Shown here: positions 1 through 64,000 of the stretch, piece by piece
How positions within the stretch are numbered: the first letter of the stretch is position 1
Layout: each line of letters begins with the position of its first letter
Source of the DNA: Conyzicola lurida
Lineage (GTDB): Bacteria > Actinomycetota > Actinomycetes > Actinomycetales > Microbacteriaceae
Direction: 5' to 3'
NCBI RefSeq assembly: GCF_014204935.1
Contig: NZ_JACHMJ010000001.1
Coordinates: forward strand, 248,001-312,000
Length of the DNA: 64,000 bases
Notes under the pieces: generated by a model
The model's input: only the letters and a program-made list of their open reading frames with translations
Databases searched by the model: none
What the model was told of the DNA's origin: nothing
Translations under genes and position numbers: made by a program

Positions 1-165
1 GTGCGCGAACTCGTCGACGCCGCCCGGCGCGACCACCCCGCGACGCTGGTGGTCGACATGGGCTGGCCCGACACCGACCGGCGCTACGCCGACGTCGCGA
101 CCTTCGGCGCATCGCGGCACGTGGGCGAGGCGCTCGCCGCCTGGCTGGAAGGGACAGCACCATGA
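1..165 (+). CDS. C-terminal end of a glycoside hydrolase family 3 protein (5' truncated)
   Basis: An open frame enters the window and stops at the TGA at 163-165, so only about 54 C-terminal residues are visible. They contain VVDMGWP, followed by ADVATFGASRHVGEAL and a short acidic/alanine tail. In my recollection this pattern ends actinobacterial GH3 beta-N-acetylhexosaminidases (NagZ-like), where the C-terminal domain resembles a Rossmann fold. The stop overlaps the start of the ROK kinase gene (ATGA), so the two are translationally coupled. With nagB next, the enzyme probably releases amino sugars that the following genes phosphorylate and deaminate. The catalytic domain is outside the window, so the substrate is inferred from context. 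Confidence 0.7.
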   Translation: MRELVDAARRDHPATLVVDMGWPDTDRRYADVATFGASRHVGEALAAWLEGTAP

Positions 166-1070
166 GGATGGGTATCGACATCGGCGGCACGAAGACCGAG
201 GCGGTGACCGTCGCCGACGACGGCACGGTCGTCGACCGGGTGCGGCTCGCCACGGGATTCGGCGCCGAGGCCGTGATCGCGTCGACCGTCGACGCGGTCG
301 GGCGGCTGACCGCGGCGAGCGGCGGCGCGAGGTTCTCCAGCGTCGGCGTGGGAATTCCGGGGGCGGTGGATGCCGCGACCGGACGCGTCTCGCACGCGAT
401 CAACCTCGGCCTCGACCGTCTCGACCTGGGCGAGTTGCTCGCCGCGGAACTCGGCACGCCCGTGCGCGTCGAGAACGATGTGAACGCTGCCGCGCTCGGC
501 GCCTTCCACCTGCTGGAACAGCCGGCCGCGGCATCCATGTCGTATCTCAATCTGGGCACCGGCCTCGCCGCCGGTCTCGTGCTGCGCGGCGAACTGTGGC
601 GCGGCGCCCGCGGCGGTGCGGGCGAGATCGGGCACATCCTGGTCGACCCCGCCGGCCCGCTCGACCTCGACGGCCAGCACGGCGGGCTCGAGGCGATGGC
701 CTCCGGGTCGGGGATCGCGCGCCAGTGGGCCCGCGGCGACGGCAACGCGGTGAGCGCCGTGCTCGACGCGGCCGACGCCGGCGACGAGCGTGCGGTCGAG
801 ATCAGGCGGCGGCTCTACGAGGGCGTGGCACACTCGGTGCGCATCCTCGTGCTGACCGTCGACGTCGACCTCGTCGTCATTGGCGGCGGTATCGCCGGGC
901 TGGGCGACCGCGTGCTCGGCGGCGTGTTCGAGATCCTCGACTCCTGGAGCGCGCAGTCGCCGTTCATCGAATCGCTCGGCCTCGCCGAGCGTCTGCGCCT
1001 GCTTCCGGCCGGCGCGCCCGTCGCCGCACTCGGCGCCGCACACCTGGGAGGCACATCGTGGCCGAAGTAG
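162..1070 (+). CDS. ROK-family sugar kinase, probably N-acetylglucosamine kinase
   Basis: This 302-residue protein has the ROK/ASKHA architecture: phosphate-binding DIGGTKT at residues 6-12, a second phosphate loop around LNLGTGLAAG (about 130) and GEIGHI (about 155-160), which carries a conserved ROK histidine. Many ROK proteins have a CxCGxxGCxE zinc motif after that histidine; here the same place reads DGQHGGLEAM, so the zinc cysteines are absent. The gene sits between a GH3 fragment (4-bp overlap) and nagB (13-bp overlap), which points to N-acetylglucosamine or another amino sugar as substrate rather than glucose. The cytoplasmic role would be ATP-dependent 6-phosphorylation. Glucokinase or a regulatory ROK protein cannot be fully excluded, but there is no N-terminal helix-turn-helix. 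Confidence 0.8.
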   Translation: MRMGIDIGGTKTEAVTVADDGTVVDRVRLATGFGAEAVIASTVDAVGRLTAASGGARFSSVGVGIPGAVDAATGRVSHAINLGLDRLDLGELLAAELGTPVRVENDVNAAALGAFHLLEQPAAASMSYLNLGTGLAAGLVLRGELWRGARGGAGEIGHILVDPAGPLDLDGQHGGLEAMASGSGIARQWARGDGNAVSAVLDAADAGDERAVEIRRRLYEGVAHSVRILVLTVDVDLVVIGGGIAGLGDRVLGGVFEILDSWSAQSPFIESLGLAERLRLLPAGAPVAALGAAHLGGTSWPK

Positions 1071-1828
1071 TCATCGTCCCGTCGGCGGCGGAGGGCGGAT
1101 CGATCCCGGCCGCCGCCATCGCGGCGCTCGTCACCGCGAAGCCCGACGCCGTGCTCGGACTCGCCACCGGCTCCACGCCCCTGACCACCTGGCAGGCGCT
1201 CGCGGGCCGCGGGCTCGACCTGTCGCGCGTGCGCGGGTTCGCGCTCGACGAGTACGTCGGGCTGCCGGCCGGGCACCCCGAGAGCTACCGCTCGGTGATC
1301 ACGCGCGAGGTGGTCGAGCCGCTCGGCCTCACGCCCGCGCTCGTGCGCGTGCCCGGCGACGACGGCCTGCCGCTCGAGGGTGCCGGCGATCGCTACGAGT
1401 CCGACATCCACGCCGCCGGCGGCATCGACCTGCAGATCCTCGGCATCGGACGCACGGGGCACATCGGCTTCAACGAACCCGGCTCCTCGCTCGCGTCGCT
1501 CACGCGGGTGAAGACGCTGACCGAGCAGACCCGCATCGACAACGCGCGCTTCTTCGACTCGGTCGACGACGTGCCGGTGCACTGCATCACGCAGGGGCTC
1601 GGCACGATCCTGCGGGCGCGGCACCTCGTGCTGCTCGCGTTCGGTGCGGGCAAGGCGGCGGCGATCGCGGCCGCGCTCGAGGGACCGGTCTCCGCGTCGA
1701 CCCCCGGGTCGGTGGTGCAGTTGCACCCGCGCGTCACCGTGGTCGTCGACGAGGATGCCGCGGCCGACCTCGCGCACGCGGACTACTACCGCTACGCCTG
1801 GGCGAACCGGCTCGACTGGGAGCGTTAG
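1058..1828 (+). CDS. nagB: Glucosamine-6-phosphate deaminase
   Basis: From the GTG at 1058 the product is 256 residues, the usual NagB length; the open frame runs further upstream but only as out-of-frame shadow of the kinase gene. Motifs seen: LATGSTPLTTW near residue 35 (phosphate-binding loop), FALDEYVGLP near 65 (catalytic Asp region) and GIGRTGHIGFNEPGSS near 128-143, the NagB signature. The position before GHIGFNEP is Thr, where Asp or Asn is common. The enzyme converts glucosamine-6-phosphate to fructose-6-phosphate and ammonium. The start overlaps the end of the ROK kinase gene by 13 bp, so the two are probably co-translated. nagA lies just downstream on the opposite strand, 13 bp away. 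Confidence 0.93.
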   Translation: MAEVVIVPSAAEGGSIPAAAIAALVTAKPDAVLGLATGSTPLTTWQALAGRGLDLSRVRGFALDEYVGLPAGHPESYRSVITREVVEPLGLTPALVRVPGDDGLPLEGAGDRYESDIHAAGGIDLQILGIGRTGHIGFNEPGSSLASLTRVKTLTEQTRIDNARFFDSVDDVPVHCITQGLGTILRARHLVLLAFGAGKAAAIAAALEGPVSASTPGSVVQLHPRVTVVVDEDAAADLAHADYYRYAWANRLDWER

Positions 1829-1841
1829 GCCGCTTTAGTGC

Positions 1842-2984
1842 CTAGACGACCTTCGTGCCGTCCGCCCAGACTCCGGTGACCTGCCAGGCGTGGTCGAGCA
1901 GCACGGCGTCGGCGGCGAAGCCGGGGGAGAGCAGTCCGAGCCGGTGCTCGTACGCGATGGCCTTGGCGGGGGTGTGGGTGAGCGCTTCCACCGCGGCGCG
2001 GGGCTCGACGCGCGACCGGGTGATCGCGTTGCGTAGGGCCGCGTCCTGCGTGAGGGTCGAGCCGGCGATCGTGGGGGTGCCGCGCAACCGCGCGATCCCC
2101 TCGTGCACCGTGACGGTGAGCGAGCCGAGCGTGTAGTCGCCGTCGTGCGACCCCGCGGCGGCCATCGCGTCGGTGACCAGCGCCACGCGACGCGGCGCCG
2201 ATGCGAAGACCATCGCCGCGACATCCGGATGCACGTGTTCGCCGTCGAGGATGAGTTCGATCGTCACGCGCTTGTCTTCGAACGCGGCGACGACGGGGCC
2301 GGGGGCGCGGTGGTGGATGCCGGGCATGGCGTTGAAGGCGTGGGTCAGGATGCGGGCTCCGCGGTCGAACGCGCGCTTCGCGAGGTCGAAATCGGCCTCG
2401 GTGTGGCCGATGGCCACGGCGACCCCGGACTCGACGAGCACGTCGATCGACTCGAGCGCGTTCGGCAGTTCGGGGGCGAGGGTGATCTGCCGTAGCGTGC
2501 CGCGGGCGGCGCCGATGAGTTCCTCGATCTCGTACGGCGCGGGGTCGCGCAGGAACTCGCCGTTGTGCGCGCCGCGACGGCCCGGGGCGAGGAACGGCCC
2601 CTCGAGGTGCGATCCGAGCACGAGCGGATCGGCGTCGGCGATGTCCGCGATCTCGGTGAGGCTCGTGCGCAGGCTGGCGAGCGGGTTTGCGACGAGGCTG
2701 ATCACCGAGCGGGTGGTGCCGTGCGCGCGGTGGGTGGCGAGGGCCGCCGCGATCTCGATCGGGCCGGTGTCGTACGAGTGCCCGCCGCCGCCGTGCCCGT
2801 GCAGGTCGATGAACCCGGGGACGAGCCAGTGCCCGCCGACGTCGACGCGCTGGGCGTCGCGGGGGAGTTCCGGCAGCTGTCCGCTGCCGGTCGACAGGAT
2901 CGTGTCGCCCTCGACGAGCATCCAGAAGTCGTCGACCTGGCCGTGCGCGTCCAGCTTGCGGGCGTGTTCGAAGAGCGTGCTCAT
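1842..2984 (-). CDS. nagA: N-acetylglucosamine-6-phosphate deacetylase
   Basis: This 380-residue amidohydrolase-superfamily protein has FIDLHGHGGGG with the HxH metal pair at 62/64, SHLEGPFLAPGRRGAHN near 123-139 (metal-binding Glu), IGHTEA near 192, LTHAFNAM near 214 and LVTDAMAAAG near 270 (catalytic Asp). It would hydrolyse GlcNAc-6-phosphate to glucosamine-6-phosphate and acetate, feeding NagB. It is convergent with nagB, with stops only 13 bp apart and no long terminator between them. Upstream on the same strand, purU ends 33 bp before its start, so it may be read from the purU promoter or from one inside that gap. Confidence 0.94.
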   Translation of the reverse strand: MSTLFEHARKLDAHGQVDDFWMLVEGDTILSTGSGQLPELPRDAQRVDVGGHWLVPGFIDLHGHGGGGHSYDTGPIEIAAALATHRAHGTTRSVISLVANPLASLRTSLTEIADIADADPLVLGSHLEGPFLAPGRRGAHNGEFLRDPAPYEIEELIGAARGTLRQITLAPELPNALESIDVLVESGVAVAIGHTEADFDLAKRAFDRGARILTHAFNAMPGIHHRAPGPVVAAFEDKRVTIELILDGEHVHPDVAAMVFASAPRRVALVTDAMAAAGSHDGDYTLGSLTVTVHEGIARLRGTPTIAGSTLTQDAALRNAITRSRVEPRAAVEALTHTPAKAIAYEHRLGLLSPGFAADAVLLDHAWQVTGVWADGTKVV

Positions 2985-3017
2985 GCGCTCAGCTTAGGGA
3001 GTGAGTCGCCGTCAGAA

Positions 3018-3875
3018 CTACCTGAAAATGATCGTGCGGGCGCGGTCGAGAAGCACGCGGTGCTCGGAGAACCACTTCACCGCCTGGGTGAGGGTGCGGC
3101 TCTCCTCGTCCTGACCGATCGAGACGAGCTCGGCCGGGGTGCGCGAGTGGTCGACCCGCACCACGTTCTGCTCGACGATCGGTCCCTCGTCGAGGTCGCT
3201 CGTCACGAAGTGCGCGGTAGCGCCGATGAGTTTCACGCCGCGGGCGTGTGCCTGCTTGTACGGGTTCGCGCCCTTGAATCCGGGAAGGAACGAGTGGTGG
3301 ATGTTGATGGCCTTACCGCCCAGTGCCGCGCACAGCTCGGGGGAGAGGATCTGCATGTAGCGGGCGAGCACGACGAGTTCGATGTCGTGCTCCTCGACGA
3401 CCTCGAGCACGCGCTGCTCGAAAGCCTTCTTCGACTCGGGGTCGGTCACGGCGCGGTGCTCGAACGGCACCCCGTAGAACTCGGCGATGTCGGCGAGGTC
3501 GGGGTGGTTGCTCATCACCAGCGGCATGTCGATCGCGAGCTGGCCGGCGCGCTCGCGGTAGAGCAGGTCGTTGAGGCAGTGCCCGGCCTTCGAGACGAGC
3601 ACGAGGGTACGCAGCGGGCGGCCCACAACGTCGAGCTGCCAGGTCATGGCGTAGCGGTCGGTCACGGGGGCGAGCGCGGTTTCGAACTGTTCCCGCGATG
3701 CCGCGGACTCGACCTGCAGGCGCATGAAGAACGTGCCGGTGTCGTCGCTGGAGAACTGCTGCGACTCGGTGATGTTGCCCTGCGCTTCGACGATTGCCCC
3801 GCTGATGGCGTGCACGATGCCGGGTCGGTCTTCGCAGACGAGGGTCAGGATCCAGTGCGTCGAAGTGTCAGTCAC
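3018..3875 (-). CDS. purU: Formyltetrahydrofolate deformylase
   Basis: The GTG at 3875 gives 285 residues, the normal PurU length, and has GGAG just upstream; the longer open frame would only add unrelated residues overlapping the divergent gene. The N-terminal ACT domain (about residues 5-80, starting TLVCEDRPGIVHAISG) is followed by a formyl-transferase fold with NIHHSFLPGFKGANPY and the downstream Asp-containing TSDLDEGPI. PurU hydrolyses 10-formyl-THF to formate and THF, balancing the one-carbon pool and supplying formate for purine synthesis. It is divergent from an MFS gene with about 95 bp between. glyA and folD lie 3.8 kb away, so the neighbourhood is rich in folate one-carbon functions. 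Confidence 0.93.
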   Translation of the reverse strand: MTDTSTHWILTLVCEDRPGIVHAISGAIVEAQGNITESQQFSSDDTGTFFMRLQVESAASREQFETALAPVTDRYAMTWQLDVVGRPLRTLVLVSKAGHCLNDLLYRERAGQLAIDMPLVMSNHPDLADIAEFYGVPFEHRAVTDPESKKAFEQRVLEVVEEHDIELVVLARYMQILSPELCAALGGKAINIHHSFLPGFKGANPYKQAHARGVKLIGATAHFVTSDLDEGPIVEQNVVRVDHSRTPAELVSIGQDEESRTLTQAVKWFSEHRVLLDRARTIIFR

Positions 3876-3969
3876 CGCTCCAGAGTATTCTGGAAAAGTT
3901 GCCCAGCTTGTACACGGCAGCCCGCCGGACGGCGCACGCTCCACAGAAAACTCCGAACGGACCTCCCCG

Positions 3970-5193
3970 TTGACTTCGCGCGACACCGCACCGACCACCA
4001 CCCAGCCGTTCCCCTGGGTGGGCCTCCTCGTGCTCGCCGGGGCGATCTTCGTCTCGGTCACGAGCGAGTTCCTGCCGACCGGACTGCTGCCGGACATGGC
4101 CCGCGAGCTCGACGTCTCGGAGTCTCGGATCGGCCTCCTGGTCACGATCTTCGCGGGAACCGTGGTGCTCACGACCACCCCGCTCGCCGCCCTGACGCGC
4201 CGCTACTCGCGCAAGTACCTCGTGGTCGCCGTTCTCCTCGTCGTCGCGACCGGTAACGTGCTCGCGGCCCTCGCCCCGACCTACGAGATCCTCATCGGCG
4301 CGCGCATCATCGGCGGTCTCGCGCACGGCCTCTTCTGGGCGGTCGTCGGTGCCTACGCCGCCCACCTCGTGCCCAAGCACCAGATCGGCCGCGCCGTGGC
4401 GATCACGAGCGGCGGCGGCACCGCGGCCTTCGTGCTCGGTGTGCCGCTCGGCACCGCCCTCGGCCACGCTCTCGGCTGGCGTCTCGCGTTCGCGACGATC
4501 GGCATCGTGGTGCTCGTGCTCGCCGCCCTGGTGCTGCGCTTCCTGCCGGCGGTCAACCACCACGTGTCGCTGGCCACCGGCGAGATCGCGCTGCCCGCCC
4601 GCAAGGACCGCAGCCTCCCCGCCGTCGTCATCCTGCTCGTGATCATCATCATCGTGATGACCGGCCACTACCTCTTCTATACGTACATCACCCCGTGGCT
4701 GACGGAGGTGGGCGGCTTCGACGCCGACTCGATCCCGATCCTGCTGTTCCTCTTCGGTGGCGCGGGTGCCGTCGGACTCGTCCTCGCCGGCCTGGTCAGC
4801 GACCGCTTCCCGCGCGGAGGTCTGGTCGTCGCGACCGCCATCGTCGCGGCATCCGTTCTGGCCGTCGGCTTGTTCTCGGGCTCGCAGGTCGTCGTCATCG
4901 TGGCGTTCGTGCTGTGGGGCGTGCCGTTCGGCGGGGTGCCCGCGATGCTGCAGGCGCGCATGCTGCACACGGCGTCGGTGCGTCTGCGCGACCTCGCCTC
5001 CGCGCTCTACACGACGGCGTTCAACTTCGCGATCGGCTTCGGCGCCTTCGTCGGCGGCCTGCTGCTCGACGGCGCCGGCCTGATCGTGCTGCCGTTCTGG
5101 GACGCGGCACTGATCGGCTTCGGCGTCCTGTTCATGCTGCTGACCAACGCGTGGCTGACGGCGCGGGCGCGGCGGCCGCGGGCGGTCAAATAG
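3970..5193 (+). CDS. MFS transporter, 12-TM DHA1-like (AraJ/Cmx-type)
   Basis: The most plausible start is the TTG at 3970, giving 407 residues beginning just before the first membrane helix (VGLLVLAGAIFVSVTSEFLPTGLLP). The extended upstream frame is only shadow of purU. The protein shows about 12 hydrophobic helices, the inter-helix 2-3 segment ALTRRYSRKYL that matches the MFS loop signature, and the FLPTGLLPDMA motif typical of sugar-efflux or chloramphenicol-efflux DHA1 transporters. It would be a proton-driven exporter in the cytoplasmic membrane; the substrate is unknown. Start confidence is moderate because no clear ribosome-binding site is visible. Confidence 0.82.
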   Translation: MTSRDTAPTTTQPFPWVGLLVLAGAIFVSVTSEFLPTGLLPDMARELDVSESRIGLLVTIFAGTVVLTTTPLAALTRRYSRKYLVVAVLLVVATGNVLAALAPTYEILIGARIIGGLAHGLFWAVVGAYAAHLVPKHQIGRAVAITSGGGTAAFVLGVPLGTALGHALGWRLAFATIGIVVLVLAALVLRFLPAVNHHVSLATGEIALPARKDRSLPAVVILLVIIIIVMTGHYLFYTYITPWLTEVGGFDADSIPILLFLFGGAGAVGLVLAGLVSDRFPRGGLVVATAIVAASVLAVGLFSGSQVVVIVAFVLWGVPFGGVPAMLQARMLHTASVRLRDLASALYTTAFNFAIGFGAFVGGLLLDGAGLIVLPFWDAALIGFGVLFMLLTNAWLTARARRPRAVK

Positions 5194-5242
5194 CCCGGTA
5201 GCGGGCCGGGCCGGGTCGGGCCGGATGCGCACCGCGGTCACG

Positions 5243-5349
5243 GTTCGCAACTCAGGCTGGATCGGCCGGTCGGGCCCCGCGCGGCGGTTGCGGGCCCGGA
5301 ATCCCGGGCTACCGGCATCCGTGAACTACATTCTGCCTGAGTTGCGAAC
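5243..5349. repeat. 107-nt inverted-repeat element, CGCAACTCAGG family, copy 1
   Basis: Perfect 15-nt arms GTTCGCAACTCAGGC (5243-5257) and its reverse complement (5335-5349) flank a GC-rich interior that itself has inverted segments (GCCCGG near 5294). It lies in the 305-bp gap between two convergent MFS genes. The same core recurs at 34859-34948, and degenerately near 61486. A simple terminator would need a shorter loop, so this looks more like a REPIN- or MITE-type doublet; that is inference. Confidence 0.7.
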
Positions 5350-5431
5350 ACGGGCGAGCGGCGGAGTCCGGGATGCCGCGGCGAGCTGCCGCCCGGACCC
5401 GCTGGCGCGCGCGGCCGGTTAGTCAGCGCCG

Positions 5432-5490
5432 CAGAAGTGTCACAAATGGCCCCACCCCGATGCCGGGTGGGGCCATCTGTGACACTTCTG
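5432..5490. terminator. 26-bp hairpin between convergent genes
   Basis: Arms at 5432-5457 and 5465-5490 pair over 26 positions with a single mismatch, around a 7-nt loop (core GTGTCACA and GGCCCCACCC). It ends 8 bp from the stop of the minus-strand MFS gene and lies downstream of the plus-strand one, so it can terminate both. No long T-run follows. The stem is far longer than the surrounding terminators, and a mobile hairpin is also possible. Confidence 0.65.
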
Positions 5491-5498
5491 GTGGGCGA

Positions 5499-6968
5499 CT
5501 AGCCCATGTGCACCGCGGTGCCGCCCTTGAGCAGGTCGTCCTTCGACGGCCGGATCAGGAAGAACGCGATCGGTGCGGCGAGCAGCATCAGGGCCGCGGC
5601 GCAGACGAACGCCGCCGAGTAGCCGCTGACCAGCGCGCCGAACTGCGCGGTGGGCGACGAGGCGTTGTCGGCGAGGTAGCTCGAGATCGCCGAGGTGTAG
5701 AGCGCGGTGAACAGCGCGGTGCCGATCGATCCGCCGATCTGCTGGGTGGCGGTGACCGCGGCGCTCGCGACGCCGGCGTCGTGGTCTTCGACCCCGGCCA
5801 GTGCGACGTTCTGCAGCGGCACGAAGATCGCGCCGAGACCGATGCCGAGCACGACGAGGCCGGGCAGCACCTCGAGCAGGTAGTTGCCCTCGACCGTGAT
5901 GAACGACAGGTAGAAGAGACCGGCGGCCGCGAGGATCGGGCCGACCGTCATCGGCAGGCGCACGCCGATCTTGGGCAGCACGTTCGACAGGATGCCGACC
6001 GTGACCATGATGACCGCGGTCATCGGCAGCGAGGCGAGTCCGGAGAGCAGCGGCGAGTAGCCCAGCACGATCTGGAAGTAGAAGATCAGGAAGAGCAGGC
6101 CGCCGAGCAGGGCCGAGCCGGTGAGGGCCGAGACGAGGAAGGCGCCACCGCGCACCTTGTTCACGATGACGCGCAGGGGCAGCAGCGGGTTGGAGACGCG
6201 CGACTCGACGAGGACGAACGCGGCGAGCAGCACGACGCCGAGCGCCAGCAGGCCGATCGTGTCGAGACGGCCCCAGCCCTCTTCGGCGCGGGAGAACCCG
6301 AACACGAGCGAGGCGAGACCGGCGACCACGAGGACCGTTCCCGGGATGTCGTACTTGGTGTTGCCGTGTGCACGGCTCTCGGTCATGAACACGAGTGCGC
6401 CGATGATCGCGACGATCGCGATCGGCACGTTCACGAGCAGGCACCACTCCCAACTGGCGAACTCGGCGAGGGCGCCGCCGAGCAGCAGGCCGACGGCGGC
6501 GCCACCGCCGCCGATCGCGCCGAAGACGGCGAACGCCTTGATGCGCTCCTTGCCGCCGGGGAACGTGATGGTGAGGATCGCGAGTGCGGCCGGGGCGAGC
6601 AGTGCGGCGAAGACGCCCTGCAGCGCTCGCGCGGCGAGCAACATCTCGGTGTTGACGGCGAGGCCGCCGATCGCGGAGGCGATGGCGAAGCCGATCATGC
6701 CGACGATGAAGGAGCGCTTACGGCCCCAGTAGTCGGCGACGCGGCCGCCGAGCAGCAGCAGAGAGCCGAATGCGAGGGCGTAGATGGTGACGACCCAGGT
6801 GCGGTCGCCGTCGGTCATGCCGAGTTCGATCTGGGCGTCGGGCAGAGCGATGTTCACGATGGTTCCGTCGAGGATCACCATGAGCTGGGCGAGCGCGAGG
6901 ACGGCGAGCAGCCACCAGCGATGGGTGGGTGCGGGGGTCGCGGGTGTTTCGGGCAAAGGAGAAGACAT
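5499..6968 (-). CDS. MFS drug exporter, DHA2/EmrB-QacA type (14 TM)
   Basis: This 489-residue protein has about 14 predicted membrane segments. It shows LDGTIVNIALPDAQ near residue 33 (family motif with the membrane-buried Asp), GRVADYWGRKRSF near 75-87 (MFS loop) and a central DHA2-type motif around NVALAGVEDHDAGVASA. It would be a proton-coupled exporter of drugs or metabolites. It is divergent from a TetR-type gene whose start overlaps a perfect 12-bp palindrome, the standard layout of a regulator with its pump. The start at 6968 precedes a short hydrophilic Pro-rich tail before helix 1; no clear ribosome-binding site is seen, so a slightly later start is possible. Confidence 0.87.
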   Translation of the reverse strand: MSSPLPETPATPAPTHRWWLLAVLALAQLMVILDGTIVNIALPDAQIELGMTDGDRTWVVTIYALAFGSLLLLGGRVADYWGRKRSFIVGMIGFAIASAIGGLAVNTEMLLAARALQGVFAALLAPAALAILTITFPGGKERIKAFAVFGAIGGGGAAVGLLLGGALAEFASWEWCLLVNVPIAIVAIIGALVFMTESRAHGNTKYDIPGTVLVVAGLASLVFGFSRAEEGWGRLDTIGLLALGVVLLAAFVLVESRVSNPLLPLRVIVNKVRGGAFLVSALTGSALLGGLLFLIFYFQIVLGYSPLLSGLASLPMTAVIMVTVGILSNVLPKIGVRLPMTVGPILAAAGLFYLSFITVEGNYLLEVLPGLVVLGIGLGAIFVPLQNVALAGVEDHDAGVASAAVTATQQIGGSIGTALFTALYTSAISSYLADNASSPTAQFGALVSGYSAAFVCAAALMLLAAPIAFFLIRPSKDDLLKGGTAVHMG

Positions 6969-7012
6969 TAAGAGAGCGGGATCCTGTCGTACGAACTAGT
7001 TGGTTGGGTTAG

Positions 7013-7024
7013 GTATGATCATAC
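7013..7024. promoter_or_regulatory. Palindromic operator candidate between MFS pump and TetR gene
   Basis: GTATGATCATAC is a perfect 12-bp palindrome lying 3 bp before the chosen TetR start and about 45 bp upstream of the pump start. Palindromes at this place are usual TetR operators, so self-repression and pump repression are inferred. Binding has not been shown. Confidence 0.5.
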
Positions 7025-7026
7025 TC

Positions 7027-7599
7027 ATGAGAAGTGACGGAGAAGCGACACGGGCCAGAATTCTGGATGCCGCAGCCCACGAATTCGCCGAACACGGCCT
7101 CGCCGGGGCCCGGGTCGACCGCATCGCGGCCGCGGCCAGCGCCAGCAAAGAGCGCCTCTACGCCTACTTCGGCGACAAGCGTTCGCTCTTCGTCGCTGTG
7201 CTCACCGACCACATGCAGGACATCACCGACTCGATGCCGATGTCGCCGCGCGATCTCGTCGGCTTCGTCGGCGGCATCTTCGACTTCGCCCAGGAGAACC
7301 CGGAGCACTTCCGCATGATGCAGTGGGCGAAGCTCAGCGGCGACCTCGACCTGCTGCCCGAGGTGCCCGCGGCCGTCGTCGAGCGGGACGCGCGGGTCAT
7401 CGCCGAAGCGCAGGCGCTCGGTCTGGTCGACCCGGAATGGTCGCCGCGAGAGCTCTTCGGCCTGCTCTTCGCCCTCGCGACATCCGAGGTCTATTTCCCT
7501 CTCGCGGACACGGATTCGGCCGACCTCGCCAGCAAACGGGCCGCGGTCGTGCGCGGAGCGGCGAAACTCATCGCTGTGCCCGACGCCGCCGTCCGCTAG
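7027..7599 (+). CDS. TetR/AcrR-family transcriptional regulator
   Basis: This 190-residue protein has an N-terminal TetR helix-turn-helix (about residues 6-50: [16 protein letters not shown], then [23 protein letters not shown]) and an all-alpha ligand-binding domain. In-frame starts exist at 7015 and 7027; the second puts the protein at typical length and leaves the palindrome upstream. Divergence from the EmrB-type pump suggests that it represses the pump and is released by its substrate. No Shine-Dalgarno sequence is obvious, so the mRNA may be leaderless. The riboswitch of glyA begins 7 bp after its stop. Confidence 0.87.
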
Positions 7600-7605
7600 A
7601 CTTTT

Positions 7606-7680
7606 CGAGTCGCAACTGGCGTTGAGATGGGTAACCATCAGGGAGCGAAGACTCATCGATTTGGCCGTACGCCTGGGCCG
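7606..7680 (+). promoter_or_regulatory. ZTP (pfl-type) riboswitch aptamer upstream of glyA-folD
   Basis: The sequence follows the ZTP/pfl aptamer order known for Z-nucleotide sensors. P1 is GAGTC (7607-7611) with GACTC (7650-7654). Next come the conserved ACTGGCG (7615-7621), a P2 hairpin GATGG-gtaa-CCATC (7626-7639), the GGGAGCGA joining strand, and the second subdomain with the hallmark ACGCCTGGGC (7669-7678) closed by GGCC pairs. ZTP builds up when 10-formyl-THF is short, and known pfl RNAs switch on folate and purine genes. Placement directly before glyA-folD fits that role. The call rests on matching motifs by eye. Confidence 0.88.
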
Positions 7681-7708
7681 AACGGATACCGTTAGTTCTG
7701 TCCGTTCG
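7679..7708 (+). promoter_or_regulatory. Putative expression platform of the ZTP riboswitch
   Basis: CGAACGGA (7679-7686) pairs perfectly with TCCGTTCG (7701-7708), and the left arm starts inside the last bases of the aptamer. A competing hairpin AACGG-ata-CCGTT (7681-7693) uses the same bases, so the two folds exclude each other. No T-run follows and the ribosome-binding site AAGGAG is at 7716-7721, so control of translation or of a distal step is more likely than a simple terminator. This is inference from pairing. Confidence 0.5.
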
Positions 7709-7729
7709 TCACCGCAAGGAGTCCCGCCA

Positions 7730-9016
7730 GTGTCCTCTTCCTTCAACTCCCCGCTCTCCGAGGTCGATCCCGAGATCGCCCTCGTGCTCGAACAGGAGCT
7801 CGGCCGCCAGCGCGGCACTCTCGAGATGATCGCGAGCGAGAACTTCGTTCCCCGCGCCGTGCTCGAGGCCCAGGGCTCCGTGCTCACCAACAAGTACGCC
7901 GAGGGCTACCCCGGACGCCGTTACTACGGCGGCTGCGAATTCGTGGATGTCGCGGAGAGCCTCGCCATCTCGCGTGCGAAGAGCCTCTTCGGCGCCGCGT
8001 ACGCCAACGTGCAGCCTCACTCCGGCGCCTCCGCCAACGCGGCCGTGCTTGCCGCGATCGCCAGCCCCGGCGACCGCATCCTCGGCCTCGAGCTCGCGCA
8101 CGGTGGACACCTCACGCACGGCATGAAGCTCAACTTCTCGGGCAAGCTCTACGAGGCGCACGCCTACGGCGTCGACCCCGACTCCTTCCTCGTCGACATG
8201 GACGTCGTGCGCGAGAAGGCCCTCGAGACTCGTCCCCAGGTGCTCATCGCCGGGTGGAGCGCCTACCCGCGCCAGCTCGACTTCGAGGCGTTCCGCGCCA
8301 TCGCCGACGAGGTCGGCGCCAAGCTCTGGGTCGACATGGCCCACTTCGCCGGACTCGTCGCGGCCGGCCTGCACCCGAACCCCGTGCCGTTCGCCGACGT
8401 CACCTCGTCGACCGTGCACAAGACCATCGGCGGGCCCCGTTCGGGCTTCATCCTGAACAACGACCTCGACATCCAGAAGAAGATCAACTCCAACGTCTTC
8501 CCCGGCCAGCAGGGCGGCCCGCTCATGCACGTGATCGCCGCCAAGGCGACCGCGTTCAAGCTCGCCGGCGAGCCGGAGTTCAAGGACCGTCAGGAGCGCA
8601 CCGTCCGCGGCGCGCAGATCCTCGCCGAGCGCCTCACGGCCCCCGACGCGAAGGCGGCCGGCATCGACGTGCTGACCGGCGGCACCGACGTGCACCTCGT
8701 GCTCGTCGACCTGCGCAACTCGGCCATCCACGGCCAGGACGCCGAGGACATCCTGCACTCGGTCGGAATCACGGTGAACCGCAACGCCGTTCCGTTCGAC
8801 CCCCGCCCGCCGATGACCCCCTCGGGCGTGCGCATCGGTACACCCGCGCTCGCGACGCGTGGCTTCGGCGACGCGGAGTTCACCGAGGTCGCCGACATCA
8901 TCGCGACGGCTCTCAAGCCGACTCCGGATGTCGCGGCTCTCCGCGCGCGAGTGCTCAAGCTCACCGACGGATTCCCGCTGTACGAGGGCCTCACCTCGCC
9001 CGGCAGCTGGGCGTAA
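7730..9016 (+). CDS. glyA: Serine hydroxymethyltransferase
   Basis: The GTG at 7730 follows AAGGAG (7716-7721) and gives 428 residues, normal for SHMT. Motifs: MIASENFVP near residue 35, [18 protein letters not shown] near 57-74, and the PLP-lysine segment [15 protein letters not shown] near 225-237. It interconverts serine plus THF with glycine plus 5,10-methylene-THF. The upstream open frame runs through the riboswitch and is not translated sequence. The gene is followed after 91 bp by folD, with a TTCGACAGGCTCAG hairpin between them. Expression is probably governed by the ZTP riboswitch. Confidence 0.96.
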
Positions 9017-9028
9017 CCCTTTCCTCCC

Positions 9029-9072
9029 CTTCGACAGGCTCAGGGACCGCACGGTAGCTGAGCCTGTCGAAG
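9029..9072. repeat. TTCGACAGGCTCA-family hairpin between glyA and folD
   Basis: CTTCGACAGGCTCAG (9029-9043) and its perfect reverse complement (9058-9072) form a 15-bp stem with a 14-nt loop. The same core occurs at 10459-10477 (half site), 43018-43098, 54102-54133 and 62886-62941, so this is a dispersed REP-like element. Between two co-directional genes it could act as a partial terminator or mRNA stabiliser. Confidence 0.8.
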
Positions 9073-9107
9073 CGTCTCGACCGTTTCCGACGACTTAGGA
9101 CATACCC

Positions 9108-9983
9108 ATGACCGCAACAATCCTCGACGGCGTCGCCACGGCATCCGCCGTCAAGAACGAACTCAAGGAGCGCATCTCCGCGCTCAAGGCGAAGGGGATC
9201 ACCCCCGGCCTCGGCACCCTGCTCGTCGGCAGCGACCCGGGCTCGCTCTCCTACGTCGCCGGCAAGCACCGCGACTGCGCCGAGGTCGGCATCGAGTCGA
9301 TCCGCGTCGACCTGCCCGAGACGGCGACAGCCGAGGAGGTGCGCGCCGCGATCATCGGGCTCAACGAGAACCCCGCCGTCACCGGCTACATCATCCAGCT
9401 GCCGCTGCCCGCCGGTCTCGACGAGAACGCGATGCTCGAGCTGATGGACCCCGACAAGGACGCCGACGGCCTGCACCCCACCAACCTCGGTCGCCTCGTG
9501 CTCGGCGTGAGCGGCGAGCTCGACTCGCCCCTGCCCTGCACCCCCGCCGGCATCGTCGAGATGCTCGGCCGCTACGGCGTCAGCATCCCGGGCAAGCACG
9601 TCGTCGTGATCGGCCGCGGCCTCACGGTCGGCCGCCCGCTCGGCCTGCTGCTCACGCGCAAGGGCGTCGACGCCACGGTGACGCTCACCCACTCGCGGTC
9701 GGTCGACCTGGAGGGCTACGTGCGCCAGGCCGACATCATCGTCGCCGCGGTCGGCGTCGCGGGACTCGTGAAGCCCGAATGGGTCAAGCCCGGCGCTGCC
9801 GTGCTCGACGTCGGGATCACCCGCGTCGTCAACGAGGAGACCGGCAAGGCGCGGCTCGTCGGCGACGTGGACCCCGGAGTGGCCGAGGTCGCCGGGTTCC
9901 TGTCACCCGTTCCCGGCGGGGTCGGACCGATGACGCGCGCCATGCTGCTGGTCAACGTCGTGGAGGCTGCGGAGCGTGCCTGA
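9108..9983 (+). CDS. folD: Methylene-THF dehydrogenase / methenyl-THF cyclohydrolase
   Basis: This 291-residue bifunctional enzyme shows [12 protein letters not shown] with the catalytic Lys near residue 53, [11 protein letters not shown] near 103, [24 protein letters not shown], the nucleotide-binding [14 protein letters not shown] and the C-terminal signature [15 protein letters not shown]. It links methylene-THF from GlyA to 10-formyl-THF for purine and fMet-tRNA synthesis. It is downstream of glyA in one apparent operon and overlaps the next gene by 8 bp. The two enzymes together explain why a sensor of 10-formyl-THF shortage would sit upstream. Confidence 0.96.
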
Positions 9984-10464
9984 GCATCCCGCCGTCGTGC
10001 GCGTCGAGGCGGCGCTGGTCGAGGCCGGCGTCGAGACGCAGGTCGTGTGGCTCGACGGGGCCGCGAAGACCGCCGTCGAAGCGGCATCCGCCCTCGGTAT
10101 CTCGGTCGGGGCGATCGCGAACTCGCTGGTCTTTCTGCTCGACGGGGAGCCCGCGCTCATTATGACGTCGGGCGCCCACCGCGTGGACACCGCGTGGCTC
10201 GGCGAGCGGGTCGGCGGCGAGTTTTCGCGCGCTGACGCCACGACGGTGAAGACGGCGACCGGGCAGGTCATCGGCGGCATCGCGCCCGTCGGACACCCGG
10301 CGCCGCTGCGCACGTTCGTCGATGAGGCGCTCGCGGAATTCCCCGAGATCTGGGCCGCGGCGGGGCACGCGCACACGGTGTTCCCGCTGTCCTTCGACGA
10401 GCTGGTGCGCATCACGGGCGGCACGGTGACGCCGGTCGCGCCTGCCGCCTCTCCGGCGGATTGA
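9976..10464 (+). CDS. YbaK/EbsC-family aminoacyl-tRNA editing protein
   Basis: This 162-residue single-domain protein starts at a GTG inside the end of folD (8-bp overlap). It matches the YbaK/ProX fold: [21 protein letters not shown] (with the Lys-containing AAKTAVEAA before it), then [13 protein letters not shown], and [13 protein letters not shown] near 95-108, the conserved glycine-rich binding loop. Family members deacylate mischarged tRNAs such as Cys-tRNA(Pro) or Ala-tRNA(Pro). Its specificity cannot be told from sequence. The last codons and the TGA lie in a TTGAGCC(C)GTCGAA half-copy of the REP-like family, so the present C-terminus may be repeat-derived. Confidence 0.85.
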
Positions 10465-10498
10465 GCCCGTCGAAATCCCTCCCCGGTAGGCTTCACCC

Positions 10499-10621
10499 AT
10501 GACTTTCTCCTCCGGCAAGATCATCCTCGGCATCGCCGCCGCGCTCGCTCTCGTCCTGGCCGCCGGCTTCATCGCCGTCGCGTTCTTCGACGTGAACCTC
10601 TTCGGGGTCGACCTCACCTAG
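10499..10621 (+). CDS. 40-residue single-pass membrane protein
   Basis: An ATG at 10499 opens a 40-codon frame with one clear membrane helix (residues 6-28, ILGIAAALALVLAAGFIAVAF), a short positively charged N-terminus (TFSSGK) and a polar tail ending FGVDLT. It follows the YbaK-type gene by 34 bp on the same strand. Base composition and third-position G/C are those of real genes here. No family is recognised; such short helices are often annotated as hypothetical in relatives. Function is unknown. Confidence 0.5.
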   Translation: MTFSSGKIILGIAAALALVLAAGFIAVAFFDVNLFGVDLT

Positions 10622-10754
10622 TCGCGAGCCCCGGTCGACAGGATGCCGCGGCCGACGCCGGCCGATCGGCCCTGTCGAGCGTGCGGAACGCGTGTCTCGT
10701 CCTGTCGAAGCGGCGAGCGCGAGGGTTTCGACGAGCTCAACCCGCTGGGGCGGG
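10622..10754. repeat. Intergenic REP-like cluster downstream of galK
   Basis: This 133-bp gap between convergent genes holds several broken copies of CCTGTCGA/TTTCGAC motifs. CCTGTCGAGCGTGCG at 10671-10685 recurs with its flank at 17846-17860. CCTGTCGAAGCG faces GGTTTCGACGAGCTCAACCCG just before the galK stop. I see no gene in it. It may terminate galK transcription. Confidence 0.55.
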
Positions 10755-11915
10755 TCAGCTCTCGCGCACCGCACCGTCTGCCGCGCTGACCGTGAAGGTG
10801 ACCGGCTGGCCGAAGCCGTGCTCGGCGAAGGCGCCGTCGAGGGCGACCTGAAGGCGCGACACCGACTCGGACGCGATGAGCGCGATCGCGGCGCCGCCGA
10901 AGCCGCCGCCGGTCATGCGGGCTCCGACGGCCCCGTTGGCGATCGCGGTCTCGACGGCGAGGTCGAGCTCGGGTACCGAGATCTCGAAGTCGTCGCGCAT
11001 CGAGCGGTGCGAGGCGTCCATCAGGTCGCCGATCGCCGTCGGTCCCTCTTCGCGCAGGGCGCGCACGGTGTCGAGCACGCGCTGGTCCTCGGTGACGACG
11101 TGGCGCACGCGGCGGAACGTCTCGTCGTCCAGCAGTTCCTGCGCGCGGGGCAGGTCGTCGACCGAGAGGTCGCGCAGCGCGGGAACGCCCATCACGCGGG
11201 CGCCCTCCTCGCACGAGGCGCGGCGCGAGGCGTAGCCGCCGGTCGAGTGCGAGTGGCTCACGCCGGTGTCGATGATCAGCAGCTCGAGCCCGGCCGCGGC
11301 GAAGCCGAGGTCGACGACCTGCGCTTCGAGCGAGCGGCAATCGAGGAACACCGCGGAATCCTGCTTGCCCAGCAGCGACGCCGACTGGTCCATGATGCCG
11401 GTGGGGGCGCCGACGGCCTTGTTCTCGGCGAGCTGTCCGATCTTGGCGAGGGTCGGGCGGTCGAAGCCGAGCTGCCAGACGTCGTTGAGCGCGAGCGCGA
11501 CCGCGCTCTCGATCGCGGCGCTCGACGAGAGGCCGGCACCCACGGGCACCACCGAGTCGATGTAGATGTCGACGCCGGGCACGCCCGCGAGGTCGCCGCC
11601 GAACTCGCCGATCGCCCAGGCGACGCCGAACGGGTAGGCGCTCCAGCCGCTCAGCGCGGAGGGCGCGAGGTCGGCGATGGCGATCTCGGCGACCTCGTCG
11701 GCGAACGAGCTGGCGATGCGCAGCACGCCGTCTTCGCGCAGGCCGAGCGCGAGCACGGTGCGCTTGTTGATCGCGAACGGCAGCACGAAGCCCTCGTTGT
11801 AGTCCGTGTGCTCGCCGATGAGGTTCACGCGGCCGGGGGCGGACCAGATGCCGTGCGGTTCGTAGCCGAACAGCTCGGTGAAGTCGGCTTTTACGTCGTC
11901 TCTGATGTCGCTCAT
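10755..11915 (-). CDS. galK: Galactokinase
   Basis: This 386-residue GHMP kinase has the galactokinase signature GRVNLIGEHTDYNEG near residues 28-42, the ATP loop PVGAGLSSSAAIESAV near 117-132 and RMTGGGFGGAAIAL near 337-350. It phosphorylates galactose to galactose-1-phosphate for GalT. Its start overlaps the galT stop by 4 bp (ATGA), so galT-galK is a translationally coupled operon on the minus strand. The divergent DeoR-type gene upstream is the likely regulator. Confidence 0.95.
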   Translation of the reverse strand: MSDIRDDVKADFTELFGYEPHGIWSAPGRVNLIGEHTDYNEGFVLPFAINKRTVLALGLREDGVLRIASSFADEVAEIAIADLAPSALSGWSAYPFGVAWAIGEFGGDLAGVPGVDIYIDSVVPVGAGLSSSAAIESAVALALNDVWQLGFDRPTLAKIGQLAENKAVGAPTGIMDQSASLLGKQDSAVFLDCRSLEAQVVDLGFAAAGLELLIIDTGVSHSHSTGGYASRRASCEEGARVMGVPALRDLSVDDLPRAQELLDDETFRRVRHVVTEDQRVLDTVRALREEGPTAIGDLMDASHRSMRDDFEISVPELDLAVETAIANGAVGARMTGGGFGGAAIALIASESVSRLQVALDGAFAEHGFGQPVTFTVSAADGAVRES

Positions 11916-13012
11916 ACTCGTGCGATTCCTTCTCGAATGAATGCTGCTGTTGCTTCGGGTGTCACGTCGCCGATCCAGGCGCCCATGGCGGCCTCGGACC
12001 CGGCGAGGTACTTCAGTTTGTTCTCGGCGCGACGCGGCGAGGTGACCTGCAACATTAGACGGATGTCGTCACGTGCGACGGTGACCGGCGCCTGGTGCCA
12101 CGCCGCGATGTACGGCGTCGGGGTGTCGTAGAGCTTGTCGATACCGCGCAGGAGCTTCAGGTACAGGCCCGCGAGCTCGTCGCGCTCCTCGCCGTTGGTC
12201 GCCGCGAAGTCGGGGATGTGACGGTGCGGCAGCATGTGCACCTCGATGGGCCAGCGGGCCGCGAACGGCACGTAGGCGGTCCAGTGCTTGCCGCTGATGA
12301 CGACGCGCTCGGAGGCGCGCTCGCTCTCGAGCACCGACTCGAACAGGTCGGGGCCGAACTTCTCGATCGACTCGATCAGCCGCTTGGTGCGCGGCGTGAC
12401 ATACGGGTACGAGTAGATCTGACCGTGCGGGTGCAGCAGCGTGACGCCGATGGCCTCGCCGCGGTTCTCGAACGGGAACACCTGCTGGATGCCGGGCATC
12501 GCCGAGAGCGCGGCGGTGCGGTCGGCCCACGCCTCGATCACGGTGCGGGCGCGCGACTCGGTCTGGCTGCCGAACGACCCCTCGTGCTCGGGGCTGAAGC
12601 AGACGACCTCGCAGCGGCCGATCGACGGCAGGGTGCGGCCGAGCCCGATCCGGTCGAGCTCGTCGAGGGAGAACTCGGTGCCGAGCTGCGGGCCGAACGA
12701 CGGCGAACGGTTCTCGAACACGGCGACGTCGTAGTTGCTCGGCACCTCCGAGGGGTTGTCCGGCGTCGTGGGGGCGAGCGGGTCCTGGTCGGCGGGTGGC
12801 AGGAACGCGCGGTTCTGCCGGGCGGAGGCGATGGAGATCCACTCGCCGGTGAGCACGTCCTGCCGCATCGTCGCGGTCGCCGGACGCGGGTCGAGCGGGC
12901 GGGCGTCGGCCGAGCGCTCCGGCCCGAGCGTGGTGTCCGCGTCGTCGAAGTAGATGAGCTCGCGGCCGTCCGCGAGAATCGTGGGGCGTTTCACGATCGC
13001 CGAATCTGTCAT
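11912..13012 (-). CDS. galT: Galactose-1-phosphate uridylyltransferase
   Basis: The ATG at 13012 gives 366 residues; the longer open frame runs into the regulator's promoter region. The active-site motif HPHGQIYSYPYV near residue 195 carries the nucleophilic His, and PFENRGEAIGVTLLHP precedes it. The N-terminal half has VFENRSPSFGP and the C-terminal half HMLPHRHIPDFA, which are the two HIT-like domains. It exchanges UMP between UDP-glucose and galactose-1-phosphate. It is first in the galTK operon, and no galE is seen nearby. Confidence 0.94.
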   Translation of the reverse strand: MTDSAIVKRPTILADGRELIYFDDADTTLGPERSADARPLDPRPATATMRQDVLTGEWISIASARQNRAFLPPADQDPLAPTTPDNPSEVPSNYDVAVFENRSPSFGPQLGTEFSLDELDRIGLGRTLPSIGRCEVVCFSPEHEGSFGSQTESRARTVIEAWADRTAALSAMPGIQQVFPFENRGEAIGVTLLHPHGQIYSYPYVTPRTKRLIESIEKFGPDLFESVLESERASERVVISGKHWTAYVPFAARWPIEVHMLPHRHIPDFAATNGEERDELAGLYLKLLRGIDKLYDTPTPYIAAWHQAPVTVARDDIRLMLQVTSPRRAENKLKYLAGSEAAMGAWIGDVTPEATAAFIREGIARV

Positions 13013-13074
13013 GCTATTACGATAACGAAAGTTGACCTTTTTATTTCGCAAGTAATCGCAAGGAGCAAACGACG
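13013..13074. promoter_or_regulatory. Divergent galT / DeoR regulator control region
   Basis: This 62-bp AT-richer gap separates galT from the DeoR gene. It holds an inverted pair CGAAA (13026-13030) and TTTCG (13044-13048), and TTGACC at 13032-13037 which could be a -35 box. AAGGAG (13060-13065) serves the regulator. Autoregulated repression by the DeoR protein is inferred. Confidence 0.45.
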
Positions 13075-13890
13075 ATGGCGGATGACGCGGCGCCCACGAT
13101 CGTCCGACGCGAGCGACTCCTCCAGGAGGTCGTCGACCGCGGCTTCCTGCGCGTGGCCGACGCGAGCATCGAGCTCGGGGTGAGCGCCGTCACGATCCGC
13201 TCCGACCTCACCGCGCTCGAGCTCGCGGGCAGCATCGTGCGGGTCCACGGCGGGGCGATGCCGCGCGGCGCCGAGGGGGCGAGCGAGTCGTCGTTCGAAT
13301 CGTCCCTCGCCCATGCGGCGGCGGCCAAGCTCGCGATCGGGCGGCGTGCGGCATCCATGGTCCTGTCGGGGCAGAGCGTATTACTCGACGTGGGCACGAC
13401 CGCGCTCGCCGTGGCCCACGCCCTCGCCCGGCGCACCGACCTGCACGACGTGCTGGTCGTGACGAACGGGCTGTCGATCGCGCTCGCGCTGGAGCCGGGC
13501 ATCCCGCGGCTGACGGTCGTCGTGACGGGCGGCACGCTGCGTCCCCAGCAGCACTCGCTGGTCAACCCGTTCGCCTCGGCGTTCCTGGAGAGCCTGCACG
13601 GCGACATCGCGTTCATCGGCTGCAACGGCGTGGACCCCGAGGTCGGCGTCACCAACGTCAACCTGCCCGAGGCCGAGGTGAAGCGGCGCATGATGCAGTC
13701 GGCCGCGCGGCGGGTGCTCGTCGCCGACGCGTCGAAGCTCGGCAGCCGCCGGCTCGGCAACGTGGGCCCGCTCTCCGACTTCGAGTCGCTGGTCACGGCG
13801 GGCGGCCCCGAGGCGGCCGTCGTCGAGCGGCTCGAGGGCGCCGGGCTGCACGTGATCGACGCGGACGTCGATAGCCCTGTAGCTCGCTAG
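13075..13890 (+). CDS. DeoR/GlpR-family transcriptional regulator
   Basis: This 271-residue protein has the DeoR helix-turn-helix (RRERLLQEVVDRGFLRVADASIELGVSAVTIRSDLTALE, about residues 12-50), VRVHGGAMP after it, and the sugar-phosphate sensor domain with LLDVGTTALAVAHAL near 104 and FIGCNGVDPEVGVTN near 181. DeoR regulators respond to phosphorylated sugars, so galactose-1-phosphate or a related intermediate is the likely ligand. It is divergent from galTK and 9 bp upstream of the aldose epimerase gene, which it may also control. Confidence 0.9.
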   Translation: MADDAAPTIVRRERLLQEVVDRGFLRVADASIELGVSAVTIRSDLTALELAGSIVRVHGGAMPRGAEGASESSFESSLAHAAAAKLAIGRRAASMVLSGQSVLLDVGTTALAVAHALARRTDLHDVLVVTNGLSIALALEPGIPRLTVVVTGGTLRPQQHSLVNPFASAFLESLHGDIAFIGCNGVDPEVGVTNVNLPEAEVKRRMMQSAARRVLVADASKLGSRRLGNVGPLSDFESLVTAGGPEAAVVERLEGAGLHVIDADVDSPVAR

Positions 13891-13899
13891 GCTGATCGC

Positions 13900-14823
13900 A
13901 TGCGCGCCCCCACCGGAGAACAATTCGTCCTGACCCGTAGCACCGCCGCCGGGTCGTCCACGGCGATCATCACGGAGGTCGCGGCATCGCTGCGCACCTT
14001 GCAGATCGACGGCGTGGACCTCACAGAGCCGTACCCGGCCGAGAAGACCCCGCCGTTCGGCGACGGCATCGTGCTGGCACCGTGGCCCAACCGCGTCGAA
14101 GACGGTATCTGGCTGCTCGACGGCAAGCGCCAGCACCTCGACATCACCGAGCCGGCCCGGCACAACGCCATCCACGGCCTGCTGCGCTCGACCGCCTACC
14201 GCGTCACCGACCAGTCCGAGACCGCCGTCACCCTCGCCGCGACCGTCTACCCGCAGCACGGCTACCCGTTCATGGTCGACACGACCGTGACCTACCAGCT
14301 CGTCGAGGGCGGCCTCACCGTGACCCACGGCCTGCGCAACGCGTCGACGGCCGCCGCGCCGGTCGGCGTCGGCACCCACCCGTTCTTCCGCATCGGCGAC
14401 GTGCCGACCGAGGACCTCGTTCTGCGCCTCAACGCGTCGACGCGGTTCGAGACCGACGACCGGCTCATCCCCGTCGCCGAGAACCCGGTCGAGGGCACGA
14501 AGTACGACCTGCGTGACGGCCAGCGCGTCGGCGACCTCTGGCTCGACGACGCGTTCGGCGGAGTCGTCCCGGTCGACGGCGAGAGCGTTCACTCGCTCAC
14601 CGCGCCCGACGGCCGCCGCGTCGAACTCTGGCAGGACGAGAGCCACCCGTTCGTGCAGGTCTTCACCACCCGCAAGTTCCCCAAGGACGGCGGGCTCGGC
14701 CTGGCCGTCGCGATCGAGCCGATGACCGCGGCACCGAACGCGCTCAACACCGGCGCGGGCCTCAAGTGGCTCGAACCCGGCGAGCACTGGGTCGTGCGCT
14801 GGGGCATCCGGTACTCCGCGTAA
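13900..14823 (+). CDS. Aldose 1-epimerase (galactose mutarotase-like)
   Basis: This 307-residue beta-sandwich protein of the GalM superfamily has APWPNRVEDG near residue 62, NAIHGLLRST near 88 (conserved His), VGVGTHPFFRIG near 155 (second conserved His) and a C-terminal VAIEPMTAAPNAL with the catalytic Glu. It would interconvert alpha and beta anomers of galactose or a related hexose. Adjacency to the DeoR regulator and galTK supports a galactose role. It ends 4 bp before the next gene. Confidence 0.9.
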   Translation: MRAPTGEQFVLTRSTAAGSSTAIITEVAASLRTLQIDGVDLTEPYPAEKTPPFGDGIVLAPWPNRVEDGIWLLDGKRQHLDITEPARHNAIHGLLRSTAYRVTDQSETAVTLAATVYPQHGYPFMVDTTVTYQLVEGGLTVTHGLRNASTAAAPVGVGTHPFFRIGDVPTEDLVLRLNASTRFETDDRLIPVAENPVEGTKYDLRDGQRVGDLWLDDAFGGVVPVDGESVHSLTAPDGRRVELWQDESHPFVQVFTTRKFPKDGGLGLAVAIEPMTAAPNALNTGAGLKWLEPGEHWVVRWGIRYSA

Positions 14824-14827
14824 CCCG

Positions 14828-15886
14828 ATGACGACATCTCCCGCCACGATCCGGCGCTGGCGCAAGTACCTGGCCGACGAGCGCGCCGAGGCGGCGGTCT
14901 ACCGCGACCTCGCCGGCCGCCGCACGGGGGAGGAGCGGGAGATCCTGCTCGCGCTCGCCGACGCGGAGGCCAGGCACGAGACACACTGGCTCGAGCTGCT
15001 CGGCGACGACGTGGGCAAACCGTTGCGGGGCGACATCCGGACCCGTCTTCTCGGCTGGCTCGCCCGGCGCTTCGGTTCGGTGTTCGTGCTCGCCCTCGCC
15101 CAGCGCGCCGAGGCGCGCTCGCCGTACGAGGACGACGCCGACGCGACGGCGACCATGGCGGCCGACGAGCGCATTCACGAGGAGGTCGTGCGCGGTCTCG
15201 CCACCCGCGGCCGCAACCGGCTGTCGGGCACGTTCCGTGCCGCGGTGTTCGGCGCGAACGATGGGCTCGTCAGCAACCTCGCCCTCGTGCTCGGCATCGG
15301 GGCGACCGGGGTATCCACGCCGATCATCCTCGCGACGGGTCTCGCCGGCCTGCTCGCCGGCGCGCTGTCGATGGGCGCGGGGGAGTTCGTGTCGATCCGG
15401 TCGCAGCGTGAGCTGCTCGCCGCCTCCAACCCGAACCCCGAGACGCGCACCGCCCTGCCGTTCCTCGACGTCGACGCCAACGAACTGTCGCTCGTCTACC
15501 GCGCCCGCGGTATGACCGAGGAGGAGGCGACCGCCCACGCCGCCGAGGTGATGCGCGACCTGAGCGTCGACCACTCCGTCGGCGACACGGTCGACGACCA
15601 CGAGGAGATCGGCTCCAGCCTCGGAGCCGCCGTCTCGAGCTTCCTGTTCTTCGCCTCGGGCGCGATCATCCCCGTGCTGCCCTACCTGTTCGGGCTGCAG
15701 GGCGTCGCCGCGGTCGTCGTCTCGTCGACGCTGGTCGGGCTCGCGCTGCTCGGCACCGGCGCCGTCACGGGTCTGCTCTCGGGCGGCCCGCCGCTCAAGC
15801 GCGCGCTCCGCCAGCTGGCGATCGGCTTCGGCGCGGCCGGCGCGACCTACCTGCTCGGCCTGCTGTTCGGGGTGAGCGCCTCGTGA
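14828..15886 (+). CDS. VIT1/CCC1-family membrane protein with N-terminal ferritin-like domain
   Basis: The 352-residue protein combines two parts. Residues about 8-130 form a rubrerythrin/ferritin-like four-helix domain with spaced Glu/His (DERAEAAVYRDLA, DAEARHETHW, ADERIHEE). Residues about 140-350 form a VIT1 domain with AAVFGANDGLVSNLALVLG, SMGAGEFVSIRSQRE and three C-terminal helices (SFLFFASGAIIPVLPYLFG onward). The arrangement is that of MbfA-type iron exporters, so Fe(II) or Mn(II) export at the cytoplasmic membrane is likely. It overlaps the next gene by 4 bp. Confidence 0.85.
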   Translation: MTTSPATIRRWRKYLADERAEAAVYRDLAGRRTGEEREILLALADAEARHETHWLELLGDDVGKPLRGDIRTRLLGWLARRFGSVFVLALAQRAEARSPYEDDADATATMAADERIHEEVVRGLATRGRNRLSGTFRAAVFGANDGLVSNLALVLGIGATGVSTPIILATGLAGLLAGALSMGAGEFVSIRSQRELLAASNPNPETRTALPFLDVDANELSLVYRARGMTEEEATAHAAEVMRDLSVDHSVGDTVDDHEEIGSSLGAAVSSFLFFASGAIIPVLPYLFGLQGVAAVVVSSTLVGLALLGTGAVTGLLSGGPPLKRALRQLAIGFGAAGATYLLGLLFGVSAS

Positions 15887-16287
15887 TCTCGATGCAGCTC
15901 GCCCGCGCCCTGCGCGACTCCGGACTGGTCTGGCACCCGCGCCGCGGCGACAACTTCCGCATCGACCGCATCGAGGCCGACGACGAGGTCTACACGCTCA
16001 GCGACATGACGGTGGAGGCGCACGAGTTCTCGAGCGGCACCGTGCTCGGCTTCAACGGCACGACCGAGTGGGCGCTCGACTCGGTCGCCCTCGACGACGC
16101 CCTGTGGTTCCCGCGAGAAGACCAACTGCGCGACATCCTCGGCCCGGCTTTTCGCACTCTGCGGCACGAGACCGCCTTCACGGTGACGGCCGTCATCGAC
16201 GGCGAGTCGAAAGAATTCGAGGCGGATGACGCGGCCGACGCCTACGCCCGGGCCCTGCTCGCGTTGCTCGACGCGGTTGCCGGCTGA
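15883..16287 (+). CDS. Conserved hypothetical protein, 134 aa
   Basis: The GTG at 15883 overlaps the stop of the VIT1 gene (GTGA). The soluble, acidic product has no signal peptide. It carries WHPRRGDNFRI, then TLSDMTVEAHEF, LGFNGTTEWALDSV, WFPREDQLRDILGP and a C-terminal helix rich in Ala/Asp. I recognise no catalytic motif. Similar proteins are widespread in Microbacteriaceae in my recollection and are sometimes given an unsupported pilus-assembly name. Coupling to the VIT1 gene suggests co-expression. Confidence 0.7.
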   Translation: MISMQLARALRDSGLVWHPRRGDNFRIDRIEADDEVYTLSDMTVEAHEFSSGTVLGFNGTTEWALDSVALDDALWFPREDQLRDILGPAFRTLRHETAFTVTAVIDGESKEFEADDAADAYARALLALLDAVAG

Positions 16288-16296
16288 CGCACCGCG

Positions 16297-17667
16297 CTAG
16301 ACCGCCGTTTCGTCGACGAGCAGCTCGTCGAGCGCGACCTCCTCGGCCGGCGGCCGCTGCAGCAGCTCGACCAGTCCGACGGCCAGCGCGGCCAGCACCG
16401 CGGTCCACAGGGTGAGGCCCGGGCTGAGCGGGCGCGCCAGCAGAATGACGGCGGCGCCGACCACCGCGATCGCCGCGCGCACCGGTGTGCGAGCCCGGTA
16501 GAGCCAGAAGCCGAAGCGCCCGGTGGTGATGCCGCGCTTCTCGGCGGCGGTGCGGACGATGGCGGCACCGCTGACCGCGAACGCCCGGCCGGCGCTCGGC
16601 ACCCGGAACGGCCCCGCCAGCCAGGCCACGAGAGCGACGGTGACGGCCAGCACGAGGGCCGCGATGGTGCTAGTGCGGATCAGTGTCGTCAGCTGCTGGT
16701 AGATCTCGACCGCGACATCCGACGGCATATAGGCGGGGGAGACGGCGCCGACGAAGAACACGCGGCCCACCGCGATCGCGGCGAGGCAGACGACCAGCGC
16801 GAGGGCGAGGGCGCCGCCCGCCCAGACCAGCGCGAGGGAGCGGCGGCGGGCGGCCAGAACGCCCGCGGCGAGGACGACGAGCACGAGCCAGGGCAGCCAC
16901 AGCCCGATGGCGACGACGGCGTCATAACCGAGCTGCGCCCGGGTGACGGAGTCGGACTTCGCGATGACGATCGTGCGGTCCAGCTCGGGCAGGTTCGCGG
17001 CGAAGGTCAGCCCCTGGTCGACGAGCAGCGTCTCGACCCGGTCGAGCACGGGAGCGAGACGGATGCCCACTTCGCCCCCGGGGCCGAGCGAGACCGCTCC
17101 GGTATCGTCGCCGTGGATGGCGGCGACGATCTCGCGGTGACTCGTGCGCAGGGCCTCCTCGAAGATGTCCCCGAACGCGTCCGAGGCGACGAGGGTCGAC
17201 ACCGTGTTGCGGATCAGCGAGCGGATGCCCTGCACGACGGTGCCCTCGAGCGAGCGCAGGGTCGTGGTCGCGACCGGCCCCAGCCCGAGGTCGACGATGC
17301 CGTCGAACACGTCGCCGGTGATCTGCTCGATGTCGACCTGGCTGTCGATCACGGCGACGACCTCGTCGGTGACGAACGCCTGCACCGCACGGTCGCGGGC
17401 GAGAGGCGCGAAAGTCGAGACGAACACCTCGGTCTGCAGCAGCTGCGTCTGTGCCCAGTTCGCCGCGACGGCCACCGGGGCGAGCAGCGAGCCGACCACG
17501 ATCAGCACGACGGAGGCGAGGGTGCGTCCCCACGCGCCTCGTTTCTTCGTGGCCGTCGGCCGGGCCTTCGTCTCGCGCAGGAACACGTTCTCGTCGCGCA
17601 GCGAATCGTTCTCGGCACGCAGCGCGTCGACGAGTTCCTGCAGCTGGGCGGTGGTGAGGCGGGCCAT
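16297..17667 (-). CDS. Coiled-coil membrane protein of unknown function
   Basis: The ATG at 17667 gives 456 residues. The N-terminus (about 1-35, LQELVDALRAENDSLRDENVFLRE) is a predicted coiled coil. A basic stretch and a membrane helix (ASVVLIVVGSLLAPVAVAANWA) follow. Next comes a roughly 190-residue extracytoplasmic domain (LLQTEVFVSTFAPLARD, then QVDIEQITGDVFDGI and an IRNTV segment), and finally five or so helices to the C-terminus with LDELLVDETAV at the end. No catalytic motif is seen. It faces the 15883 gene convergently, with 9 bp between stops. Confidence 0.78.
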   Translation of the reverse strand: MARLTTAQLQELVDALRAENDSLRDENVFLRETKARPTATKKRGAWGRTLASVVLIVVGSLLAPVAVAANWAQTQLLQTEVFVSTFAPLARDRAVQAFVTDEVVAVIDSQVDIEQITGDVFDGIVDLGLGPVATTTLRSLEGTVVQGIRSLIRNTVSTLVASDAFGDIFEEALRTSHREIVAAIHGDDTGAVSLGPGGEVGIRLAPVLDRVETLLVDQGLTFAANLPELDRTIVIAKSDSVTRAQLGYDAVVAIGLWLPWLVLVVLAAGVLAARRRSLALVWAGGALALALVVCLAAIAVGRVFFVGAVSPAYMPSDVAVEIYQQLTTLIRTSTIAALVLAVTVALVAWLAGPFRVPSAGRAFAVSGAAIVRTAAEKRGITTGRFGFWLYRARTPVRAAIAVVGAAVILLARPLSPGLTLWTAVLAALAVGLVELLQRPPAEEVALDELLVDETAV

Positions 17668-17871
17668 AACGGCATCAGCGTAGGGCCGCGCGCGATCGCG
17701 GGATCTCACACGGAACGGGTGGGCGGTCGCGCCCGACAGGGGCGTGCGGTGGCCTCGATGCCAGCCGACCACCGCTCGCCCAACAGGACGCTCGCCGGTC
17801 TAGCCGCCCGATCGTCCTGTCGAACGGGCGACGGGCGCGATCGGTCCTGTCGAGCGTGCGAGGAAATGCGG
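17668..17871. repeat. Intergenic region with degenerate CCTGTCGA repeats
   Basis: No gene is visible in this 204-bp gap between two minus-strand genes. It contains CGATCGTCCTGTCGAACGGG near 17813-17828 and a related direct copy with CCTGTCGAGCGTGCG at 17846-17860, which matches 10671-10685 near galK. GGTGGGCGGTCG and GACCACCGC are inverted to each other around 17750. These look like decayed members of the TTCGACAGG family. Confidence 0.5.
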
Positions 17872-19179
17872 CTAGCTGCGCCGCAGCAACCGCGCGACGA
17901 CGTCCTCGCCGAACTCGAGCGCCTCGAGCGGCACGCGCTCGTCGACTCCGTGGAACATGGCGGGGAACTTGAAGTCCTCCGGCAGTCTCAGCGGGATGAA
18001 GCCGTACCCGGTGATGCCGATGCGCAGCAGGGCTTTCGCGTCGGTGCCGCCGGGGATCAGGTGCGGCAGGATGACGGCGCCGGGGTCGACCTCGGAGATG
18101 ACGGCCTGCAGCTCGTCGATCAGCGGGCTGGTGACCGACGACTCGAAGGCCGGCAGGTGGATCTGCTCGGTGACCTCGACGCGGTCGCCCGCAGCGTCGC
18201 GGACCGCCGCGAGCACCTCGTCACGCCGCCCGGGGATGTACCGGACGTCGACCGTCGCGGTCGCGACATCCGGCACCACATTCGCCTTGCTGCCCGCCGA
18301 GATGATCGTGACGTTCGAGACGTCCCGGAGTCCCGCGCGGATGCGCGGCGCGCTCGGTCCGACGAGGCTCGCGAGCTCCTCGGGGGTCGCGTCAGGCCCG
18401 ACGCCGGCGAGCTCGCGCAGGCGCTCGAGCAGGATCGTGGTCGTGTTGCTCAGAATGAGGGGCCACTGGATGTCGCCGATGCGGGTGATCGCCGCGGCGA
18501 GGGTCAGCGTGGGATTGTCGACGGCGGGCAGCGAGCCGTGTCCGGCCTGCCCGCGGGCGACGAGGTCGAGCCAGAGCACGCCCTTCTCGCCCGTGTTCAT
18601 CAGGTAGGCGCGCTTGCCGTCGACCGTGACGCTGTAGCCGCCACCCTCGCCGACCGCGTTGACCACGCCCGCGAAGACCTCGGGGTGCGCGTCGACCATC
18701 CAGTCGGAGCCGTACTCGGTGCCGTCCTCCTCGTCGGCGAAGAAGACCAGCACGATGTCGCGCTGCGGACGGAAGCCCTCGGTGTGCAGCCGGCCGACCG
18801 CGGCCAGCATCATCGCCACGAAGTTCTTCATGTCGACGGCGCCGCGGCCCCAGAGCATGCCGTCGGTGATGTCGCCGTCGAACGGGCCGTGGGTCCAGGC
18901 GGAGGCGTCGGCCGGGACCACGTCGAGGTGGCCGTGCAGCATGAGCGCGGGCAGGGAGGGGTCGGTGCCGGTCCAGCGCGCGACGAGGTTGGTGCGCCCG
19001 GGCGCCCGCTCGTAGCGGGTACTGCCGATGCCGTACGAGGCGAGGATCGTCTCGACGTAGTCGGCCGCGGCCGACTCGGGCTCGGCGCGCCCGCCGCCGT
19101 AGTTGGACGTGTCGATGCGGATGAGGTCGCGCGCCATCCGCACGACGGGTGCGAGGTCCTCGTCGCGCGGCTGGGTCAC
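17872..19179 (-). CDS. M20-family metallopeptidase/deacylase (ArgE/DapE-like)
   Basis: The GTG at 19179 overlaps the upstream aldolase stop (GTGA) and gives 435 residues. Zinc-ligand motifs are MLHGHLDVVP near residue 80 (His-x-Asp), GRGAVDMKNF near 112 (bridging Asp) and FFADEEDGTEYGS near 147 (catalytic Glu pair). A dimerisation domain follows, with GQAGHGSLP near 213. Family members hydrolyse N-acyl amino acids, dipeptides or related amides. As last gene of the ABC-RraA-aldolase operon, it probably cleaves an imported amide to release an amino acid. The substrate is unknown. Confidence 0.85.
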   Translation of the reverse strand: MTQPRDEDLAPVVRMARDLIRIDTSNYGGGRAEPESAAADYVETILASYGIGSTRYERAPGRTNLVARWTGTDPSLPALMLHGHLDVVPADASAWTHGPFDGDITDGMLWGRGAVDMKNFVAMMLAAVGRLHTEGFRPQRDIVLVFFADEEDGTEYGSDWMVDAHPEVFAGVVNAVGEGGGYSVTVDGKRAYLMNTGEKGVLWLDLVARGQAGHGSLPAVDNPTLTLAAAITRIGDIQWPLILSNTTTILLERLRELAGVGPDATPEELASLVGPSAPRIRAGLRDVSNVTIISAGSKANVVPDVATATVDVRYIPGRRDEVLAAVRDAAGDRVEVTEQIHLPAFESSVTSPLIDELQAVISEVDPGAVILPHLIPGGTDAKALLRIGITGYGFIPLRLPEDFKFPAMFHGVDERVPLEALEFGEDVVARLLRRS

Positions 19180-19907
19180 GGCAGCAGCTTCTTCGCGTCG
19201 TCGAGGGCGCCGCTGAAGGCGAGGCGCAGGGCGGCGAACTCCTGGCGGAGACCGATCGTGTGGGCGCCCTCCTCGATCGCGATGCGCTGCTCGACCTCGC
19301 TCCAGGCCGGCATCATCCACGGCTTGCCCGCGGCGGCCGCGGCACGGCCGATGCTGCGCAGGGTCTGTTCCTCGAACTCGCCGACCTGGTAGCCGCCACC
19401 GCCGCGGCGGGCGAACAGGTCGCCCGGGCCGACGAAGACGCCGTCGACGGTGTCGAGCGCGAGGATCGCCTCGATGTCGTCGAGCGCCGCCGGGTCTTCG
19501 ATCATCGGCAGGCACAGGGTCTTCGTGTTCTGGACGTCGGACCAGTCGGCGTCGAAGCCGATGTAGTCCATGGTGCGGCCGCCGGCCAGGCTGCGGTCGC
19601 CGAGCGGCGGCAGTTTCGCGAGGCCGCAGACCTCGGCGGCCTGGGCGACGTCGAGGATGTGCGGGATGATGATGCCGTCGGCGCCGAAGTCGAGCGCCTG
19701 CTGGATGGGGGAGCGTTCGGGCGCGCCGACCTTGACCAGCACGGTGAGGCCGAGGAGCGACGAGAACGGGATGATGCGGTTGAGGTCGGCGAGGTCGAAG
19801 TTGCCGTGCTCGACGTCGAAGATGACCGTGTCGTAGCCGGCACGGGCGACGATCTCGACTCCGGCGACGTTGGGCGTCGAGAACCAGGCGGCGAATTTGG
19901 GGCTCAT
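19176..19907 (-). CDS. HpcH/HpaI-family class II aldolase (first copy)
   Basis: This 243-residue TIM-barrel protein has the active-site FDVEHGNFD (catalytic His), metal ligands in PMIED and VGPGDLFA, and the C-terminal pattern of 2-keto-3-deoxy aldolases. The place where HpaI has its substrate-binding Arg (VRP/VRV) reads VKVGAPERSP, a Lys for Arg change, so substrate preference may differ. It would cleave a 4-hydroxy-2-oxoacid to pyruvate plus an aldehyde, or act on a citrate-lyase-like substrate. It overlaps the M20 gene by 4 bp and follows the RraA-like gene by 3 bp. A second family member lies at 25014. Confidence 0.85.
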   Translation of the reverse strand: MSPKFAAWFSTPNVAGVEIVARAGYDTVIFDVEHGNFDLADLNRIIPFSSLLGLTVLVKVGAPERSPIQQALDFGADGIIIPHILDVAQAAEVCGLAKLPPLGDRSLAGGRTMDYIGFDADWSDVQNTKTLCLPMIEDPAALDDIEAILALDTVDGVFVGPGDLFARRGGGGYQVGEFEEQTLRSIGRAAAAAGKPWMMPAWSEVEQRIAIEEGAHTIGLRQEFAALRLAFSGALDDAKKLLP

Positions 19908-19910
19908 GGG

Positions 19911-20615
19911 TCAGGCCTTTCCTGCGCTCGCGAGAGCGTCGAGTTCTGCGAGGTCCTCCGGCGGGAGGATCTGTTCTGCGAGTGAGATTCCTGCGCGCAC
20001 CTTGGCCATAACGGGCGGTTCCCAGGCCATCATGCCGCGCACGCGGTCGACGAGGGCTTCGAGCACGGCGGGCTCGGCGAAGAGCACACCGTTCTCGTCG
20101 GCCATAGCGATCATGCCGGGGCGCACAGTGACGCCGCCGACCGAGACGGGCACGTTGATGGCCCCCTGGATCGGACCGGCCGAGAAGCGCGTGGTGAGCG
20201 GGGCGAGCCCTGTGGCGTAGACCGCCATGCCCGACTGACGCAGCTCGACGACGTCCGTGACGGTACCGCTGACCGCGGCTCCGACCGCTCCGAAGGCGGA
20301 GAGCGAGAACGAGACGCCGCCGCCGAGGGCCGCGTGCGTGGTGTTGTGGCCGTTGTCGATGACGACGAAGTCGCCCGGCCGCACGAGCTTGGTCAGGTAG
20401 TGCACCATGCGCGAGTCGGTCGCGACCAGCTTGACCGTGATGACGCGGCCCACGGTGAGTTTCTCACCGCCGACAATGTTGTGGATGCCGCGGGCGAAAC
20501 CCTCTTCGAGGATGTGGCCGAACGTGGGGAGGTCGAGTCCCGCGAGGGTCTCGATCAGCTCCCGCGAGACCTCGGGGATATCGGTGACGATCCGCACGTC
20601 GGGGGAGACGCTCAT
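19911..20615 (-). CDS. RraA-family protein (aldolase/decarboxylase-like)
   Basis: This 234-residue protein has the RraA/HMG-aldolase fold, with [16 protein letters not shown] near residues 84-100 and [20 protein letters not shown] near 111-130, followed by YATGLAP. Active 4-hydroxy-4-methyl-2-oxoglutarate/4-carboxy-4-hydroxy-2-oxoadipate aldolases carry DG..RD at the second motif; here it reads SGTVTD, so the Arg is replaced by Thr (residue 120) while the Asp (121) remains. Activity may therefore be altered. It overlaps the ABC ATPase gene by 4 bp, within the operon. Decarboxylase, aldolase or regulatory roles all remain open. Confidence 0.78.
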
Positions 20616-21388
20616 ACCGCGATCCCCACGCTGCCGAGGAACGAGCGCAGGCGCTCGTTGGTGCTCTGCTTGAAGATGTATTCCGGCGTACCGACCTCGC
20701 GGATCGCGCCCTCTGTCATGAACACGACGCGGTCTGCGACATCCCGGGCAAAGCCCATCTCGTGCGTGACGACGATCATCGTCTGGCCCTGCTGCGACAG
20801 CGAGCGCATGACCTGCAGCACATCGTCGACGAGCTCGGGGTCGAGCGCCGAGGTGGGCTCGTCGAAGAGCAGGATGTCGGGCGCCATCGCGAGCGAGCGG
20901 GCGATGGCGACGCGCTGCTGCTGTCCGCCCGAGAGCTCGGAGGGGTAGTGGTGCGCGCGGTCCGCGAGACCGACGCGGTCGAGGAGGGCGAGCGCCTGCT
21001 TCTTCGCCTCGGCAGGCTTGATGCCGCGCACGTGGGTGGGGGCGTGCGCGATGTTCTGCAGCGCGGTCATGTGCGGGAACAGGTTGAACTGCTGGAACAC
21101 CATGCCGAGGCGGCGGCGCTGGGCGGTGATCTGCGTCTCGTTGAGGTGGTGCAGCTTGCCGTTGGTCTCGTCGTAGCCGAGCAGTTCGCCGTCGAGGTAG
21201 ATCGAGCCGCTGTCGATGGTCTCGAGCTGGTTGAGTGTGCGCAGGAAGGTCGACTTGCCGGCGCCGGACGGGCCGATGAGTACGACGACTTCGCCGCGGG
21301 CGACGTCGAGGGAGACGTTGTCGAGCACGAGCGAGTGCCCGAAGGACTTGCTCACCTCGTGGGCGCGAAGCAGGGGGAGGGCGTTCAC
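20612..21388 (-). CDS. Polar amino-acid ABC transporter, ATP-binding subunit (GlnQ/HisP type)
   Basis: This 258-residue ATPase has Walker [10 protein letters not shown] near residue 39, the Q-loop [13 protein letters not shown], signature [16 protein letters not shown] near 139, Walker [14 protein letters not shown] and the switch [14 protein letters not shown]. The Q-loop sequence and length are typical of the polar amino-acid uptake subfamily. It overlaps the genes on both sides by 4 bp and would energise the permease encoded upstream. Confidence 0.93.
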
Positions 21389-22332
21389 TGGTTGTCTCCT
21401 TCCACGGAAGCGGGAACCTTGGCGGCGGTCGGTGTCGCGGGGTCGACGGGACGCGGCGGCTTGGACTTGACGCGGCCGACGACGCGGCGGTTGAAACCGC
21501 GGCCGAAGCGCTTCTCGAGACGCGACTGCAGGAAGTACAGGACGCTCGTCATGAACAGGTACCAGATGCTGGCGACGATGAGCAGCGGAATGACCTTGCC
21601 CGTCGTGACGTAGATGCCCTGGGCGGAGTAGAACAGGTCGGCGACCGCCATCACCGAGACGAGCGATGTGCCCTTCAACATGATGATGATCTGGTTGCCG
21701 GTGGGGGGAACGATGGCGCGCATGGCCTGCGGCAGGGTGATCTGCAGGAAGCTCTTACGCGACGAGAGGCCGAGCGACTGGGCGGCTTCCTTCTGGCCGT
21801 TGGGCACGGAGAGCAGTCCGCCACGCACGACCTCGCACATGTACGCCGCTTCGTTCAGGCCGAGGCCGAGGAGGGCGGCGAGCACGGGGTTGATGAGGTC
21901 GTTCGTCGACGCGCTGAAGAACGGGTCGGCGCCGGGCAGGCCGAGTTCGACGCGGGGGATGAAGATCGCGATGTTGTACCAGAAGATGAGCTGCACGAGC
22001 GTCGGGGTGCCGCGGAAGAACCAGACGAAGAAGTCCGCGACGGCCTTGACGAGCTTGTTCGGCGATAGACGGGCCGCGGCCAGGAGGATACCGAGCACGA
22101 TGCCGATCGCCATGGCGCCGATCGTCAGATAGATCGTGGTCCAGAGGCCCTGCAGGATGGCGGGGAAGAAGAGGTACTTCGTGATGACGGGCCACTCCAC
22201 CGTCGGGTTGGTCACGAACGTCCAGAGCACGGCCGCGGCCAGGGCTCCGACGACGATCGTCGCGATCCATTGGCCCGGACGGCGCCGGCGCCGGGCGGTC
22301 GACACGTCGACCGGTGTTAGCTCGCTCATCAC
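21385..22332 (-). CDS. Polar amino-acid ABC transporter, permease subunit (HisM/GlnP type)
   Basis: This 315-residue membrane protein has an N-terminal Arg-rich cytoplasmic tail, a helix ([19 protein letters not shown]), an extracytoplasmic loop and then the canonical five-helix core with [16 protein letters not shown] (as [10 protein letters not shown]) and the EAA-like loop [22 protein letters not shown] near 210. The C-terminus is basic and Pro-rich. Only one permease gene is present, so the transporter is probably a homodimer. It is coupled to the ATPase gene, and the solute-binding protein gene ends 41 bp upstream of its start. Confidence 0.92.
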
Positions 22333-22372
22333 TACCTCTTTCTTCCCCGCTATCGGTTACTGCGGTGGTTCG

Positions 22373-23299
22373 TTACTCGTCTTCGGCCAGGTTGAAGCCG
22401 AACTCATCCATGGCGTTCTCTTCGATGCCGTACTTCTCGAGCAGGAAGTCGTAGGTGCCGGCGTCCTTGAGCGCGTTGAACGTGTCGAGGAGGACGGGGA
22501 CGATCGGGGCTTCCTTGGGTGCGAAGGCGCCGACCCAGAACGGCGGGAAGCCGTTATCGGTTGAATTGGCACCGGAGATCTCGAGGGTGTCGTCCTGCGA
22601 CACGTAGTACGTGAGCGGGATCTGCGACGAGAACGCGGCGTCCGCGCGGCCGGACTTCACCGCGAGGATCGCGGTGTCCTGGTCGGCGAACAGCGAGATG
22701 TCGATGGGGGTGTCGCACTCGGCCTGCTGGGCTTCGAGCACCTTCTGTGCTGTTCCGCCCTGCAGCGTGGCGATGGTGTGGCCGCAGGTGTCGTCGAGTC
22801 CCTCGATCTTGTCGTCGGCGGTCTTCTGCTGGAGGAACACCACGTACTCGGCGATCCAGACGGCGAAGTCGTAGTTGGCCTGCGTGGCGGGGATGTCGGA
22901 CAGGGGCGAGATGCCGGCGTCGTACTTGTCGCTCTCGAAGCCGGTGTAGATGTCGGCGCTGGTGGGGGCGACCTCGAGGTCGATCTCGATGCCGAGAGCG
23001 GCCTCCATCGCGGCGACGGTGTCGAAGTTGATGCCCTCGTAGGTGACGCCGTCTTCGCCCTTCTGCGAGTAGGGCGGCAGGGTGATCGTGGCGAGACGCA
23101 GCACGCCGGACTCCTGAATCTCCGCCGGGAGGGAGTCGTGCAATTCCTGGCTGAACTCGGGCAGCGGCATGCCGCCCTCGGTCGGTTCTGCGCTGCTGCT
23201 GGTGTCGGTGTCGGCACCTGCCGCGCAGCCCGCGAGCATGAACAGTGCGGCAGCGGTGGCGGTGGCGACTGCCACGCGGGACTGGATGCGAGTGGCCAT
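22373..23299 (-). CDS. Solute-binding lipoprotein of the amino-acid ABC transporter
   Basis: The ATG at 23299 has AAGGAGG at ideal spacing, giving 308 residues and excluding the longer upstream frame. A signal peptide ends in the lipobox LAGC (Cys about residue 25), followed by a Ser/Thr/Glu-rich linker. The mature part is a family 3 bacterial binding-protein fold: GVLRLATITLPPYSQKGEDGVTYEGINFDTVAAMEAALG, then DAGISPLSDIPATQ and SGRADAAFSSQIPLTYYV. It would capture a polar amino acid or related compound outside the membrane. It is first gene of the six-gene operon running to 17872. Confidence 0.93.
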   Translation of the reverse strand: MATRIQSRVAVATATAAALFMLAGCAAGADTDTSSSAEPTEGGMPLPEFSQELHDSLPAEIQESGVLRLATITLPPYSQKGEDGVTYEGINFDTVAAMEAALGIEIDLEVAPTSADIYTGFESDKYDAGISPLSDIPATQANYDFAVWIAEYVVFLQQKTADDKIEGLDDTCGHTIATLQGGTAQKVLEAQQAECDTPIDISLFADQDTAILAVKSGRADAAFSSQIPLTYYVSQDDTLEISGANSTDNGFPPFWVGAFAPKEAPIVPVLLDTFNALKDAGTYDFLLEKYGIEENAMDEFGFNLAEDE

Positions 23300-23455
23300 G
23301 CGGCCCTCCTTCTCATAAATTGCGAATGTGATTCGGTGCTGGTGGTATGCACAACCTAGGGCATATTTGTTTCGTTCGTGTGACAAATTTGCCTGGATAA
23401 CCTCACCTTCTTAGATCTACAATGGGCAAACCCTTAGTTCGGAAGGAATCGCGCA

Positions 23456-24379
23456 ATGAGCGGCACTTGGTATGACGGCCCGATAATCGATGCCCACACC
23501 CACCTGTGGAACCTGACGGAGAACGACCACTACCCCTGGCTGCGACCCGCGGGCAACTTCGGACCGAAGGGCCGCCTCGACGCTCTCAAGGGCAAGAACT
23601 ACGTTCTCGACGACTACCGCCGCGACATCGCCGGCACGGGAGTCGTCGCCTCGGTGCACATCGAAGCGCTCTGGGAGACCGCGGCAGATCCGGTGAACGA
23701 GACCCGCTGGCTCGAATCGCTCGGCTCACCCGACCTCGCCTCGCGCTACGTCGCCGCCGCCACGTTCGGCGTCGCCGGAACGCGTGCCGAGCTCGAGGCG
23801 CAGGCCGCTTTCGACCGCGTGCGCGGCATCCGCCAGGTCATCGCCTGGACGCCCAATCCCGAGCGCCGCATGGCCGCCGAGGCGGACATCACCCGTCGGC
23901 CGGAGTGGCGCGAGGCGATCACCACCCTGCTCGACCTCGACCTGCACCTCGAGCTGCTGATGTACCCGCACCAGGCACAGAACGTGGCCGAACTCGCGGC
24001 CGACTTTCCGACGCTGCCCATCGTCGTCAACCACATCGGCAGTCCCATCGAGCAGGATGACGCCGGGCTCGAGCTCTGGCGCGACGGGGTCACACTCATG
24101 TCGGCGCAGTCGAACGTGCTCGTCAAGCTCTCGGCCGCCGCGGCCTACCCGACCGAAAAATCTGTCGACGCGATGCGCCCCTTCGCCGACCACCTCGTCG
24201 GCTCGTTCGGGGCCGACCGCGTGATGGTCGGCAGCGACTTCCCGGTGGGCACCCTCGTCGGCTGGAGCTACGCGACCTACATGGACGCCTACCGCGCCGT
24301 GCTCGAGGGCAACTCACGCGACGAGCAGGCCGCGATGTTCCACGACACGGCCGCCCGCCTGTATCGGATGGCGGTCTAG
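23456..24379 (+). CDS. Amidohydrolase-2 family protein (TIM-barrel hydrolase/lactonase)
   Basis: This 307-residue protein begins IIDAHTHLWN (HxH metal motif near 12-16), then has ASVHIEALW, RVRGIRQVIAW, VVNHIGSP near 187 (active-site His) and VMVGSDFPVG near 258 (catalytic Asp). This is the layout of COG3618-type lactonases (L-fuconolactonase, galactarolactonase) and related decarboxylases. It is divergent from the ABC operon, and its stop overlaps the convergent Lrp-gene stop (CTAG). A lactone, a cyclic amide or a 2-pyrone carboxylate is a possible substrate. Confidence 0.85.
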   Translation: MSGTWYDGPIIDAHTHLWNLTENDHYPWLRPAGNFGPKGRLDALKGKNYVLDDYRRDIAGTGVVASVHIEALWETAADPVNETRWLESLGSPDLASRYVAAATFGVAGTRAELEAQAAFDRVRGIRQVIAWTPNPERRMAAEADITRRPEWREAITTLLDLDLHLELLMYPHQAQNVAELAADFPTLPIVVNHIGSPIEQDDAGLELWRDGVTLMSAQSNVLVKLSAAAAYPTEKSVDAMRPFADHLVGSFGADRVMVGSDFPVGTLVGWSYATYMDAYRAVLEGNSRDEQAAMFHDTAARLYRMAV

Positions 24380-24933
24380 ACGTCGTGCTTGGAAATCGCC
24401 CTCAGCATGCGCTCCGTGACGTTCTCGGGTTCGGCGTGCACGAGGGCGATCGAGGTCACGGTCTGCTGCACGCCGGCGATGTTCCACACCTCGTTCGCGA
24501 GGATCTGACGGAGGTCGTCGAAACCGTGGGCGCGGATCTTCACCACCATGTCGTTGCTGCCGGTGACGACGCTGATCTCCTCCACGCCACGGATCTCGAG
24601 CAGGTGCGAAATAACGACGCTCTGGTCGTGGCCGATCGCCGCGACGATGGACAGGTAGGCGACCGTCGAGTTGCCGAGGCGCTCCCAGTCGATGTCGACG
24701 CTGAAGCCGCGGATGACGCCGCGCTGCTTGAGGCGCGCGATTCGGTCGGCCACGGCGGGCGACGACATTCCGAGAATGTCCGCCAGCTTCGACTGCGGGA
24801 TTCGCGCGTCGCGCGACAATTCGACCAGCAGTTTCGTGTCGATCGCGTCGAGCTCGACGCTCGGACCGCTCGGCAGAATGCGCTGGGCGAGCGTCTTGAG
24901 CGGGGAATCGCTGATCGGCGGAACTGCGGCCAT
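24376..24933 (-). CDS. Lrp/AsnC-family transcriptional regulator
   Basis: This 185-residue protein has a roughly 25-residue N-terminal extension, then the Lrp winged helix-turn-helix (ELDAIDTKLLVELSRDARIPQSKLADILGMSSPAVADRIARLKQRGVIRGF, about 27-78) and a RAM/AsnC ligand domain (EISVVTGSNDMVVKI). AAGGAG precedes the ATG. It lies between the amidohydrolase gene and the divergent second aldolase gene, in the middle of the catabolic block, so it probably senses an amino acid intermediate and controls both flanks. Its stop overlaps that of the 23456 gene by 4 bp. Confidence 0.9.
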   Translation of the reverse strand: MAAVPPISDSPLKTLAQRILPSGPSVELDAIDTKLLVELSRDARIPQSKLADILGMSSPAVADRIARLKQRGVIRGFSVDIDWERLGNSTVAYLSIVAAIGHDQSVVISHLLEIRGVEEISVVTGSNDMVVKIRAHGFDDLRQILANEVWNIAGVQQTVTSIALVHAEPENVTERMLRAISKHDV

Positions 24934-25013
24934 CGGATGGTCTCCTTCTTCACCTTAAAAAATGCCCCTCGTCGGGCGCAAACTCATTATAAATCGATAG
25001 CCGGGAGGCAGTG

Positions 25014-25757
25014 ATGACTACCGTATCCAAGTTGACAGAGTCCCGAGGCGCATGGATGATGCTCGGCGAACCCGGCCTCACCGCCCGCATCGCCGGTGCC
25101 GGATTCGACTGGATCCTGCTGGACCAGCAACACGGTGCGATCGGCCCGGACCGTCTGGTCGGACTCGCCCGTGCGCACGACCACGGCGCCTGCGAGCTCG
25201 CGGTGCGCGTGCCGTCGGCGGATCCCGCCGCGATCGGCCGCGCGCTCGACGTGGGTGCCTCGATCGTGGTCGTGCCGCTCGTGCAGACCGCCGACGAGGC
25301 GCGCGCCATCGTCGCCGCGGCGAACTACCCGCCGGTAGGCGGCCGCAGCTGGGGTCCGCTGACCCCGCTCTGGGGAGCGCCGACCCCGGATGCCGCGTCC
25401 GCGAAGCCGCGCCTGTGGCCGATGATCGAGACGCGCACGGCCCTCGACCAGCTCGACGAGATCCTCGCTGTCGAGGGACTCGACGCCGTCTTCATCGGAC
25501 CGTACGACCTCTCGCTCGCCCTCGGTATGACCCTCGCCGAGCTGCTCGCCGACGACCGCGGGCCGCTCGCCACGATCGTCGCGGCCTGCCGGAAGGCGGG
25601 TGTGGCCTGCGGTGCCTTCGCCGGGTCGCCGGCCAACGCCAAGCGCCTGGCGAAGTTCGGCTTCGGCCACCTCGCCGTGACGACCGACCTCGGCATCATC
25701 GACGCCGGTACCGCGTTCGTCCTGCCGGGATGGGGCGCGCCACGCACGCTCTACTAG
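25014..25757 (+). CDS. HpcH/HpaI-family class II aldolase (second copy)
   Basis: The ATG at 25014 has GGGAGG 7 bp upstream (a GTG at 25011 is also in frame), giving 247 residues. Active-site features: WILLDQQHGAIG (catalytic His; the usual Glu before it is Gln), AVRVPSADP (the substrate-binding Arg retained), PMIETRTALD and FIGPYDLSLALG (metal Glu and Asp). It belongs to the same family as the 19176 gene but is clearly diverged, so the pathway may need two retro-aldol steps or the two enzymes may serve different isomers. It is divergent from the Lrp gene across 80 bp. Confidence 0.86.
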   Translation: MTTVSKLTESRGAWMMLGEPGLTARIAGAGFDWILLDQQHGAIGPDRLVGLARAHDHGACELAVRVPSADPAAIGRALDVGASIVVVPLVQTADEARAIVAAANYPPVGGRSWGPLTPLWGAPTPDAASAKPRLWPMIETRTALDQLDEILAVEGLDAVFIGPYDLSLALGMTLAELLADDRGPLATIVAACRKAGVACGAFAGSPANAKRLAKFGFGHLAVTTDLGIIDAGTAFVLPGWGAPRTLY

Positions 25758-25795
25758 TCGCCGTCGGCCGGGTGCTCGGCGCCGTGGGCGGCCGG

Positions 25796-26995
25796 TCAGA
25801 CGCGGTCGACCGTGTCGCGCAGCCGGGGCGCGAACGGCAGCAGCACGAGGCCGAACACCGCCGTGACCACGAGCGCGCCGATCGCCGCGGGCACGACGCC
25901 CGTGACGTTGCCGACCGCACCCACGGTGAGCACGACCGCCGCGGCGACGGCGTAGGTGATCGCCCCGTACGCGGAGGAGAGAGCGCCCTGTCGCGCCGGG
26001 CTCGCACCACGCGAGAGTGCGACGAGGCCGGCGCGGTACGAGATGCCGATGCCGATGCCAAGGGCGGCGAACCCGGCGAGAGAGAGCGGCGGGGAGTCGA
26101 CGACGGCGCCGGCCGCGATGCCGAGCGCTCCCACCGAGAGGAGCACCACTCCCGACATCCACGGCACGACCCTGGCCAGGTGCGGGCTCGCCAGCTGGCC
26201 GGCCGCGCTCGAGCCGAGCATCAGGGCCGGTCCGACGGCCCGTACCAGCGGGGAGTCGAGCTCGGCGAACACCGTGGCGCCGAGCACGATCGCGACGCTC
26301 ACTCCCGCCCAGGCCACGCACCCGGTCGCGAGGTAGCGCGCGTCGGAGAGCCGCAGTCGCAGCTTCTCGGGCACGCCGGCGACGGTCGCGAGGGCGAGGC
26401 GGTTGGGGGCACGGCGCACGCGCAACACGATGGACGCCGCGACGAGCACGACCAGCACCGCGATGCCGTGCCAGAGGAACACCTCGTGCGTCGCGGCGCT
26501 GCCGCGGAGTTCGATGACGATCTGGGATGCCGCCGTGCCGACGACCGCTCCGACGAGGTTGCCCGTGGCCGAGAGCGCGCGCCCGCGGGCGCCGATCGCG
26601 GCGACGACGAGCGCGGCCGCGGCCCCGGTCGCGAGGCCGCCCGCGACACCGGCGACCATGCGCCCCACGAGCACCGACCACTCGGTCGAGAGCGAGAGCA
26701 GCGCGTCGGCGCCGAGCGCGACCGCGAGCGCCGCGAGCAGCAGGCCCGTCGCGTGCCGGGTGAGGCTCGGCCGAGCGAGCACGACGAGCGCGATCACGAG
26801 CACCGTCACGTAGAACACGAAAGTCAGCGACAGCACGAAGGGCTCGAGACGCAGAACCTCGCGATACACCGGCAGCAGAGGGTTGACCGCGTTGGTGCCG
26901 GCGAGAAGCAACGAGAAGGCGACGGCGACGATTCCGGCCTGCGCGAGTGCCCAGAAGCGAGATTCGGGCGCGTCTACGGTATTGGAATCGGTCAT
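25796..26995 (-). CDS. MFS transporter, 12 TM
   Basis: This 399-residue protein has about 12 hydrophobic segments, LLAGTNAVNPLLPVYREVL in the first helix pair, LARPSLTRHATG in the helix 2-3 loop and LVGRMVAGVAGGLATGAAAA in helix 4-5. It is Ala/Val-rich, with a short acidic N-terminus. It could export or import a metabolite of the neighbouring catabolic genes. It is divergent from the aminotransferase gene and shares a 92-bp control region with direct repeats. The substrate is unknown. Confidence 0.82.
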   Translation of the reverse strand: MTDSNTVDAPESRFWALAQAGIVAVAFSLLLAGTNAVNPLLPVYREVLRLEPFVLSLTFVFYVTVLVIALVVLARPSLTRHATGLLLAALAVALGADALLSLSTEWSVLVGRMVAGVAGGLATGAAAALVVAAIGARGRALSATGNLVGAVVGTAASQIVIELRGSAATHEVFLWHGIAVLVVLVAASIVLRVRRAPNRLALATVAGVPEKLRLRLSDARYLATGCVAWAGVSVAIVLGATVFAELDSPLVRAVGPALMLGSSAAGQLASPHLARVVPWMSGVVLLSVGALGIAAGAVVDSPPLSLAGFAALGIGIGISYRAGLVALSRGASPARQGALSSAYGAITYAVAAAVVLTVGAVGNVTGVVPAAIGALVVTAVFGLVLLPFAPRLRDTVDRV

Positions 26996-27005
26996 AAACT
27001 TAACT

Positions 27006-27064
27006 ATAGAAGGTTTGCTTCCTCGACGGTTTTACATAGTAAGGTTCGTTCCAACGTTTCTATG
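27006..27064. promoter_or_regulatory. Repeated motifs in the MFS / aminotransferase divergent promoter
   Basis: Two imperfect direct repeats with ATAG-AAGGTT-GTTCC character lie at 27006-27022 and 27036-27052, 30 bp apart (about three helical turns). CATAG (27035-27039) also pairs with CTATG (27060-27064). The region is AT-richer than its surroundings. Binding by the Lrp-type regulator of this block is a reasonable guess but is not shown. Confidence 0.4.
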
Positions 27065-27087
27065 AAATACCCAGATCGGTGACCATC

Positions 27088-28281
27088 ATGAGCTTGACCT
27101 TCTCGCGGCGTATGGAACGCGTGCGCCCCTCCGCGATCCGCGACCTGCTCGCCCACGGCGCCGATCCCCGCCTGATCTCCTTCGGTGGCGGCTACCCCGA
27201 CCAGCGTCTGTTCCCCGTCGCCGAGCTGCGTTCCGTGTTCGACAGCGTGCTCAGCGACGCGACCGGCAGCGCGGCTCTGCAGTACACGACGTCGGAGGGT
27301 CTGCCCGCGCTCCGGGCCGCGATCGCCGACCGCCTCGCCGCCAAGGGAACGCCGACCGCCGCGGACGACGTGCTCATCGTGCAGGGCGGCCAGCAGGGGC
27401 TCGACCTCGTCGGCAAGCTCATGCTCGATGCCGGCGACACCGTCATCGTCGAAGACCCCACGTTCCTAGGCGCGCTCATCGCGCTCAACCCGTTCGAACC
27501 GCAGTACGCCACCGTGCGCATCGACGACGAAGGAATGGACGTCGAGCACCTCGAGACCGTGCTCGCGCGTCATCCCGAAACCAAAATGATCTACACGGTC
27601 CCCGACTTCCACAACCCGACCGGCGTGACCATGAGCCTCGCGCGTCGCACGCGGCTCATCGAACTGGCCAACCAGCACGACCTGTTGATCCTCGAGGACA
27701 CCCCGTACCGCGAACTGCGCTACGACGGCGAGCACCTGCCCACGCTGCGCAGCCTCGACACCGAGGGCCGCGTCGTGCACCTCGGCAGCTACTCGAAGAT
27801 CCTCGCGCCGGGCATGCGGCTCGGCTGGGTGATTGCCGATCCCGACGTGCTCGCGCGCCTGACCCTGCTCAAGCTCGCCGCCGATACCCAGTCGTCGACG
27901 CTCAACATGTCGGCGATCCTCGCCTACACCCAGCAGTACGACCTCGACGCGCACATCGAGCGACTCGTCGACGCGTACCGGATCAAGCGCGACCTCATGC
28001 TCGCGACCATCGACGACACCTTCCCGGCCGGCATCGAACGCACCACCCCCTCGGGCGGCCTGTTCACCTGGCTCACCTTCCCCGAGGGCTTCGACAGCAC
28101 GGCCTTTATGAAGGATGTCGCACTGCCCGAAGCGCGGGTCGCCTACGTCCCGGGCGCCTCGTTCTTCGCCGTCGACGTCAAGACCAACCACGCGCGGATC
28201 AACTTCTCCGGACTCAGCGAAGACGACATCGTCGACGGCATCAGCCGTCTCGGCGCGCTACTCACCACCCACCTCAAGTAA
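27088..28281 (+). CDS. PLP-dependent aminotransferase, fold type I (2-aminoadipate/MocR-like family)
   Basis: From the ATG at 27088 (a GTG at 27079 is also in frame) the product is 397 residues with no MocR helix-turn-helix. It has LISFGGGYPDQRLFP near 27, TVIVEDPTFLGALIALN, VPDFHNPTGVTMS near 175 and the PLP lysine in GSYSKILAPGMRLGW near 232, with C-terminal YVPGASFF and ARINFS. The class includes LysN/Kat-type enzymes acting on aromatic, branched or 2-aminoadipate substrates. It starts a two-gene unit with the next amidohydrolase (12-bp gap). It probably turns the amino-acid intermediate into a 2-oxoacid for the aldolases. Confidence 0.88.
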   Translation: MSLTFSRRMERVRPSAIRDLLAHGADPRLISFGGGYPDQRLFPVAELRSVFDSVLSDATGSAALQYTTSEGLPALRAAIADRLAAKGTPTAADDVLIVQGGQQGLDLVGKLMLDAGDTVIVEDPTFLGALIALNPFEPQYATVRIDDEGMDVEHLETVLARHPETKMIYTVPDFHNPTGVTMSLARRTRLIELANQHDLLILEDTPYRELRYDGEHLPTLRSLDTEGRVVHLGSYSKILAPGMRLGWVIADPDVLARLTLLKLAADTQSSTLNMSAILAYTQQYDLDAHIERLVDAYRIKRDLMLATIDDTFPAGIERTTPSGGLFTWLTFPEGFDSTAFMKDVALPEARVAYVPGASFFAVDVKTNHARINFSGLSEDDIVDGISRLGALLTTHLK

Positions 28282-28293
28282 GGGAGCACCACG

Positions 28294-29430
28294 ATGACCA
28301 CCCTCTCCGACGCGATCGAGGCCCTGCCGCTCGTCGACCACCACGTGCACAGCATCCTCCCGTCGTCCATCTCGGAAACCGAGTTCATCGACGCGATCAC
28401 CGAGGCCGACCACGCGTTTTCGCGCGAGACCGCGTTCGACACGCAGCTCGGCTTCGCGCTGCGCCGCCACTGCGCGCCGATCCTCGGGCTGCCGGCGTTC
28501 GCCACCGGCGAGGAGTACCTCGCCAAGCGCGCCGAGCTCGGCTACGAGGAGACCACCCGCCGCCTGCTGCGGGCCTCGGGCATCTCGGACTACATCATCG
28601 ACGGCGGCTACCTGCCCGAGCAGCTGCTGCCCGTCGACGAGTTCATGGGCCTGGCAGACGCCACCCCGCACACCATCGTGCGCCTCGAGACCGTCGCCGA
28701 GGCGGCGATGGACGGCGCGACCTCGTACGCCGACTTCCTCGAGCGCCTCGCGGCCTCGCTCGCCGAGAAGGCACCGACCGCGATCGGCTACAAGTCCGTC
28801 GCCGCCTACCGCTGCGGGCTCGACCTCGCCCCCGAGCGCCCCACGGCCGACGAGCTCGCCACGGCCGCGTCCGACTGGTTCGACCTCGTGCAGTCGTCGG
28901 GGTCCATCCGCCTGGTCGACAAGGTGATCGTGCGCCACCTCATCTGGTGGGCGCTCGCCGACGAGAAGTCGGTGCTGCAGATTCACGCCGGCTTCGGCGG
29001 CACCAACCTGATGATGGAGACCGCGAGCCCGGTGCTGATGCAGAAGCTGGTCGCGGCGACGCAGCACACGGGCGGACGCATCGTGTTCCTGCACTGCTAC
29101 CCCTACGCCCGCGAGGCCGGATTCCTCGCCCACCTCTACCCTCACGTGTACATGGACGTCGGCGAGGCGCTGAACTACGTCGGCGCGAACGCCGTCGGCC
29201 TCGTGCGCGAGAGCCTCGACCTCGCCCCGTTCAACAAGGTGCTGTTCTCCAGCGACGCGTGGGGCCTGCCCGAGCTGGTCTACCTGGGCGCCAAGCTCTG
29301 GCGCGACGCGACCTCCGTGGTGCTCGGCGAGTACGTCGAGCGCGACGGCTGGCCCGAGTCCGAGGCGCTGCGCGTCGCGACCCTGACCGCGTCGGGCAAC
29401 GCCGCGGTGCTGTACGGGCGCAGCTTCTAG
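28294..29430 (+). CDS. FluG-like TIM-barrel amidohydrolase
   Basis: This 378-residue protein has LVDHHVHSI near residue 14 (HxH), IGYKSVAAYRCGL near 167, VLQIHAGFGG near 228 (metal His), VFLHCYPYAREAG near 257 (His) and LFSSDAWGLPEL near 313 (catalytic Asp). This is the N-terminal amidohydrolase domain found alone or fused to glutamine synthetase in FluG proteins. Hydrolysis of a C-N or lactone bond is expected. It follows the aminotransferase gene by 12 bp in one operon. The terminator-like hairpin of the GAATCGACC family lies 18 bp after its stop. Confidence 0.85.
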   Translation: MTTLSDAIEALPLVDHHVHSILPSSISETEFIDAITEADHAFSRETAFDTQLGFALRRHCAPILGLPAFATGEEYLAKRAELGYEETTRRLLRASGISDYIIDGGYLPEQLLPVDEFMGLADATPHTIVRLETVAEAAMDGATSYADFLERLAASLAEKAPTAIGYKSVAAYRCGLDLAPERPTADELATAASDWFDLVQSSGSIRLVDKVIVRHLIWWALADEKSVLQIHAGFGGTNLMMETASPVLMQKLVAATQHTGGRIVFLHCYPYAREAGFLAHLYPHVYMDVGEALNYVGANAVGLVRESLDLAPFNKVLFSSDAWGLPELVYLGAKLWRDATSVVLGEYVERDGWPESEALRVATLTASGNAAVLYGRSF

Positions 29431-29447
29431 GCCGCGCACCCGCCGAT

Positions 29448-29494
29448 TGCCACGAATCGACCCATCCCGCAGCGGGATAGGTCGATTCGCGGCA
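29448..29494. repeat. GAATCGACC-family inverted repeat, copy 1 (terminator-like)
   Basis: Arms TGCCACGAATCGACC (29448-29462) and GGTCGATTCGCGGCA (29480-29494) pair with one mismatch, and the interior adds ATCCCG-cag-CGGGAT, so nearly the whole 47 nt folds into one hairpin. It sits between convergent genes. The same arms recur perfectly at 34678-34724, which argues for a repeat family rather than a unique terminator. Confidence 0.75.
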
Positions 29495-29511
29495 TCCGGG
29501 CTAGGCCCGCT

Positions 29512-29940
29512 CTAAACGCGGCTGAACCAGTAATCCCGCAGCCACTCCAGGAGCCGTTGCGCCTCGTCGTTGCCGCTCGCGAGCCGCACCTCGCCGGTGC
29601 TTGCGTCGAACATGTCGTCGTACCCGGGCAGGGCCGTGATCGAGTCGTCGGTGAGCGGGCGGAATCCCATGGTCCAGTCCGGGAACTGGCGTTCGGTGAT
29701 CGGTTCTTCACTGACCACGTGGATGCCGCGATGGCGCGGATCCGCGGCGATGACCGTGAACCGCGCCGCCAGCTGCTCGTCGGGGCCCTCGAGGATCTGG
29801 ATGAAGCGGCCCCGGTGATAGAGCAGGGCCCCGGTCAGGTCGTGGCGCACGTTGTTCGCGCGGGCCTGGACGAGGATCGCGGCGATCTCCTCGTCGGTCA
29901 TGTAGGCCGCCGCGGCGCTCACGTAGGCGATGGATTTCAT
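29512..29940 (-). CDS. BLUF-domain blue-light sensor protein
   Basis: The ATG at 29940 gives a 142-residue stand-alone BLUF domain. The flavin-site residues of known BLUF photoreceptors are present: Tyr6 (SIAYVS), Asn30 (ARANN), Gln48 (RGRFIQILEG), Trp89 and Met91 (FPDWTMGF). Their spacing equals that of PixD-type proteins with a constant offset. It would bind FAD and signal by a light-driven hydrogen-bond switch to a partner. No output domain is fused. The divergent MASE1-PAS-PP2C phosphatase is the obvious candidate partner, but that link is inferred from position only. The longer open frame upstream has no supporting domain. Confidence 0.9.
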   Translation of the reverse strand: MKSIAYVSAAAAYMTDEEIAAILVQARANNVRHDLTGALLYHRGRFIQILEGPDEQLAARFTVIAADPRHRGIHVVSEEPITERQFPDWTMGFRPLTDDSITALPGYDDMFDASTGEVRLASGNDEAQRLLEWLRDYWFSRV

Positions 29941-29971
29941 GCGATTCCCCGAGTATTCATCAGGCGAGTCT

Positions 29972-29987
29972 TGCCGCTTTGGCGGCA
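29972..29987. other. Small hairpin in the BLUF / phosphatase divergent region
   Basis: TGCCGC (29972-29977) and GCGGCA (29982-29987) form a 6-bp stem around TTTG, 32 bp upstream of the BLUF start. It could be an operator or a 5'-UTR hairpin. The rest of the 144-bp gap shows no clear promoter to me. Confidence 0.35.
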
Positions 29988-30084
29988 CCGGACTACGCCC
30001 ACTACTGGGGCCGCGTCTGCGCTGCCAACCCCGATTCCATTTGTGGTGACTAAGATTCAGCAAGAGCGGGACGAGGGGGATCGA

Positions 30085-30147
30085 ATGGCGTTCGTCACAA
30101 TCGACACCGGGGTGGCGCAGGACCTGTCGGCTGCCAGGGCGACGTGA
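30085..30147 (+). CDS. Candidate 20-residue leader peptide upstream of the phosphatase gene
   Basis: An ATG at 30085 with GAGGGGGA at good spacing opens a 20-codon frame (MAFVTIDTGVAQDLSAARAT) whose TGA overlaps the GTG start of the next gene (GTGA). The downstream gene has no Shine-Dalgarno of its own, so translational coupling through this short frame is plausible. The peptide has no recognised similarity and could equally be a remnant of a longer gene. Confidence 0.4.
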   Translation: MAFVTIDTGVAQDLSAARAT

Positions 30148-32141
30148 CCTCCGTATCCGCGCATCGCGTCGGGGGCGAAGCGCCCGGTCGACGGCCGCGA
30201 CTGCGGTTGCGGACGGTGCTTCTCGGAGCGTCCGTTCTCGTCGTGATCTTCTTTCTGTCTTCGACATCGATCCTGCTGCGCCCCCCGGACACCGCGTGGT
30301 CGGCATGGTGGCCGGCGAGCGGAGTCGCGATCGGCGTGGCGGCACGGTGCGAGAAGCGGTGGCTCTGGTCCGTCGTAGCGGCGATAGGCGTCGTGTCCGC
30401 GTTGGCGAGCGTCGTCGGCGGTCGTGAGCTCGTGCTGGCGGCCTGGATCGGTGCGGCGGTCGCTGCCGAGGTGTGGGTCGGAGCCACGGTGCTGCGACCA
30501 CGACCCGACCGTGAGCCACGGCTCAACACCGCGGGTGATCTCTACCGTCTGCTCCTCTGCGCGCTCGCCGCGTCGGTCGCCTTCGGTGTTATCGGGGGGA
30601 CAGCCGTGGCCGTGCTCCGTGGAGGCGACAGCTACCTCCCGGCCCTCCTCGCCTCGGTCCCCGCGCACGCGGCCGGAGTGCTCCTCATTGCCCCGCTGCT
30701 GATTCCACGCAGTCGGGAGCCGGGAAGTGCCAGCCGCGTCGAGTCCACGCTGGTCTGGATCGCGCTGGCCGTCGTCATATTCCTCTGTTTCGGGGTCAAC
30801 GTCGGACTCCCCGTCGCGTTCCTGGTCAGTGTGCCGTTGACCTGGGGTGCGACGCGGCTCGCACCCCGCAGCGCTCTCTGGTTGATGGTCGTCACCGCCA
30901 TCGCGGTGACGACGCTCAGCCTCGTCGGACGCGGACCCTTTTCATTCGGCGGACTGGCACCCGGCGTAAGCGTCCTGATGGTCCAGCTGTTCAACCTGTC
31001 GTTCGGGCTCGTCGCCCTCACGCTGATCGTGTTGACCGCGCAACGTCGGCGCCTGAGCGAGGCTCTGGAGGAGAGCGCCGGCTTGTTCCGTGCCGCGTTC
31101 GACCACTCACCGCTCGGCTATGCGGTGGTCACGAAAACGCCCGCGGGACCGGTAGTCGACCAGCTCAATTCCGCCGGCCGCGACCTCCTCGGACTGCGTG
31201 ACGGCGACCCGGTGCACATCATGGAGCATCTCAGCGACGACAGCTGGGTCGAGCTCGGTGCGATTATCGGTACGCACGGCGACGTCCGTCGTACGCAGTG
31301 GCAGGGCGCCATGACCCTCCAGGACGGTCGCAGCATTCAGGCGCTGATTTCCACCCTGCCGAGCGACCTCGTACACGACAGCCTCGCCATCCAGTTCTTC
31401 GACATCACCGAGCAGCAACGCGCGCAACACGCCGCGCGCGAGGATCTGTTGCGCGCCGGCGAAGTGCAGCAGGCGCTGCTCCCGAAAGACCTGACACCGC
31501 TCAGCGGATACGACGTCGCGGGAGCGTGCGTTTCGGCGAAAACGGTGGGCGGCGACTTCTACGACTGGTATCGGGTCACGGGCGGACTCGCCTTCTCCCT
31601 CGGCGACGTCATGGGCAAGGGAGTGGGGGCGGGGATGATTGCCGCCACTGCCCGCGCCGCGCTGCGGAGCGCACGCCACGTCGACGATGTCACCGTGGCT
31701 GTCGCCCGCGCCGCCGACACCCTCAATATCGATGCTGCCAGCGCGGACTCGTTCGCCACCCTCGTCCACGGCCGCCTCCGGGCGGACACCGGTGAATTCG
31801 ACTATGTGGACGCCGGACACGGTCTCGCAATCATCCTGCGCGCCGACGGCACCATCGGGCGGATGGCCTCGTCGGACGTACCGCTGGGAATCGATCTCGG
31901 CGGCGACTGGACGACACACTCGGACGTCCTCCACCCCGGCGACACGCTGATCGCCTTCAGCGACGGAGTCTTGGACCTCTACGACGGCACTCTGGCCACG
32001 CTGGACGATGTCGCCGATCTCGCCCGCGAGTCGGCGTCGCCCGCCGAACTCGCCTCGCGGCTCACCGAACTCGCGCGTCAGGTACCGGAGCTCGAAGACG
32101 ACTGCACGGTTCTGATAGTCCGACGGGTCAGCTCGGAATGA
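30144..32141 (+). CDS. MASE1-PAS-PP2C (SpoIIE-type) protein phosphatase
   Basis: This 665-residue protein starts at GTG 30144. A MASE1-like sensor with about eight helices covers residues 25-300 (includes WWPASGVAIGVAARCE and FGVNVGLPVAFLVSVPLTWG). A PAS-like domain follows at about 310-430 (LFRAAFDHSPLGYAVV). The SpoIIE/PP2C phosphatase domain (about 440-660) has KTVGGDFYDWY, LGDVMGKGVGAGM, DAGHGLA and AFSDGVLDLY, with the metal-binding Asp residues intact. Such RsbU-like enzymes dephosphorylate anti-anti-sigma factors in general stress control. No anti-sigma partner is nearby, and the divergent BLUF gene suggests a light or stress input. Confidence 0.88.
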   Translation: MTSVSAHRVGGEAPGRRPRLRLRTVLLGASVLVVIFFLSSTSILLRPPDTAWSAWWPASGVAIGVAARCEKRWLWSVVAAIGVVSALASVVGGRELVLAAWIGAAVAAEVWVGATVLRPRPDREPRLNTAGDLYRLLLCALAASVAFGVIGGTAVAVLRGGDSYLPALLASVPAHAAGVLLIAPLLIPRSREPGSASRVESTLVWIALAVVIFLCFGVNVGLPVAFLVSVPLTWGATRLAPRSALWLMVVTAIAVTTLSLVGRGPFSFGGLAPGVSVLMVQLFNLSFGLVALTLIVLTAQRRRLSEALEESAGLFRAAFDHSPLGYAVVTKTPAGPVVDQLNSAGRDLLGLRDGDPVHIMEHLSDDSWVELGAIIGTHGDVRRTQWQGAMTLQDGRSIQALISTLPSDLVHDSLAIQFFDITEQQRAQHAAREDLLRAGEVQQALLPKDLTPLSGYDVAGACVSAKTVGGDFYDWYRVTGGLAFSLGDVMGKGVGAGMIAATARAALRSARHVDDVTVAVARAADTLNIDAASADSFATLVHGRLRADTGEFDYVDAGHGLAIILRADGTIGRMASSDVPLGIDLGGDWTTHSDVLHPGDTLIAFSDGVLDLYDGTLATLDDVADLARESASPAELASRLTELARQVPELEDDCTVLIVRRVSSE

Positions 32142-32145
32142 AATA

Positions 32146-32173
32146 CGGGATCCGCGCTTTCGCGCGGATCCCG
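32146..32173. terminator. Terminator between phosphatase gene and tRNA-Lys
   Basis: CGGGATCCGCGC (32146-32157) pairs perfectly with GCGCGGATCCCG (32162-32173) around a 4-nt loop. It lies 4 bp after the phosphatase stop and 5 bp from the 3' end of the minus-strand tRNA, where it is followed by GTATTTCATT. It probably terminates both transcripts. Confidence 0.85.
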
Positions 32174-32178
32174 AGGGG

Positions 32179-32251
32179 TGGGCCCCGTCGGGCTCGAACC
32201 GACGACCCACGGATTAAAAGTCCGATGCTCTACCAACTGAGCTAGAGGCCC
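32179..32251 (-). tRNA. tRNA-Lys (anticodon TTT)
   Basis: On the minus strand a 73-nt cloverleaf is seen: acceptor GGGCCTC with GGGGCCC (one G-U pair), D-loop AGCTCAGTTGGTAGAGC, anticodon stem GGACT with loop containing TTT, T-arm GTCGG-TTCGAGC-CCGAC and discriminator A. CCA is not encoded in full. The anticodon UUU reads AAA and AAG lysine codons. Confidence 0.96.
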
Positions 32252-32275
32252 CTGCATTAAATGTAGCGTGTAGTC

Positions 32276-32905
32276 GTGACCGATGAGTTCCATAAGCCGA
32301 CCCAGTACTCGGGCGACAAGTTCGACACCTACGAGGGTGGCGAAGATCCCGCGCAGATTCTGCGGGTTGCGCATGACACCGCGCACGCTCTCGTCGCGCG
32401 CGCCCGAGCCAGCGACGACCCCGCCGTCGTCGACCGGCTCGTCGCGTACACCGACGAACACGGCGTCGACGCGCTCTCCGAGCTGTGGGCCCGCTCGAGC
32501 GCGAAGAGCCTGCCGGGCGCTCTCTGGCGTATCTACCTGCTGCGTCTGCTGATCCGCCAGGACTCCGAGAACATCGCCTACCTGTTCCAGCGCGGCACCG
32601 AGGTGCTCGGCACGATCGACGCCGTCGTGGCCGGCGCCCCCATGCCCACGGGCCCCGACGAGATCACCGAGCTCGCGGACGAGATCCTCCGCGGCCTGTT
32701 CCGCGGCGACTTCGCCACCGCCCTCGACCGCGCCGCCGCCTTCTGCCGCATCACCTCGGCCGGCTGCACTAGCGTCGCGGACGACGTCGACATCGTCACC
32801 CCCGAGCGCGCCACCGAACTCACGCGCCGCGCCCTGCGCCTCACCCTCACGGGCGACGAGCTCAGCACGTGCGCGCGGCTCGACCGCGCCGGCAACCTCG
32901 ACTAA
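32276..32905 (+). CDS. Conserved hypothetical protein, 209 aa
   Basis: The gene starts with GTG at 32276, 24 bp from the tRNA. The soluble, largely alpha-helical product has EDPAQILRVAHDTAHALVARAR near residues 22-44, then LSELWARSSAKSLPGALWRIYLLRLLIRQDSENIAYLFQRG near 66-107 and two Cys residues in AAFCRITSAGCTSV near 160. No catalytic motif or membrane segment is seen, and I do not recognise a function. Codon use is ordinary for this genome. It ends before the promoter region of the sigma-factor gene. Confidence 0.75.
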   Translation: MTDEFHKPTQYSGDKFDTYEGGEDPAQILRVAHDTAHALVARARASDDPAVVDRLVAYTDEHGVDALSELWARSSAKSLPGALWRIYLLRLLIRQDSENIAYLFQRGTEVLGTIDAVVAGAPMPTGPDEITELADEILRGLFRGDFATALDRAAAFCRITSAGCTSVADDVDIVTPERATELTRRALRLTLTGDELSTCARLDRAGNLD

Positions 32906-32960
32906 CCACGCCGAACCCCGCCGCTGAGAGCGAACAGCGGCTGCGGCATCCGTCGTCTGG

Positions 32961-32988
32961 CTGACAAGCCACACGAAGAATGTAAAAT
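32961..32988 (+). promoter_or_regulatory. SigA-type promoter candidate for sigK-rskA
   Basis: CTGACA (32961-32966) and TAAAAT (32983-32988) are separated by 16 bp and would start RNA near 32995, exactly at the base of the leader stem. This leaves a 5' leader of about 230 nt before the sigma-factor ATG. It is a match by eye only. Confidence 0.6.
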
Positions 32989-32995
32989 GGATGTC

Positions 32996-33073
32996 GCCGG
33001 GCCGCGGTAACCCCGGGCTCCACTAATAGCCGCTTCGAGCGGCCTTGCGCCGAGAGGCGTTCTGCGGCCCGGC
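32996..33073 (+). ncRNA. Candidate structured leader RNA of the sigma-factor operon
   Basis: GCCGGGCCGC (32996-33005) and GCGGCCCGGC (33064-33073) form a perfect 10-bp closing stem. Inside are GCCGCT-tcg-AGCGGC (33029-33043) and CGCC-GAGA-GGCG (33048-33059, a GNRA tetraloop), leaving a single-stranded stretch with GGTAACC and CCACTAATA. The result is a multihelix junction starting at the predicted transcription start. I do not recognise a known riboswitch class. It could be a cis-regulatory RNA or a processed small RNA. Confidence 0.5.
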
Positions 33074-33114
33074 ACCTACGAAACCCGGCACTTCGAGACC
33101 CGGCACCTACGAGA
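33068..33114 (+). repeat. Three tandem 15-16-nt repeats in the sigK leader
   Basis: CCCGGCACCTACGAAA, CCCGGCACTTCGAGA and CCCGGCACCTACGAGA follow one another at 33068-33083, 33084-33098 and 33099-33114. They overlap the last bases of the leader stem. They are too short and too few for a CRISPR array. A protein- or RNA-binding role is possible. Confidence 0.6.
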
Positions 33115-33225
33115 CTCAGGGCATTTGCGAAATACATTCCGAAACGCTCCAATCCGTTTCCGGCTTCACGCCGAATCACTGACATGCTTAAGCTCGTGAC
33201 GAGAGAGACCGACAGCGAGGACTAT

Positions 33226-33783
33226 ATGTCCGACGCCACCGCGACTCTCGATGAACTTCTTGCGCTTGTCGCGCAGGGAGATCAAGCGGCTTTCGCACGT
33301 TTGTACGACCAGATCGCCCCGCGGGTTCTGGGTCTCGTCCGGCGACTGCTGCGTGATCACGCTCAGTCCGAAGAGGTCACCCAGGAGATCTTCTTGGAGA
33401 TCTGGCAGAACGCGACTCGGTACGACTCCGCGAAAGGCGGAGCGTCCACCTGGATCATGACAATGGCCCACCGACGCGCTGTCGACCGGGTTCGTGCTTC
33501 GCAATCGTCGCGTGACCGCGACACCAAAATCGGCATCCGTGACTACGATGCCGCCTACGACAATGTCTCAGAAACCGTGCAGGTCCGCGTCGAACACGAA
33601 AGGGTGGAAAAAGCGATGCTTCGATTGACCGAACTCCAGCGCCAAGCCGTCTCTCTCGCGTACTACGGCGGATACAGCCACAGTGAAGTTGCAACCCTCC
33701 TCAGCGTTCCCATCGGAACGGTGAAGACTCGTCTCCGCGACGGAATGATCCGTCTGCGCGACGAATTGGGGGTGGCGTCATGA
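33226..33783 (+). CDS. sigK: ECF RNA polymerase sigma factor, SigK-like
   Basis: The ATG at 33226 has GCGAGGA upstream and gives 185 residues; the in-frame ATG at 33184 lacks a ribosome-binding site. Region 2 (AFARLYDQIAPRVLGLVRRLLRDHAQSEEVTQEIFLEIWQNATRYD, then GGASTWIMTMAHRRAVDRVR) and region 4 (LTELQRQAVSLAYYGGYSHSEVATLLSVPIGTVKTRLRDGMIRLRD) are both complete. It would direct RNA polymerase to a small regulon when freed from the RskA-like protein encoded next. The genes overlap by 4 bp (ATGA). The long structured leader suggests extra control of its synthesis. Confidence 0.9.
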   Translation: MSDATATLDELLALVAQGDQAAFARLYDQIAPRVLGLVRRLLRDHAQSEEVTQEIFLEIWQNATRYDSAKGGASTWIMTMAHRRAVDRVRASQSSRDRDTKIGIRDYDAAYDNVSETVQVRVEHERVEKAMLRLTELQRQAVSLAYYGGYSHSEVATLLSVPIGTVKTRLRDGMIRLRDELGVAS

Positions 33784-34616
33784 CCGACGACAAGCTGACT
33801 CCTGCCGACGACGTCGCGACCCTCACCGGCGCGTACGTTCTCAATGCCCTCTCCGCCGAGGAACGACTGGCCTTCGAAGCCAAGCTCGGCGAATCCGAAT
33901 CTTTGCGCCACGAGGTAACCGAATTGGCCGACACCGCAGTACTGCTGGGCCGTGCCGTCGCACCGGTCGAGCCACCGGCGGCCCTCAAGGCCAGCATCAT
34001 GGGGCTCATCGCCTCCACGCCGCAGCTTCCCGCCGTGGCTCCCGTCGTCTCCATTACGAGCAAGGCGGATGCCGCGGCAGCCGTCGAGGCTCCCGCCGCT
34101 GTGGCGTCGGCCACGCCGACGTTCTCGCCCGCCGCCCGTAAAGCGCAGGTGCGCTGGTTCATGCGTCCCGCGGCGCTGCTCGCCGGGGTCGCGGCAGCGT
34201 TCGTACTCTTCGCCGGCGGCGGACTCCTCGTCACGACGCTGAACGACGCCCAGACGCAGCGCGTGCAGGCCGACGGCCTCGCAGCCATCACGTCGGCCGA
34301 CGACAAGCAGCAGGCGGTCGCGGACGTCAGCGGCGGCGGATCCGCCACCCTCGTCTGGTCGAACGAGCTGCAGAGCTCGGCGGTCATCGTCGACGGTCTC
34401 GCGACGCTTCCCGACGGCAATGTCTACGAACTCTGGTACATCGACGGCGAGGGCCCGCGTTCCGCCGGCACGTTCACGGTGAGCGAGGACGGCTCCACCT
34501 GGCGCGTGCTCGACGGCGAAATGCGCGCCGGCGACACGGTCGGCGTCACGGTCGAACCGGCGGGCGGCTCCGAGCAGCCGACGACGGACCCGATCGTCGC
34601 GATCGCCAGCGCGTAA
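33780..34616 (+). CDS. rskA: Anti-sigma-K factor, RskA family
   Basis: This 278-residue protein has a cytoplasmic anti-sigma domain (about 1-75, DDVATLTGAYVLNALSAEERLAFEAKL, typical of RskA and without a zinc HxxxCxxC motif). An Ala/Pro-rich linker and one membrane helix follow (LLAGVAAAFVLFAGGGLLV, about 138-156). The extracytoplasmic RskA C-terminal domain contains GNVYELWYIDGEGPRSAGTFTV. It should hold SigK at the membrane until proteolysis. It is translationally coupled to sigK. A strong hairpin follows 12 bp after the stop. Confidence 0.92.
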   Translation: MTDDKLTPADDVATLTGAYVLNALSAEERLAFEAKLGESESLRHEVTELADTAVLLGRAVAPVEPPAALKASIMGLIASTPQLPAVAPVVSITSKADAAAAVEAPAAVASATPTFSPAARKAQVRWFMRPAALLAGVAAAFVLFAGGGLLVTTLNDAQTQRVQADGLAAITSADDKQQAVADVSGGGSATLVWSNELQSSAVIVDGLATLPDGNVYELWYIDGEGPRSAGTFTVSEDGSTWRVLDGEMRAGDTVGVTVEPAGGSEQPTTDPIVAIASA

Positions 34617-34628
34617 CTTCTCCACCAT

Positions 34629-34657
34629 GCAACGCCCGGCCCCGTGCCGGGCGTTGC
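34629..34657 (+). terminator. Terminator after rskA
   Basis: GCAACGCCCGG (34629-34639) and CCGGGCGTTGC (34647-34657) make a perfect 11-bp stem with a 7-nt loop, 12 bp after the rskA stop. The stop-proximal position is that of a Rho-independent terminator, although the T-run is weak. Confidence 0.8.
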
Positions 34658-34677
34658 GTCGTTAAGCGCCGCCCGGA

Positions 34678-34724
34678 TGCCGCGAATCGACCCATCCGCA
34701 CGGCAAACGGGTCGATTCGCGGCA
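34678..34724. repeat. GAATCGACC-family inverted repeat, copy 2
   Basis: TGCCGCGAATCGACCC (34678-34693) and GGGTCGATTCGCGGCA (34709-34724) are perfect 16-bp arms around a 15-nt loop. The arms match copy 1 at 29448-29494, and both copies span 47 nt. It is the first of three different inverted repeats packed in the 529-bp gap between rskA and pstB. Confidence 0.8.
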
Positions 34725-34748
34725 ACCCGGCGCGTGATGGGCGGCGGT

Positions 34749-34846
34749 GTTCGTCATTCAGGGTGGATGGCGCGGCGAGGCGGCGTCTGCCGCGTGACGA
34801 CGGGGGTTCGCGGTCGTCGGGCTCTGCGCCATCCTGAATCATGAAC
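34749..34846. repeat. ATTCAGG-family 98-nt inverted-repeat element, copy 1
   Basis: GTTCGTCATTCAGG opens the element at 34749 and CCTGAATCATGAAC closes it at 34846. The inner flanks GATGGCGC and GCGCCATC also pair. The interior is GC-rich and differs from the second copy at 61368-61465, yet both copies are exactly 98 nt long. Conserved ends with a variable middle of fixed length resemble REPIN or MITE doublets. Confidence 0.75.
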
Positions 34847-34858
34847 GGCGGGTGGTAT

Positions 34859-34948
34859 CGCAACTCAGGCAGGATCGCCCGGCTGGCGTGGTGAGCCGCG
34901 GGAAAACGGGCCCCGGCGGGCGGGCGACGCGAATCTGCCTGAGTTGCG
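34859..34948. repeat. CGCAACTCAGG-family inverted-repeat element, copy 2
   Basis: CGCAACTCAGGCAG (34859-34872) and CTGCCTGAGTTGCG (34935-34948) are perfect 14-bp arms, 90 nt end to end. The arms match copy 1 at 5243-5349. It begins only 12 bp after the ATTCAGG element, so two families lie side by side. No gene is seen inside. Confidence 0.8.
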
Positions 34949-35021
34949 CAGACGTGTGGCGCAGCGAGGTGGCCGCGCGCAGGTTTGTCGCGCACGCGCC
35001 CGTTCGTACCGCCGCGCCCGT

Positions 35022-35059
35022 GACGAACCGCAGCGCGCACGACGAACCGCAGCGCCCAC
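35022..35059. repeat. Two tandem 19-bp repeats between rskA and pstB
   Basis: GACGAACCGCAGCGCGCAC (35022-35040) is followed directly by a copy with one change (35041-35059), and then by GACGAC. The region 34949-35096 is a low-complexity Cys/His/Arg-like GC stretch without a convincing gene. Confidence 0.6.
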
Positions 35060-35096
35060 GACGACGCTGAGCGCCGCACACCGCGCCGCAGCGCAC

Positions 35097-35126
35097 GAAC
35101 GGCCCGCCGATGTCGACGGGCCGTTC
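35097..35126 (-). terminator. Terminator after pstB
   Basis: GAACGGCCCG (35097-35106) and CGGGCCGTTC (35117-35126) form a perfect 10-bp stem with a 10-nt loop, 19 bp beyond the pstB stop. It probably ends the pst transcript. Confidence 0.65.
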
Positions 35127-35145
35127 TGTGGTGCGAGGTGCGGGG

Positions 35146-35925
35146 TTATCCGAACTTGCCGGAGACGTAGTCCTCGGTGGCCTGCACGCTGGGCTTGGAG
35201 AACATGGTCGCGGTGTCGTCGTACTCGATGAGCTTGCCCGGGGCGCCGGTGCCCGCGATGTTGAAGAACGCGGTCTTGTCGCTGACACGGCTGGCCTGCT
35301 GCATGTTGTGCGTCACGATGACGATCGTGTAGTCGGTCTTCAGCTCTTCGATGAGGTCCTCGATCGCGAGCGTGGAGATCGGGTCGAGGGCCGAGCAGGG
35401 CTCGTCCATCAGGATGACCTCGGGGGCGACGGCGATCGCGCGGGCGATGCAGAGTCGCTGCTGCTGTCCGCCCGAGAGGCCGGAGCCCGGGAGCGCCAGG
35501 CGGTCCTTCACCTCTTTCCAGAGGTTGGCGCCCTGCAGGCTCTTCTCGACGAGGTCGTCGCCCTCGCTCTTGGTCATGCGGCGGTTGTTGAGCTTGACGC
35601 CGGCGAGCACGTTGTCGCGGATCGACATCGTGGGGAACGGGTTCGGCCGCTGGAAGACCATGCCGACCTGGCGGCGGACGAGCACGGGGTCGACGCCGGC
35701 CGCGTAGAGGTTGTTGCCGTCGATGCGCACCTCGCCCTCGACGCGGGCGCCGGGGATGACCTCGTGCATGCGGTTGAGCGTGCGCAGGAAGGTGGACTTG
35801 CCGCAACCGCTCGGGCCGATGAAGGCGGTGACGGTGCGGGGCTCGATCGTCAGGGAGACGTCTTCGACAGCCTTGAACTTGCTGTAGTAGACGTTGAGGT
35901 CGGTGACTTCAATGCGCTTAGACAC
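35146..35925 (-). CDS. pstB: Phosphate ABC transporter ATP-binding subunit
   Basis: This 259-residue ATPase has the PstB-type opening ([37 protein letters not shown], Walker A near 33-40), [18 protein letters not shown], signature [17 protein letters not shown] near 150, Walker [13 protein letters not shown] and [15 protein letters not shown]. It drives high-affinity phosphate uptake with PstSCA. It is the last gene of the pst operon, 28 bp after pstA. Confidence 0.97.
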
Positions 35926-35953
35926 GTTGTTCCTTAGTTTTTGCCAGCCGAGG

Positions 35954-37039
35954 CTAGCGACCGAGCTTGGGGGAGAAGATGCGGGCGATCAGGCGGGCGA
36001 CGAGGTTGAGCACCATCACGATGACGATGAGGGTGAGCGCACCCGCCCAGGCGCGGTCGAGGTAGGGCTGCACTTCGACGCCGGGGCTCGAGTACTGCGA
36101 GTACACGAACACGGGGAGCGCCATCATCTGGTCGCGGAAGACGTCGTAGTTCATGCTCGCGGTGAAGCCGGCGATGATCAGCAGCGGCGCGGTCTCGCCG
36201 ATGACGCGGGAGATGGCGAGGGTCACACCGGTGGTGATTCCGGCGATCGAGGTCGGGATGACGATCTTGACGATCGTGAGCCACTTCGGCACACCGAGCG
36301 CGTAGGAGGCCTCGCGCAGCTCGTTCGGCACCAGCTTGAGCATCTCCTCGCTCGAGCGAACGACGACCGGGATCATCAGCAGCGACAGGGCGATGGCGCC
36401 GCCGAAGCCGAACCGGATGCCCGGGTCGTCGAGGATCAGGGCGAAGAACGCGAAGGCGAAGAGACCGGCGACGATCGACGGGATTCCGGTCATGACGTCG
36501 ACGAAGAACGTGATGGCGCGGGCGAGCGGGCCGCGGCCGTACTCGACGAGGTAGATCGCCGTGAGCAGGCCGATCGGTACCGAGATCAGCGTCGCGGTGC
36601 CCGTGATGAGCAGCGTGCCGACGATGGCGTGCAGGGCGCCGCCACCCTCGCCGACGACGTTGCGCATCGACTGCGAGAAGAAGTCGATGTCGAAGCGCGG
36701 CAGGCCGTTGACCAGCACGGTGAAGAGCAACGACACGAGCGGCAGCAGCGCGATGATGAACGCGGTGACCACGAGCGACGTGACGAGGCGGTCGCGGGCC
36801 TGGCGGGCGCCCTCGACGAGGTAGGTGACGACGAAGAGCAGGATGTCGAACAGGATCGTGCCGAGGAAGATCGCCGCGGCGATGTTGTACTCCCCGCCGG
36901 TCGCACCCTGCACGAAGCCGAAGACGACGAGCAGCACGACCCAGCTGCCGCCGAGCAGGACCCAGGGGGTCCAGCGGGGCAGGCGTCCGGTGGTGAGCGC
37001 GTTGGCGATGTCGACCGACGGGGTCGCAGTGGTGGTCAC
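35954..37039 (-). CDS. pstA: Phosphate ABC transporter permease PstA
   Basis: This 361-residue protein starts at GTG 37039, overlapping the pstC stop by one base. It has two N-terminal helices ([19 protein letters not shown] and [20 protein letters not shown]), then the permease core with [32 protein letters not shown] and the EAA loop [28 protein letters not shown]. It forms half of the membrane channel with PstC. The first two helices make it longer than many PstA proteins. Confidence 0.95.
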
Positions 37040-37977
37040 TAGTTCGCTCCAGAGAACGCCTTGCGGCGGTTGATCACATAGCGGGCGATGGAGTTGATGA
37101 TGAGCGTGATGACGAAGAGGATGAGGCCGGTCGCGATCAGCGCGTTGACGCCGACGCCGTGGGCCTCGGGGAAGTTCAGCGCGATGTTTCCGGCGATCGT
37201 CGACGGGTTATTCGAGCTGGTGAGCACGAAGTTGATGACCAGCGCGGGGGAGAGCACCATCGCGACCACCATGGTCTCGCCGAGGGCGCGGCCGAGGCCG
37301 AGCATCGCCGCGGAAATCATGCCGGGGCGACCGAAGGGCAGCACGGCCATCTGGATCATCTCCCAGCGGGTCGCGCCGAGGGCCAGTGCGGCTTCCTCGT
37401 GCAGCGTCGGCGTCTGGAGGAAGACCTCGCGGGTGACGGCGGTGATGATCGGGATGATCATGACGGCGAGCACGATCGCGACGGTGAGGATCGTGCGTCC
37501 CGTGCCGGAGACAGGCGGGGCGAAGAGCGGGAACCAGCCGAGGTTGTCGACCAGCCAGTTGTAGAGCGGGGTGATCGCGGGGGCGAGCACCTTGATGCCC
37601 CAGAGGCCGAAGACGACCGACGGCACGGCGGCGAGCAGGTCGATGATGTAGCCGAGGCCCTGGGCGATGCGGCGCGGCGCGTAGTGCGAGATGAAGAGCG
37701 CGATGCCGATCGAGATCGGGAGGGCCATGAGCAGGGCGAGGAAGGCGGCCCAGACTGTGCCGAACGCGAGCGGGGCGACGAAGGCCCAAAAGCTCGACGG
37801 CGAACCCTTGAGCTCGGCCGGGTCGACGACCAAGGCCGGGATGCTCTGCGCGATGAGGAACACCGCGACGGCCGCGAGTGCGGCGAGGATGATGATGCCG
37901 GCGGCGAGGGTGCTGCCGGTGAAGATGCGATCGCCGAGCCGGAGCTTGGGCTTAGGCGACACTCGTGCTGTCGTCAT
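37039..37977 (-). CDS. pstC: Phosphate ABC transporter permease PstC
   Basis: The ATG at 37977 (MTTARVSPKPKLRLGDRIF) gives 312 residues; the longer open frame reads back through the hairpin behind pstS. Six helices are visible, with ALPISIGIALFISHYAP, LLAAVPSVVFGLWG and the EAA loop EEAALALGATRWEMIQMAVLPFGRPGM. It pairs with PstA. The hairpin 38050-38095 in the 134-bp gap behind pstS should lower expression relative to pstS. Confidence 0.96.
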   Translation of the reverse strand: MTTARVSPKPKLRLGDRIFTGSTLAAGIIILAALAAVAVFLIAQSIPALVVDPAELKGSPSSFWAFVAPLAFGTVWAAFLALLMALPISIGIALFISHYAPRRIAQGLGYIIDLLAAVPSVVFGLWGIKVLAPAITPLYNWLVDNLGWFPLFAPPVSGTGRTILTVAIVLAVMIIPIITAVTREVFLQTPTLHEEAALALGATRWEMIQMAVLPFGRPGMISAAMLGLGRALGETMVVAMVLSPALVINFVLTSSNNPSTIAGNIALNFPEAHGVGVNALIATGLILFVITLIINSIARYVINRRKAFSGAN

Positions 37978-38049
37978 TCGTGGTCCGGAACCCGTCTGTT
38001 TGGAGGATGGTACGTGGAGCGTGTGGCGAAACTTCCGCCAGCCAAGTCT

Positions 38050-38095
38050 GTCGGGCTGCGAGCCGCCGTGCAACGCACGGGGTCCGCAGCCCGAC
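38050..38095 (-). terminator. Attenuating hairpin between pstS and pstC
   Basis: GTCGGGCTGCG (38050-38060) and CGCAGCCCGAC (38085-38095) form an 11-bp outer stem, enclosing CCGTGC-aac-GCACGG (38066-38080). It lies 17 bp after the pstS stop. Partial termination or 3'-end protection would give more PstS than permease, as seen in many binding-protein operons. Confidence 0.7.
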
Positions 38096-38111
38096 TGACG
38101 TGGGGTGTTAC

Positions 38112-39224
38112 TTAGAGCTTGATCGACTCAAGCGCGGTTGCAACCTCGGCCGAGAGCTCGGCGGAGAGGGGGGCGGCGCCGGCAGCCGAAGCAGCCTCGG
38201 CCTGTCCCTCTTCGCTGGTCACGTAGGAGAGGTAGCCGTGGACGAGAGCGGCTTGCTCGGCGTCCTCGTACTCCTGGCACGCGATGAGGTAGCTCACGAG
38301 AACCAGCGGGTACTGCGACGGGTCCTCGGTGTTGCGGTCGAGCTTGATCGCGAGGTCGGTCGCTTCGCGGCCCTCGACGAGCGGCGAGCCGTCGACGACG
38401 GCTGCAGCAGCCTCGGGGGAGTAGGAGACGAACTCGTCGCCGACCTTGAGCTTGGCTACACCGAGGTCACCGGCGGCGGACGCGTCAGCGTAGCCGATGG
38501 TGTTCGAGCCGTTGGTCACGGCGTCGACGACACCGGCGGTCTTCGCGGCTGCTTCTCCACCGTAGGCGGCGGGGAAGGGGTCAGCTGCCGGGTCGACCCA
38601 GACGTCGGGAGCAACCTTGCCGAGGTAGTCGGTGAAGTTCTTGGTGGTACCCGAGTCGTCCGAGCGGTGCACGGCGGTGATCGGAGCCGAGGGGAGCGTC
38701 ACGTCGGGGTTGAGTGCAACGAGAGCCGCGTCATCCCACGTCGTGATCTCGCCGCGGAAGATGTGTGCCAGCGTCGCAGCGTCGACGTTGAGCTCGTCGA
38801 CGCCCTCGACGTTGAAGATCACGGCGATCGGGGAGATGTAGGCCGGGACCTCGATGTAGCCGGTGTCGGGAACGCACGCGGCGAAGCCGCCCGCGATCTC
38901 GTCGTCGCTGAGCGACGAGTCGGAGCCCGCGTAGGCGACGCCGCCGGCGATGAACGCCTCGCGACCCGCGCCGGAGCCGTCGGGGGAGTAGTTGATGGTG
39001 ACGTCGGGGTTCGCGGTCTGGAACGCTGCGATCCAGGCGTCGGACGCCGCGCTCTGCGACGAAGCGCCGGAGCCGTCAAGGGTGCCGGAGAGGGTGCTCT
39101 CGGACTCGGAGTCGGAGGGGGTGGTGCCCTCGTTGGAGGCGCACGCGCTGAAAAGCATGGTGCCGGCGATAGCGATGGCAGCGACGCTGCCAAAACGCTT
39201 GAAGTTCGATGTTGCCGTCTTCAC
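38112..39224 (-). CDS. pstS: Phosphate-binding lipoprotein PstS
   Basis: This 370-residue protein has a signal peptide ending in the lipobox FSAC (Cys near residue 28), a Ser/Glu/Thr linker and the PstS fold: LSGTLDGSGASSQSAASDAWIAAFQTANP, INYSPDGSGAGREAFIAGG, YAGSDSSLSDDEI, ITAVHRSDDSGTTKNFTDYL (phosphate-contacting Ser/Asp/Arg/Thr) and NTIGYADAS. It captures phosphate outside the membrane. It is the first gene of pstSCAB, with a two-repeat Pho box about 95 bp upstream. Confidence 0.97.
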   Translation of the reverse strand: MKTATSNFKRFGSVAAIAIAGTMLFSACASNEGTTPSDSESESTLSGTLDGSGASSQSAASDAWIAAFQTANPDVTINYSPDGSGAGREAFIAGGVAYAGSDSSLSDDEIAGGFAACVPDTGYIEVPAYISPIAVIFNVEGVDELNVDAATLAHIFRGEITTWDDAALVALNPDVTLPSAPITAVHRSDDSGTTKNFTDYLGKVAPDVWVDPAADPFPAAYGGEAAAKTAGVVDAVTNGSNTIGYADASAAGDLGVAKLKVGDEFVSYSPEAAAAVVDGSPLVEGREATDLAIKLDRNTEDPSQYPLVLVSYLIACQEYEDAEQAALVHGYLSYVTSEEGQAEAASAAGAAPLSAELSAEVATALESIKL

Positions 39225-39318
39225 GGGTTTCCCTTCGGGAATGTTTGCGATTACAGGATGAGGGCCGGTGCCGACCCGAGAGACGACGCTATGCGCGTGG
39301 GTTAACCAGAATCGCCCC

Positions 39319-39340
39319 GTGAGGTGAACGGGAGGTAAAC
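39319..39340 (-). promoter_or_regulatory. Pho box upstream of pstS (two 11-bp direct repeats)
   Basis: Read on the minus strand, GTTTACCTCCC (39340-39330) is followed without a gap by GTTCACCTCAC (39329-39319). Tandem 11-bp GTTCACC-type units are the known actinobacterial PhoP/RegX3-class binding sites. The position 95 bp before the pstS start fits activation by the RegX3 protein encoded at 56118. Confidence 0.8.
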
Positions 39341-39353
39341 GAGCTTGGAAGTT

Positions 39354-40334
39354 TTAGGCGCGGGCCGGGCCGTGCGACTCCACGGCGACGATTCCGTGGT
39401 TTGTGAAATCGCGTGCCACGTGGATGACGGCGTACTCGCCGGTAGAGAGTTCGGCCGCCCGGCGCAGGGCGGAGTCGCTCGGCGTGCCGGTGGCTCGGGC
39501 GATCTCGAGGATGATCTCGGGCAGCACGGGGCCGTGGCTGCAGAGCACCGCGGTCTCCTGGCGCTTGAGGCGCTTGGCGACGACCTTGTCGACACGGGCG
39601 GCGCCGTACTCCCACGCGTCCTGGCTGATGCTGTCGGTGTCTTTCACGGGCAGCCCGAGACGGCCGGCGAGCGGGGCGATCGTGGCGAGGCATCGGGTGG
39701 CGGTGCTGCTGATGAGTTTGCGCGGCGCGAAGGCGGCGATCGCCGGCGCGACGCTGAGAGCCTGGTCGGCTCCGCGCTGCATGAGCGGGCGGGTCGCATC
39801 GGCGCCGTCCCACGTGGAGGGCGGCACGGCGGTGCCGTGGCGCAGGGCGATGATGGCGAAGGTGCGGGCGCGTCCGGACTCGAGCCGTTCGGCGAACCGG
39901 TCGATCACGTCGATGTCGTGCGCGTAGCTGAGCTTCTTGCGCACCTTCTCGAGCGGCACCCACTCCACCGAGGAGATCTCGGCGTTGGGTGTGAACGTGG
40001 AGAGCTGCAGGGCGTGGTCGTCGATCTCGCTCGACCAGTAGTAGACGATCTTCTCGCGGCCGCTGGGCAGCGTGTACTCGACCGTGCCGAGCGGGGCGCC
40101 CAGCGTGATGGCGAGGCCGGTCTCCTCGGCGATCTCGCGCACCGCGGTCTGCGGCAGAGTCTCGCCCGGGTCGAGCTTGCCCTTGGGCAGCGACACGTCG
40201 GCGCGGTCGCCGCGGTGCACCAGCAGAATGCGGGCCTTGCCGTCGACGAGACGCCAGCACACGGCGCCCGCCGCGAGAACGGGCATGGTGGCGTCGCTCA
40301 CCGGGAGGTCTTCGATCGTTCGGCCGCGGTGCAT
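39354..40334 (-). CDS. mutT1: NUDIX hydrolase fused to a histidine phosphatase domain (MutT1-like)
   Basis: The ATG at 40334 gives 326 residues. The N-terminal NUDIX domain (about 18-150) has the complete box GKLDPGETLPQTAVREIAEETGL. The C-terminal phosphoglycerate-mutase-like domain (about 165-320) has ALRHGTA with the catalytic RH, STATRCLATIAPLA and CSHGPVLPEI. This two-domain form matches mycobacterial MutT1, which hydrolyses 8-oxo-GTP or diadenosine polyphosphates. It follows ppk by 47 bp, the same order as ppk-mutT1 in Mycobacterium as I recall it. The exact start is uncertain because no ribosome-binding site is clear. Confidence 0.9.
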   Translation of the reverse strand: MHRGRTIEDLPVSDATMPVLAAGAVCWRLVDGKARILLVHRGDRADVSLPKGKLDPGETLPQTAVREIAEETGLAITLGAPLGTVEYTLPSGREKIVYYWSSEIDDHALQLSTFTPNAEISSVEWVPLEKVRKKLSYAHDIDVIDRFAERLESGRARTFAIIALRHGTAVPPSTWDGADATRPLMQRGADQALSVAPAIAAFAPRKLISSTATRCLATIAPLAGRLGLPVKDTDSISQDAWEYGAARVDKVVAKRLKRQETAVLCSHGPVLPEIILEIARATGTPSDSALRRAAELSTGEYAVIHVARDFTNHGIVAVESHGPARA

Positions 40335-40381
40335 GACGTCATAGGAACATTCTGCCGGTACCGGGTCACTTTCCGGGCCGC

Positions 40382-42559
40382 CTAGCGTGAGGTGGTCCGT
40401 CGGCGCTGCGAGATGCGCTTCATGATCACGTTCTGCATGTCGCGCAGGGGCTCGCCGGTGTCGGTGCGCGAGTGCCGCGTCCACTCGCCCGACTCGTCGA
40501 GCCACCACGAGGCGGTGTCTTCGGCGAGGGCGAGCTCGAACAGCTCGTCGATCTGGCGCAGCTGGTCGGGAGCGACGAGGCGCACGAGCGCTTCGATGCG
40601 GCGGTCGAGGTTGCGGTGCATCATGTCGGCGCTGCCGATGTACACCTGCGGGTCGCCGCCGTTGACGAACGAGAAGATACGGGCGTGCTCGAGGTAGCGA
40701 CCGAGCACCGACCGCACCCGGATGTTCTCGCTCATTCCCTCGACCCCGGGGCGGATGCCGCAGATGCCGCGCACGACGAGGTCGACCGGCACGCCGGCGT
40801 TGCTCGCGTGGTACAGCGCGTCGATGATGGCCTCGTCGACGATCGAGTTCATTTTGAGACGGATGCCGCTGGGGAGGCCGGCCTTCGCGTTCTCGGTCTC
40901 GTTCCTGATGTGCTTGAGCAGTCCCTTGCGCAGGTGCAGGGGTGCGACGAGCAGGCGCTTGAACTTCTTCTCGATGGCGTACCCGGAGAGCTCGTTGAAC
41001 AAGCGGGTGAGGTCCTTGCCCACGACGTCGTCGGCGGTGAGCAGGCCGAGGTCTTCGTAGATCCGGCTCGTCTTCGGGTTGTAGTTGCCCGTGCCGATGT
41101 GGCTGTAGTGCTTGAGCACGCCGTGCTCCTGGCGGATGACGAGCGCCAGCTTGCAGTGCGTCTTGAGCCCGACCAGCCCGTAGACCACGTGCACGCCGGC
41201 CTTCTCGAGCTTGCGCGCCCAGTTGATGTTCGCGGTCTCGTCGAAGCGGGCCTTGATCTCGACCAGAGCGAGAACTGCTTTGCCCGACTCGGCCGCGGCG
41301 ATGAGCGCCTCGACGATGGGGCTGTCGCCGCTCGTGCGGTACAGCGTCTGCTTGATCGCGAGCACGTTGGGGTCGGCCGCGGCCTGTTCGAGGAACGTCT
41401 GCACGCTCGTCGAGAACGACTCGTAGGGGTGGTGCAGCAGGATGTCGCCCTTGGCGATCGAGTTGAAGATGTTCGGCGCCGAGTTGGGCTCGTTCGGCAG
41501 CAGGTCGACGCTCGTGGTCGGCACGTGCTTCACGTACTTGAGCAGCGGGCGGTCAATGCGGCTGAGCTGGAACAGGCCGCCGAGGTCGAGCGGCGCGGGG
41601 AGGCGGTAGACCTCCTGCTCGGTGATGTCGAGCTCGCGCACGAGCAGCTCGAGCGTGAGGTCGTCCATGTCCTCGGTGATCTCGAGGCGGATCGGCGGGC
41701 CGAAGCGGCGGTTGAGCAGCTGCTTCTCGAGCGCCTGGATCAGGTTCTCCGACTCGTCCTCGTCGACCTCGACGTCTTCGTTGCGGGTCACGCGGAACTC
41801 GTGGTGCTCGAGGATCTCCATGCCCGGGAAGAGCTCGCTCAGGTGGTTCGAGATGAGGTCTTCGATGGGGATGAAGCGCAGCCGCCCGCTGCCGTCGTTG
41901 GGCAGCTGCACGAAGCGCGGCAGCATGTTCGGCACCTTGAGGCGCGCGAACTCGACCTTGTCGGTCTTCGGGTTGCGCACGCGCACCGCGAGGTTGAGCG
42001 ACAGGCCCGAGATGTAGGGGAACGGGTGCGCCGGGTCGACGGCGAGCGGCATCAGCACGGGGAAGATCTGCGTCGAGAAGATCTCGTGGGCGCGGTCGCG
42101 GTCGGCCTGCTCGAGGTCGCTCCAGACCTCGATGTGGATGCCGGCCTCGTCGAGCGCGGGCTTCACGTGCTCGCTGAACGCGACGGCGTGGCGGTGCTGC
42201 AGCTCGTGCGCGCGGGCGCTCACGGCCGCCAGGACGTCCTCGGGGGCGCGGCCCACGTTGGTGGGGACGGCGAGCCCGGTCGCGATGCGGCGCTTCAGGC
42301 CGGCGACGCGCACCATAAAGAACTCGTCGAGGTTCGAGGTGAAGATCGCGAGGAAGTTGGCCCGCTCGAGCAAGGGCAGCGACTCGTCTTCGGCCAGTTC
42401 GAGCACCCGCTGGTTGAACGCGAGCCAGCTCAGCTCGCGGTCGAGGTAGCGGTCGTAGGGCAGGGTGCCGTCGTCGATGCTCGACGATTCGTCGATGTCG
42501 TACTCGTCGAGCGACTCGCTCGGCGCCAGAGTGTCGGTGATCGGGTTTTCGCTGTCCAT
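40382..42559 (-). CDS. ppk: Polyphosphate kinase 1
   Basis: This 725-residue protein has all Ppk1 domains: [22 protein letters not shown] near 38, the head domain, [22 protein letters not shown], the phosphorylated-His region [42 protein letters not shown] and a C-terminal [17 protein letters not shown] carrying the second conserved His. It polymerises the terminal phosphate of ATP into polyphosphate, reversibly. Its place beside mutT1, pst and glnR groups phosphate storage with phosphate uptake. Confidence 0.97.
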
Positions 42560-42608
42560 CCCGCCATCATCCCATCCCCGTGTGAATCAGGGATGAACAA
42601 CTTCGGGC

Positions 42609-43466
42609 TCAGACGGCGGCGTACTGGATGTCGACCGCGTGGTCGGTGAAGCCGAACGACCGGTACAGCCGCACGGCGGCGGTGTTGTCGGCTTCGACAT
42701 ACAGAGAGGCAGTGCGGATGCCGCGCTCGGCCAACCGGTGGAGGCCAGCCTCGACGAGGTGACGGCCGAGTCCCGCACCCTGACGGTCGGGCGAGACACC
42801 CACCACGTAGAACTCGCCGATCCCGTGCTCGACCTTGAGCCAGCAGTAGCCGACGAGCTCGTCGCCCTCGCGCATCAGAAGGAAGTCCTCCGCGTCGAAC
42901 CAGGGCTCGGCGGCGAGCACGTCGAGGTCGGCGCGGGTGACGCGGCCCTGTTCGGGGTGGTGGGCGAAGGCGCGGGCGTTGAGGTCGAGCCACGCGTCGG
43001 CGTCGTCGGGGAGACGGATTGAGCTCGTCGAAATCCCGGTGTTTCGGGCGGGGGTTTCGACAGGCTCAACCCGCTGGGGCGGCTCAACCCGCTGGAGCCG
43101 CAACTGCAGCAGCTCGCGCACCGGCTCGAGGCCGTGGCTCGCGGCGAGGGCGCGCGCGGCTTTGTGGTCGCCGTGAGCCCAGACCTTGAGGCCCGAGGGC
43201 ACGCGCTCGAGCAGCGCCTCCAGCAGCTGGGTGCCGTGTCCGTGGCGGCGCGCGTCGGGGTCGACGACGAACTCGGCCTCGTCGGACGACACGAGAGCCG
43301 CGGCGACGTCGCCGACCGCCAGGATCTGCCGGGCACCGGTCGCGAGCTCGACCAGGCTGCCGTCGGAGAACGGGGGCTGTCCGTCGGCGCGGGTGGCGCG
43401 CTGGATGAGCACGTCGAGCCAGTCGGGACGAGTGGTGAGGGTCTCTACTTCGGCGCGCTTCGACAA
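42609..43466 (-). CDS. mshD: Mycothiol synthase (two GNAT domains), with repeat-derived linker
   Basis: The frame starts at TTG 43466, inside a CGCTTCGACAAGCTCAGCGA repeat that follows glnR by 13 bp, and gives 285 residues. The first GNAT domain (about 35-122) has ARRHGHGTQLLEALL and the second (about 150-285) has PDRQGAGLGRHLVEAGL, the acetyl-CoA loops, with NTAAVRLYRSFGF at the end. It would acetylate Cys-GlcN-Ins to mycothiol. The linker at about residues 126-149 (RVEPPQRVEPVETP and on) is encoded by a REP-like element. The order glnR-mshD matches Mycobacterium as I recall it. Confidence 0.9.
   Translation of the reverse strand: MSKRAEVETLTTRPDWLDVLIQRATRADGQPPFSDGSLVELATGARQILAVGDVAAALVSSDEAEFVVDPDARRHGHGTQLLEALLERVPSGLKVWAHGDHKAARALAASHGLEPVRELLQLRLQRVEPPQRVEPVETPARNTGISTSSIRLPDDADAWLDLNARAFAHHPEQGRVTRADLDVLAAEPWFDAEDFLLMREGDELVGYCWLKVEHGIGEFYVVGVSPDRQGAGLGRHLVEAGLHRLAERGIRTASLYVEADNTAAVRLYRSFGFTDHAVDIQYAAV
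43018..43098. repeat. TTCGACAGGCTCA-family element inside mshD
   Basis: TTGAGCTCGTCGAAA (43019-43033) faces TTTCGACAGGCTCAA (43055-43069), an imperfect inverted pair. The right side continues as an 18-bp tandem duplicate beginning GGCTCAACCCGCTGG (43063-43080 and 43081-43098). The element keeps the mshD frame open and codes for the interdomain linker. A related CTCAACCCGCTGGGG stretch follows galK. Confidence 0.8.
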
Positions 43467-43479
43467 GCTCAGCGACCGA

Positions 43480-44172
43480 TCAGTTGGGGAGGGGAGACGG
43501 GAAGCGCTCGTTCTCGTCCTCGTAGACGTTGAAGCGGTAGCCGACGTTGCGCACCGTGCCGATGAGGGACTCGAGGTCGCCGAGCTTGGCGCGCAGGCGC
43601 CGCACGTGCACGTCGACGGTGCGGGTGCCGCCGAAGTAGTCGTAACCCCAGACCTCGCTGAGCAGCTGCTCGCGGGTGAACACGCGCGACGGGTGCGTGG
43701 CGAGGAACCGGAGGAGCTCGAACTCCTTGAAGGTCAGGTCGAGCGGCTTGCCGTGCACCTTGGCCGAGTAGCTCGCCTCGTCGATGACGACGCCGGAGGC
43801 CTGGATCTTGGTGCTCGACTTGTCCTGCGCCTGCCGTCCGATCGCGAGCCGGATGCGCGCGTCGGCCTCGGCGGGGCCCGCGCCCTCGAGGATCACGTCG
43901 TCGACACCCCAGTCAGCGGAGACCGCCGTGAGGCCGCCCTCGGTGAGGATGAGGATGAGCGGAACGGTCACACCCGTGGTGTTCAAAATCTTGCATAACG
44001 ACTTGGAACTGGCCAGGTCGTAACGCGCATCGATGAAAATCAGGTCGCAAGTGGGCGCAGTAATGAGCGAAGCCGGCTCGGCCGGAATTTGTCGAGTTTT
44101 ATGACTGAGTAGCCCCAATGCGGGGAGAACGTCATTGTCGCCCGCAGAGGTCAGGATAAGCAGCTGCGCCAC
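43480..44172 (-). CDS. glnR: GlnR-type orphan response regulator
   Basis: This 230-residue OmpR-type protein has a receiver-like domain (about 1-115) with [35 protein letters not shown] and [19 protein letters not shown], the conserved GlnR pattern, and a winged-helix domain (about 125-220) with [50 protein letters not shown] shape. GlnR receivers lack parts of the phosphorylation pocket and act as homodimers controlling nitrogen assimilation. mshD lies directly downstream. No cognate kinase is adjacent. Confidence 0.9.
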
Positions 44173-44223
44173 GGGTCCTCCAAAGTGCCTGCGGACAGTC
44201 TACAAGCGCCTTAAGATTGCAGT

Positions 44224-44481
44224 GTGACCTGGCAGCTGGCAAGCATCCTCCCCGTGTGGGCCCTCTCGATCGTCGGAGCGGTTCTGATCGGAGTGATCGC
44301 CGCGCCGGAGAAGTACTTCACCTGGATCCCGATCGTGTTCGCGGCGACCGTGCTCGTAGCGTTCGCGATCCAGCTCGGGATCCGTCGCAAAGAAGGCTTC
44401 GTCACGCGGGTGATGACCTCGACCGGCGGTTCGCTGATCGTGCTCGCCGCGGCATCCGGCATTCTGCTCGCCCTCGCGTAG
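44224..44481 (+). CDS. Small membrane protein, 85 aa
   Basis: GTG 44224 starts an 85-residue protein with three hydrophobic segments: VWALSIVGAVLIGVIAAP, YFTWIPIVFAATVLVAFAIQLGI and GGSLIVLAAASGILLALA. A basic loop (RRKEGFVTR) lies between the second and third. It is divergent from glnR, with about 50 bp between. Similar small proteins are common near glnR in this group as far as I recall. No catalytic residues are seen and the function is unknown. Confidence 0.72.
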   Translation: MTWQLASILPVWALSIVGAVLIGVIAAPEKYFTWIPIVFAATVLVAFAIQLGIRRKEGFVTRVMTSTGGSLIVLAAASGILLALA

Positions 44482-44502
44482 GGCAGGAGTTAGGCTGACT
44501 CT

Positions 44503-44613
44503 ATGGTCATCGCCTTCGAACTCTTCTTCACCGGACTCCTCATTCTGGCGAGCCTCGCGATCGGGTACACGTCGATCGTCGTGCTCTACAACCTCTTCCG
44601 CGGCCAGCGCTGA
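44503..44613 (+). CDS. 36-residue single-pass membrane protein
   Basis: ATG 44503 opens 36 codons for MVIAFELFFTGLLILASL and the following hydrophobic stretch, ending YNLFRGQR. It has one membrane helix (about residues 7-30) and a basic tail, so the C-terminus is likely cytoplasmic. CAGGAG lies about 15 bp upstream. It sits 21 bp after the 85-residue membrane protein and 30 bp before the nitrobindin-like gene, consistent with one operon. No family is recognised. Confidence 0.55.
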   Translation: MVIAFELFFTGLLILASLAIGYTSIVVLYNLFRGQR

Positions 44614-44643
44614 GCGCTCGTCCCTCTCGACTGAAGCCGCCCC

Positions 44644-45240
44644 GTGATTGAGCTCAACGCCGATCTTCCCGCCGAAATCGTCCCCCTCTCCTGGCTCATC
44701 GGGCTGTGGGAGGGCACCGGCGTCGTGCACTACGCGGTCGGCGACGAGATCCGCGAGCACGAGTTCGGGCAGCGCCTGAGCTTCACGCACGACGGTCTGC
44801 CGTATTTGAACTACACGTCGTACACCTGGTCTCTCAACGACGAGAACACCCCGCACGTCTCCGAGACGGGGTATTGGCGCCTCAGCCGGCCGTCGCACGA
44901 CGGCGATTCCGGCCCGGGGATGCTGCCCGGCGTCGGGCCGAAGCCGTTCTCCACGGCGACCGAGGTCGAGACCCTGCGCAATGCCAACGACGGCTTCGAC
45001 ATCGAGGTGTCGCTCGTGCACCCGCTCGGCGTGAGCGAGCTGTACGTCGGACAGATCAAGGGACCGCGGATCGACCTCGCGACCGACGCCGTGCTGCGCA
45101 CCGCCTCGGCAAAGGAGTACAGCGCGGCTACACGCATCTACGGCCTCGTCGACAGCAAGCTGCTGTGGGCGTGGGACATCGCGGCGCTCGGGCAGGACCT
45201 GCGCACCCACTCGTCGGGGAGCCTGAGCAGAGTTGAGTGA
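44644..45240 (+). CDS. Nitrobindin-like heme-binding beta-barrel protein (FABP/THAP4-like)
   Basis: This 198-residue soluble protein has LIGLWEGTGVVHYAV near residues 18-32, the GxWxGxG family motif, then YLNYTSYTWSLND, ETGYWRL, GFDIEVSLVHPLGVSELYVG and a C-terminal strand set. The fold is a ten-stranded barrel that binds ferric heme and reacts with NO or peroxynitrite in characterised members. The usual proximal His cannot be assigned with certainty by eye; the His of LVHPLG is one candidate. It overlaps the ygfZ gene by 8 bp, so the two are co-translated. Confidence 0.82.
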   Translation: MIELNADLPAEIVPLSWLIGLWEGTGVVHYAVGDEIREHEFGQRLSFTHDGLPYLNYTSYTWSLNDENTPHVSETGYWRLSRPSHDGDSGPGMLPGVGPKPFSTATEVETLRNANDGFDIEVSLVHPLGVSELYVGQIKGPRIDLATDAVLRTASAKEYSAATRIYGLVDSKLLWAWDIAALGQDLRTHSSGSLSRVE

Positions 45241-46321
45241 TTTCTTCGAGGCACTGCCCGGTGCCGTCGGTTCGCCGCCGCAGCACTACGGCAACCCGCT
45301 CGGCGAGCAAAAGATACTCGTCGACGGCAGCGCGGTCGTCGACCTGGGCCACCGCGGCATCGTCACGGTGTCCGGTTCCGACCGGTTGACCTGGCTCGAC
45401 TCGCTCACCTCGCAGTCGATCGCGGGTCTGCAACCGGGCGACTCCGGCGAGACGCTGCAGCTGGACATCAACGGCCGGCTCGAATACGCCATCCGGGTGG
45501 TCGACGACGGCGACACCGCGTGGCTGCTGGTCGACGCGGACGAGGCCGCGGGCCTGCTCGCCTGGCTCAGCAAGATGCGCTTTATGCTGCGGGTCGAGCT
45601 CGCCGACCGCAGCGCCGACTTCGCGACGATCGGATCGCTGGGCACCCCCGCGATCGAGGCTGCCGCACCGAACGGGGTACCGCTGGTGTGGCACGACCCG
45701 TGGAGCTCCGTCGTGCGCGGCGGGCACCAGTACGCCCAGGTCGCCGAGCACCCCGGTGCCGAGTGGTCGTACAGCGAGACACTCGTCGCGCCGTCTGCCC
45801 TGGCCGCGGCATCCGCCCTGCCCGTCGCCGGCACGCTCGCCCTCGATGCCCTGCGCATCGCGGCGTGGCGCCCGCGCCTCGCCACCGAGGCCGACGAGAA
45901 GACCATCCCGCACGAGCTCGACTGGCTGCGGTCGGCGGTGCACCTCACCAAGGGCTGCTACCGCGGACAGGAGACGGTCGCCAAGGTGCACAACCTCGGC
46001 CACCCGCCGCGCCGCCTCGTGATGCTGCACATCGACGGGTCCGACGGCGTTCTGCCCGCCCCGGGAGACCCCGTGGCGGTGCACGATGCCTCAGATATCG
46101 CGGATGCCGCGATCGGCACGGTCACCTCGTCGGCTCTGCACTACGAGCTGGGGCCGATCGCCCTCGCCGTGATCAAGCGCGGCACCGAGCACGATGCCGA
46201 GCTCGCGATCCTGTCCGACGGAATCCGCATCGCCGCGGCACAAGAAGTGATCGTGCCGCGCGACGCGGGTGCCGAGGCGAACGTGCCGCGGCTGCCGCGT
46301 CTCGGTGCCGTCCGCCGCTAG
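45233..46321 (+). CDS. ygfZ: YgfZ/GcvT-family folate-dependent Fe-S / tRNA modification protein
   Basis: TTG 45233 starts a 362-residue protein whose GcvT-like domain has VTVSGSDRLTWLDSLTSQ near 43-60 and the diagnostic YgfZ motif KGCYRGQETVAKVHNLG near 240-256 (K-G-C-Y-x-G-Q-E, including the conserved Cys). YgfZ binds THF and supports assembly or repair of certain Fe-S enzymes such as MiaB. Overlap with the nitrobindin-like gene suggests a joint response to oxidative or nitrosative damage, which is inference. Confidence 0.9.
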   Translation: MSDFFEALPGAVGSPPQHYGNPLGEQKILVDGSAVVDLGHRGIVTVSGSDRLTWLDSLTSQSIAGLQPGDSGETLQLDINGRLEYAIRVVDDGDTAWLLVDADEAAGLLAWLSKMRFMLRVELADRSADFATIGSLGTPAIEAAAPNGVPLVWHDPWSSVVRGGHQYAQVAEHPGAEWSYSETLVAPSALAAASALPVAGTLALDALRIAAWRPRLATEADEKTIPHELDWLRSAVHLTKGCYRGQETVAKVHNLGHPPRRLVMLHIDGSDGVLPAPGDPVAVHDASDIADAAIGTVTSSALHYELGPIALAVIKRGTEHDAELAILSDGIRIAAAQEVIVPRDAGAEANVPRLPRLGAVRR

Positions 46322-46325
46322 TCCC

Positions 46326-47438
46326 GTGACGTCCCCGTCGGCCGACCGGTTGCGGCGCTTCGACCGCGCCATGCGCCGTCGTCTCGATCTGAAGATCGCG
46401 GCGACCCGGGCGTACAACTCCGTGCCGGCCGCGGTGCAGATCGTCGCGGGCGTCGTGGTGAGCTACTCGATCTCGCACTACCTGCTCGGGCACTCGGTGC
46501 CGTTGCTGTCGATCACGGTCGTCATCTCGACCCTCGGGTTCGGCCGCGATGCCCGGCCGCGGCGGGTGTTCGACTCGGTCGTCGGCATCCTCATCGGCAT
46601 CCTGTTCAGCGAGCTGCTGTTCACGCTGCTCGGCAGCGGGGTGTGGCAGCTGGCGCTCATCCTCTTCCTCACCTTCGTGGTGGCGCGGTTCGCCTCGCCC
46701 AGCGCCGCCTTCGCCGCGGCCGCCGGGGTGCAGTCGATGATGGTGATGCTGCTGCCCGACCCCGACGGGGGAGTGCTCACCCGCAGCATCGACGGACTCA
46801 TCGGCGGGCTCGTGGCGCTCGCCGTGACCGCGCTCGTGCCGCGCGACCCGCGCGGGCTCGCCCGCCGCGACGCCGGACGCCTGCTCTCGACGCTCGCCGA
46901 ATCCTTCCAGGCGCTGCTCGACGGCCTGCGCCACGGCGACGAACCGGCTGCCTCGCTCGCGGTCGAGCGCCTGCGCCGCACCCAACCGCTCATCGACGAC
47001 TGGAGCTCGGCGCTCGACTCGGCGATCTCGATCGCGCGCATCTCGCCGTTCCTGCGCCGGCACCTGCCGTCGCTGCGTCAGCAGGCGCGGGTGCTGCAGG
47101 GGCTCGACCTCGCCGCCCGGCACCTGCGGATCATCGACCGGCGCGTCTCCTTCCTGCTTCGCGACGGCATCGAGCGCCCCGAACTGGCCGCGCTGCTCGG
47201 CGAGTTCGCCGCCGGCATCGAGATGCTCGGGGCGAGCATCGACGACCCCGCGCGCTTCGACGACGCCGCCGCGGCGTTCGAGAAGATCGCACCCCGTCTC
47301 GCGCCCGACCTGATCGTGCCGGGGGCTCCCGTCACCGAGACGATCATCGTGCTGCTGACCCGGCCGCTCGTCGTGGACCTGCTCGTCGCCTCGGGGCGTC
47401 CGGCCGACGAGGCGCGGGCGCTGCTGCCGGAGGTGTAG
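46326..47438 (+). CDS. FUSC-like membrane protein
   Basis: GTG 46326, 4 bp after ygfZ, gives 370 residues; the open frame upstream is shadow of ygfZ. The N-terminal part has about six helices (VPAAVQIVAGVVVSYSISHYLL, VPLLSITVVISTLGFG, VFDSVVGILIGILFSELLFTLLG and on to LIGGLVALAVTALVPRDPRG near 172). A cytoplasmic, Leu/Arg-rich helical domain of about 200 residues follows. This matches the FUSC/aromatic-acid-exporter type layout. The substrate is unknown. Confidence 0.78.
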   Translation: MTSPSADRLRRFDRAMRRRLDLKIAATRAYNSVPAAVQIVAGVVVSYSISHYLLGHSVPLLSITVVISTLGFGRDARPRRVFDSVVGILIGILFSELLFTLLGSGVWQLALILFLTFVVARFASPSAAFAAAAGVQSMMVMLLPDPDGGVLTRSIDGLIGGLVALAVTALVPRDPRGLARRDAGRLLSTLAESFQALLDGLRHGDEPAASLAVERLRRTQPLIDDWSSALDSAISIARISPFLRRHLPSLRQQARVLQGLDLAARHLRIIDRRVSFLLRDGIERPELAALLGEFAAGIEMLGASIDDPARFDDAAAAFEKIAPRLAPDLIVPGAPVTETIIVLLTRPLVVDLLVASGRPADEARALLPEV

Positions 47439-47510
47439 GGGGTCGCGCTGTATTGTCAGCGCCGCGCGGCCCGTCAACCGGCAGCGCGACGCCGATCGCG
47501 CAGCGCGCGC

Positions 47511-47978
47511 CTACCGCGTCGCGAAGTAGACGAGCCGATCGTCGCGCCGCGTCTCGACCATTCCCGCCGTGAGCATCGTGCGGTGCGAGGCGGGGTTGTC
47601 GACCAGGGCGTCAGCGACCACCGACGTAGCCCCGTTGTCGAGAGCGATCCGGATGGCGGACGCGAGGGCCTCCGCGGCGAAGCCGTGCCCCCGCGCGCCC
47701 TCGATCAGCCCGAAGCCGAGCTCCGCCACCCCGTCCTCGGGCGGTCCGAAGAACCCGATGCCGCCGATGTACGCGCCGTCGTCCGACCGCACGACCGCGT
47801 ACAGGCCGAAGGGAGCCGGGTTGCCGTTCCGCTCGAACGCGTCGATGAACAGCGGCAGCACGTCGAGCTCGTCGGCAAACGGGTACCCCGGCGCCCAGTT
47901 GTCCGACGGCAGAGGTGTCTGCGCGAGCACCCGTCGCGCCTCCTCGAGGCCGAGCGGCACGATGGATACGCTCGCCAT
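47511..47978 (-). CDS. GNAT-family N-acetyltransferase (RimJ/RimL-like)
   Basis: The ATG at 47978 overlaps the upstream methyltransferase stop by one base and gives 155 residues. The GNAT core has YIGGIGFFGPPEDGVAELGFGLIEGARGHGFAAEALASAI (acetyl-CoA loop RGHGFA) and DNPASHRTMLTAGM near 130, the usual B motif. Substrates could be a small molecule, an antibiotic or a protein N-terminus. It ends the minus-strand pair with the methyltransferase gene. Confidence 0.85.
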   Translation of the reverse strand: MASVSIVPLGLEEARRVLAQTPLPSDNWAPGYPFADELDVLPLFIDAFERNGNPAPFGLYAVVRSDDGAYIGGIGFFGPPEDGVAELGFGLIEGARGHGFAAEALASAIRIALDNGATSVVADALVDNPASHRTMLTAGMVETRRDDRLVYFATR

Positions 47979-48769
47979 CAGCGTCCCCACGAGAAGCCGA
48001 GCGGCGCGACCGCGTCCCACTTCACGGTCAGCTCGCCGAGCCGCCAGCGTGACTTCGTGCCGAGCACCGGCCATCCTTCGTCGCGCAGGCCCGCGACCGT
48101 CGCGATCCAGCGCTGGCTCGGCGCGTAGGTCGACAGCGCGGCGTTGTACTGCCAGTGCTTGTCGAGCGCGAGCAGGAAGGCGTGCACCTTCTCACCGGCG
48201 ACATTGCGGTGGATCAGCACCTTGGGCAACCGCTCGGCAACGATCGACGGTTTGTCGAGACCGTCGAGACGCAGCGAGACGGTGAAGCTCTGCGGGCCGT
48301 CGGCCGCGACATCCACCCAGCTGGCAACCCGGCCCACCTCGTTGCAGGTGCCCTCGACGAGCACGCCGCCCGGCTGCAGGCGGTCGACGACCCGGTGCCA
48401 GTTCTCGAGCACCTGGCTCTCGTCGTACTGGCGAAGGACATTGAAGGCCCGGATGACGGTGGCCCGACGATCGCCCGGGAGCGGCACCTCGAACCCGCCG
48501 AGACGGAAGCTCACACCGGGTTTCGCCGAGAGGGAGGCGAGTTTCACCCGGGCGGGGTCGATTTCGATGCCGATCAACTCGACGTCGGGGCGCACGGCCG
48601 AGAGACGGTGGTGGAGTTCGAGCGTCGTGGTGGCGGACGCCCCGTAGCCGAGGTCGACGACGAGCGGGTCCTGCGCGTGGCGGAGGGCCGGCAGAGTGGC
48701 GATCCAGCGGTCGATGCGGCGCAGCCGGTTGGTGCCCGTCGTGCCGCGCGTGATCGAACCGATGGGCAT
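47978..48769 (-). CDS. Class I SAM-dependent methyltransferase
   Basis: This 263-residue protein has a Rossmann motif I variant LVVDLGYGASATTTLELHHRL near 36-56, motif II LIGIEIDPARVKLA near 65, and VIRAFNVLRQYDESQVLENWHRVVDRLQPGGVLVEG near 104-140. The DLGYGAS loop differs from the usual E/DxGxGxG. I recognise the family as an actinobacterial conserved methyltransferase of unknown substrate. It is divergent from gpmA across 59 bp. Confidence 0.82.
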   Translation of the reverse strand: MPIGSITRGTTGTNRLRRIDRWIATLPALRHAQDPLVVDLGYGASATTTLELHHRLSAVRPDVELIGIEIDPARVKLASLSAKPGVSFRLGGFEVPLPGDRRATVIRAFNVLRQYDESQVLENWHRVVDRLQPGGVLVEGTCNEVGRVASWVDVAADGPQSFTVSLRLDGLDKPSIVAERLPKVLIHRNVAGEKVHAFLLALDKHWQYNAALSTYAPSQRWIATVAGLRDEGWPVLGTKSRWRLGELTVKWDAVAPLGFSWGR

Positions 48770-48828
48770 GGGTTCCAGCCTAGGGTCTGGACAGGCTCGA
48801 CCGGCGTCGCGATGGATAAGCTGATCCC

Positions 48829-49572
48829 ATGACTTACACGCTCATCCTCCTGCGCCACGGCAACTCCGACTGGAACCAAAAGAACCTCTTCACCGGCTGG
48901 GTCGACGTGCGACTGAGCGACCAGGGCGTGGACGAGGCGAAGCGTGCCGGCGAGCTGCTCGCCGAGTCGGGCCTCAAGCCCGAGATCCTCTACACGAGCG
49001 TGCTGACCCGCGCGATCCAGACCGCGAACCTCGCGCTCGAGGTCGCCGACCGCCTGTGGATCCCGGTCAAGCGCACCTGGCGTCTCAACGAGCGTCACTA
49101 CGGCGCGCTGCAGGGCCTCGACAAGGCGGAGACCCTGGAGAAGTTCGGCCAGGAGAAGTTCATGGAGTGGCGTCGCAGCTTCGACGTGCCGCCGCCCGTG
49201 CTCGAGGACGACGCCGAGTACAGCCAGGTGCACGACGAGCGCTACATCGGTATCGACGGCGAGATCCCGCGCACCGAGAGCCTCGCGCTCGTCATCGACC
49301 GCATGCTGCCCTACTGGGAGAGCGACATCACCGTCGACCTCAAGGCGGGCAAAACCGTGCTGGTGACCGCGCACGGCAACTCGCTGCGCGCGCTGATCAA
49401 GCACCTCGACCACATCAGCGACGCCGACATCTCCGAGCTGAACGTGCCCACCGGCATCCCGCTCGTCTACGAGCTCGACGAGAACTTCGTGCCGATCAAG
49501 CCCGCGTACTACCTCGACCCCGAGGCTGCTGCCGCCGGCGCCGCCGCGGTCGCGAGCCAGGGCAAGAAGTAG
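48829..49572 (+). CDS. gpmA: 2,3-bisphosphoglycerate-dependent phosphoglycerate mutase
   Basis: This 247-residue enzyme has [20 protein letters not shown] near residues 4-23 (catalytic RHG), [15 protein letters not shown] near 56, RRSFDVPPP near 117 and the second His in [16 protein letters not shown] near 182. It interconverts 3- and 2-phosphoglycerate in glycolysis. The C-terminus ends in an Ala-rich tail and GKK. A strong TTCG-loop terminator follows 14 bp after the stop. Confidence 0.96.
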
Positions 49573-49586
49573 CGTCGACGCCTCAT

Positions 49587-49618
49587 GCGGGTCGTCCGGC
49601 TTCGGCCGGGCGGCCCGC
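49587..49618 (+). terminator. Terminator after gpmA
   Basis: GCGGGTCGTCCGGC (49587-49600) and GCCGGGCGGCCCGC (49605-49618) pair over 14 positions in RNA (two G-U pairs) with a TTCG tetraloop, followed by CTGTTTTCC. The rest of the gap to 49825 shows no clear gene. Confidence 0.85.
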
Positions 49619-49825
49619 GTCGCTGTTTTCCCCGTAGTTTCCTCGCCGTGCCGATTCTGAGGGCCGCTAATCGAGGAACTAGGATGTCCAAGTGCCCGAA
49701 GAGGTTCGTCGTACCACAGGCGTCTCCGAGGAAATCTGTGTCGGCTCGACTCGTGTCAGCGGAACGTATGTCAGAACGCTTGCGTCCTGCTTGGGTGACC
49801 AAGTCATGGCCGGGATAGAGGAACG

Positions 49826-51880
49826 ATGACTGGACCAAAGCGGGATTTCCGCACTGATCTGCAGGCGCTCCGCGCCGTAGCGGTGCTGGCCGTGATCGTC
49901 AACCACATGTGGCCCGAGGTCCTGCCCGGCGGCTACATCGGCGTCGACGTCTTCTTCGTGATCAGCGGATTCCTGATCACGTCGCACCTGCTCCGCGAGT
50001 CGCGGAGCACAGGCAAGATCCGACTGGGCGCGTTCTGGGCGCGTCGCGCCCGCCGTCTGCTGCCCGCCGCGCTACTCGTACTCGCGGTCTGCGCGGTCTT
50101 CACCGTCGTGAAAATGCCCCTTCCCCAGTGGGAAAACGAGCTGTACCAGATCGGCGCCGCCGCGGTCTACGTGCTCAACTGGCTCCTCGCCTCGAACTCG
50201 CTCGACTACTTCGCCCAGGGCGAGGCCCAGACCCTGGTCACCCACTACTGGTCGCTGTCGGTCGAAGAGCAGTTCTACATCGTCTGGCCGATCATCCTCC
50301 TGGTCGTCGCCTGGCTCACCTTCCGTCGGGCCAAGCGCACGCAGGTCGTCGTCACCGCCGTCGTCTTCGCCGGTATCGCGCTCGTCTCGCTCGCCTGGGC
50401 CGTGTACTCCACCGCCCAGACACCGTCTGCCGCGTATTTCCAGACCACGGGCCGCGCGTGGGAGTTCGCCGCCGGTGGACTCGTCGCGCTGCTCCCCGTC
50501 TTCAGCGAGACGATCCGCCGCCGCCTCAGCGCGTTCGTCTGGCTCGGCTGGGCGCTCATCTTCGGCAGCGCCGTGCTGTTCGACTCGCAGTCGGGCGTCC
50601 CCGGCCCCGCAGCCCTCATCCCCGTGCTCGGTGTGGTTCTCGTCATCGCGATCGGCGAGGCCGACCACACCTGGTCGACGCGGGCGCTCACCTCGTTCCG
50701 TCCCGTGCAGATCATCGGTGACGTGAGCTACTCGGCGTACCTCTGGCACTGGCCGCTGATCGTCGCCGCCCCCGTCATCCTGTCTCGGCCGATCGGCACG
50801 CCGGAGAAGCTCGTGCTGCTCGCCATCACCCTGGTTCTCGCGCTGCTCACCAAGCGTTTCGTCGAAGACCCGGTGCGCCTCGGCCCGCTCGCGCGCACGC
50901 GCCCGCGCTGGATCCTCGTGATGACAGTGGTCGCGATGGCCGTGGTCGTCGTGCCGTCAGCCGTCGGTGTGCTCGCACTGCGCGACCGTGGCGTCTCCGC
51001 GACCGCCGAGCTCGTCGCCGCGTCGAAAGACCCGGGGGAGTGCTTCGGTGCCCAGGCCGAACTCGGCACCGCAGACTGCTCCGACTCCCGCGAACTCGAC
51101 GACCAGGGGTACCTGCTCGCCAACGGCCAGTTCAACCTCATCTCCAGCACGACCGGCGGCACCGTCTGCGAAGACGTGACCACGGCCAACGGGTTCGTCA
51201 AGACCTGCTCGTTCGGTGTGCCGGAGGGGTCGCAGGACCTCGACATCGCGATCGTCGGCGACTCGCACGCCGAGATGTGGTCGGGCTCCCTCGACACCGT
51301 GGCACCCGTGCACAACGCGCGCATCCACACCTTCCTCAAGGGCGGCTGCACGGCGACCGCGGACCCCGCGGTGGGCACGATCAGCACGGACCCCGCCTAC
51401 ATTGCCGAGTGCCACGCCTGGCGCACGGACATGATCGCCAGGCTGGTCGACGACCCCGACATCGACATCATCATCACGACGGCATGGTCGGACCGCTACA
51501 CCGTCAACGGCCAGCCCGACCCCGGCACCGGGTATGCCGACGCGTGGAACCAGTGGCTCGACTCGGGCAAGCGCGTCATTCTCATGGCCGAGCCCCCCGT
51601 GCTGCCCGTCGACATCGTCGACTGCATCCTCGACTCGTGCACCGTGCCCGTGGAGAGCCTCGACACCGAGTCGGGACTGACCCGCGCCGCGGCGATGATC
51701 GACAACGAGAACTTCAGCGTGGTCGACTTCTCCGACGTGTTCTGCGACGACGTCTGCTACCCCGTCGTCGGTGGAATCCCCGCGTACTACGACAGCAATC
51801 ACCTCACCGAGGCGTTCACGCGCTCGTTCGGCGAGGAATGGCTCAACGACGAGCTGACACAACCGTTCGTGCAGCAGTAA
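49826..51880 (+). CDS. Membrane acyltransferase-SGNH protein (OafA/YrhL family), copy 1
   Basis: The 684-residue protein starts at ATG 49826 after GAGGAAC. Residues about 10-385 form an acyltransferase-3 domain with ten or so helices, including LAVIVNHMWPEVLPGGYIGVDVFFVISGF (catalytic His region), YWSLSVEEQFYIVWP and YLWHWPLI. The C-terminal SGNH hydrolase-like domain (about 430-684) is extracytoplasmic, with IAIVGDSHAEMW (catalytic Ser) and DSNHLTEAF (Asp-x-x-His). It would O-acylate a cell-wall or capsular glycan. A close paralogue follows directly. Confidence 0.9.
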   Translation: MTGPKRDFRTDLQALRAVAVLAVIVNHMWPEVLPGGYIGVDVFFVISGFLITSHLLRESRSTGKIRLGAFWARRARRLLPAALLVLAVCAVFTVVKMPLPQWENELYQIGAAAVYVLNWLLASNSLDYFAQGEAQTLVTHYWSLSVEEQFYIVWPIILLVVAWLTFRRAKRTQVVVTAVVFAGIALVSLAWAVYSTAQTPSAAYFQTTGRAWEFAAGGLVALLPVFSETIRRRLSAFVWLGWALIFGSAVLFDSQSGVPGPAALIPVLGVVLVIAIGEADHTWSTRALTSFRPVQIIGDVSYSAYLWHWPLIVAAPVILSRPIGTPEKLVLLAITLVLALLTKRFVEDPVRLGPLARTRPRWILVMTVVAMAVVVVPSAVGVLALRDRGVSATAELVAASKDPGECFGAQAELGTADCSDSRELDDQGYLLANGQFNLISSTTGGTVCEDVTTANGFVKTCSFGVPEGSQDLDIAIVGDSHAEMWSGSLDTVAPVHNARIHTFLKGGCTATADPAVGTISTDPAYIAECHAWRTDMIARLVDDPDIDIIITTAWSDRYTVNGQPDPGTGYADAWNQWLDSGKRVILMAEPPVLPVDIVDCILDSCTVPVESLDTESGLTRAAAMIDNENFSVVDFSDVFCDDVCYPVVGGIPAYYDSNHLTEAFTRSFGEEWLNDELTQPFVQQ

Positions 51881-51967
51881 CCGTCGGGCGGGTCATGAGG
51901 TGTTCTCAGGGACCGCTACAATGAGCCAGCGCCGGAGAGGGTCGTCGTGGCCGGAATAAGGGGAACG

Positions 51968-54043
51968 ATGAGTGCACCGAAGCGGGACTTCCGCACAGAT
52001 CTACAGGCGCTGCGCGCCGTAGCTGTGCTCGCGGTGATCGTGAACCACATGTGGCCGGACGTGCTGCCCGGTGGCTACATCGGCGTCGACGTCTTCTTCG
52101 TGATCAGCGGCTACCTCATCACCTCGCACCTGCTCCGCGAGTCGCGGAGCACCGGCAAGATCCGTCTGGGCGCCTTCTGGGCCCGTCGTGCCCGCCGCCT
52201 GCTGCCCGCCGCGCTGCTCGTGCTCGCCGTGTGTGCCGTTTTCACCGTCATCCGGCTGCCCATGCCCGTCTGGGAGAACTCGCTCTACCAAATCGGCGCT
52301 GCCGCCGTCTACGTGCTGAACTGGCTGCTCGCCTCCAACTCGCTCGACTACTTCGCCCAGGGCGACGCGCAGACCGTGGTCACGCACTACTGGTCGCTGT
52401 CGGTCGAAGAACAGTTCTACCTCGTCTGGCCTCTCATCCTGCTGGTCGTGGCCTGGCTGACCTTCCGCCGCGCCAAGCGCACGCAGGTCGTCGTCACCGC
52501 TGTGGCCTTCGCCGGCATCTTCCTGCTCTCGCTGGCCTGGGCGACCTACGGCATCTCGCACACGCCCGCCGCGACCTATTTCCAGACCACCGCCCGGGCG
52601 TGGGAATTCGCCGCGGGCGGTCTCATCGCCCTGCTCCCCGTGTTCAGCGAGGTCATCCGCCGCCGTCTGATCCCGCTGGTCTGGGTCGGCTGGGCGCTGA
52701 TTCTCGGCAGTACCGTGCTCTTCGACGGGCAGTCCGGCGTCCCCGGCCCCGCCGCCCTCATCCCGGTCGTCGGTGTCGCGCTCGTCATCGCCATCGGCGA
52801 GGTCGACCACGCCTGGTCGCCCAAGCAGCTCACCGAGTTCCGCCCCGTGCAGATCGTCGGCGACGTGAGCTACGCGGCCTACCTCTGGCACTGGCCCCTC
52901 ATCGTCGCCGCCCCGTGGGTGCTGCACCGCGCGATCAGCGACCAGGACAAGTTCACCATCCTCGCGATCACGTTCATCCTCGCCCTCCTGACCAAGCGTT
53001 TCGTCGAGGACCCGGTGCGCCTCGGCCCGCTCGCCCGCGTGCGCCCGCGCTGGATCCTCGTGATGACCGTCGCCGCGATGGCCGTGGTGCTCATCCCCAC
53101 GGCGGCCGGCGTGTACACGCTGCGCGACCGCGGCGCCTCGGTGGCCGCGGAACTCGCCGCGGAATCGCGCGACCCGGGCGAGTGCTTCGGCGCCCAGGCC
53201 GAACTCGGCACGGCGGACTGCTCGGACTCGCGCGAGCTCGCCGACCGCAGCTATCTGCTCGCCAGCGGCCAGTTCAACCTGATCTCCAGCACCACCGGCG
53301 GGACCGTCTGCGACGACATCCCGATCGACAACGGCGTGCTTCGTTCCTGCTCGTTCGGCGAGCCGGAGGGCGAGCAGTCGCTCGACATCGCGATCGTCGG
53401 CGACTCGCACGCCGAGATGTGGTCGGGAGCGCTCGACACCATCGCCTCCGTGCACGACGCGCGCATCCACACGTTCCTCAAGGGCGGGTGCGCCGCGACG
53501 GCCGACCTCGCCGTGGCAGCCGCGGTCTCGAGCCCCGAAGAGGTGGCCGCCTGCAAGATCTGGCGGCCCGCGATGATCCCCATGATCGCGGAAGACCCCG
53601 ACATCGACGTGGTCATCACCACCGCGCGCGCGAACATCTACACCAGCGGCGGCCAGCCCGACACGGGCGAGGGCTACGTCGAGGCGTGGAACACCTGGCT
53701 CGACGCGGGCAAGCACGTCATCGTGATCGCCGACACCCCGGCCTTCTCGACCACGGCTGCCGGCTGCGTCGCCGAGACGCAGAGTTCCAGCACCGACGAG
53801 TGCACGATGCCGATCGACGGGGTCAGGGCCGAAACCGGCCTCAGCCTCGCGGCGGAGTCCATGGACAACGAGAACTTCAGCTATGTGAACTTCGAGTCGG
53901 TGTTCTGCGACACGGTCTGCTACCCCGTGGTCGGCGGTATCCCCGCCTTCTTCGACAGCAACCACCTCAGCGAGTACCTCACCCGCTCGTTCGGCGACGA
54001 GTGGCTCTACGACGAGATCTCGGCGGCGTACGCGGCCGAGTAG
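51968..54043 (+). CDS. Membrane acyltransferase-SGNH protein (OafA/YrhL family), copy 2
   Basis: ATG 51968 is the equivalent start to copy 1 (the frame extends 21 bp further upstream) and gives 691 residues. The acyltransferase-3 half is almost identical to copy 1 in the first 180 residues. The SGNH half keeps IAIVGDSHAEMW and FDSNHLSEYL but varies in the loop TTAAGCVAETQSSSTDECT and nearby, where it has a few extra residues. The upstream sequence TGGCCGG(A/G)ATA with GGAACGATG is also shared. It is thus a tandem gene duplication with diverging substrate domain. Confidence 0.9.
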   Translation: MSAPKRDFRTDLQALRAVAVLAVIVNHMWPDVLPGGYIGVDVFFVISGYLITSHLLRESRSTGKIRLGAFWARRARRLLPAALLVLAVCAVFTVIRLPMPVWENSLYQIGAAAVYVLNWLLASNSLDYFAQGDAQTVVTHYWSLSVEEQFYLVWPLILLVVAWLTFRRAKRTQVVVTAVAFAGIFLLSLAWATYGISHTPAATYFQTTARAWEFAAGGLIALLPVFSEVIRRRLIPLVWVGWALILGSTVLFDGQSGVPGPAALIPVVGVALVIAIGEVDHAWSPKQLTEFRPVQIVGDVSYAAYLWHWPLIVAAPWVLHRAISDQDKFTILAITFILALLTKRFVEDPVRLGPLARVRPRWILVMTVAAMAVVLIPTAAGVYTLRDRGASVAAELAAESRDPGECFGAQAELGTADCSDSRELADRSYLLASGQFNLISSTTGGTVCDDIPIDNGVLRSCSFGEPEGEQSLDIAIVGDSHAEMWSGALDTIASVHDARIHTFLKGGCAATADLAVAAAVSSPEEVAACKIWRPAMIPMIAEDPDIDVVITTARANIYTSGGQPDTGEGYVEAWNTWLDAGKHVIVIADTPAFSTTAAGCVAETQSSSTDECTMPIDGVRAETGLSLAAESMDNENFSYVNFESVFCDTVCYPVVGGIPAFFDSNHLSEYLTRSFGDEWLYDEISAAYAAE

Positions 54044-54046
54044 TGG

Positions 54047-54091
54047 ACGACGGATGCCACGCCTCGAGTCGTGAGGCGTGGCATCCGTCGT
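54047..54091 (+). terminator. 19-bp terminator hairpin after the acyltransferase pair
   Basis: Arms at 54047-54065 and 54073-54091 are perfectly complementary over 19 bp (core GGATGCCACGCCTC) around a 7-nt loop, 3 bp after the stop. It also lies downstream of the convergent phoU, so it may serve both. Confidence 0.88.
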
Positions 54092-54101
54092 TAACGAGGA
54101 T

Positions 54102-54133
54102 TGAGCCTGTCGAAATTCCACTCGACAGGCTCA
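54102..54133. repeat. TTCGACAGGCTCA-family hairpin near phoU
   Basis: TGAGCCTGTCGA (54102-54113) and TCGACAGGCTCA (54122-54133) form a perfect 12-bp stem with an 8-nt loop. It lies 13 bp from the phoU stop, next to a separate strong terminator, so termination alone does not explain it. Confidence 0.8.
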
Positions 54134-54146
54134 GTCCGCGACAGTG

Positions 54147-54800
54147 CTAGCTGGAGGCGACGACCCAGTCGCCGGTCGCCAGGTACTGCACCTTCTTGGC
54201 GATCGAGACCGCGTGGTCCGCGAAACGCTCGTGGTAACGCGAGGCGAGGGTCGCGTCGACGGTATCGACCGCCGCACCCTTCCAGGTCTCGCCGAGGACC
54301 TTGTCGAACACGCTGAGGTGCAGAGCGTCGATGCGGTCGTCGTCGTTGCGGATCTCCTCGGCGAGGCGGGTGTCTTCGGTCGTGAGCAGCTCGACGAGCT
54401 TGTTCGCGATGGCGACGTCGAGGGCGCCGAGCTCGGCGAAGGTACCGCGCAGGCTCTTCGGCACGACCTTGTCGGGGAAGCGGTAACGGGCGAGCTGGGC
54501 GATGTGCTCGGCCATGTCGCCCATGCGCTCGAGCGACGCCGAGATGCGCAGCGCGCTAACGACGATGCGCAGGTCGCGGGCGACCGGCTGCTGGCGGGCC
54601 AGGATGTTGATGGCGAGCTCGTCGAGCTCGAGTGCCGCGACGTCGATCTTCTCGTCGTCGGCGATGACCGTCTCCGCGAGGGAGACGTTGGACTCGTTGA
54701 ATGCCCGAGTTGCGTTGTCGATCGACACCGCGACCAGGGCCGCAATCTCAACGAGGCGCTCCTGAACTTCTCGGAGCTCCTGCTGGAATACCTCGCGCAC
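54147..54800 (-). CDS. phoU: Phosphate signalling protein PhoU
   Basis: GTG 54800 with AAGGGA upstream starts MREVFQQELREVQERL, the usual PhoU beginning, giving 217 residues. Two three-helix PhoU repeats are seen, each with the metal-cluster type E/DxxxD motif (ADDEKIDVAALELDE near 49 and RNDDDRIDALHLSV near 148) and ASLERMGDMAEHIAQLARY, ASRYHERFADHAVSIAKKV. It restrains phosphate signalling when phosphate is plentiful. It is divergent from senX3-regX3. Confidence 0.95.
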   Translation of the reverse strand: MREVFQQELREVQERLVEIAALVAVSIDNATRAFNESNVSLAETVIADDEKIDVAALELDELAINILARQQPVARDLRIVVSALRISASLERMGDMAEHIAQLARYRFPDKVVPKSLRGTFAELGALDVAIANKLVELLTTEDTRLAEEIRNDDDRIDALHLSVFDKVLGETWKGAAVDTVDATLASRYHERFADHAVSIAKKVQYLATGDWVVASS

Positions 54801-54861
54801 GTTTTCGTCCCTTTCGTGGCGGGCATGGTTCATCCCGCACAGTTCACGCCAGACTGCCCTC

Positions 54862-54894
54862 GTCAGGTAAACGGAGGGTGTTGACGACCTGAAC
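54862..54894 (-). promoter_or_regulatory. Candidate Pho box in the phoU / senX3 region
   Basis: On the minus strand GTTCAGGTCGT (54894-54884) and GTTTACCTGAC (54872-54862) are spaced by one 11-bp unit, the 11-bp period of Pho boxes, but the second unit of three is poor. GTGCA-aag-TGCAC (54898-54910) is a separate short palindrome beside it. RegX3 autoregulation is expected at this locus; this exact site is tentative. Confidence 0.4.
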
Positions 54895-54966
54895 AGTGTG
54901 CAAAGTGCACTGGCGGCAGGTCGTCAGCTGCGAGGTCAGCCTCAAGATGTAACTAACCTAGTCGCT

Positions 54967-56121
54967 ATGGACTCCGAATGGCTGGTGCCCTTGTCGCTTG
55001 TCTTCGGAACTGTTGTCGGAGCCGGCATGGTCGCGATCGTCGTACTGGCCGCACGCCGCGGGCAGCGCGCTGTCGACGTCGTCAGCCCGACCGTGCCCGA
55101 CGGTGTCGACCAGGTGATCGACGCGCTCGAGTCGGCGGGCGTCGTTCTCGACCCGTCGAACAACGTCGTGAAGGTGAGCCCGGGCGCGCTCGCGTTCGGC
55201 CTCGTCGCGCACCAGGCGCTCGTGCACCCCGAGCTGGTGTCGATCGTCGACAAGGTGCGGCGCACCGGCCAGACACTCACCGAAGAAGTGCATCTGGCCC
55301 GCGGCCCGTTCGGCGACGCGAACCTCTACCTGTTCGTACGGGTGGCACGGCTCGGAGCCCGCTACATCCTGCTGCTGGCGGAGGACCGCACGGAGGCCTA
55401 CCGCCTCGACGACGTGCGCCGCGACTTCGTGGCGAACATCAGCCACGAGCTCAAGACGCCCATCGGCGCGGTGAGTCTGCTCGCCGAAGCCCTCTCGTTC
55501 GCGGCAGACGACCCCGACCAGGTGCGCAAGTTCGCCAAGCGCCTCTCCAAGGAATCCGAGCGCCTGGCCCGCATCACGCAGGAGATCATCGAGCTCTCCC
55601 GCCTGCAGGCCGCCGACGCGTTGGCCAAGCCCGAACTCGTCTCCATCGACCACGTCGTCTCGCTCGCCATCGACCAGAACCACGTCGTGGCCGACGCCAA
55701 CTCCGTGGCGCTGGTGAGCGGCGGCGACCACGGCGCGACCGTCTACGGCGACGAGTCGCTCCTCGTGGTCGCGCTGCACAACCTGATCGCCAACGCGATC
55801 CAGTACTCGTCGTCGTCGCCGGCCAGGGTCGGCATCGGCGTCAGCAACTCGGGCGGCATCGTGGAGATCGCCGTCACCGACCAGGGGGTCGGAATTCCCG
55901 AGGAGGATCTCGACCGGGTGTTCGAGCGGTTCTTCCGCATCGACCCCGCTCGGAGCCGCAACACCGGCGGGTCGGGTCTCGGCCTGAGCATCGTCAAACA
56001 CGTAGCCCACAATCACGGTGGTGACGTTCGGGTCTGGTCCCAACTGGGCAGCGGATCCACGTTCACCATTCGACTGCCAGAGGCGACAACCGCCGAGGCC
56101 GGTACTGGAGAAGAGAAATGA
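54967..56121 (+). CDS. senX3: Sensor histidine kinase of phosphate response, SenX3-like
   Basis: ATG 54967 gives 384 residues. One N-terminal membrane helix (LVPLSLVFGTVVGAGMVAIVVLAA), a PAS-like domain (about 50-140, with IDALESAGVVLDPSNNVVKVSPGALAFGL), the dimerisation/phosphoacceptor box FVANISHELKTPIGAVSLLAEAL near 152 and an HATPase domain with LIANAIQYSS, DQGVGIPEEDLDRVFERFFRID and GGSGLGLSIVKH are present. It phosphorylates RegX3 when PstSCAB-PhoU signalling reports low phosphate. The stop overlaps regX3 by 4 bp. Confidence 0.94.
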   Translation: MDSEWLVPLSLVFGTVVGAGMVAIVVLAARRGQRAVDVVSPTVPDGVDQVIDALESAGVVLDPSNNVVKVSPGALAFGLVAHQALVHPELVSIVDKVRRTGQTLTEEVHLARGPFGDANLYLFVRVARLGARYILLLAEDRTEAYRLDDVRRDFVANISHELKTPIGAVSLLAEALSFAADDPDQVRKFAKRLSKESERLARITQEIIELSRLQAADALAKPELVSIDHVVSLAIDQNHVVADANSVALVSGGDHGATVYGDESLLVVALHNLIANAIQYSSSSPARVGIGVSNSGGIVEIAVTDQGVGIPEEDLDRVFERFFRIDPARSRNTGGSGLGLSIVKHVAHNHGGDVRVWSQLGSGSTFTIRLPEATTAEAGTGEEK

Positions 56122-56798
56122 CCACGATCCTCATCGTCGAAGACGAGCAGTCGCTCAGCGAACCGCTCGCGTACCTGCTCGAGCGCGAGGGGTACGAGAC
56201 GACGATCGCCGCCGACGGCCTCGCCGCCGTCGCCGAGTTCGACCGTGCGGGCGCCGACCTGGTGCTCCTCGACCTCATGCTCCCGGGGCTATCCGGCACC
56301 GAGGTCTGCCGCGAGATCCGCACTCGCTCGAACGTGCCGATCATCATGCTGACCGCGAAGGACAGCGAGATCGATATCGTCGTCGGACTCGAGCTGGGCG
56401 CCGACGACTACGTCACCAAGCCCTACTCCACCCGCGAGCTGCTGGCCCGCATCCGCGCCGTGCTGCGCCGCCGCATCGAAGCCGAGGACGACCACGAGTC
56501 GATCCTCGAGGCGGGCACGGTCCGCATGGACGTCGAGCGCCACACGGTGAGCGTCGACGGCGCCGAGACGGCGATGCCGCTCAAGGAGTTCGAGCTGCTA
56601 GAGCTGCTGCTGCGCAACTCGGGACGCGTGCTCACCCGCGGCCAGCTCATCGACCGCGTCTGGGGCGCCGACTACTTCGGCGACACCAAGACCCTCGACG
56701 TGCACATCAAGCGCATCCGCTCGCGGATTGAGAAGGTGCCGTCGGAACCGACAATGCTGGTTACGGTGCGCGGCCTCGGCTACCGGTTCGAAGCGTAG
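56118..56798 (+). CDS. regX3: Phosphate response regulator, RegX3-like
   Basis: This 226-residue OmpR-family protein has ILIVEDEQSLSEPLAYLLE (acidic pocket), LVLLDLMLPG with the phosphoacceptor Asp near 52, MLTAKDSEID, VTKPYSTRELLARIRAVLRR (Lys) and a winged helix with PLKEFELLELLLRNSGRVLTRGQLIDRVWG near 152-181. It is coupled to senX3 by an ATGA overlap. It should bind the 11-bp repeats before pstS. A 14-bp terminator follows the stop. Confidence 0.95.
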   Translation: MTTILIVEDEQSLSEPLAYLLEREGYETTIAADGLAAVAEFDRAGADLVLLDLMLPGLSGTEVCREIRTRSNVPIIMLTAKDSEIDIVVGLELGADDYVTKPYSTRELLARIRAVLRRRIEAEDDHESILEAGTVRMDVERHTVSVDGAETAMPLKEFELLELLLRNSGRVLTRGQLIDRVWGADYFGDTKTLDVHIKRIRSRIEKVPSEPTMLVTVRGLGYRFEA

Positions 56799-56806
56799 TT
56801 AACCGA

Positions 56807-56838
56807 CGAAGGCCGGCTCGAGATCGAGCCGGCCTTCG
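56807..56838. terminator. Bidirectional terminator between regX3 and the lipoprotein gene
   Basis: CGAAGGCCGGCTCG (56807-56820) and CGAGCCGGCCTTCG (56825-56838) form a 14-bp perfect stem with an AGAT loop, followed by TTGTTGT. The convergent lipoprotein gene ends 11 bp further on. Confidence 0.92.
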
Positions 56839-56848
56839 TTGTTGTCGC

Positions 56849-57415
56849 CTACTCGGCGGTGTCGGTGGACTCCGGCGACGGAGTCGAGGTCGAGGACGGC
56901 GTCGGCGTGGCGCTATCGGTCGGCGTGGCCGTCGCGGTGGGAGCGACCGGCAGCAGCGTCGAGTACTCGGGCAGGCTGCCGTCGAACACGGGAACGAGCA
57001 GCTCCTGGCCGGGCACGTCTCCGTACTGGGCGTAGACCGGGAAGGTGCCGCCGACCTGCGTGTCCGCGCCGACGAGGGTCACCTTGTCTTCGTCGGGCTG
57101 TCCCACGGACTTCGACGAGTTGGCCGGAACGTAGAGACGCTCGTCGACCTGCTCGTCGGAACCGTCGGCGAACTCGAACGTGACGAAGATGCCGTCGTCG
57201 CTCGTGTTGATCGCGGTGAGGACCAGGTTGAGGTCTTCGCCGTCTTCCGAGATCGCGAGCACGTTGCGCAGCTCGATATCGCCCAGGTCGGCGCTGACAC
57301 CGTCGCTGGGGTCGTACTGGATCAGCGTCGCCTTCTCGGAGAAGAGCGAGCAACCGGTCGTGCCGAGAAGGACAGCGCCGATGAGGATGGCGGATGCCGC
57401 GCCGCGAGCGTTCAC
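56849..57415 (-). CDS. Conserved actinobacterial lipoprotein
   Basis: This 188-residue protein has a signal peptide with lipobox GTTGC (Cys near residue 22) and a beta-rich mature domain (RNVLAISEDGEDLNLVLTAINTSDDGIFVTFEF, then LYVPANSSKSVGQPDEDKVTLVG) resembling a small immunoglobulin-like or DUF fold. A C-terminal low-complexity Thr/Pro/Ser tail follows, which is likely to extend into the wall. No catalytic motif is present. It is convergent with regX3. Its start is followed by a 210-bp gap before ispDF in which I see no gene. Confidence 0.78.
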   Translation of the reverse strand: MNARGAASAILIGAVLLGTTGCSLFSEKATLIQYDPSDGVSADLGDIELRNVLAISEDGEDLNLVLTAINTSDDGIFVTFEFADGSDEQVDERLYVPANSSKSVGQPDEDKVTLVGADTQVGGTFPVYAQYGDVPGQELLVPVFDGSLPEYSTLLPVAPTATATPTDSATPTPSSTSTPSPESTDTAE

Positions 57416-57625
57416 TGGAGCCTCCAGGGCAGAATATTGACCAGAATCGCGCGGCTGACCGCACAGACCTGCTGGAGCTTCAGTTTAGTCAAAGAGGCCT
57501 CCCGATGCGGAGTAAGGCCACCCTTACCCGCGGAGCGGGGTGATAAAGTCGGGCCGTTCCATTGACCTCCGACGACAAGGTATCCGCGTGTTCCAGCAGG
57601 CTCTCCTCCCCGTCGGATCCCCCTC

Positions 57626-58792
57626 GTGACCGCCCCCGTCGTCGCGGTCGTCGTGGTCGCGGCCGGCAGCGGAACCCGTCTTGGTGCCGCCGAACCCAAA
57701 GCCTTCGTGCCGGTGCGCGGCAGGTCGATTCTCGAACACGCACTCTCCGGCGTCTTTCTAATGGCGGATGCCGCCCAGGTCGTCGTCGTCGCACCCGCCG
57801 AACGGCTCGAGGTCGCCCGTGAGCTCGCCGAGCGCGTGGCCGGTCCCGCCGCCGCGCACGTGACCGTCGTCGCGGGCGGAGACACCCGCCAGCAGTCGGT
57901 CGAGGCCGGACTCGCTGTGCTCGAGCCGGGAATCGAGATCGTGCTGGTCCACGATTCCGCGCGGGCGTTCACCCCCGCCAGCCAGTTCGAAGCGGTCGTC
58001 GCCGGCGTGCGCGCGACAGGGGGAGGCGTCATCCCGGGTCTCGCCGTCGCCGACACGATCAAACAGCTCGATTGGACCGGCGCTGTCGAACGCACCGTCG
58101 ACCGCTCGCAACTCGTCGCCGTGCAGACGCCGCAGGGATTCCCGCGTGAGGGGCTGCTCGCGGCCTACGCGACCGCGAACGAGGACTACACCGACGACGC
58201 CGCGGTCTTCGCGGCCGCGGGGCTGCCCGTCACCGTGGTCGACGGCGACCCGCTCGCGTTCAAGATCACGACGCCGTGGGATCTGCGCCGCGCGGAAGCC
58301 ATCGTCGACGAGAACGCCCCCGCGTCGGTGTCGCGTACCGGCATCGGCATCGACGTGCACCAGTTCGACGAGCTCGTGCCGCTCTGGCTGGGCGGGCTGC
58401 ACTGGCCCGACGAAGCCGGCCTCGCGGGCCACAGCGACGGCGACGCGGTCGCGCACGCGGTGTGCGACGCGCTGCTCTCCGCTGCCGGACTCGGCGACAT
58501 CGGCGGCAACTTCGGCACCGACGACCCGCGCTTCGCCGACGCCCGCGGCGACGTCTTCGTCTGCGCTACCGTGCGTCTCGTCACCGACGCCGGGTTCTCG
58601 ATCGACAACGTCGCCGTCCAGATCGTGGGCAACCGCCCGAAGATCGCGCCGCGTCGCGCGCTGATGGAGGAGCGGATGAGCGCGATGGTCGGTGCGCCGG
58701 TCAGCGTCTCGGCGACCACCACCGACGGTCTGGGCTTCACCGGCCGCGGCGAAGGCATCACCGCGATCGCCACGGCGCTGCTCCGCCGCTAG
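57626..58792 (+). CDS. ispDF: Bifunctional IspD-IspF (MEP pathway isoprenoid synthesis)
   Basis: GTG 57626 starts a 388-residue fusion. The IspD part (about 1-225) has VVVAAGSGTRLGAAEPKAFVPVRG, VVAGGDTRQQSVEAGL, VLVHDSARAF and VQTPQGFPREGLL. The IspF part (about 232-388) has GIGIDVHQFDE (metal Asp/His), LAGHSDGDAVAHAVCDALL and the C-terminal TTDGLGFTGRGEGITAIATALL. The two catalyse CTP-dependent CDP-ME formation and later cyclisation to MEcPP. cysS follows after 57 bp, so co-transcription is likely. Confidence 0.96.
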   Translation: MTAPVVAVVVVAAGSGTRLGAAEPKAFVPVRGRSILEHALSGVFLMADAAQVVVVAPAERLEVARELAERVAGPAAAHVTVVAGGDTRQQSVEAGLAVLEPGIEIVLVHDSARAFTPASQFEAVVAGVRATGGGVIPGLAVADTIKQLDWTGAVERTVDRSQLVAVQTPQGFPREGLLAAYATANEDYTDDAAVFAAAGLPVTVVDGDPLAFKITTPWDLRRAEAIVDENAPASVSRTGIGIDVHQFDELVPLWLGGLHWPDEAGLAGHSDGDAVAHAVCDALLSAAGLGDIGGNFGTDDPRFADARGDVFVCATVRLVTDAGFSIDNVAVQIVGNRPKIAPRRALMEERMSAMVGAPVSVSATTTDGLGFTGRGEGITAIATALLRR

Positions 58793-58849
58793 CCCCGCCC
58801 GCCCGACACACTGCGCCGCGCGCCCCGCCACGCCGATAAACTGGCGCGC

Positions 58850-60268
58850 GTGACTGTGCGCCTCTACGACTCCAAACGCCAAGAAACCACCGACTTCGTG
58901 CCCCTCGAGGCCGGCAAGGTGGGGCTCTACGTCTGCGGACCCACCGTGCAGTCGTCGCCGCACATCGGACACCTGCGTTCGGCCCTCGTCTACGACCTGT
59001 GGCGTCGCTGGCTCGGCTACCGCGGATTCGACGTCACCCTCGTGCGCAACGTCACCGACATCGACGACAAGATCCTCGCGAACGCGTCGCCGACCGAGGG
59101 CGACGGCGAACAGTGGTGGGCCCTCGCCTACCGGTACGAGCTCGAATTCACGGCCGGATACGACCGCCTCGGCATCCTGCCCCCCACCTACGAACCGCGG
59201 GCGACGGCGAGCATCACCGAGATGCAGGCCATCATCCAACGCCTGATCGACAACGGCCACGCGTACCCCGCCGCGGGCGACGTCTACTTCGACACCGCCT
59301 CGTGGCCCGCCTACGGCGAGCTGACCAACCAGAAGCCGGCCGACATGGTCGCGGCATCCGACGCCGACCCCCGCGGCAAGCGCGCCCCGCAGGACTTCGC
59401 GCTGTGGAAGGGCCACAAGGCCGACGAGCCCGCCTCGGCGTCGTGGGTCTCACCGTGGGGAGCGGGGCGTCCCGGCTGGCACATCGAGTGCTCCGCGATG
59501 AGCTCGCGCTACCTCGGCGCCAACTTCGACATCCACGGCGGCGGCCTCGACCTGCGGTTCCCGCACCACGAGAACGAGCTCGCCCAGTCCACCGCGGCCG
59601 GCGACGCGTTCGCGAACTACTGGGTGCACAACGGCCTGGTCAACGTGAACGGCCAGAAGATGTCGAAGTCGCTCGGCAACTCGATCTTCGCGGCCGAGTT
59701 CCTCGACCTCGCCCGACCCCTGGTGGTGCGCTACTACCTCGGCGCCGCCCACTACCGGTCGACCATCGACTACCACGACGGTGCGCTCGTCGAGGCGGAA
59801 GCCGCCCTCGAGCGCATCGAGGTGTTCCTCGACCGGTCGCAGCGCCGCATCGAGAACACCCGTTTCGCCGCGACCGGACTGCCGGTGGTGCCCGACGAGT
59901 TCGCCGAGGCGATGGACGACGACCTGGCCGTGCCGCAGGCGCTCGCCGTGCTGCACGAGCGTGTGCGCAGCGGCAATGCCTCCCTCGACAGCGAGGATCT
60001 GGCGCTCGTCGCCACCATCCGCGCCGAAGTCGTCGCCATGACCGAGGTTCTCGGAATCAACCCCGACGCGCCCGAGTGGGCCACTGTAAGCTCTGTACCG
60101 GCGGAACGGGCACTGGCTTCCCTCGTCGAACGGCTTATTGCCGACCGTGAGCACGCACGGGAGACCCGCGATTTCAGCGCAGCTGACCGCATTCGTGATG
60201 AACTAGTGGCCGCGGGCATCTCTATTGAGGACACCCCGTCCGGCCCCCATTGGAGTATTGAGTCGTGA
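58850..60268 (+). CDS. cysS: Cysteinyl-tRNA synthetase
   Basis: GTG 58850 gives 472 residues. Seen are the zinc Cys in [20 protein letters not shown] with the HIGH motif (PHIGH), [16 protein letters not shown] and HHENELAQS (further zinc ligands), and [10 protein letters not shown] near residue 268. The C-terminal DALR anticodon domain is complete. It charges tRNA-Cys. Its stop overlaps rlmB by 4 bp, a common actinobacterial pairing with TrmH-family genes. Confidence 0.97.
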
Positions 60269-61290
60269 AGAACCCAGGTAACAAGTCGCGCGCAGGCGCC
60301 GTACGCAAGACCAGTTCGGGCAAGCAGGTCGGCTCGGGCGGCCAGGGGCGTCAGGCGCTCGAGGGCAAGAAGCCCACCCCCAAGGCCGAGGACCGTCCGT
60401 ACCATCCCGCGGGCAAGCGCAAGGCGGCCAACGAGCGCTTCGAGGCGGCTGGCGGACGCAAGCCGTCGCGTGGCAAGGAGGCGCCCGGCGCCGAGCAGCG
60501 CCCGCAGCAGCAGCGTCGCGCGAAGTCGAGCGACGAGGTCGAGGTCGTCACCGGCCGCAACTCGGTGCTCGAGGCGCTCCGCGCGAACATCCCCGCGACG
60601 ACGCTCTACATGGCGACCCGCATCGAATACGACGACCGCGTCAAGGAGGTCGTGAAAATCGCGACCACCCGCGGCATCCCGATACTCGAGGTCATGCGCC
60701 CCGAACTCGACCGCCTCGCCGGATTCGACTCGGTGCACCAGGGCCTCGCCCTCAAGGTGCCGCCGTACGTGTACGCGCACCCGCTCGAGCTGCTCGAGAA
60801 GATCGAGAAGTCCGGCCGCGTGCCGCTGCTCGTCGCCCTCGACGGCATCACCGACCCGCGTAACCTCGGCGCGATCATCCGTTCGGTCGCCGCGTTCGGC
60901 GGTCACGGCGTGATCCTGCCGCAGCGTCGCTCGGTCGGCCTCACCGCCTCGGCGTGGAAGACCTCGGCCGGTGCCGCGGCCCGCACGCCCGTCGCGATGG
61001 CCACCAACCTCAACGCGACGATCAAGGAATACAAGTCGCGCGGCGTCTTCGTGCTCGGCCTCGCCGGCGACGGCGAAGTGTCGCTGCCCGACCTTCAGCT
61101 CGCCAAGGAGCCCGTTCTGCTCGTGATCGGCAGCGAGGGCAAGGGCCTCTCGCGCCTCGTCACCGAGAACTGCGACGCCATCGTCTCGATCCCGATCAAC
61201 GCCTCGACCGAGTCGCTCAACGCCGGCATCGCCGCGTCGGTCGCGCTCTACGAGGTCAGCCGGCTGCGTGCCGCGGCCAAGAAGAAGTAG
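60265..61290 (+). CDS. rlmB: 23S rRNA 2'-O-methyltransferase, RlmB/TrmH family
   Basis: This 341-residue protein has a long Lys/Arg/Gly-rich disordered N-terminus (about 1-90), then a substrate-binding domain ([22 protein letters not shown] near 94) and a SPOUT knot domain with [42 protein letters not shown] and [23 protein letters not shown]. It would methylate G2251 of 23S rRNA using SAM. It is coupled to cysS. The basic extension is usual for actinobacterial members. Confidence 0.92.
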
Positions 61291-61367
61291 CTTCTCCGCA
61301 CGTCGAGCTCGTCGGGCCTCCGGGTCCGGCGCGCTTCGTCGTTGCGGGCGTTCGTGGGGCGGGCCGC

Positions 61368-61465
61368 GTTCGTCATTCAGGATGCCGCGGGCCGGCGGGC
61401 GCGGGAAGCCGCGGAGTCTCGCGGGTCGGCGGGGCACCGCGGCCGATCTGGCCTGAATGATGAAC
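61368..61465. repeat. ATTCAGG-family 98-nt inverted-repeat element, copy 2
   Basis: GTTCGTCATTCAGG (61368-61381) and CCTGAATGATGAAC (61452-61465) pair at 13 of 14 positions. The element has the same 98-nt length and ends as 34749-34846 but a different interior. It lies in the 299-bp gap between convergent rlmB and the DUF4032 gene. Directly after it, near 61486, GCAACTCAG and CTCAGTTGC form a short remnant of the CGCAACTCAGG family, and 61500-61560 holds CAAACG/CGTTTG pairs. Confidence 0.78.
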
Positions 61466-61567
61466 GCCGGACGGGCGGGTGTGTCGCAACTCAGCCATAA
61501 CCCTCAGTTGCAGACTCCTTCGGCGCTGGGTCGCGCAAACGATGGCGCGTTTGCCATAGCTCCACCG

Positions 61568-61584
61568 CGCGGGCTCAACCCGCG
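61568..61584 (-). terminator. Short hairpin after the DUF4032 gene
   Basis: CGCGGG (61568-61573) and CCCGCG (61579-61584) form a 6-bp GC stem around CTCAA, 5 bp beyond the minus-strand stop at 61590. It is a weak terminator candidate. Confidence 0.45.
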
Positions 61585-61589
61585 ATTGG

Positions 61590-62864
61590 TCAGACCGTGG
61601 AACGCCAGTCGTCGGCGACGACGTCGACCGGCAGGGTTATCGCGCCGGTCGGCGGGTCGATGACGGTGGCCTCGTCGCGGCGGTGGCGCAGCACGTTCTC
61701 GACATAGCTCGACACGGCCTCGGCGAGCGGGATGTCGCGACCCATGTTCTGCGACATGTACCAGCGGTGGTCGAGCAGCTGGTGGAAGATCTCGGCCGGT
61801 TCGAGGCGGCCCTTGAGTTCCTTCGGGATGGCGCGGATGACTGGTTCGAACACCCGCTGCGCCCACTCGTGTGCGACGACCTCTTCGTCGAGGTCCTGCT
61901 TGCCGAAGCTCGCGGTGTACGAGTCGAGGTCATTGAGCAGGCGGCGGGCCTGGTTCTCCTGGGCGTCGAGGCCGGTGAGGCGCAGCAGGCGGCGCGAGTG
62001 GTGGCCGGCGTCGACGACCTTCGGCTGGATGCGCACCTTGGTGCCGGTCTCGTCGGTCTTGATCGCGAGTTCTTCGATGTCGAACCCGAGGTCGTTGAGG
62101 CGCTGCACGCGGTCGTTGATGCGCCAGCGCTCCGACGAGTCGAACTGCTCGGAGCCGGTGAGCTCCTTCCAGAGCGTGCGGTACTGGTTGACGATGCCGT
62201 CGCTGATCGCGATCGGATCCACTTCCTCGGCCATCTTGCCGCCGGCCTGGAGGTCGAACAGCTCGCCGGCGATGTTCACGCGGGCGATCTCGAGGTCGTT
62301 CTCGCGCTGCCCGTTGGAGAGACCGTCGTAGAGCTGGCCGGTCTCGGCGTCGACGAGGTACGCGGCGAACGCGCCGGCATCGCGGCGGAACAGGGTGTTG
62401 GAGAGCGACACGTCGCCCCAGAAGAAGCCGACGACGTGCAGGCGCACGAGCAGCACGGCGAGGGCGTCGACGAGCCGCGTCGCGGTATCGGGGCGCAGGG
62501 TCTGGGAGAAGAGCGCCCGGTAGGGGAGCGAGAACTTGAGATGCCGGGTGACGAGCGACGACTCGAGGTCCTCGCCCTCCGTGGTCGTGCGGTTGGTGAT
62601 GACCGCGATCGGGTCGACGCACGGGATGTCGAGACGCTGCAGCGTGCGCAGCATGTCGTACTCCTTGCGCGCCAGCTCGGCCGATGTCTCCTTGATCGCG
62701 ACGACGTAGCCGCTCAGGTTGACGAAGCGCACGAGGTGGCGCGAAATGCCCTTGGGCAGGGCGGCGATGGTGTCTTCCGGCCAGACCTCGAGGGGGAGGT
62801 TCCACGGCAGGTCGAGGAGTGCCGGGTCGACGGTGGCCGCGGTGATGTTGAGTGAGCCGCTCAT
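61590..62864 (-). CDS. DUF4032 kinase-like protein
   Basis: This 424-residue soluble protein has an atypical kinase fold in its first half: YVVAIKETSAELARKEYDMLRTLQRL (Lys and Glu of the N-lobe, near 53-78), VRLHVVGFFWGDVSLSNTLFRRD (catalytic-loop-like GDVSLSN near 150) and AYLVDAETGQLY in place of DFG. The second half is the DUF4032 region, with RRLLRLTGLDAQENQARRLLNDLDSY and a His/Arg-rich stretch HQLLDHRWYMSQNMGRD. The substrate is unknown. It lies 91 bp downstream of the sugar ABC ATPase gene on the same strand. Confidence 0.82.
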   Translation of the reverse strand: MSGSLNITAATVDPALLDLPWNLPLEVWPEDTIAALPKGISRHLVRFVNLSGYVVAIKETSAELARKEYDMLRTLQRLDIPCVDPIAVITNRTTTEGEDLESSLVTRHLKFSLPYRALFSQTLRPDTATRLVDALAVLLVRLHVVGFFWGDVSLSNTLFRRDAGAFAAYLVDAETGQLYDGLSNGQRENDLEIARVNIAGELFDLQAGGKMAEEVDPIAISDGIVNQYRTLWKELTGSEQFDSSERWRINDRVQRLNDLGFDIEELAIKTDETGTKVRIQPKVVDAGHHSRRLLRLTGLDAQENQARRLLNDLDSYTASFGKQDLDEEVVAHEWAQRVFEPVIRAIPKELKGRLEPAEIFHQLLDHRWYMSQNMGRDIPLAEAVSSYVENVLRHRRDEATVIDPPTGAITLPVDVVADDWRSTV

Positions 62865-62885
62865 GGGGTGCTTCTCCTTAACGTG

Positions 62886-62941
62886 GATCGAGCCTGTCTC
62901 GATCTCCCGACATTCGTCAGTAGATCTCGACAGGCTCGATC
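62886..62941. repeat. TTCGACAGGCTCA-family inverted repeat downstream of the sugar ATPase gene
   Basis: GATCGAGCCTGTC (62886-62898) and GACAGGCTCGATC (62929-62941) are perfect 13-bp arms with a 30-nt interior that contains a further CGATCT/AGATC pair. It fills most of the 91-bp gap between two minus-strand genes and may reduce read-through. Confidence 0.78.
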
Positions 62942-62955
62942 AACGGATGGTTCGA

Positions 62956-64000
<1,045 letters not shown>

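Follow-up and report, generated by a model that had tools for sequence, protein, structure and literature searches.

The glyA-folD locus and its ZMP-ZTP aptamer

Within the window (the whole stretch of 64,000 nucleotides of Conyzicola lurida DNA that was analysed), a gene for serine hydroxymethyltransferase (SHMT), glyA, begins with a GTG codon on the forward strand (7730-9016; Pfam PF00464, E 4.7e-148), and is followed 91 nt past its end by folD, encoding methylene-THF dehydrogenase/cyclohydrolase (9108-9983, forward strand; PF02882 and PF00763). Directly 5' of glyA, a cmscan search of the 64 kb against Rfam located the ZMP-ZTP family RF01750 on the same strand at positions 7605-7685, with a significant score of 54.5 bits (E 4.2e-6) against a gathering score of 39. 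The match covers model positions 1-86 completely, and the first-pass annotation, which had placed a pfl/ZTP aptamer with all of its landmark segments in order on this strand ahead of glyA-folD, was borne out as to class, strand and position ahead of both genes. The element is, as judged from this alignment, a complete and ordinary ZMP-ZTP aptamer that should bind its ligand; the 3.64 Mb genome contains no second copy. It forms the leader of one-carbon-metabolism genes, which together with purine genes typify the class. ZTP riboswitches are RNA sensors of a folate-shortage signal.

The conserved core segments of the class, CUGGCG, GGGAGCG and GCCGnnCGCCUGGGC, were all found in the alignment, together with the GGCG/CGCC pseudoknot. 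From the 5' end, the P1 5' strand UCGC (7610-7613) pairs with GCGA at 7645-7648, and the CUGGCG core (7616-7621) supplies GGCG (7618-7621) which, by direct reading, pairs with CGCC at 7670-7673. The P2 hairpin GAUGG/CCAUC (7626-7639) was predicted by folding with pair probabilities of 0.71-1.00, varying with temperature and the 3' end chosen. It is followed by a segment comprising GGGA, the P1 3' strand GCGA and the J1/3 linker (7641-7654), and then by P3 (GGCC 7663-7666/GGCC 7676-7679), the loop of which contains the CGCC of the pseudoknot. A possible extension of P3, UUU 7660-7662 with GAA 7680-7682, is complementary across the leaders of relatives (z -4.7).

The promoter was recognized by the spacing of its -10 element. 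A TANNNT motif ends 8-24 nt 5' of CUGGC in 88 of 90 dereplicated leaders, at 13-15 nt in 85 of them, and occurs in an upstream control window in only 3/90; in the query it is TAGACT (7597-7602). From the -10 spacing, transcription is predicted to start at about G7609, which is position -7 relative to CUGGC and is G in 79/90 leaders. With this +1, P1 is limited to 4-5 bp, namely about 4 pairs in the query (UCGC/GCGA) and roughly 5 in the majority of relatives; an early P1 model of the query with GAGUC/GACUC was dropped because the conserved -10 element sets the +1 at about this position. The -10 element also shares bases with the stop codon of a TetR-like gene lying upstream (7000-7599), beyond which is a divergent MFS transporter gene (5499-6968, reverse strand).

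Of 398 genomes sampled from the query's family, 352 had a match to RF01750, as did 203 of 297 at the order level. The order aptamer-glyA-folD, judged from the positions of the aptamer and folD (about 1.3-1.6 kb 3' of the aptamer), was kept in 30 of the 32 genomes checked (exceptions G012 and G047), and in 82/90 leaders the aptamer is followed by an SHMT-like N-terminal motif. Joint control of glyA and folD by a single RNA is plausible from this conserved gene order, although a repeat separates the two genes in the query. A second ZTP aptamer is present in several genomes (leaders L003 and L173 in G014; L013 and L161 in G021; L021 and L174 in G049). Between glyA and folD of the query lies a palindromic repeat (9029-9072) with 21-nt arms, 90% complementary, and a 2-nt loop; its core, CTTCGACAGGCTCAG, has 65 copies in the genome (reversed control, 0), and the repeat is a REP-like dispersed element that might affect folD expression. 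The 3' end of folD is overlapped by an open reading frame with an aminoacyl-tRNA editing domain (YbaK/ProX-like; 9976-10464), which may be part of its operon.

Downstream of the aptamer, a hairpin designated P4 is formed by CGAACGGA (7679-7686) and TCCGTTCG (7701-7708). This is the long stem described in the first-pass annotation as starting inside the last bases of the aptamer, and it does so: C7679 is common to it and the P3 core, and G7680-A7682 to it and the possible P3 extension. P4 is present with 4-9 pairs in 20 leaders of the query's and related genera; as these were chosen for having both arms of the GGAU/RUCC tip, the tip is there by construction, though the additional pairs are not. 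At one pair both strands differ among them, A-U giving way to C-G, and the tip hardly varies. With folding probabilities of 0.99-1.00 whether the aptamer was left unconstrained or forced, P4 looks like a constitutive spacer hairpin and not a switch. The tip sequence GGATACC(G/T)TT (7684-7703 in the query; also leaders L010, L011, L020, L027, L030, L032, L034 and L061) is kept more strictly than pairing requires, so the P4 loop may serve some separate function.

Complementarity between the linker and the start region

The relationship between the aptamer and the ribosome-binding region was assessed in the 90 dereplicated leaders by comparing true pairs of linker and downstream region with linkers re-paired with the downstream regions of other species. 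Against the segment [-32,+6] of the start codon, true pairs gave -12.72 kcal/mol and re-paired ones -11.35 kcal/mol (z -5.3, 0/5000), a signal similar to that of the P1 positive control (z -4.7). The complementarity was localised to [-24,-14) (z -4.9) and [-8,+4) (z -3.7) from the start codon, and peaked at linker positions 7-9; the position homologous to 7708-7715 of the query is among those with an excess. Clear helices are seen in leaders L057 (CGACUGACAU/AUGUCAGUCG) and L174 (GCGAUGCAGU/ACUGCAUCGC), and in both the helix competes with P1 because the P1 3' strand is included in it.

Such a signal might instead arise incidentally, from common base composition or ancestry, with the expression platform lying elsewhere. 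Two results agree with this explanation: under hard dereplication (n = 36) the signal weakened, to z -1.3 for the part preceding the Shine-Dalgarno sequence and z -3.1 for the start-codon part, of which only the latter stayed significant, and a shuffled-sequence control reached z -2.0 in one test. Against it, reversed sequences of unchanged composition (z -1.2 and -1.7), the coding sequence (z -1.7) and other control regions gave much weaker values, and the result was seen again in 46 independent leaders, all but one belonging to other families of the order (45 of 46), with z -4.0 (0/3000) against +0.4 for reversed sequences. An incidental origin of this kind consequently appears unlikely. The earlier suggestion that the switch probably acts on translation is thus the better-supported route, by virtue of these complementarity tests.

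Folding of the whole leader set revealed no aptamer-linked gain in Shine-Dalgarno accessibility beyond that of swapped controls; plain sequestration of the Shine-Dalgarno sequence, as judged from unbound versus aptamer-forced folding, was accordingly rejected. The gain in opening of the wider start region was 1.73 kcal/mol against 1.2-1.7 kcal/mol in controls and not significantly above them. The idea that start regions generally mimic the CUGGCG core was likewise discarded, the effect being not significant across leaders (p 0.34, against a small and rough control gene set).

A candidate translational ON switch and its alternatives

In the query, the segment preceding the Shine-Dalgarno sequence, GUCACCGC (7708-7715, forward strand), is complementary to GCG 7645-7647 and GAC 7650-7652. 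The predicted helix, P5, pairs the former with CGC 7713-7715 and the latter with GUC 7708-7710, adjoining the Shine-Dalgarno sequence AAGGAG (7716-7721), which itself lies 8 nt 5' of the GTG. GGGA 7641-7644 is further predicted to be able to pair with UCCC 7722-7725, 3' of the Shine-Dalgarno sequence, and CUGGC 7616-7620 to be able to cover the start codon by pairing with GCCAG 7726-7730. Since they use strands of the aptamer core, the GCG/CGC, GGGA/UCCC and CUGGC/GCCAG pairings, as distinct from GAC/GUC, would exclude ligand binding. The cost of opening the query start region fell in folding from 10.5 to 6.2 kcal/mol when the aptamer was forced, a gain exceeding that of 88% of swapped downstream regions and reached by 12%; four congeners gained 3.3, 0.8, 2.8 and 4.1 kcal/mol, where swapped regions averaged close to 1. 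Over bases 7722-7732, the predicted unpaired probability rose from 0.09-0.34 to 0.67-0.75.

It is proposed that the glyA 5' leader consists of the aptamer, beginning at the transcription start (about G7609), the P4 spacer and the ribosome-binding site. In the unbound state, the P1 3' strand, the linker and parts of the core would pair around the Shine-Dalgarno sequence and start codon (7708-7732), and translation of glyA would initiate poorly because this region is paired with aptamer strands. Binding of ZMP/ZTP would enforce P1 and the pseudoknot, withdraw those strands and open the start region, the net logic being that of an ON switch, chiefly translational; folD, 91 nt downstream, would probably come under the same control by way of a common mRNA. 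That aptamer folding frees the glyA start region, as a translational ON switch, is considered somewhat probable, with ligand binding, direction, competition and folD coupling all inferred. It is held to be the most likely reading, without firmer grading, because the predicted unbound pairings of the query vary with the 3' end chosen and the gain across leaders does not rise above controls.

Control of transcription was also considered, in which the unbound RNA would undergo Rho-dependent or other non-canonical termination, perhaps at P4. This would be closer to the mechanistically studied ZTP riboswitches that were found, which use an intrinsic terminator displacing P3 (PMC10085676), and by direct reading P4 does begin within the P3 3' strand and recurs in 20 leaders. 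However, neither an intrinsic terminator nor a T-run was found on the forward strand between the query aptamer and the start codon, in keeping with the first-pass remark on the missing T-run, so that the query leader has no terminator of the P3-displacing type; TTTTT was found in only 2 of the 90 and none of the 46 leaders of relatives. P4, moreover, is predicted at >=0.99 (at least 0.99) in both states, which leaves nothing to switch, and many leaders lacking P4 still keep the complementarity between linker and start region. Transcriptional control is accordingly thought to be rather unlikely.

In the opposite direction of translational control, folding of P1 would release the linker GACUC (7650-7654), which would then mask the Shine-Dalgarno sequence by pairing with GAGUC (7719-7723). 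With the aptamer forced, this pairing had probabilities of 0.29-0.80 for the two shorter of the three 3' ends, and on these predictions would favour OFF logic, in conflict with the ON model; OFF behaviour has also been predicted for a tandem ZTP element 5' of moeA (PMC9481103). Nevertheless, the pairing was lost with the longer 3' end, the GACUC linker is not conserved in congeners, and ZTP is expected to induce genes that replenish 10-formyl-THF (PMC2864571, PMC9481103), such that OFF logic seems improbable. Least credible of all is the platform of the first-pass annotation, a choice between the CGAACGGA/TCCGTTCG hairpin and a small hairpin AACGG/CCGTT (7681-7685/7689-7693, forward strand): the two can indeed be drawn and are geometrically exclusive, and the long stem is conserved, but a ligand switch between them was rejected, as the small hairpin, 4-5 kcal/mol worse with other pairings equal, has a folding probability of 0.00 with the aptamer unconstrained or forced, and of the 20 P4 leaders has all 5 pairs in 8 and only 0-2 in the other 12, among which are the congeners L010, L020, L027 and L030.

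Relation to known ZTP riboswitches

The pfl motif was tied to glyA and folD from its first description (PMC2864571), and the query shares with that class its conserved segments, a full-length match to RF01750 and the same gene association; as motif and association were already described, it is a normal member of the known class. It differs in its expression platform from the studied examples that were found, which use intrinsic terminators (PMC10085676, PMC11419147). A recent covariation study of whole riboswitches used sequences carrying terminators as the seed of its ZTP model (PMC13273304). The aptamer of that model is the same and its platform also re-uses aptamer bases, whereas the query leader has no intrinsic terminator and the bases proposed to be re-used belong to the P1 3' strand and J1/3 instead of P3. 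The same study noted almost no transcriptional variants of the fluoride riboswitch in Actinomycetota. Translational riboswitches with a P1 switching helix (PMC2258182) offer a further parallel, in that a P1 strand is likewise common to the aptamer and the ribosome-site structure, but in the query the complementarity falls less on the Shine-Dalgarno sequence itself than on its flank and the start codon.

Within the library searched, no report was returned on the ZTP riboswitch in connection with translation and Actinobacteria, nor by a search on the pfl motif with glyA. We tentatively raise the possibility, at a lower confidence than the ON switch of the query, of an order-wide translational platform that we found undescribed for the class, in which a helix of the P1 3' strand and J1/3 with sequence next to the Shine-Dalgarno or over the start codon is maintained by compensatory evolution and opened by aptamer folding. 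If the P5 helix is true, the expression platform is a new variant of the ZTP class; otherwise it is not. How ZTP riboswitches work without intrinsic terminators, as in the query, is the less known side of the class, and the comparative signal would here be turned into a concrete, mutable helix on which to examine whether one-carbon metabolism is controlled at translation during folate stress.
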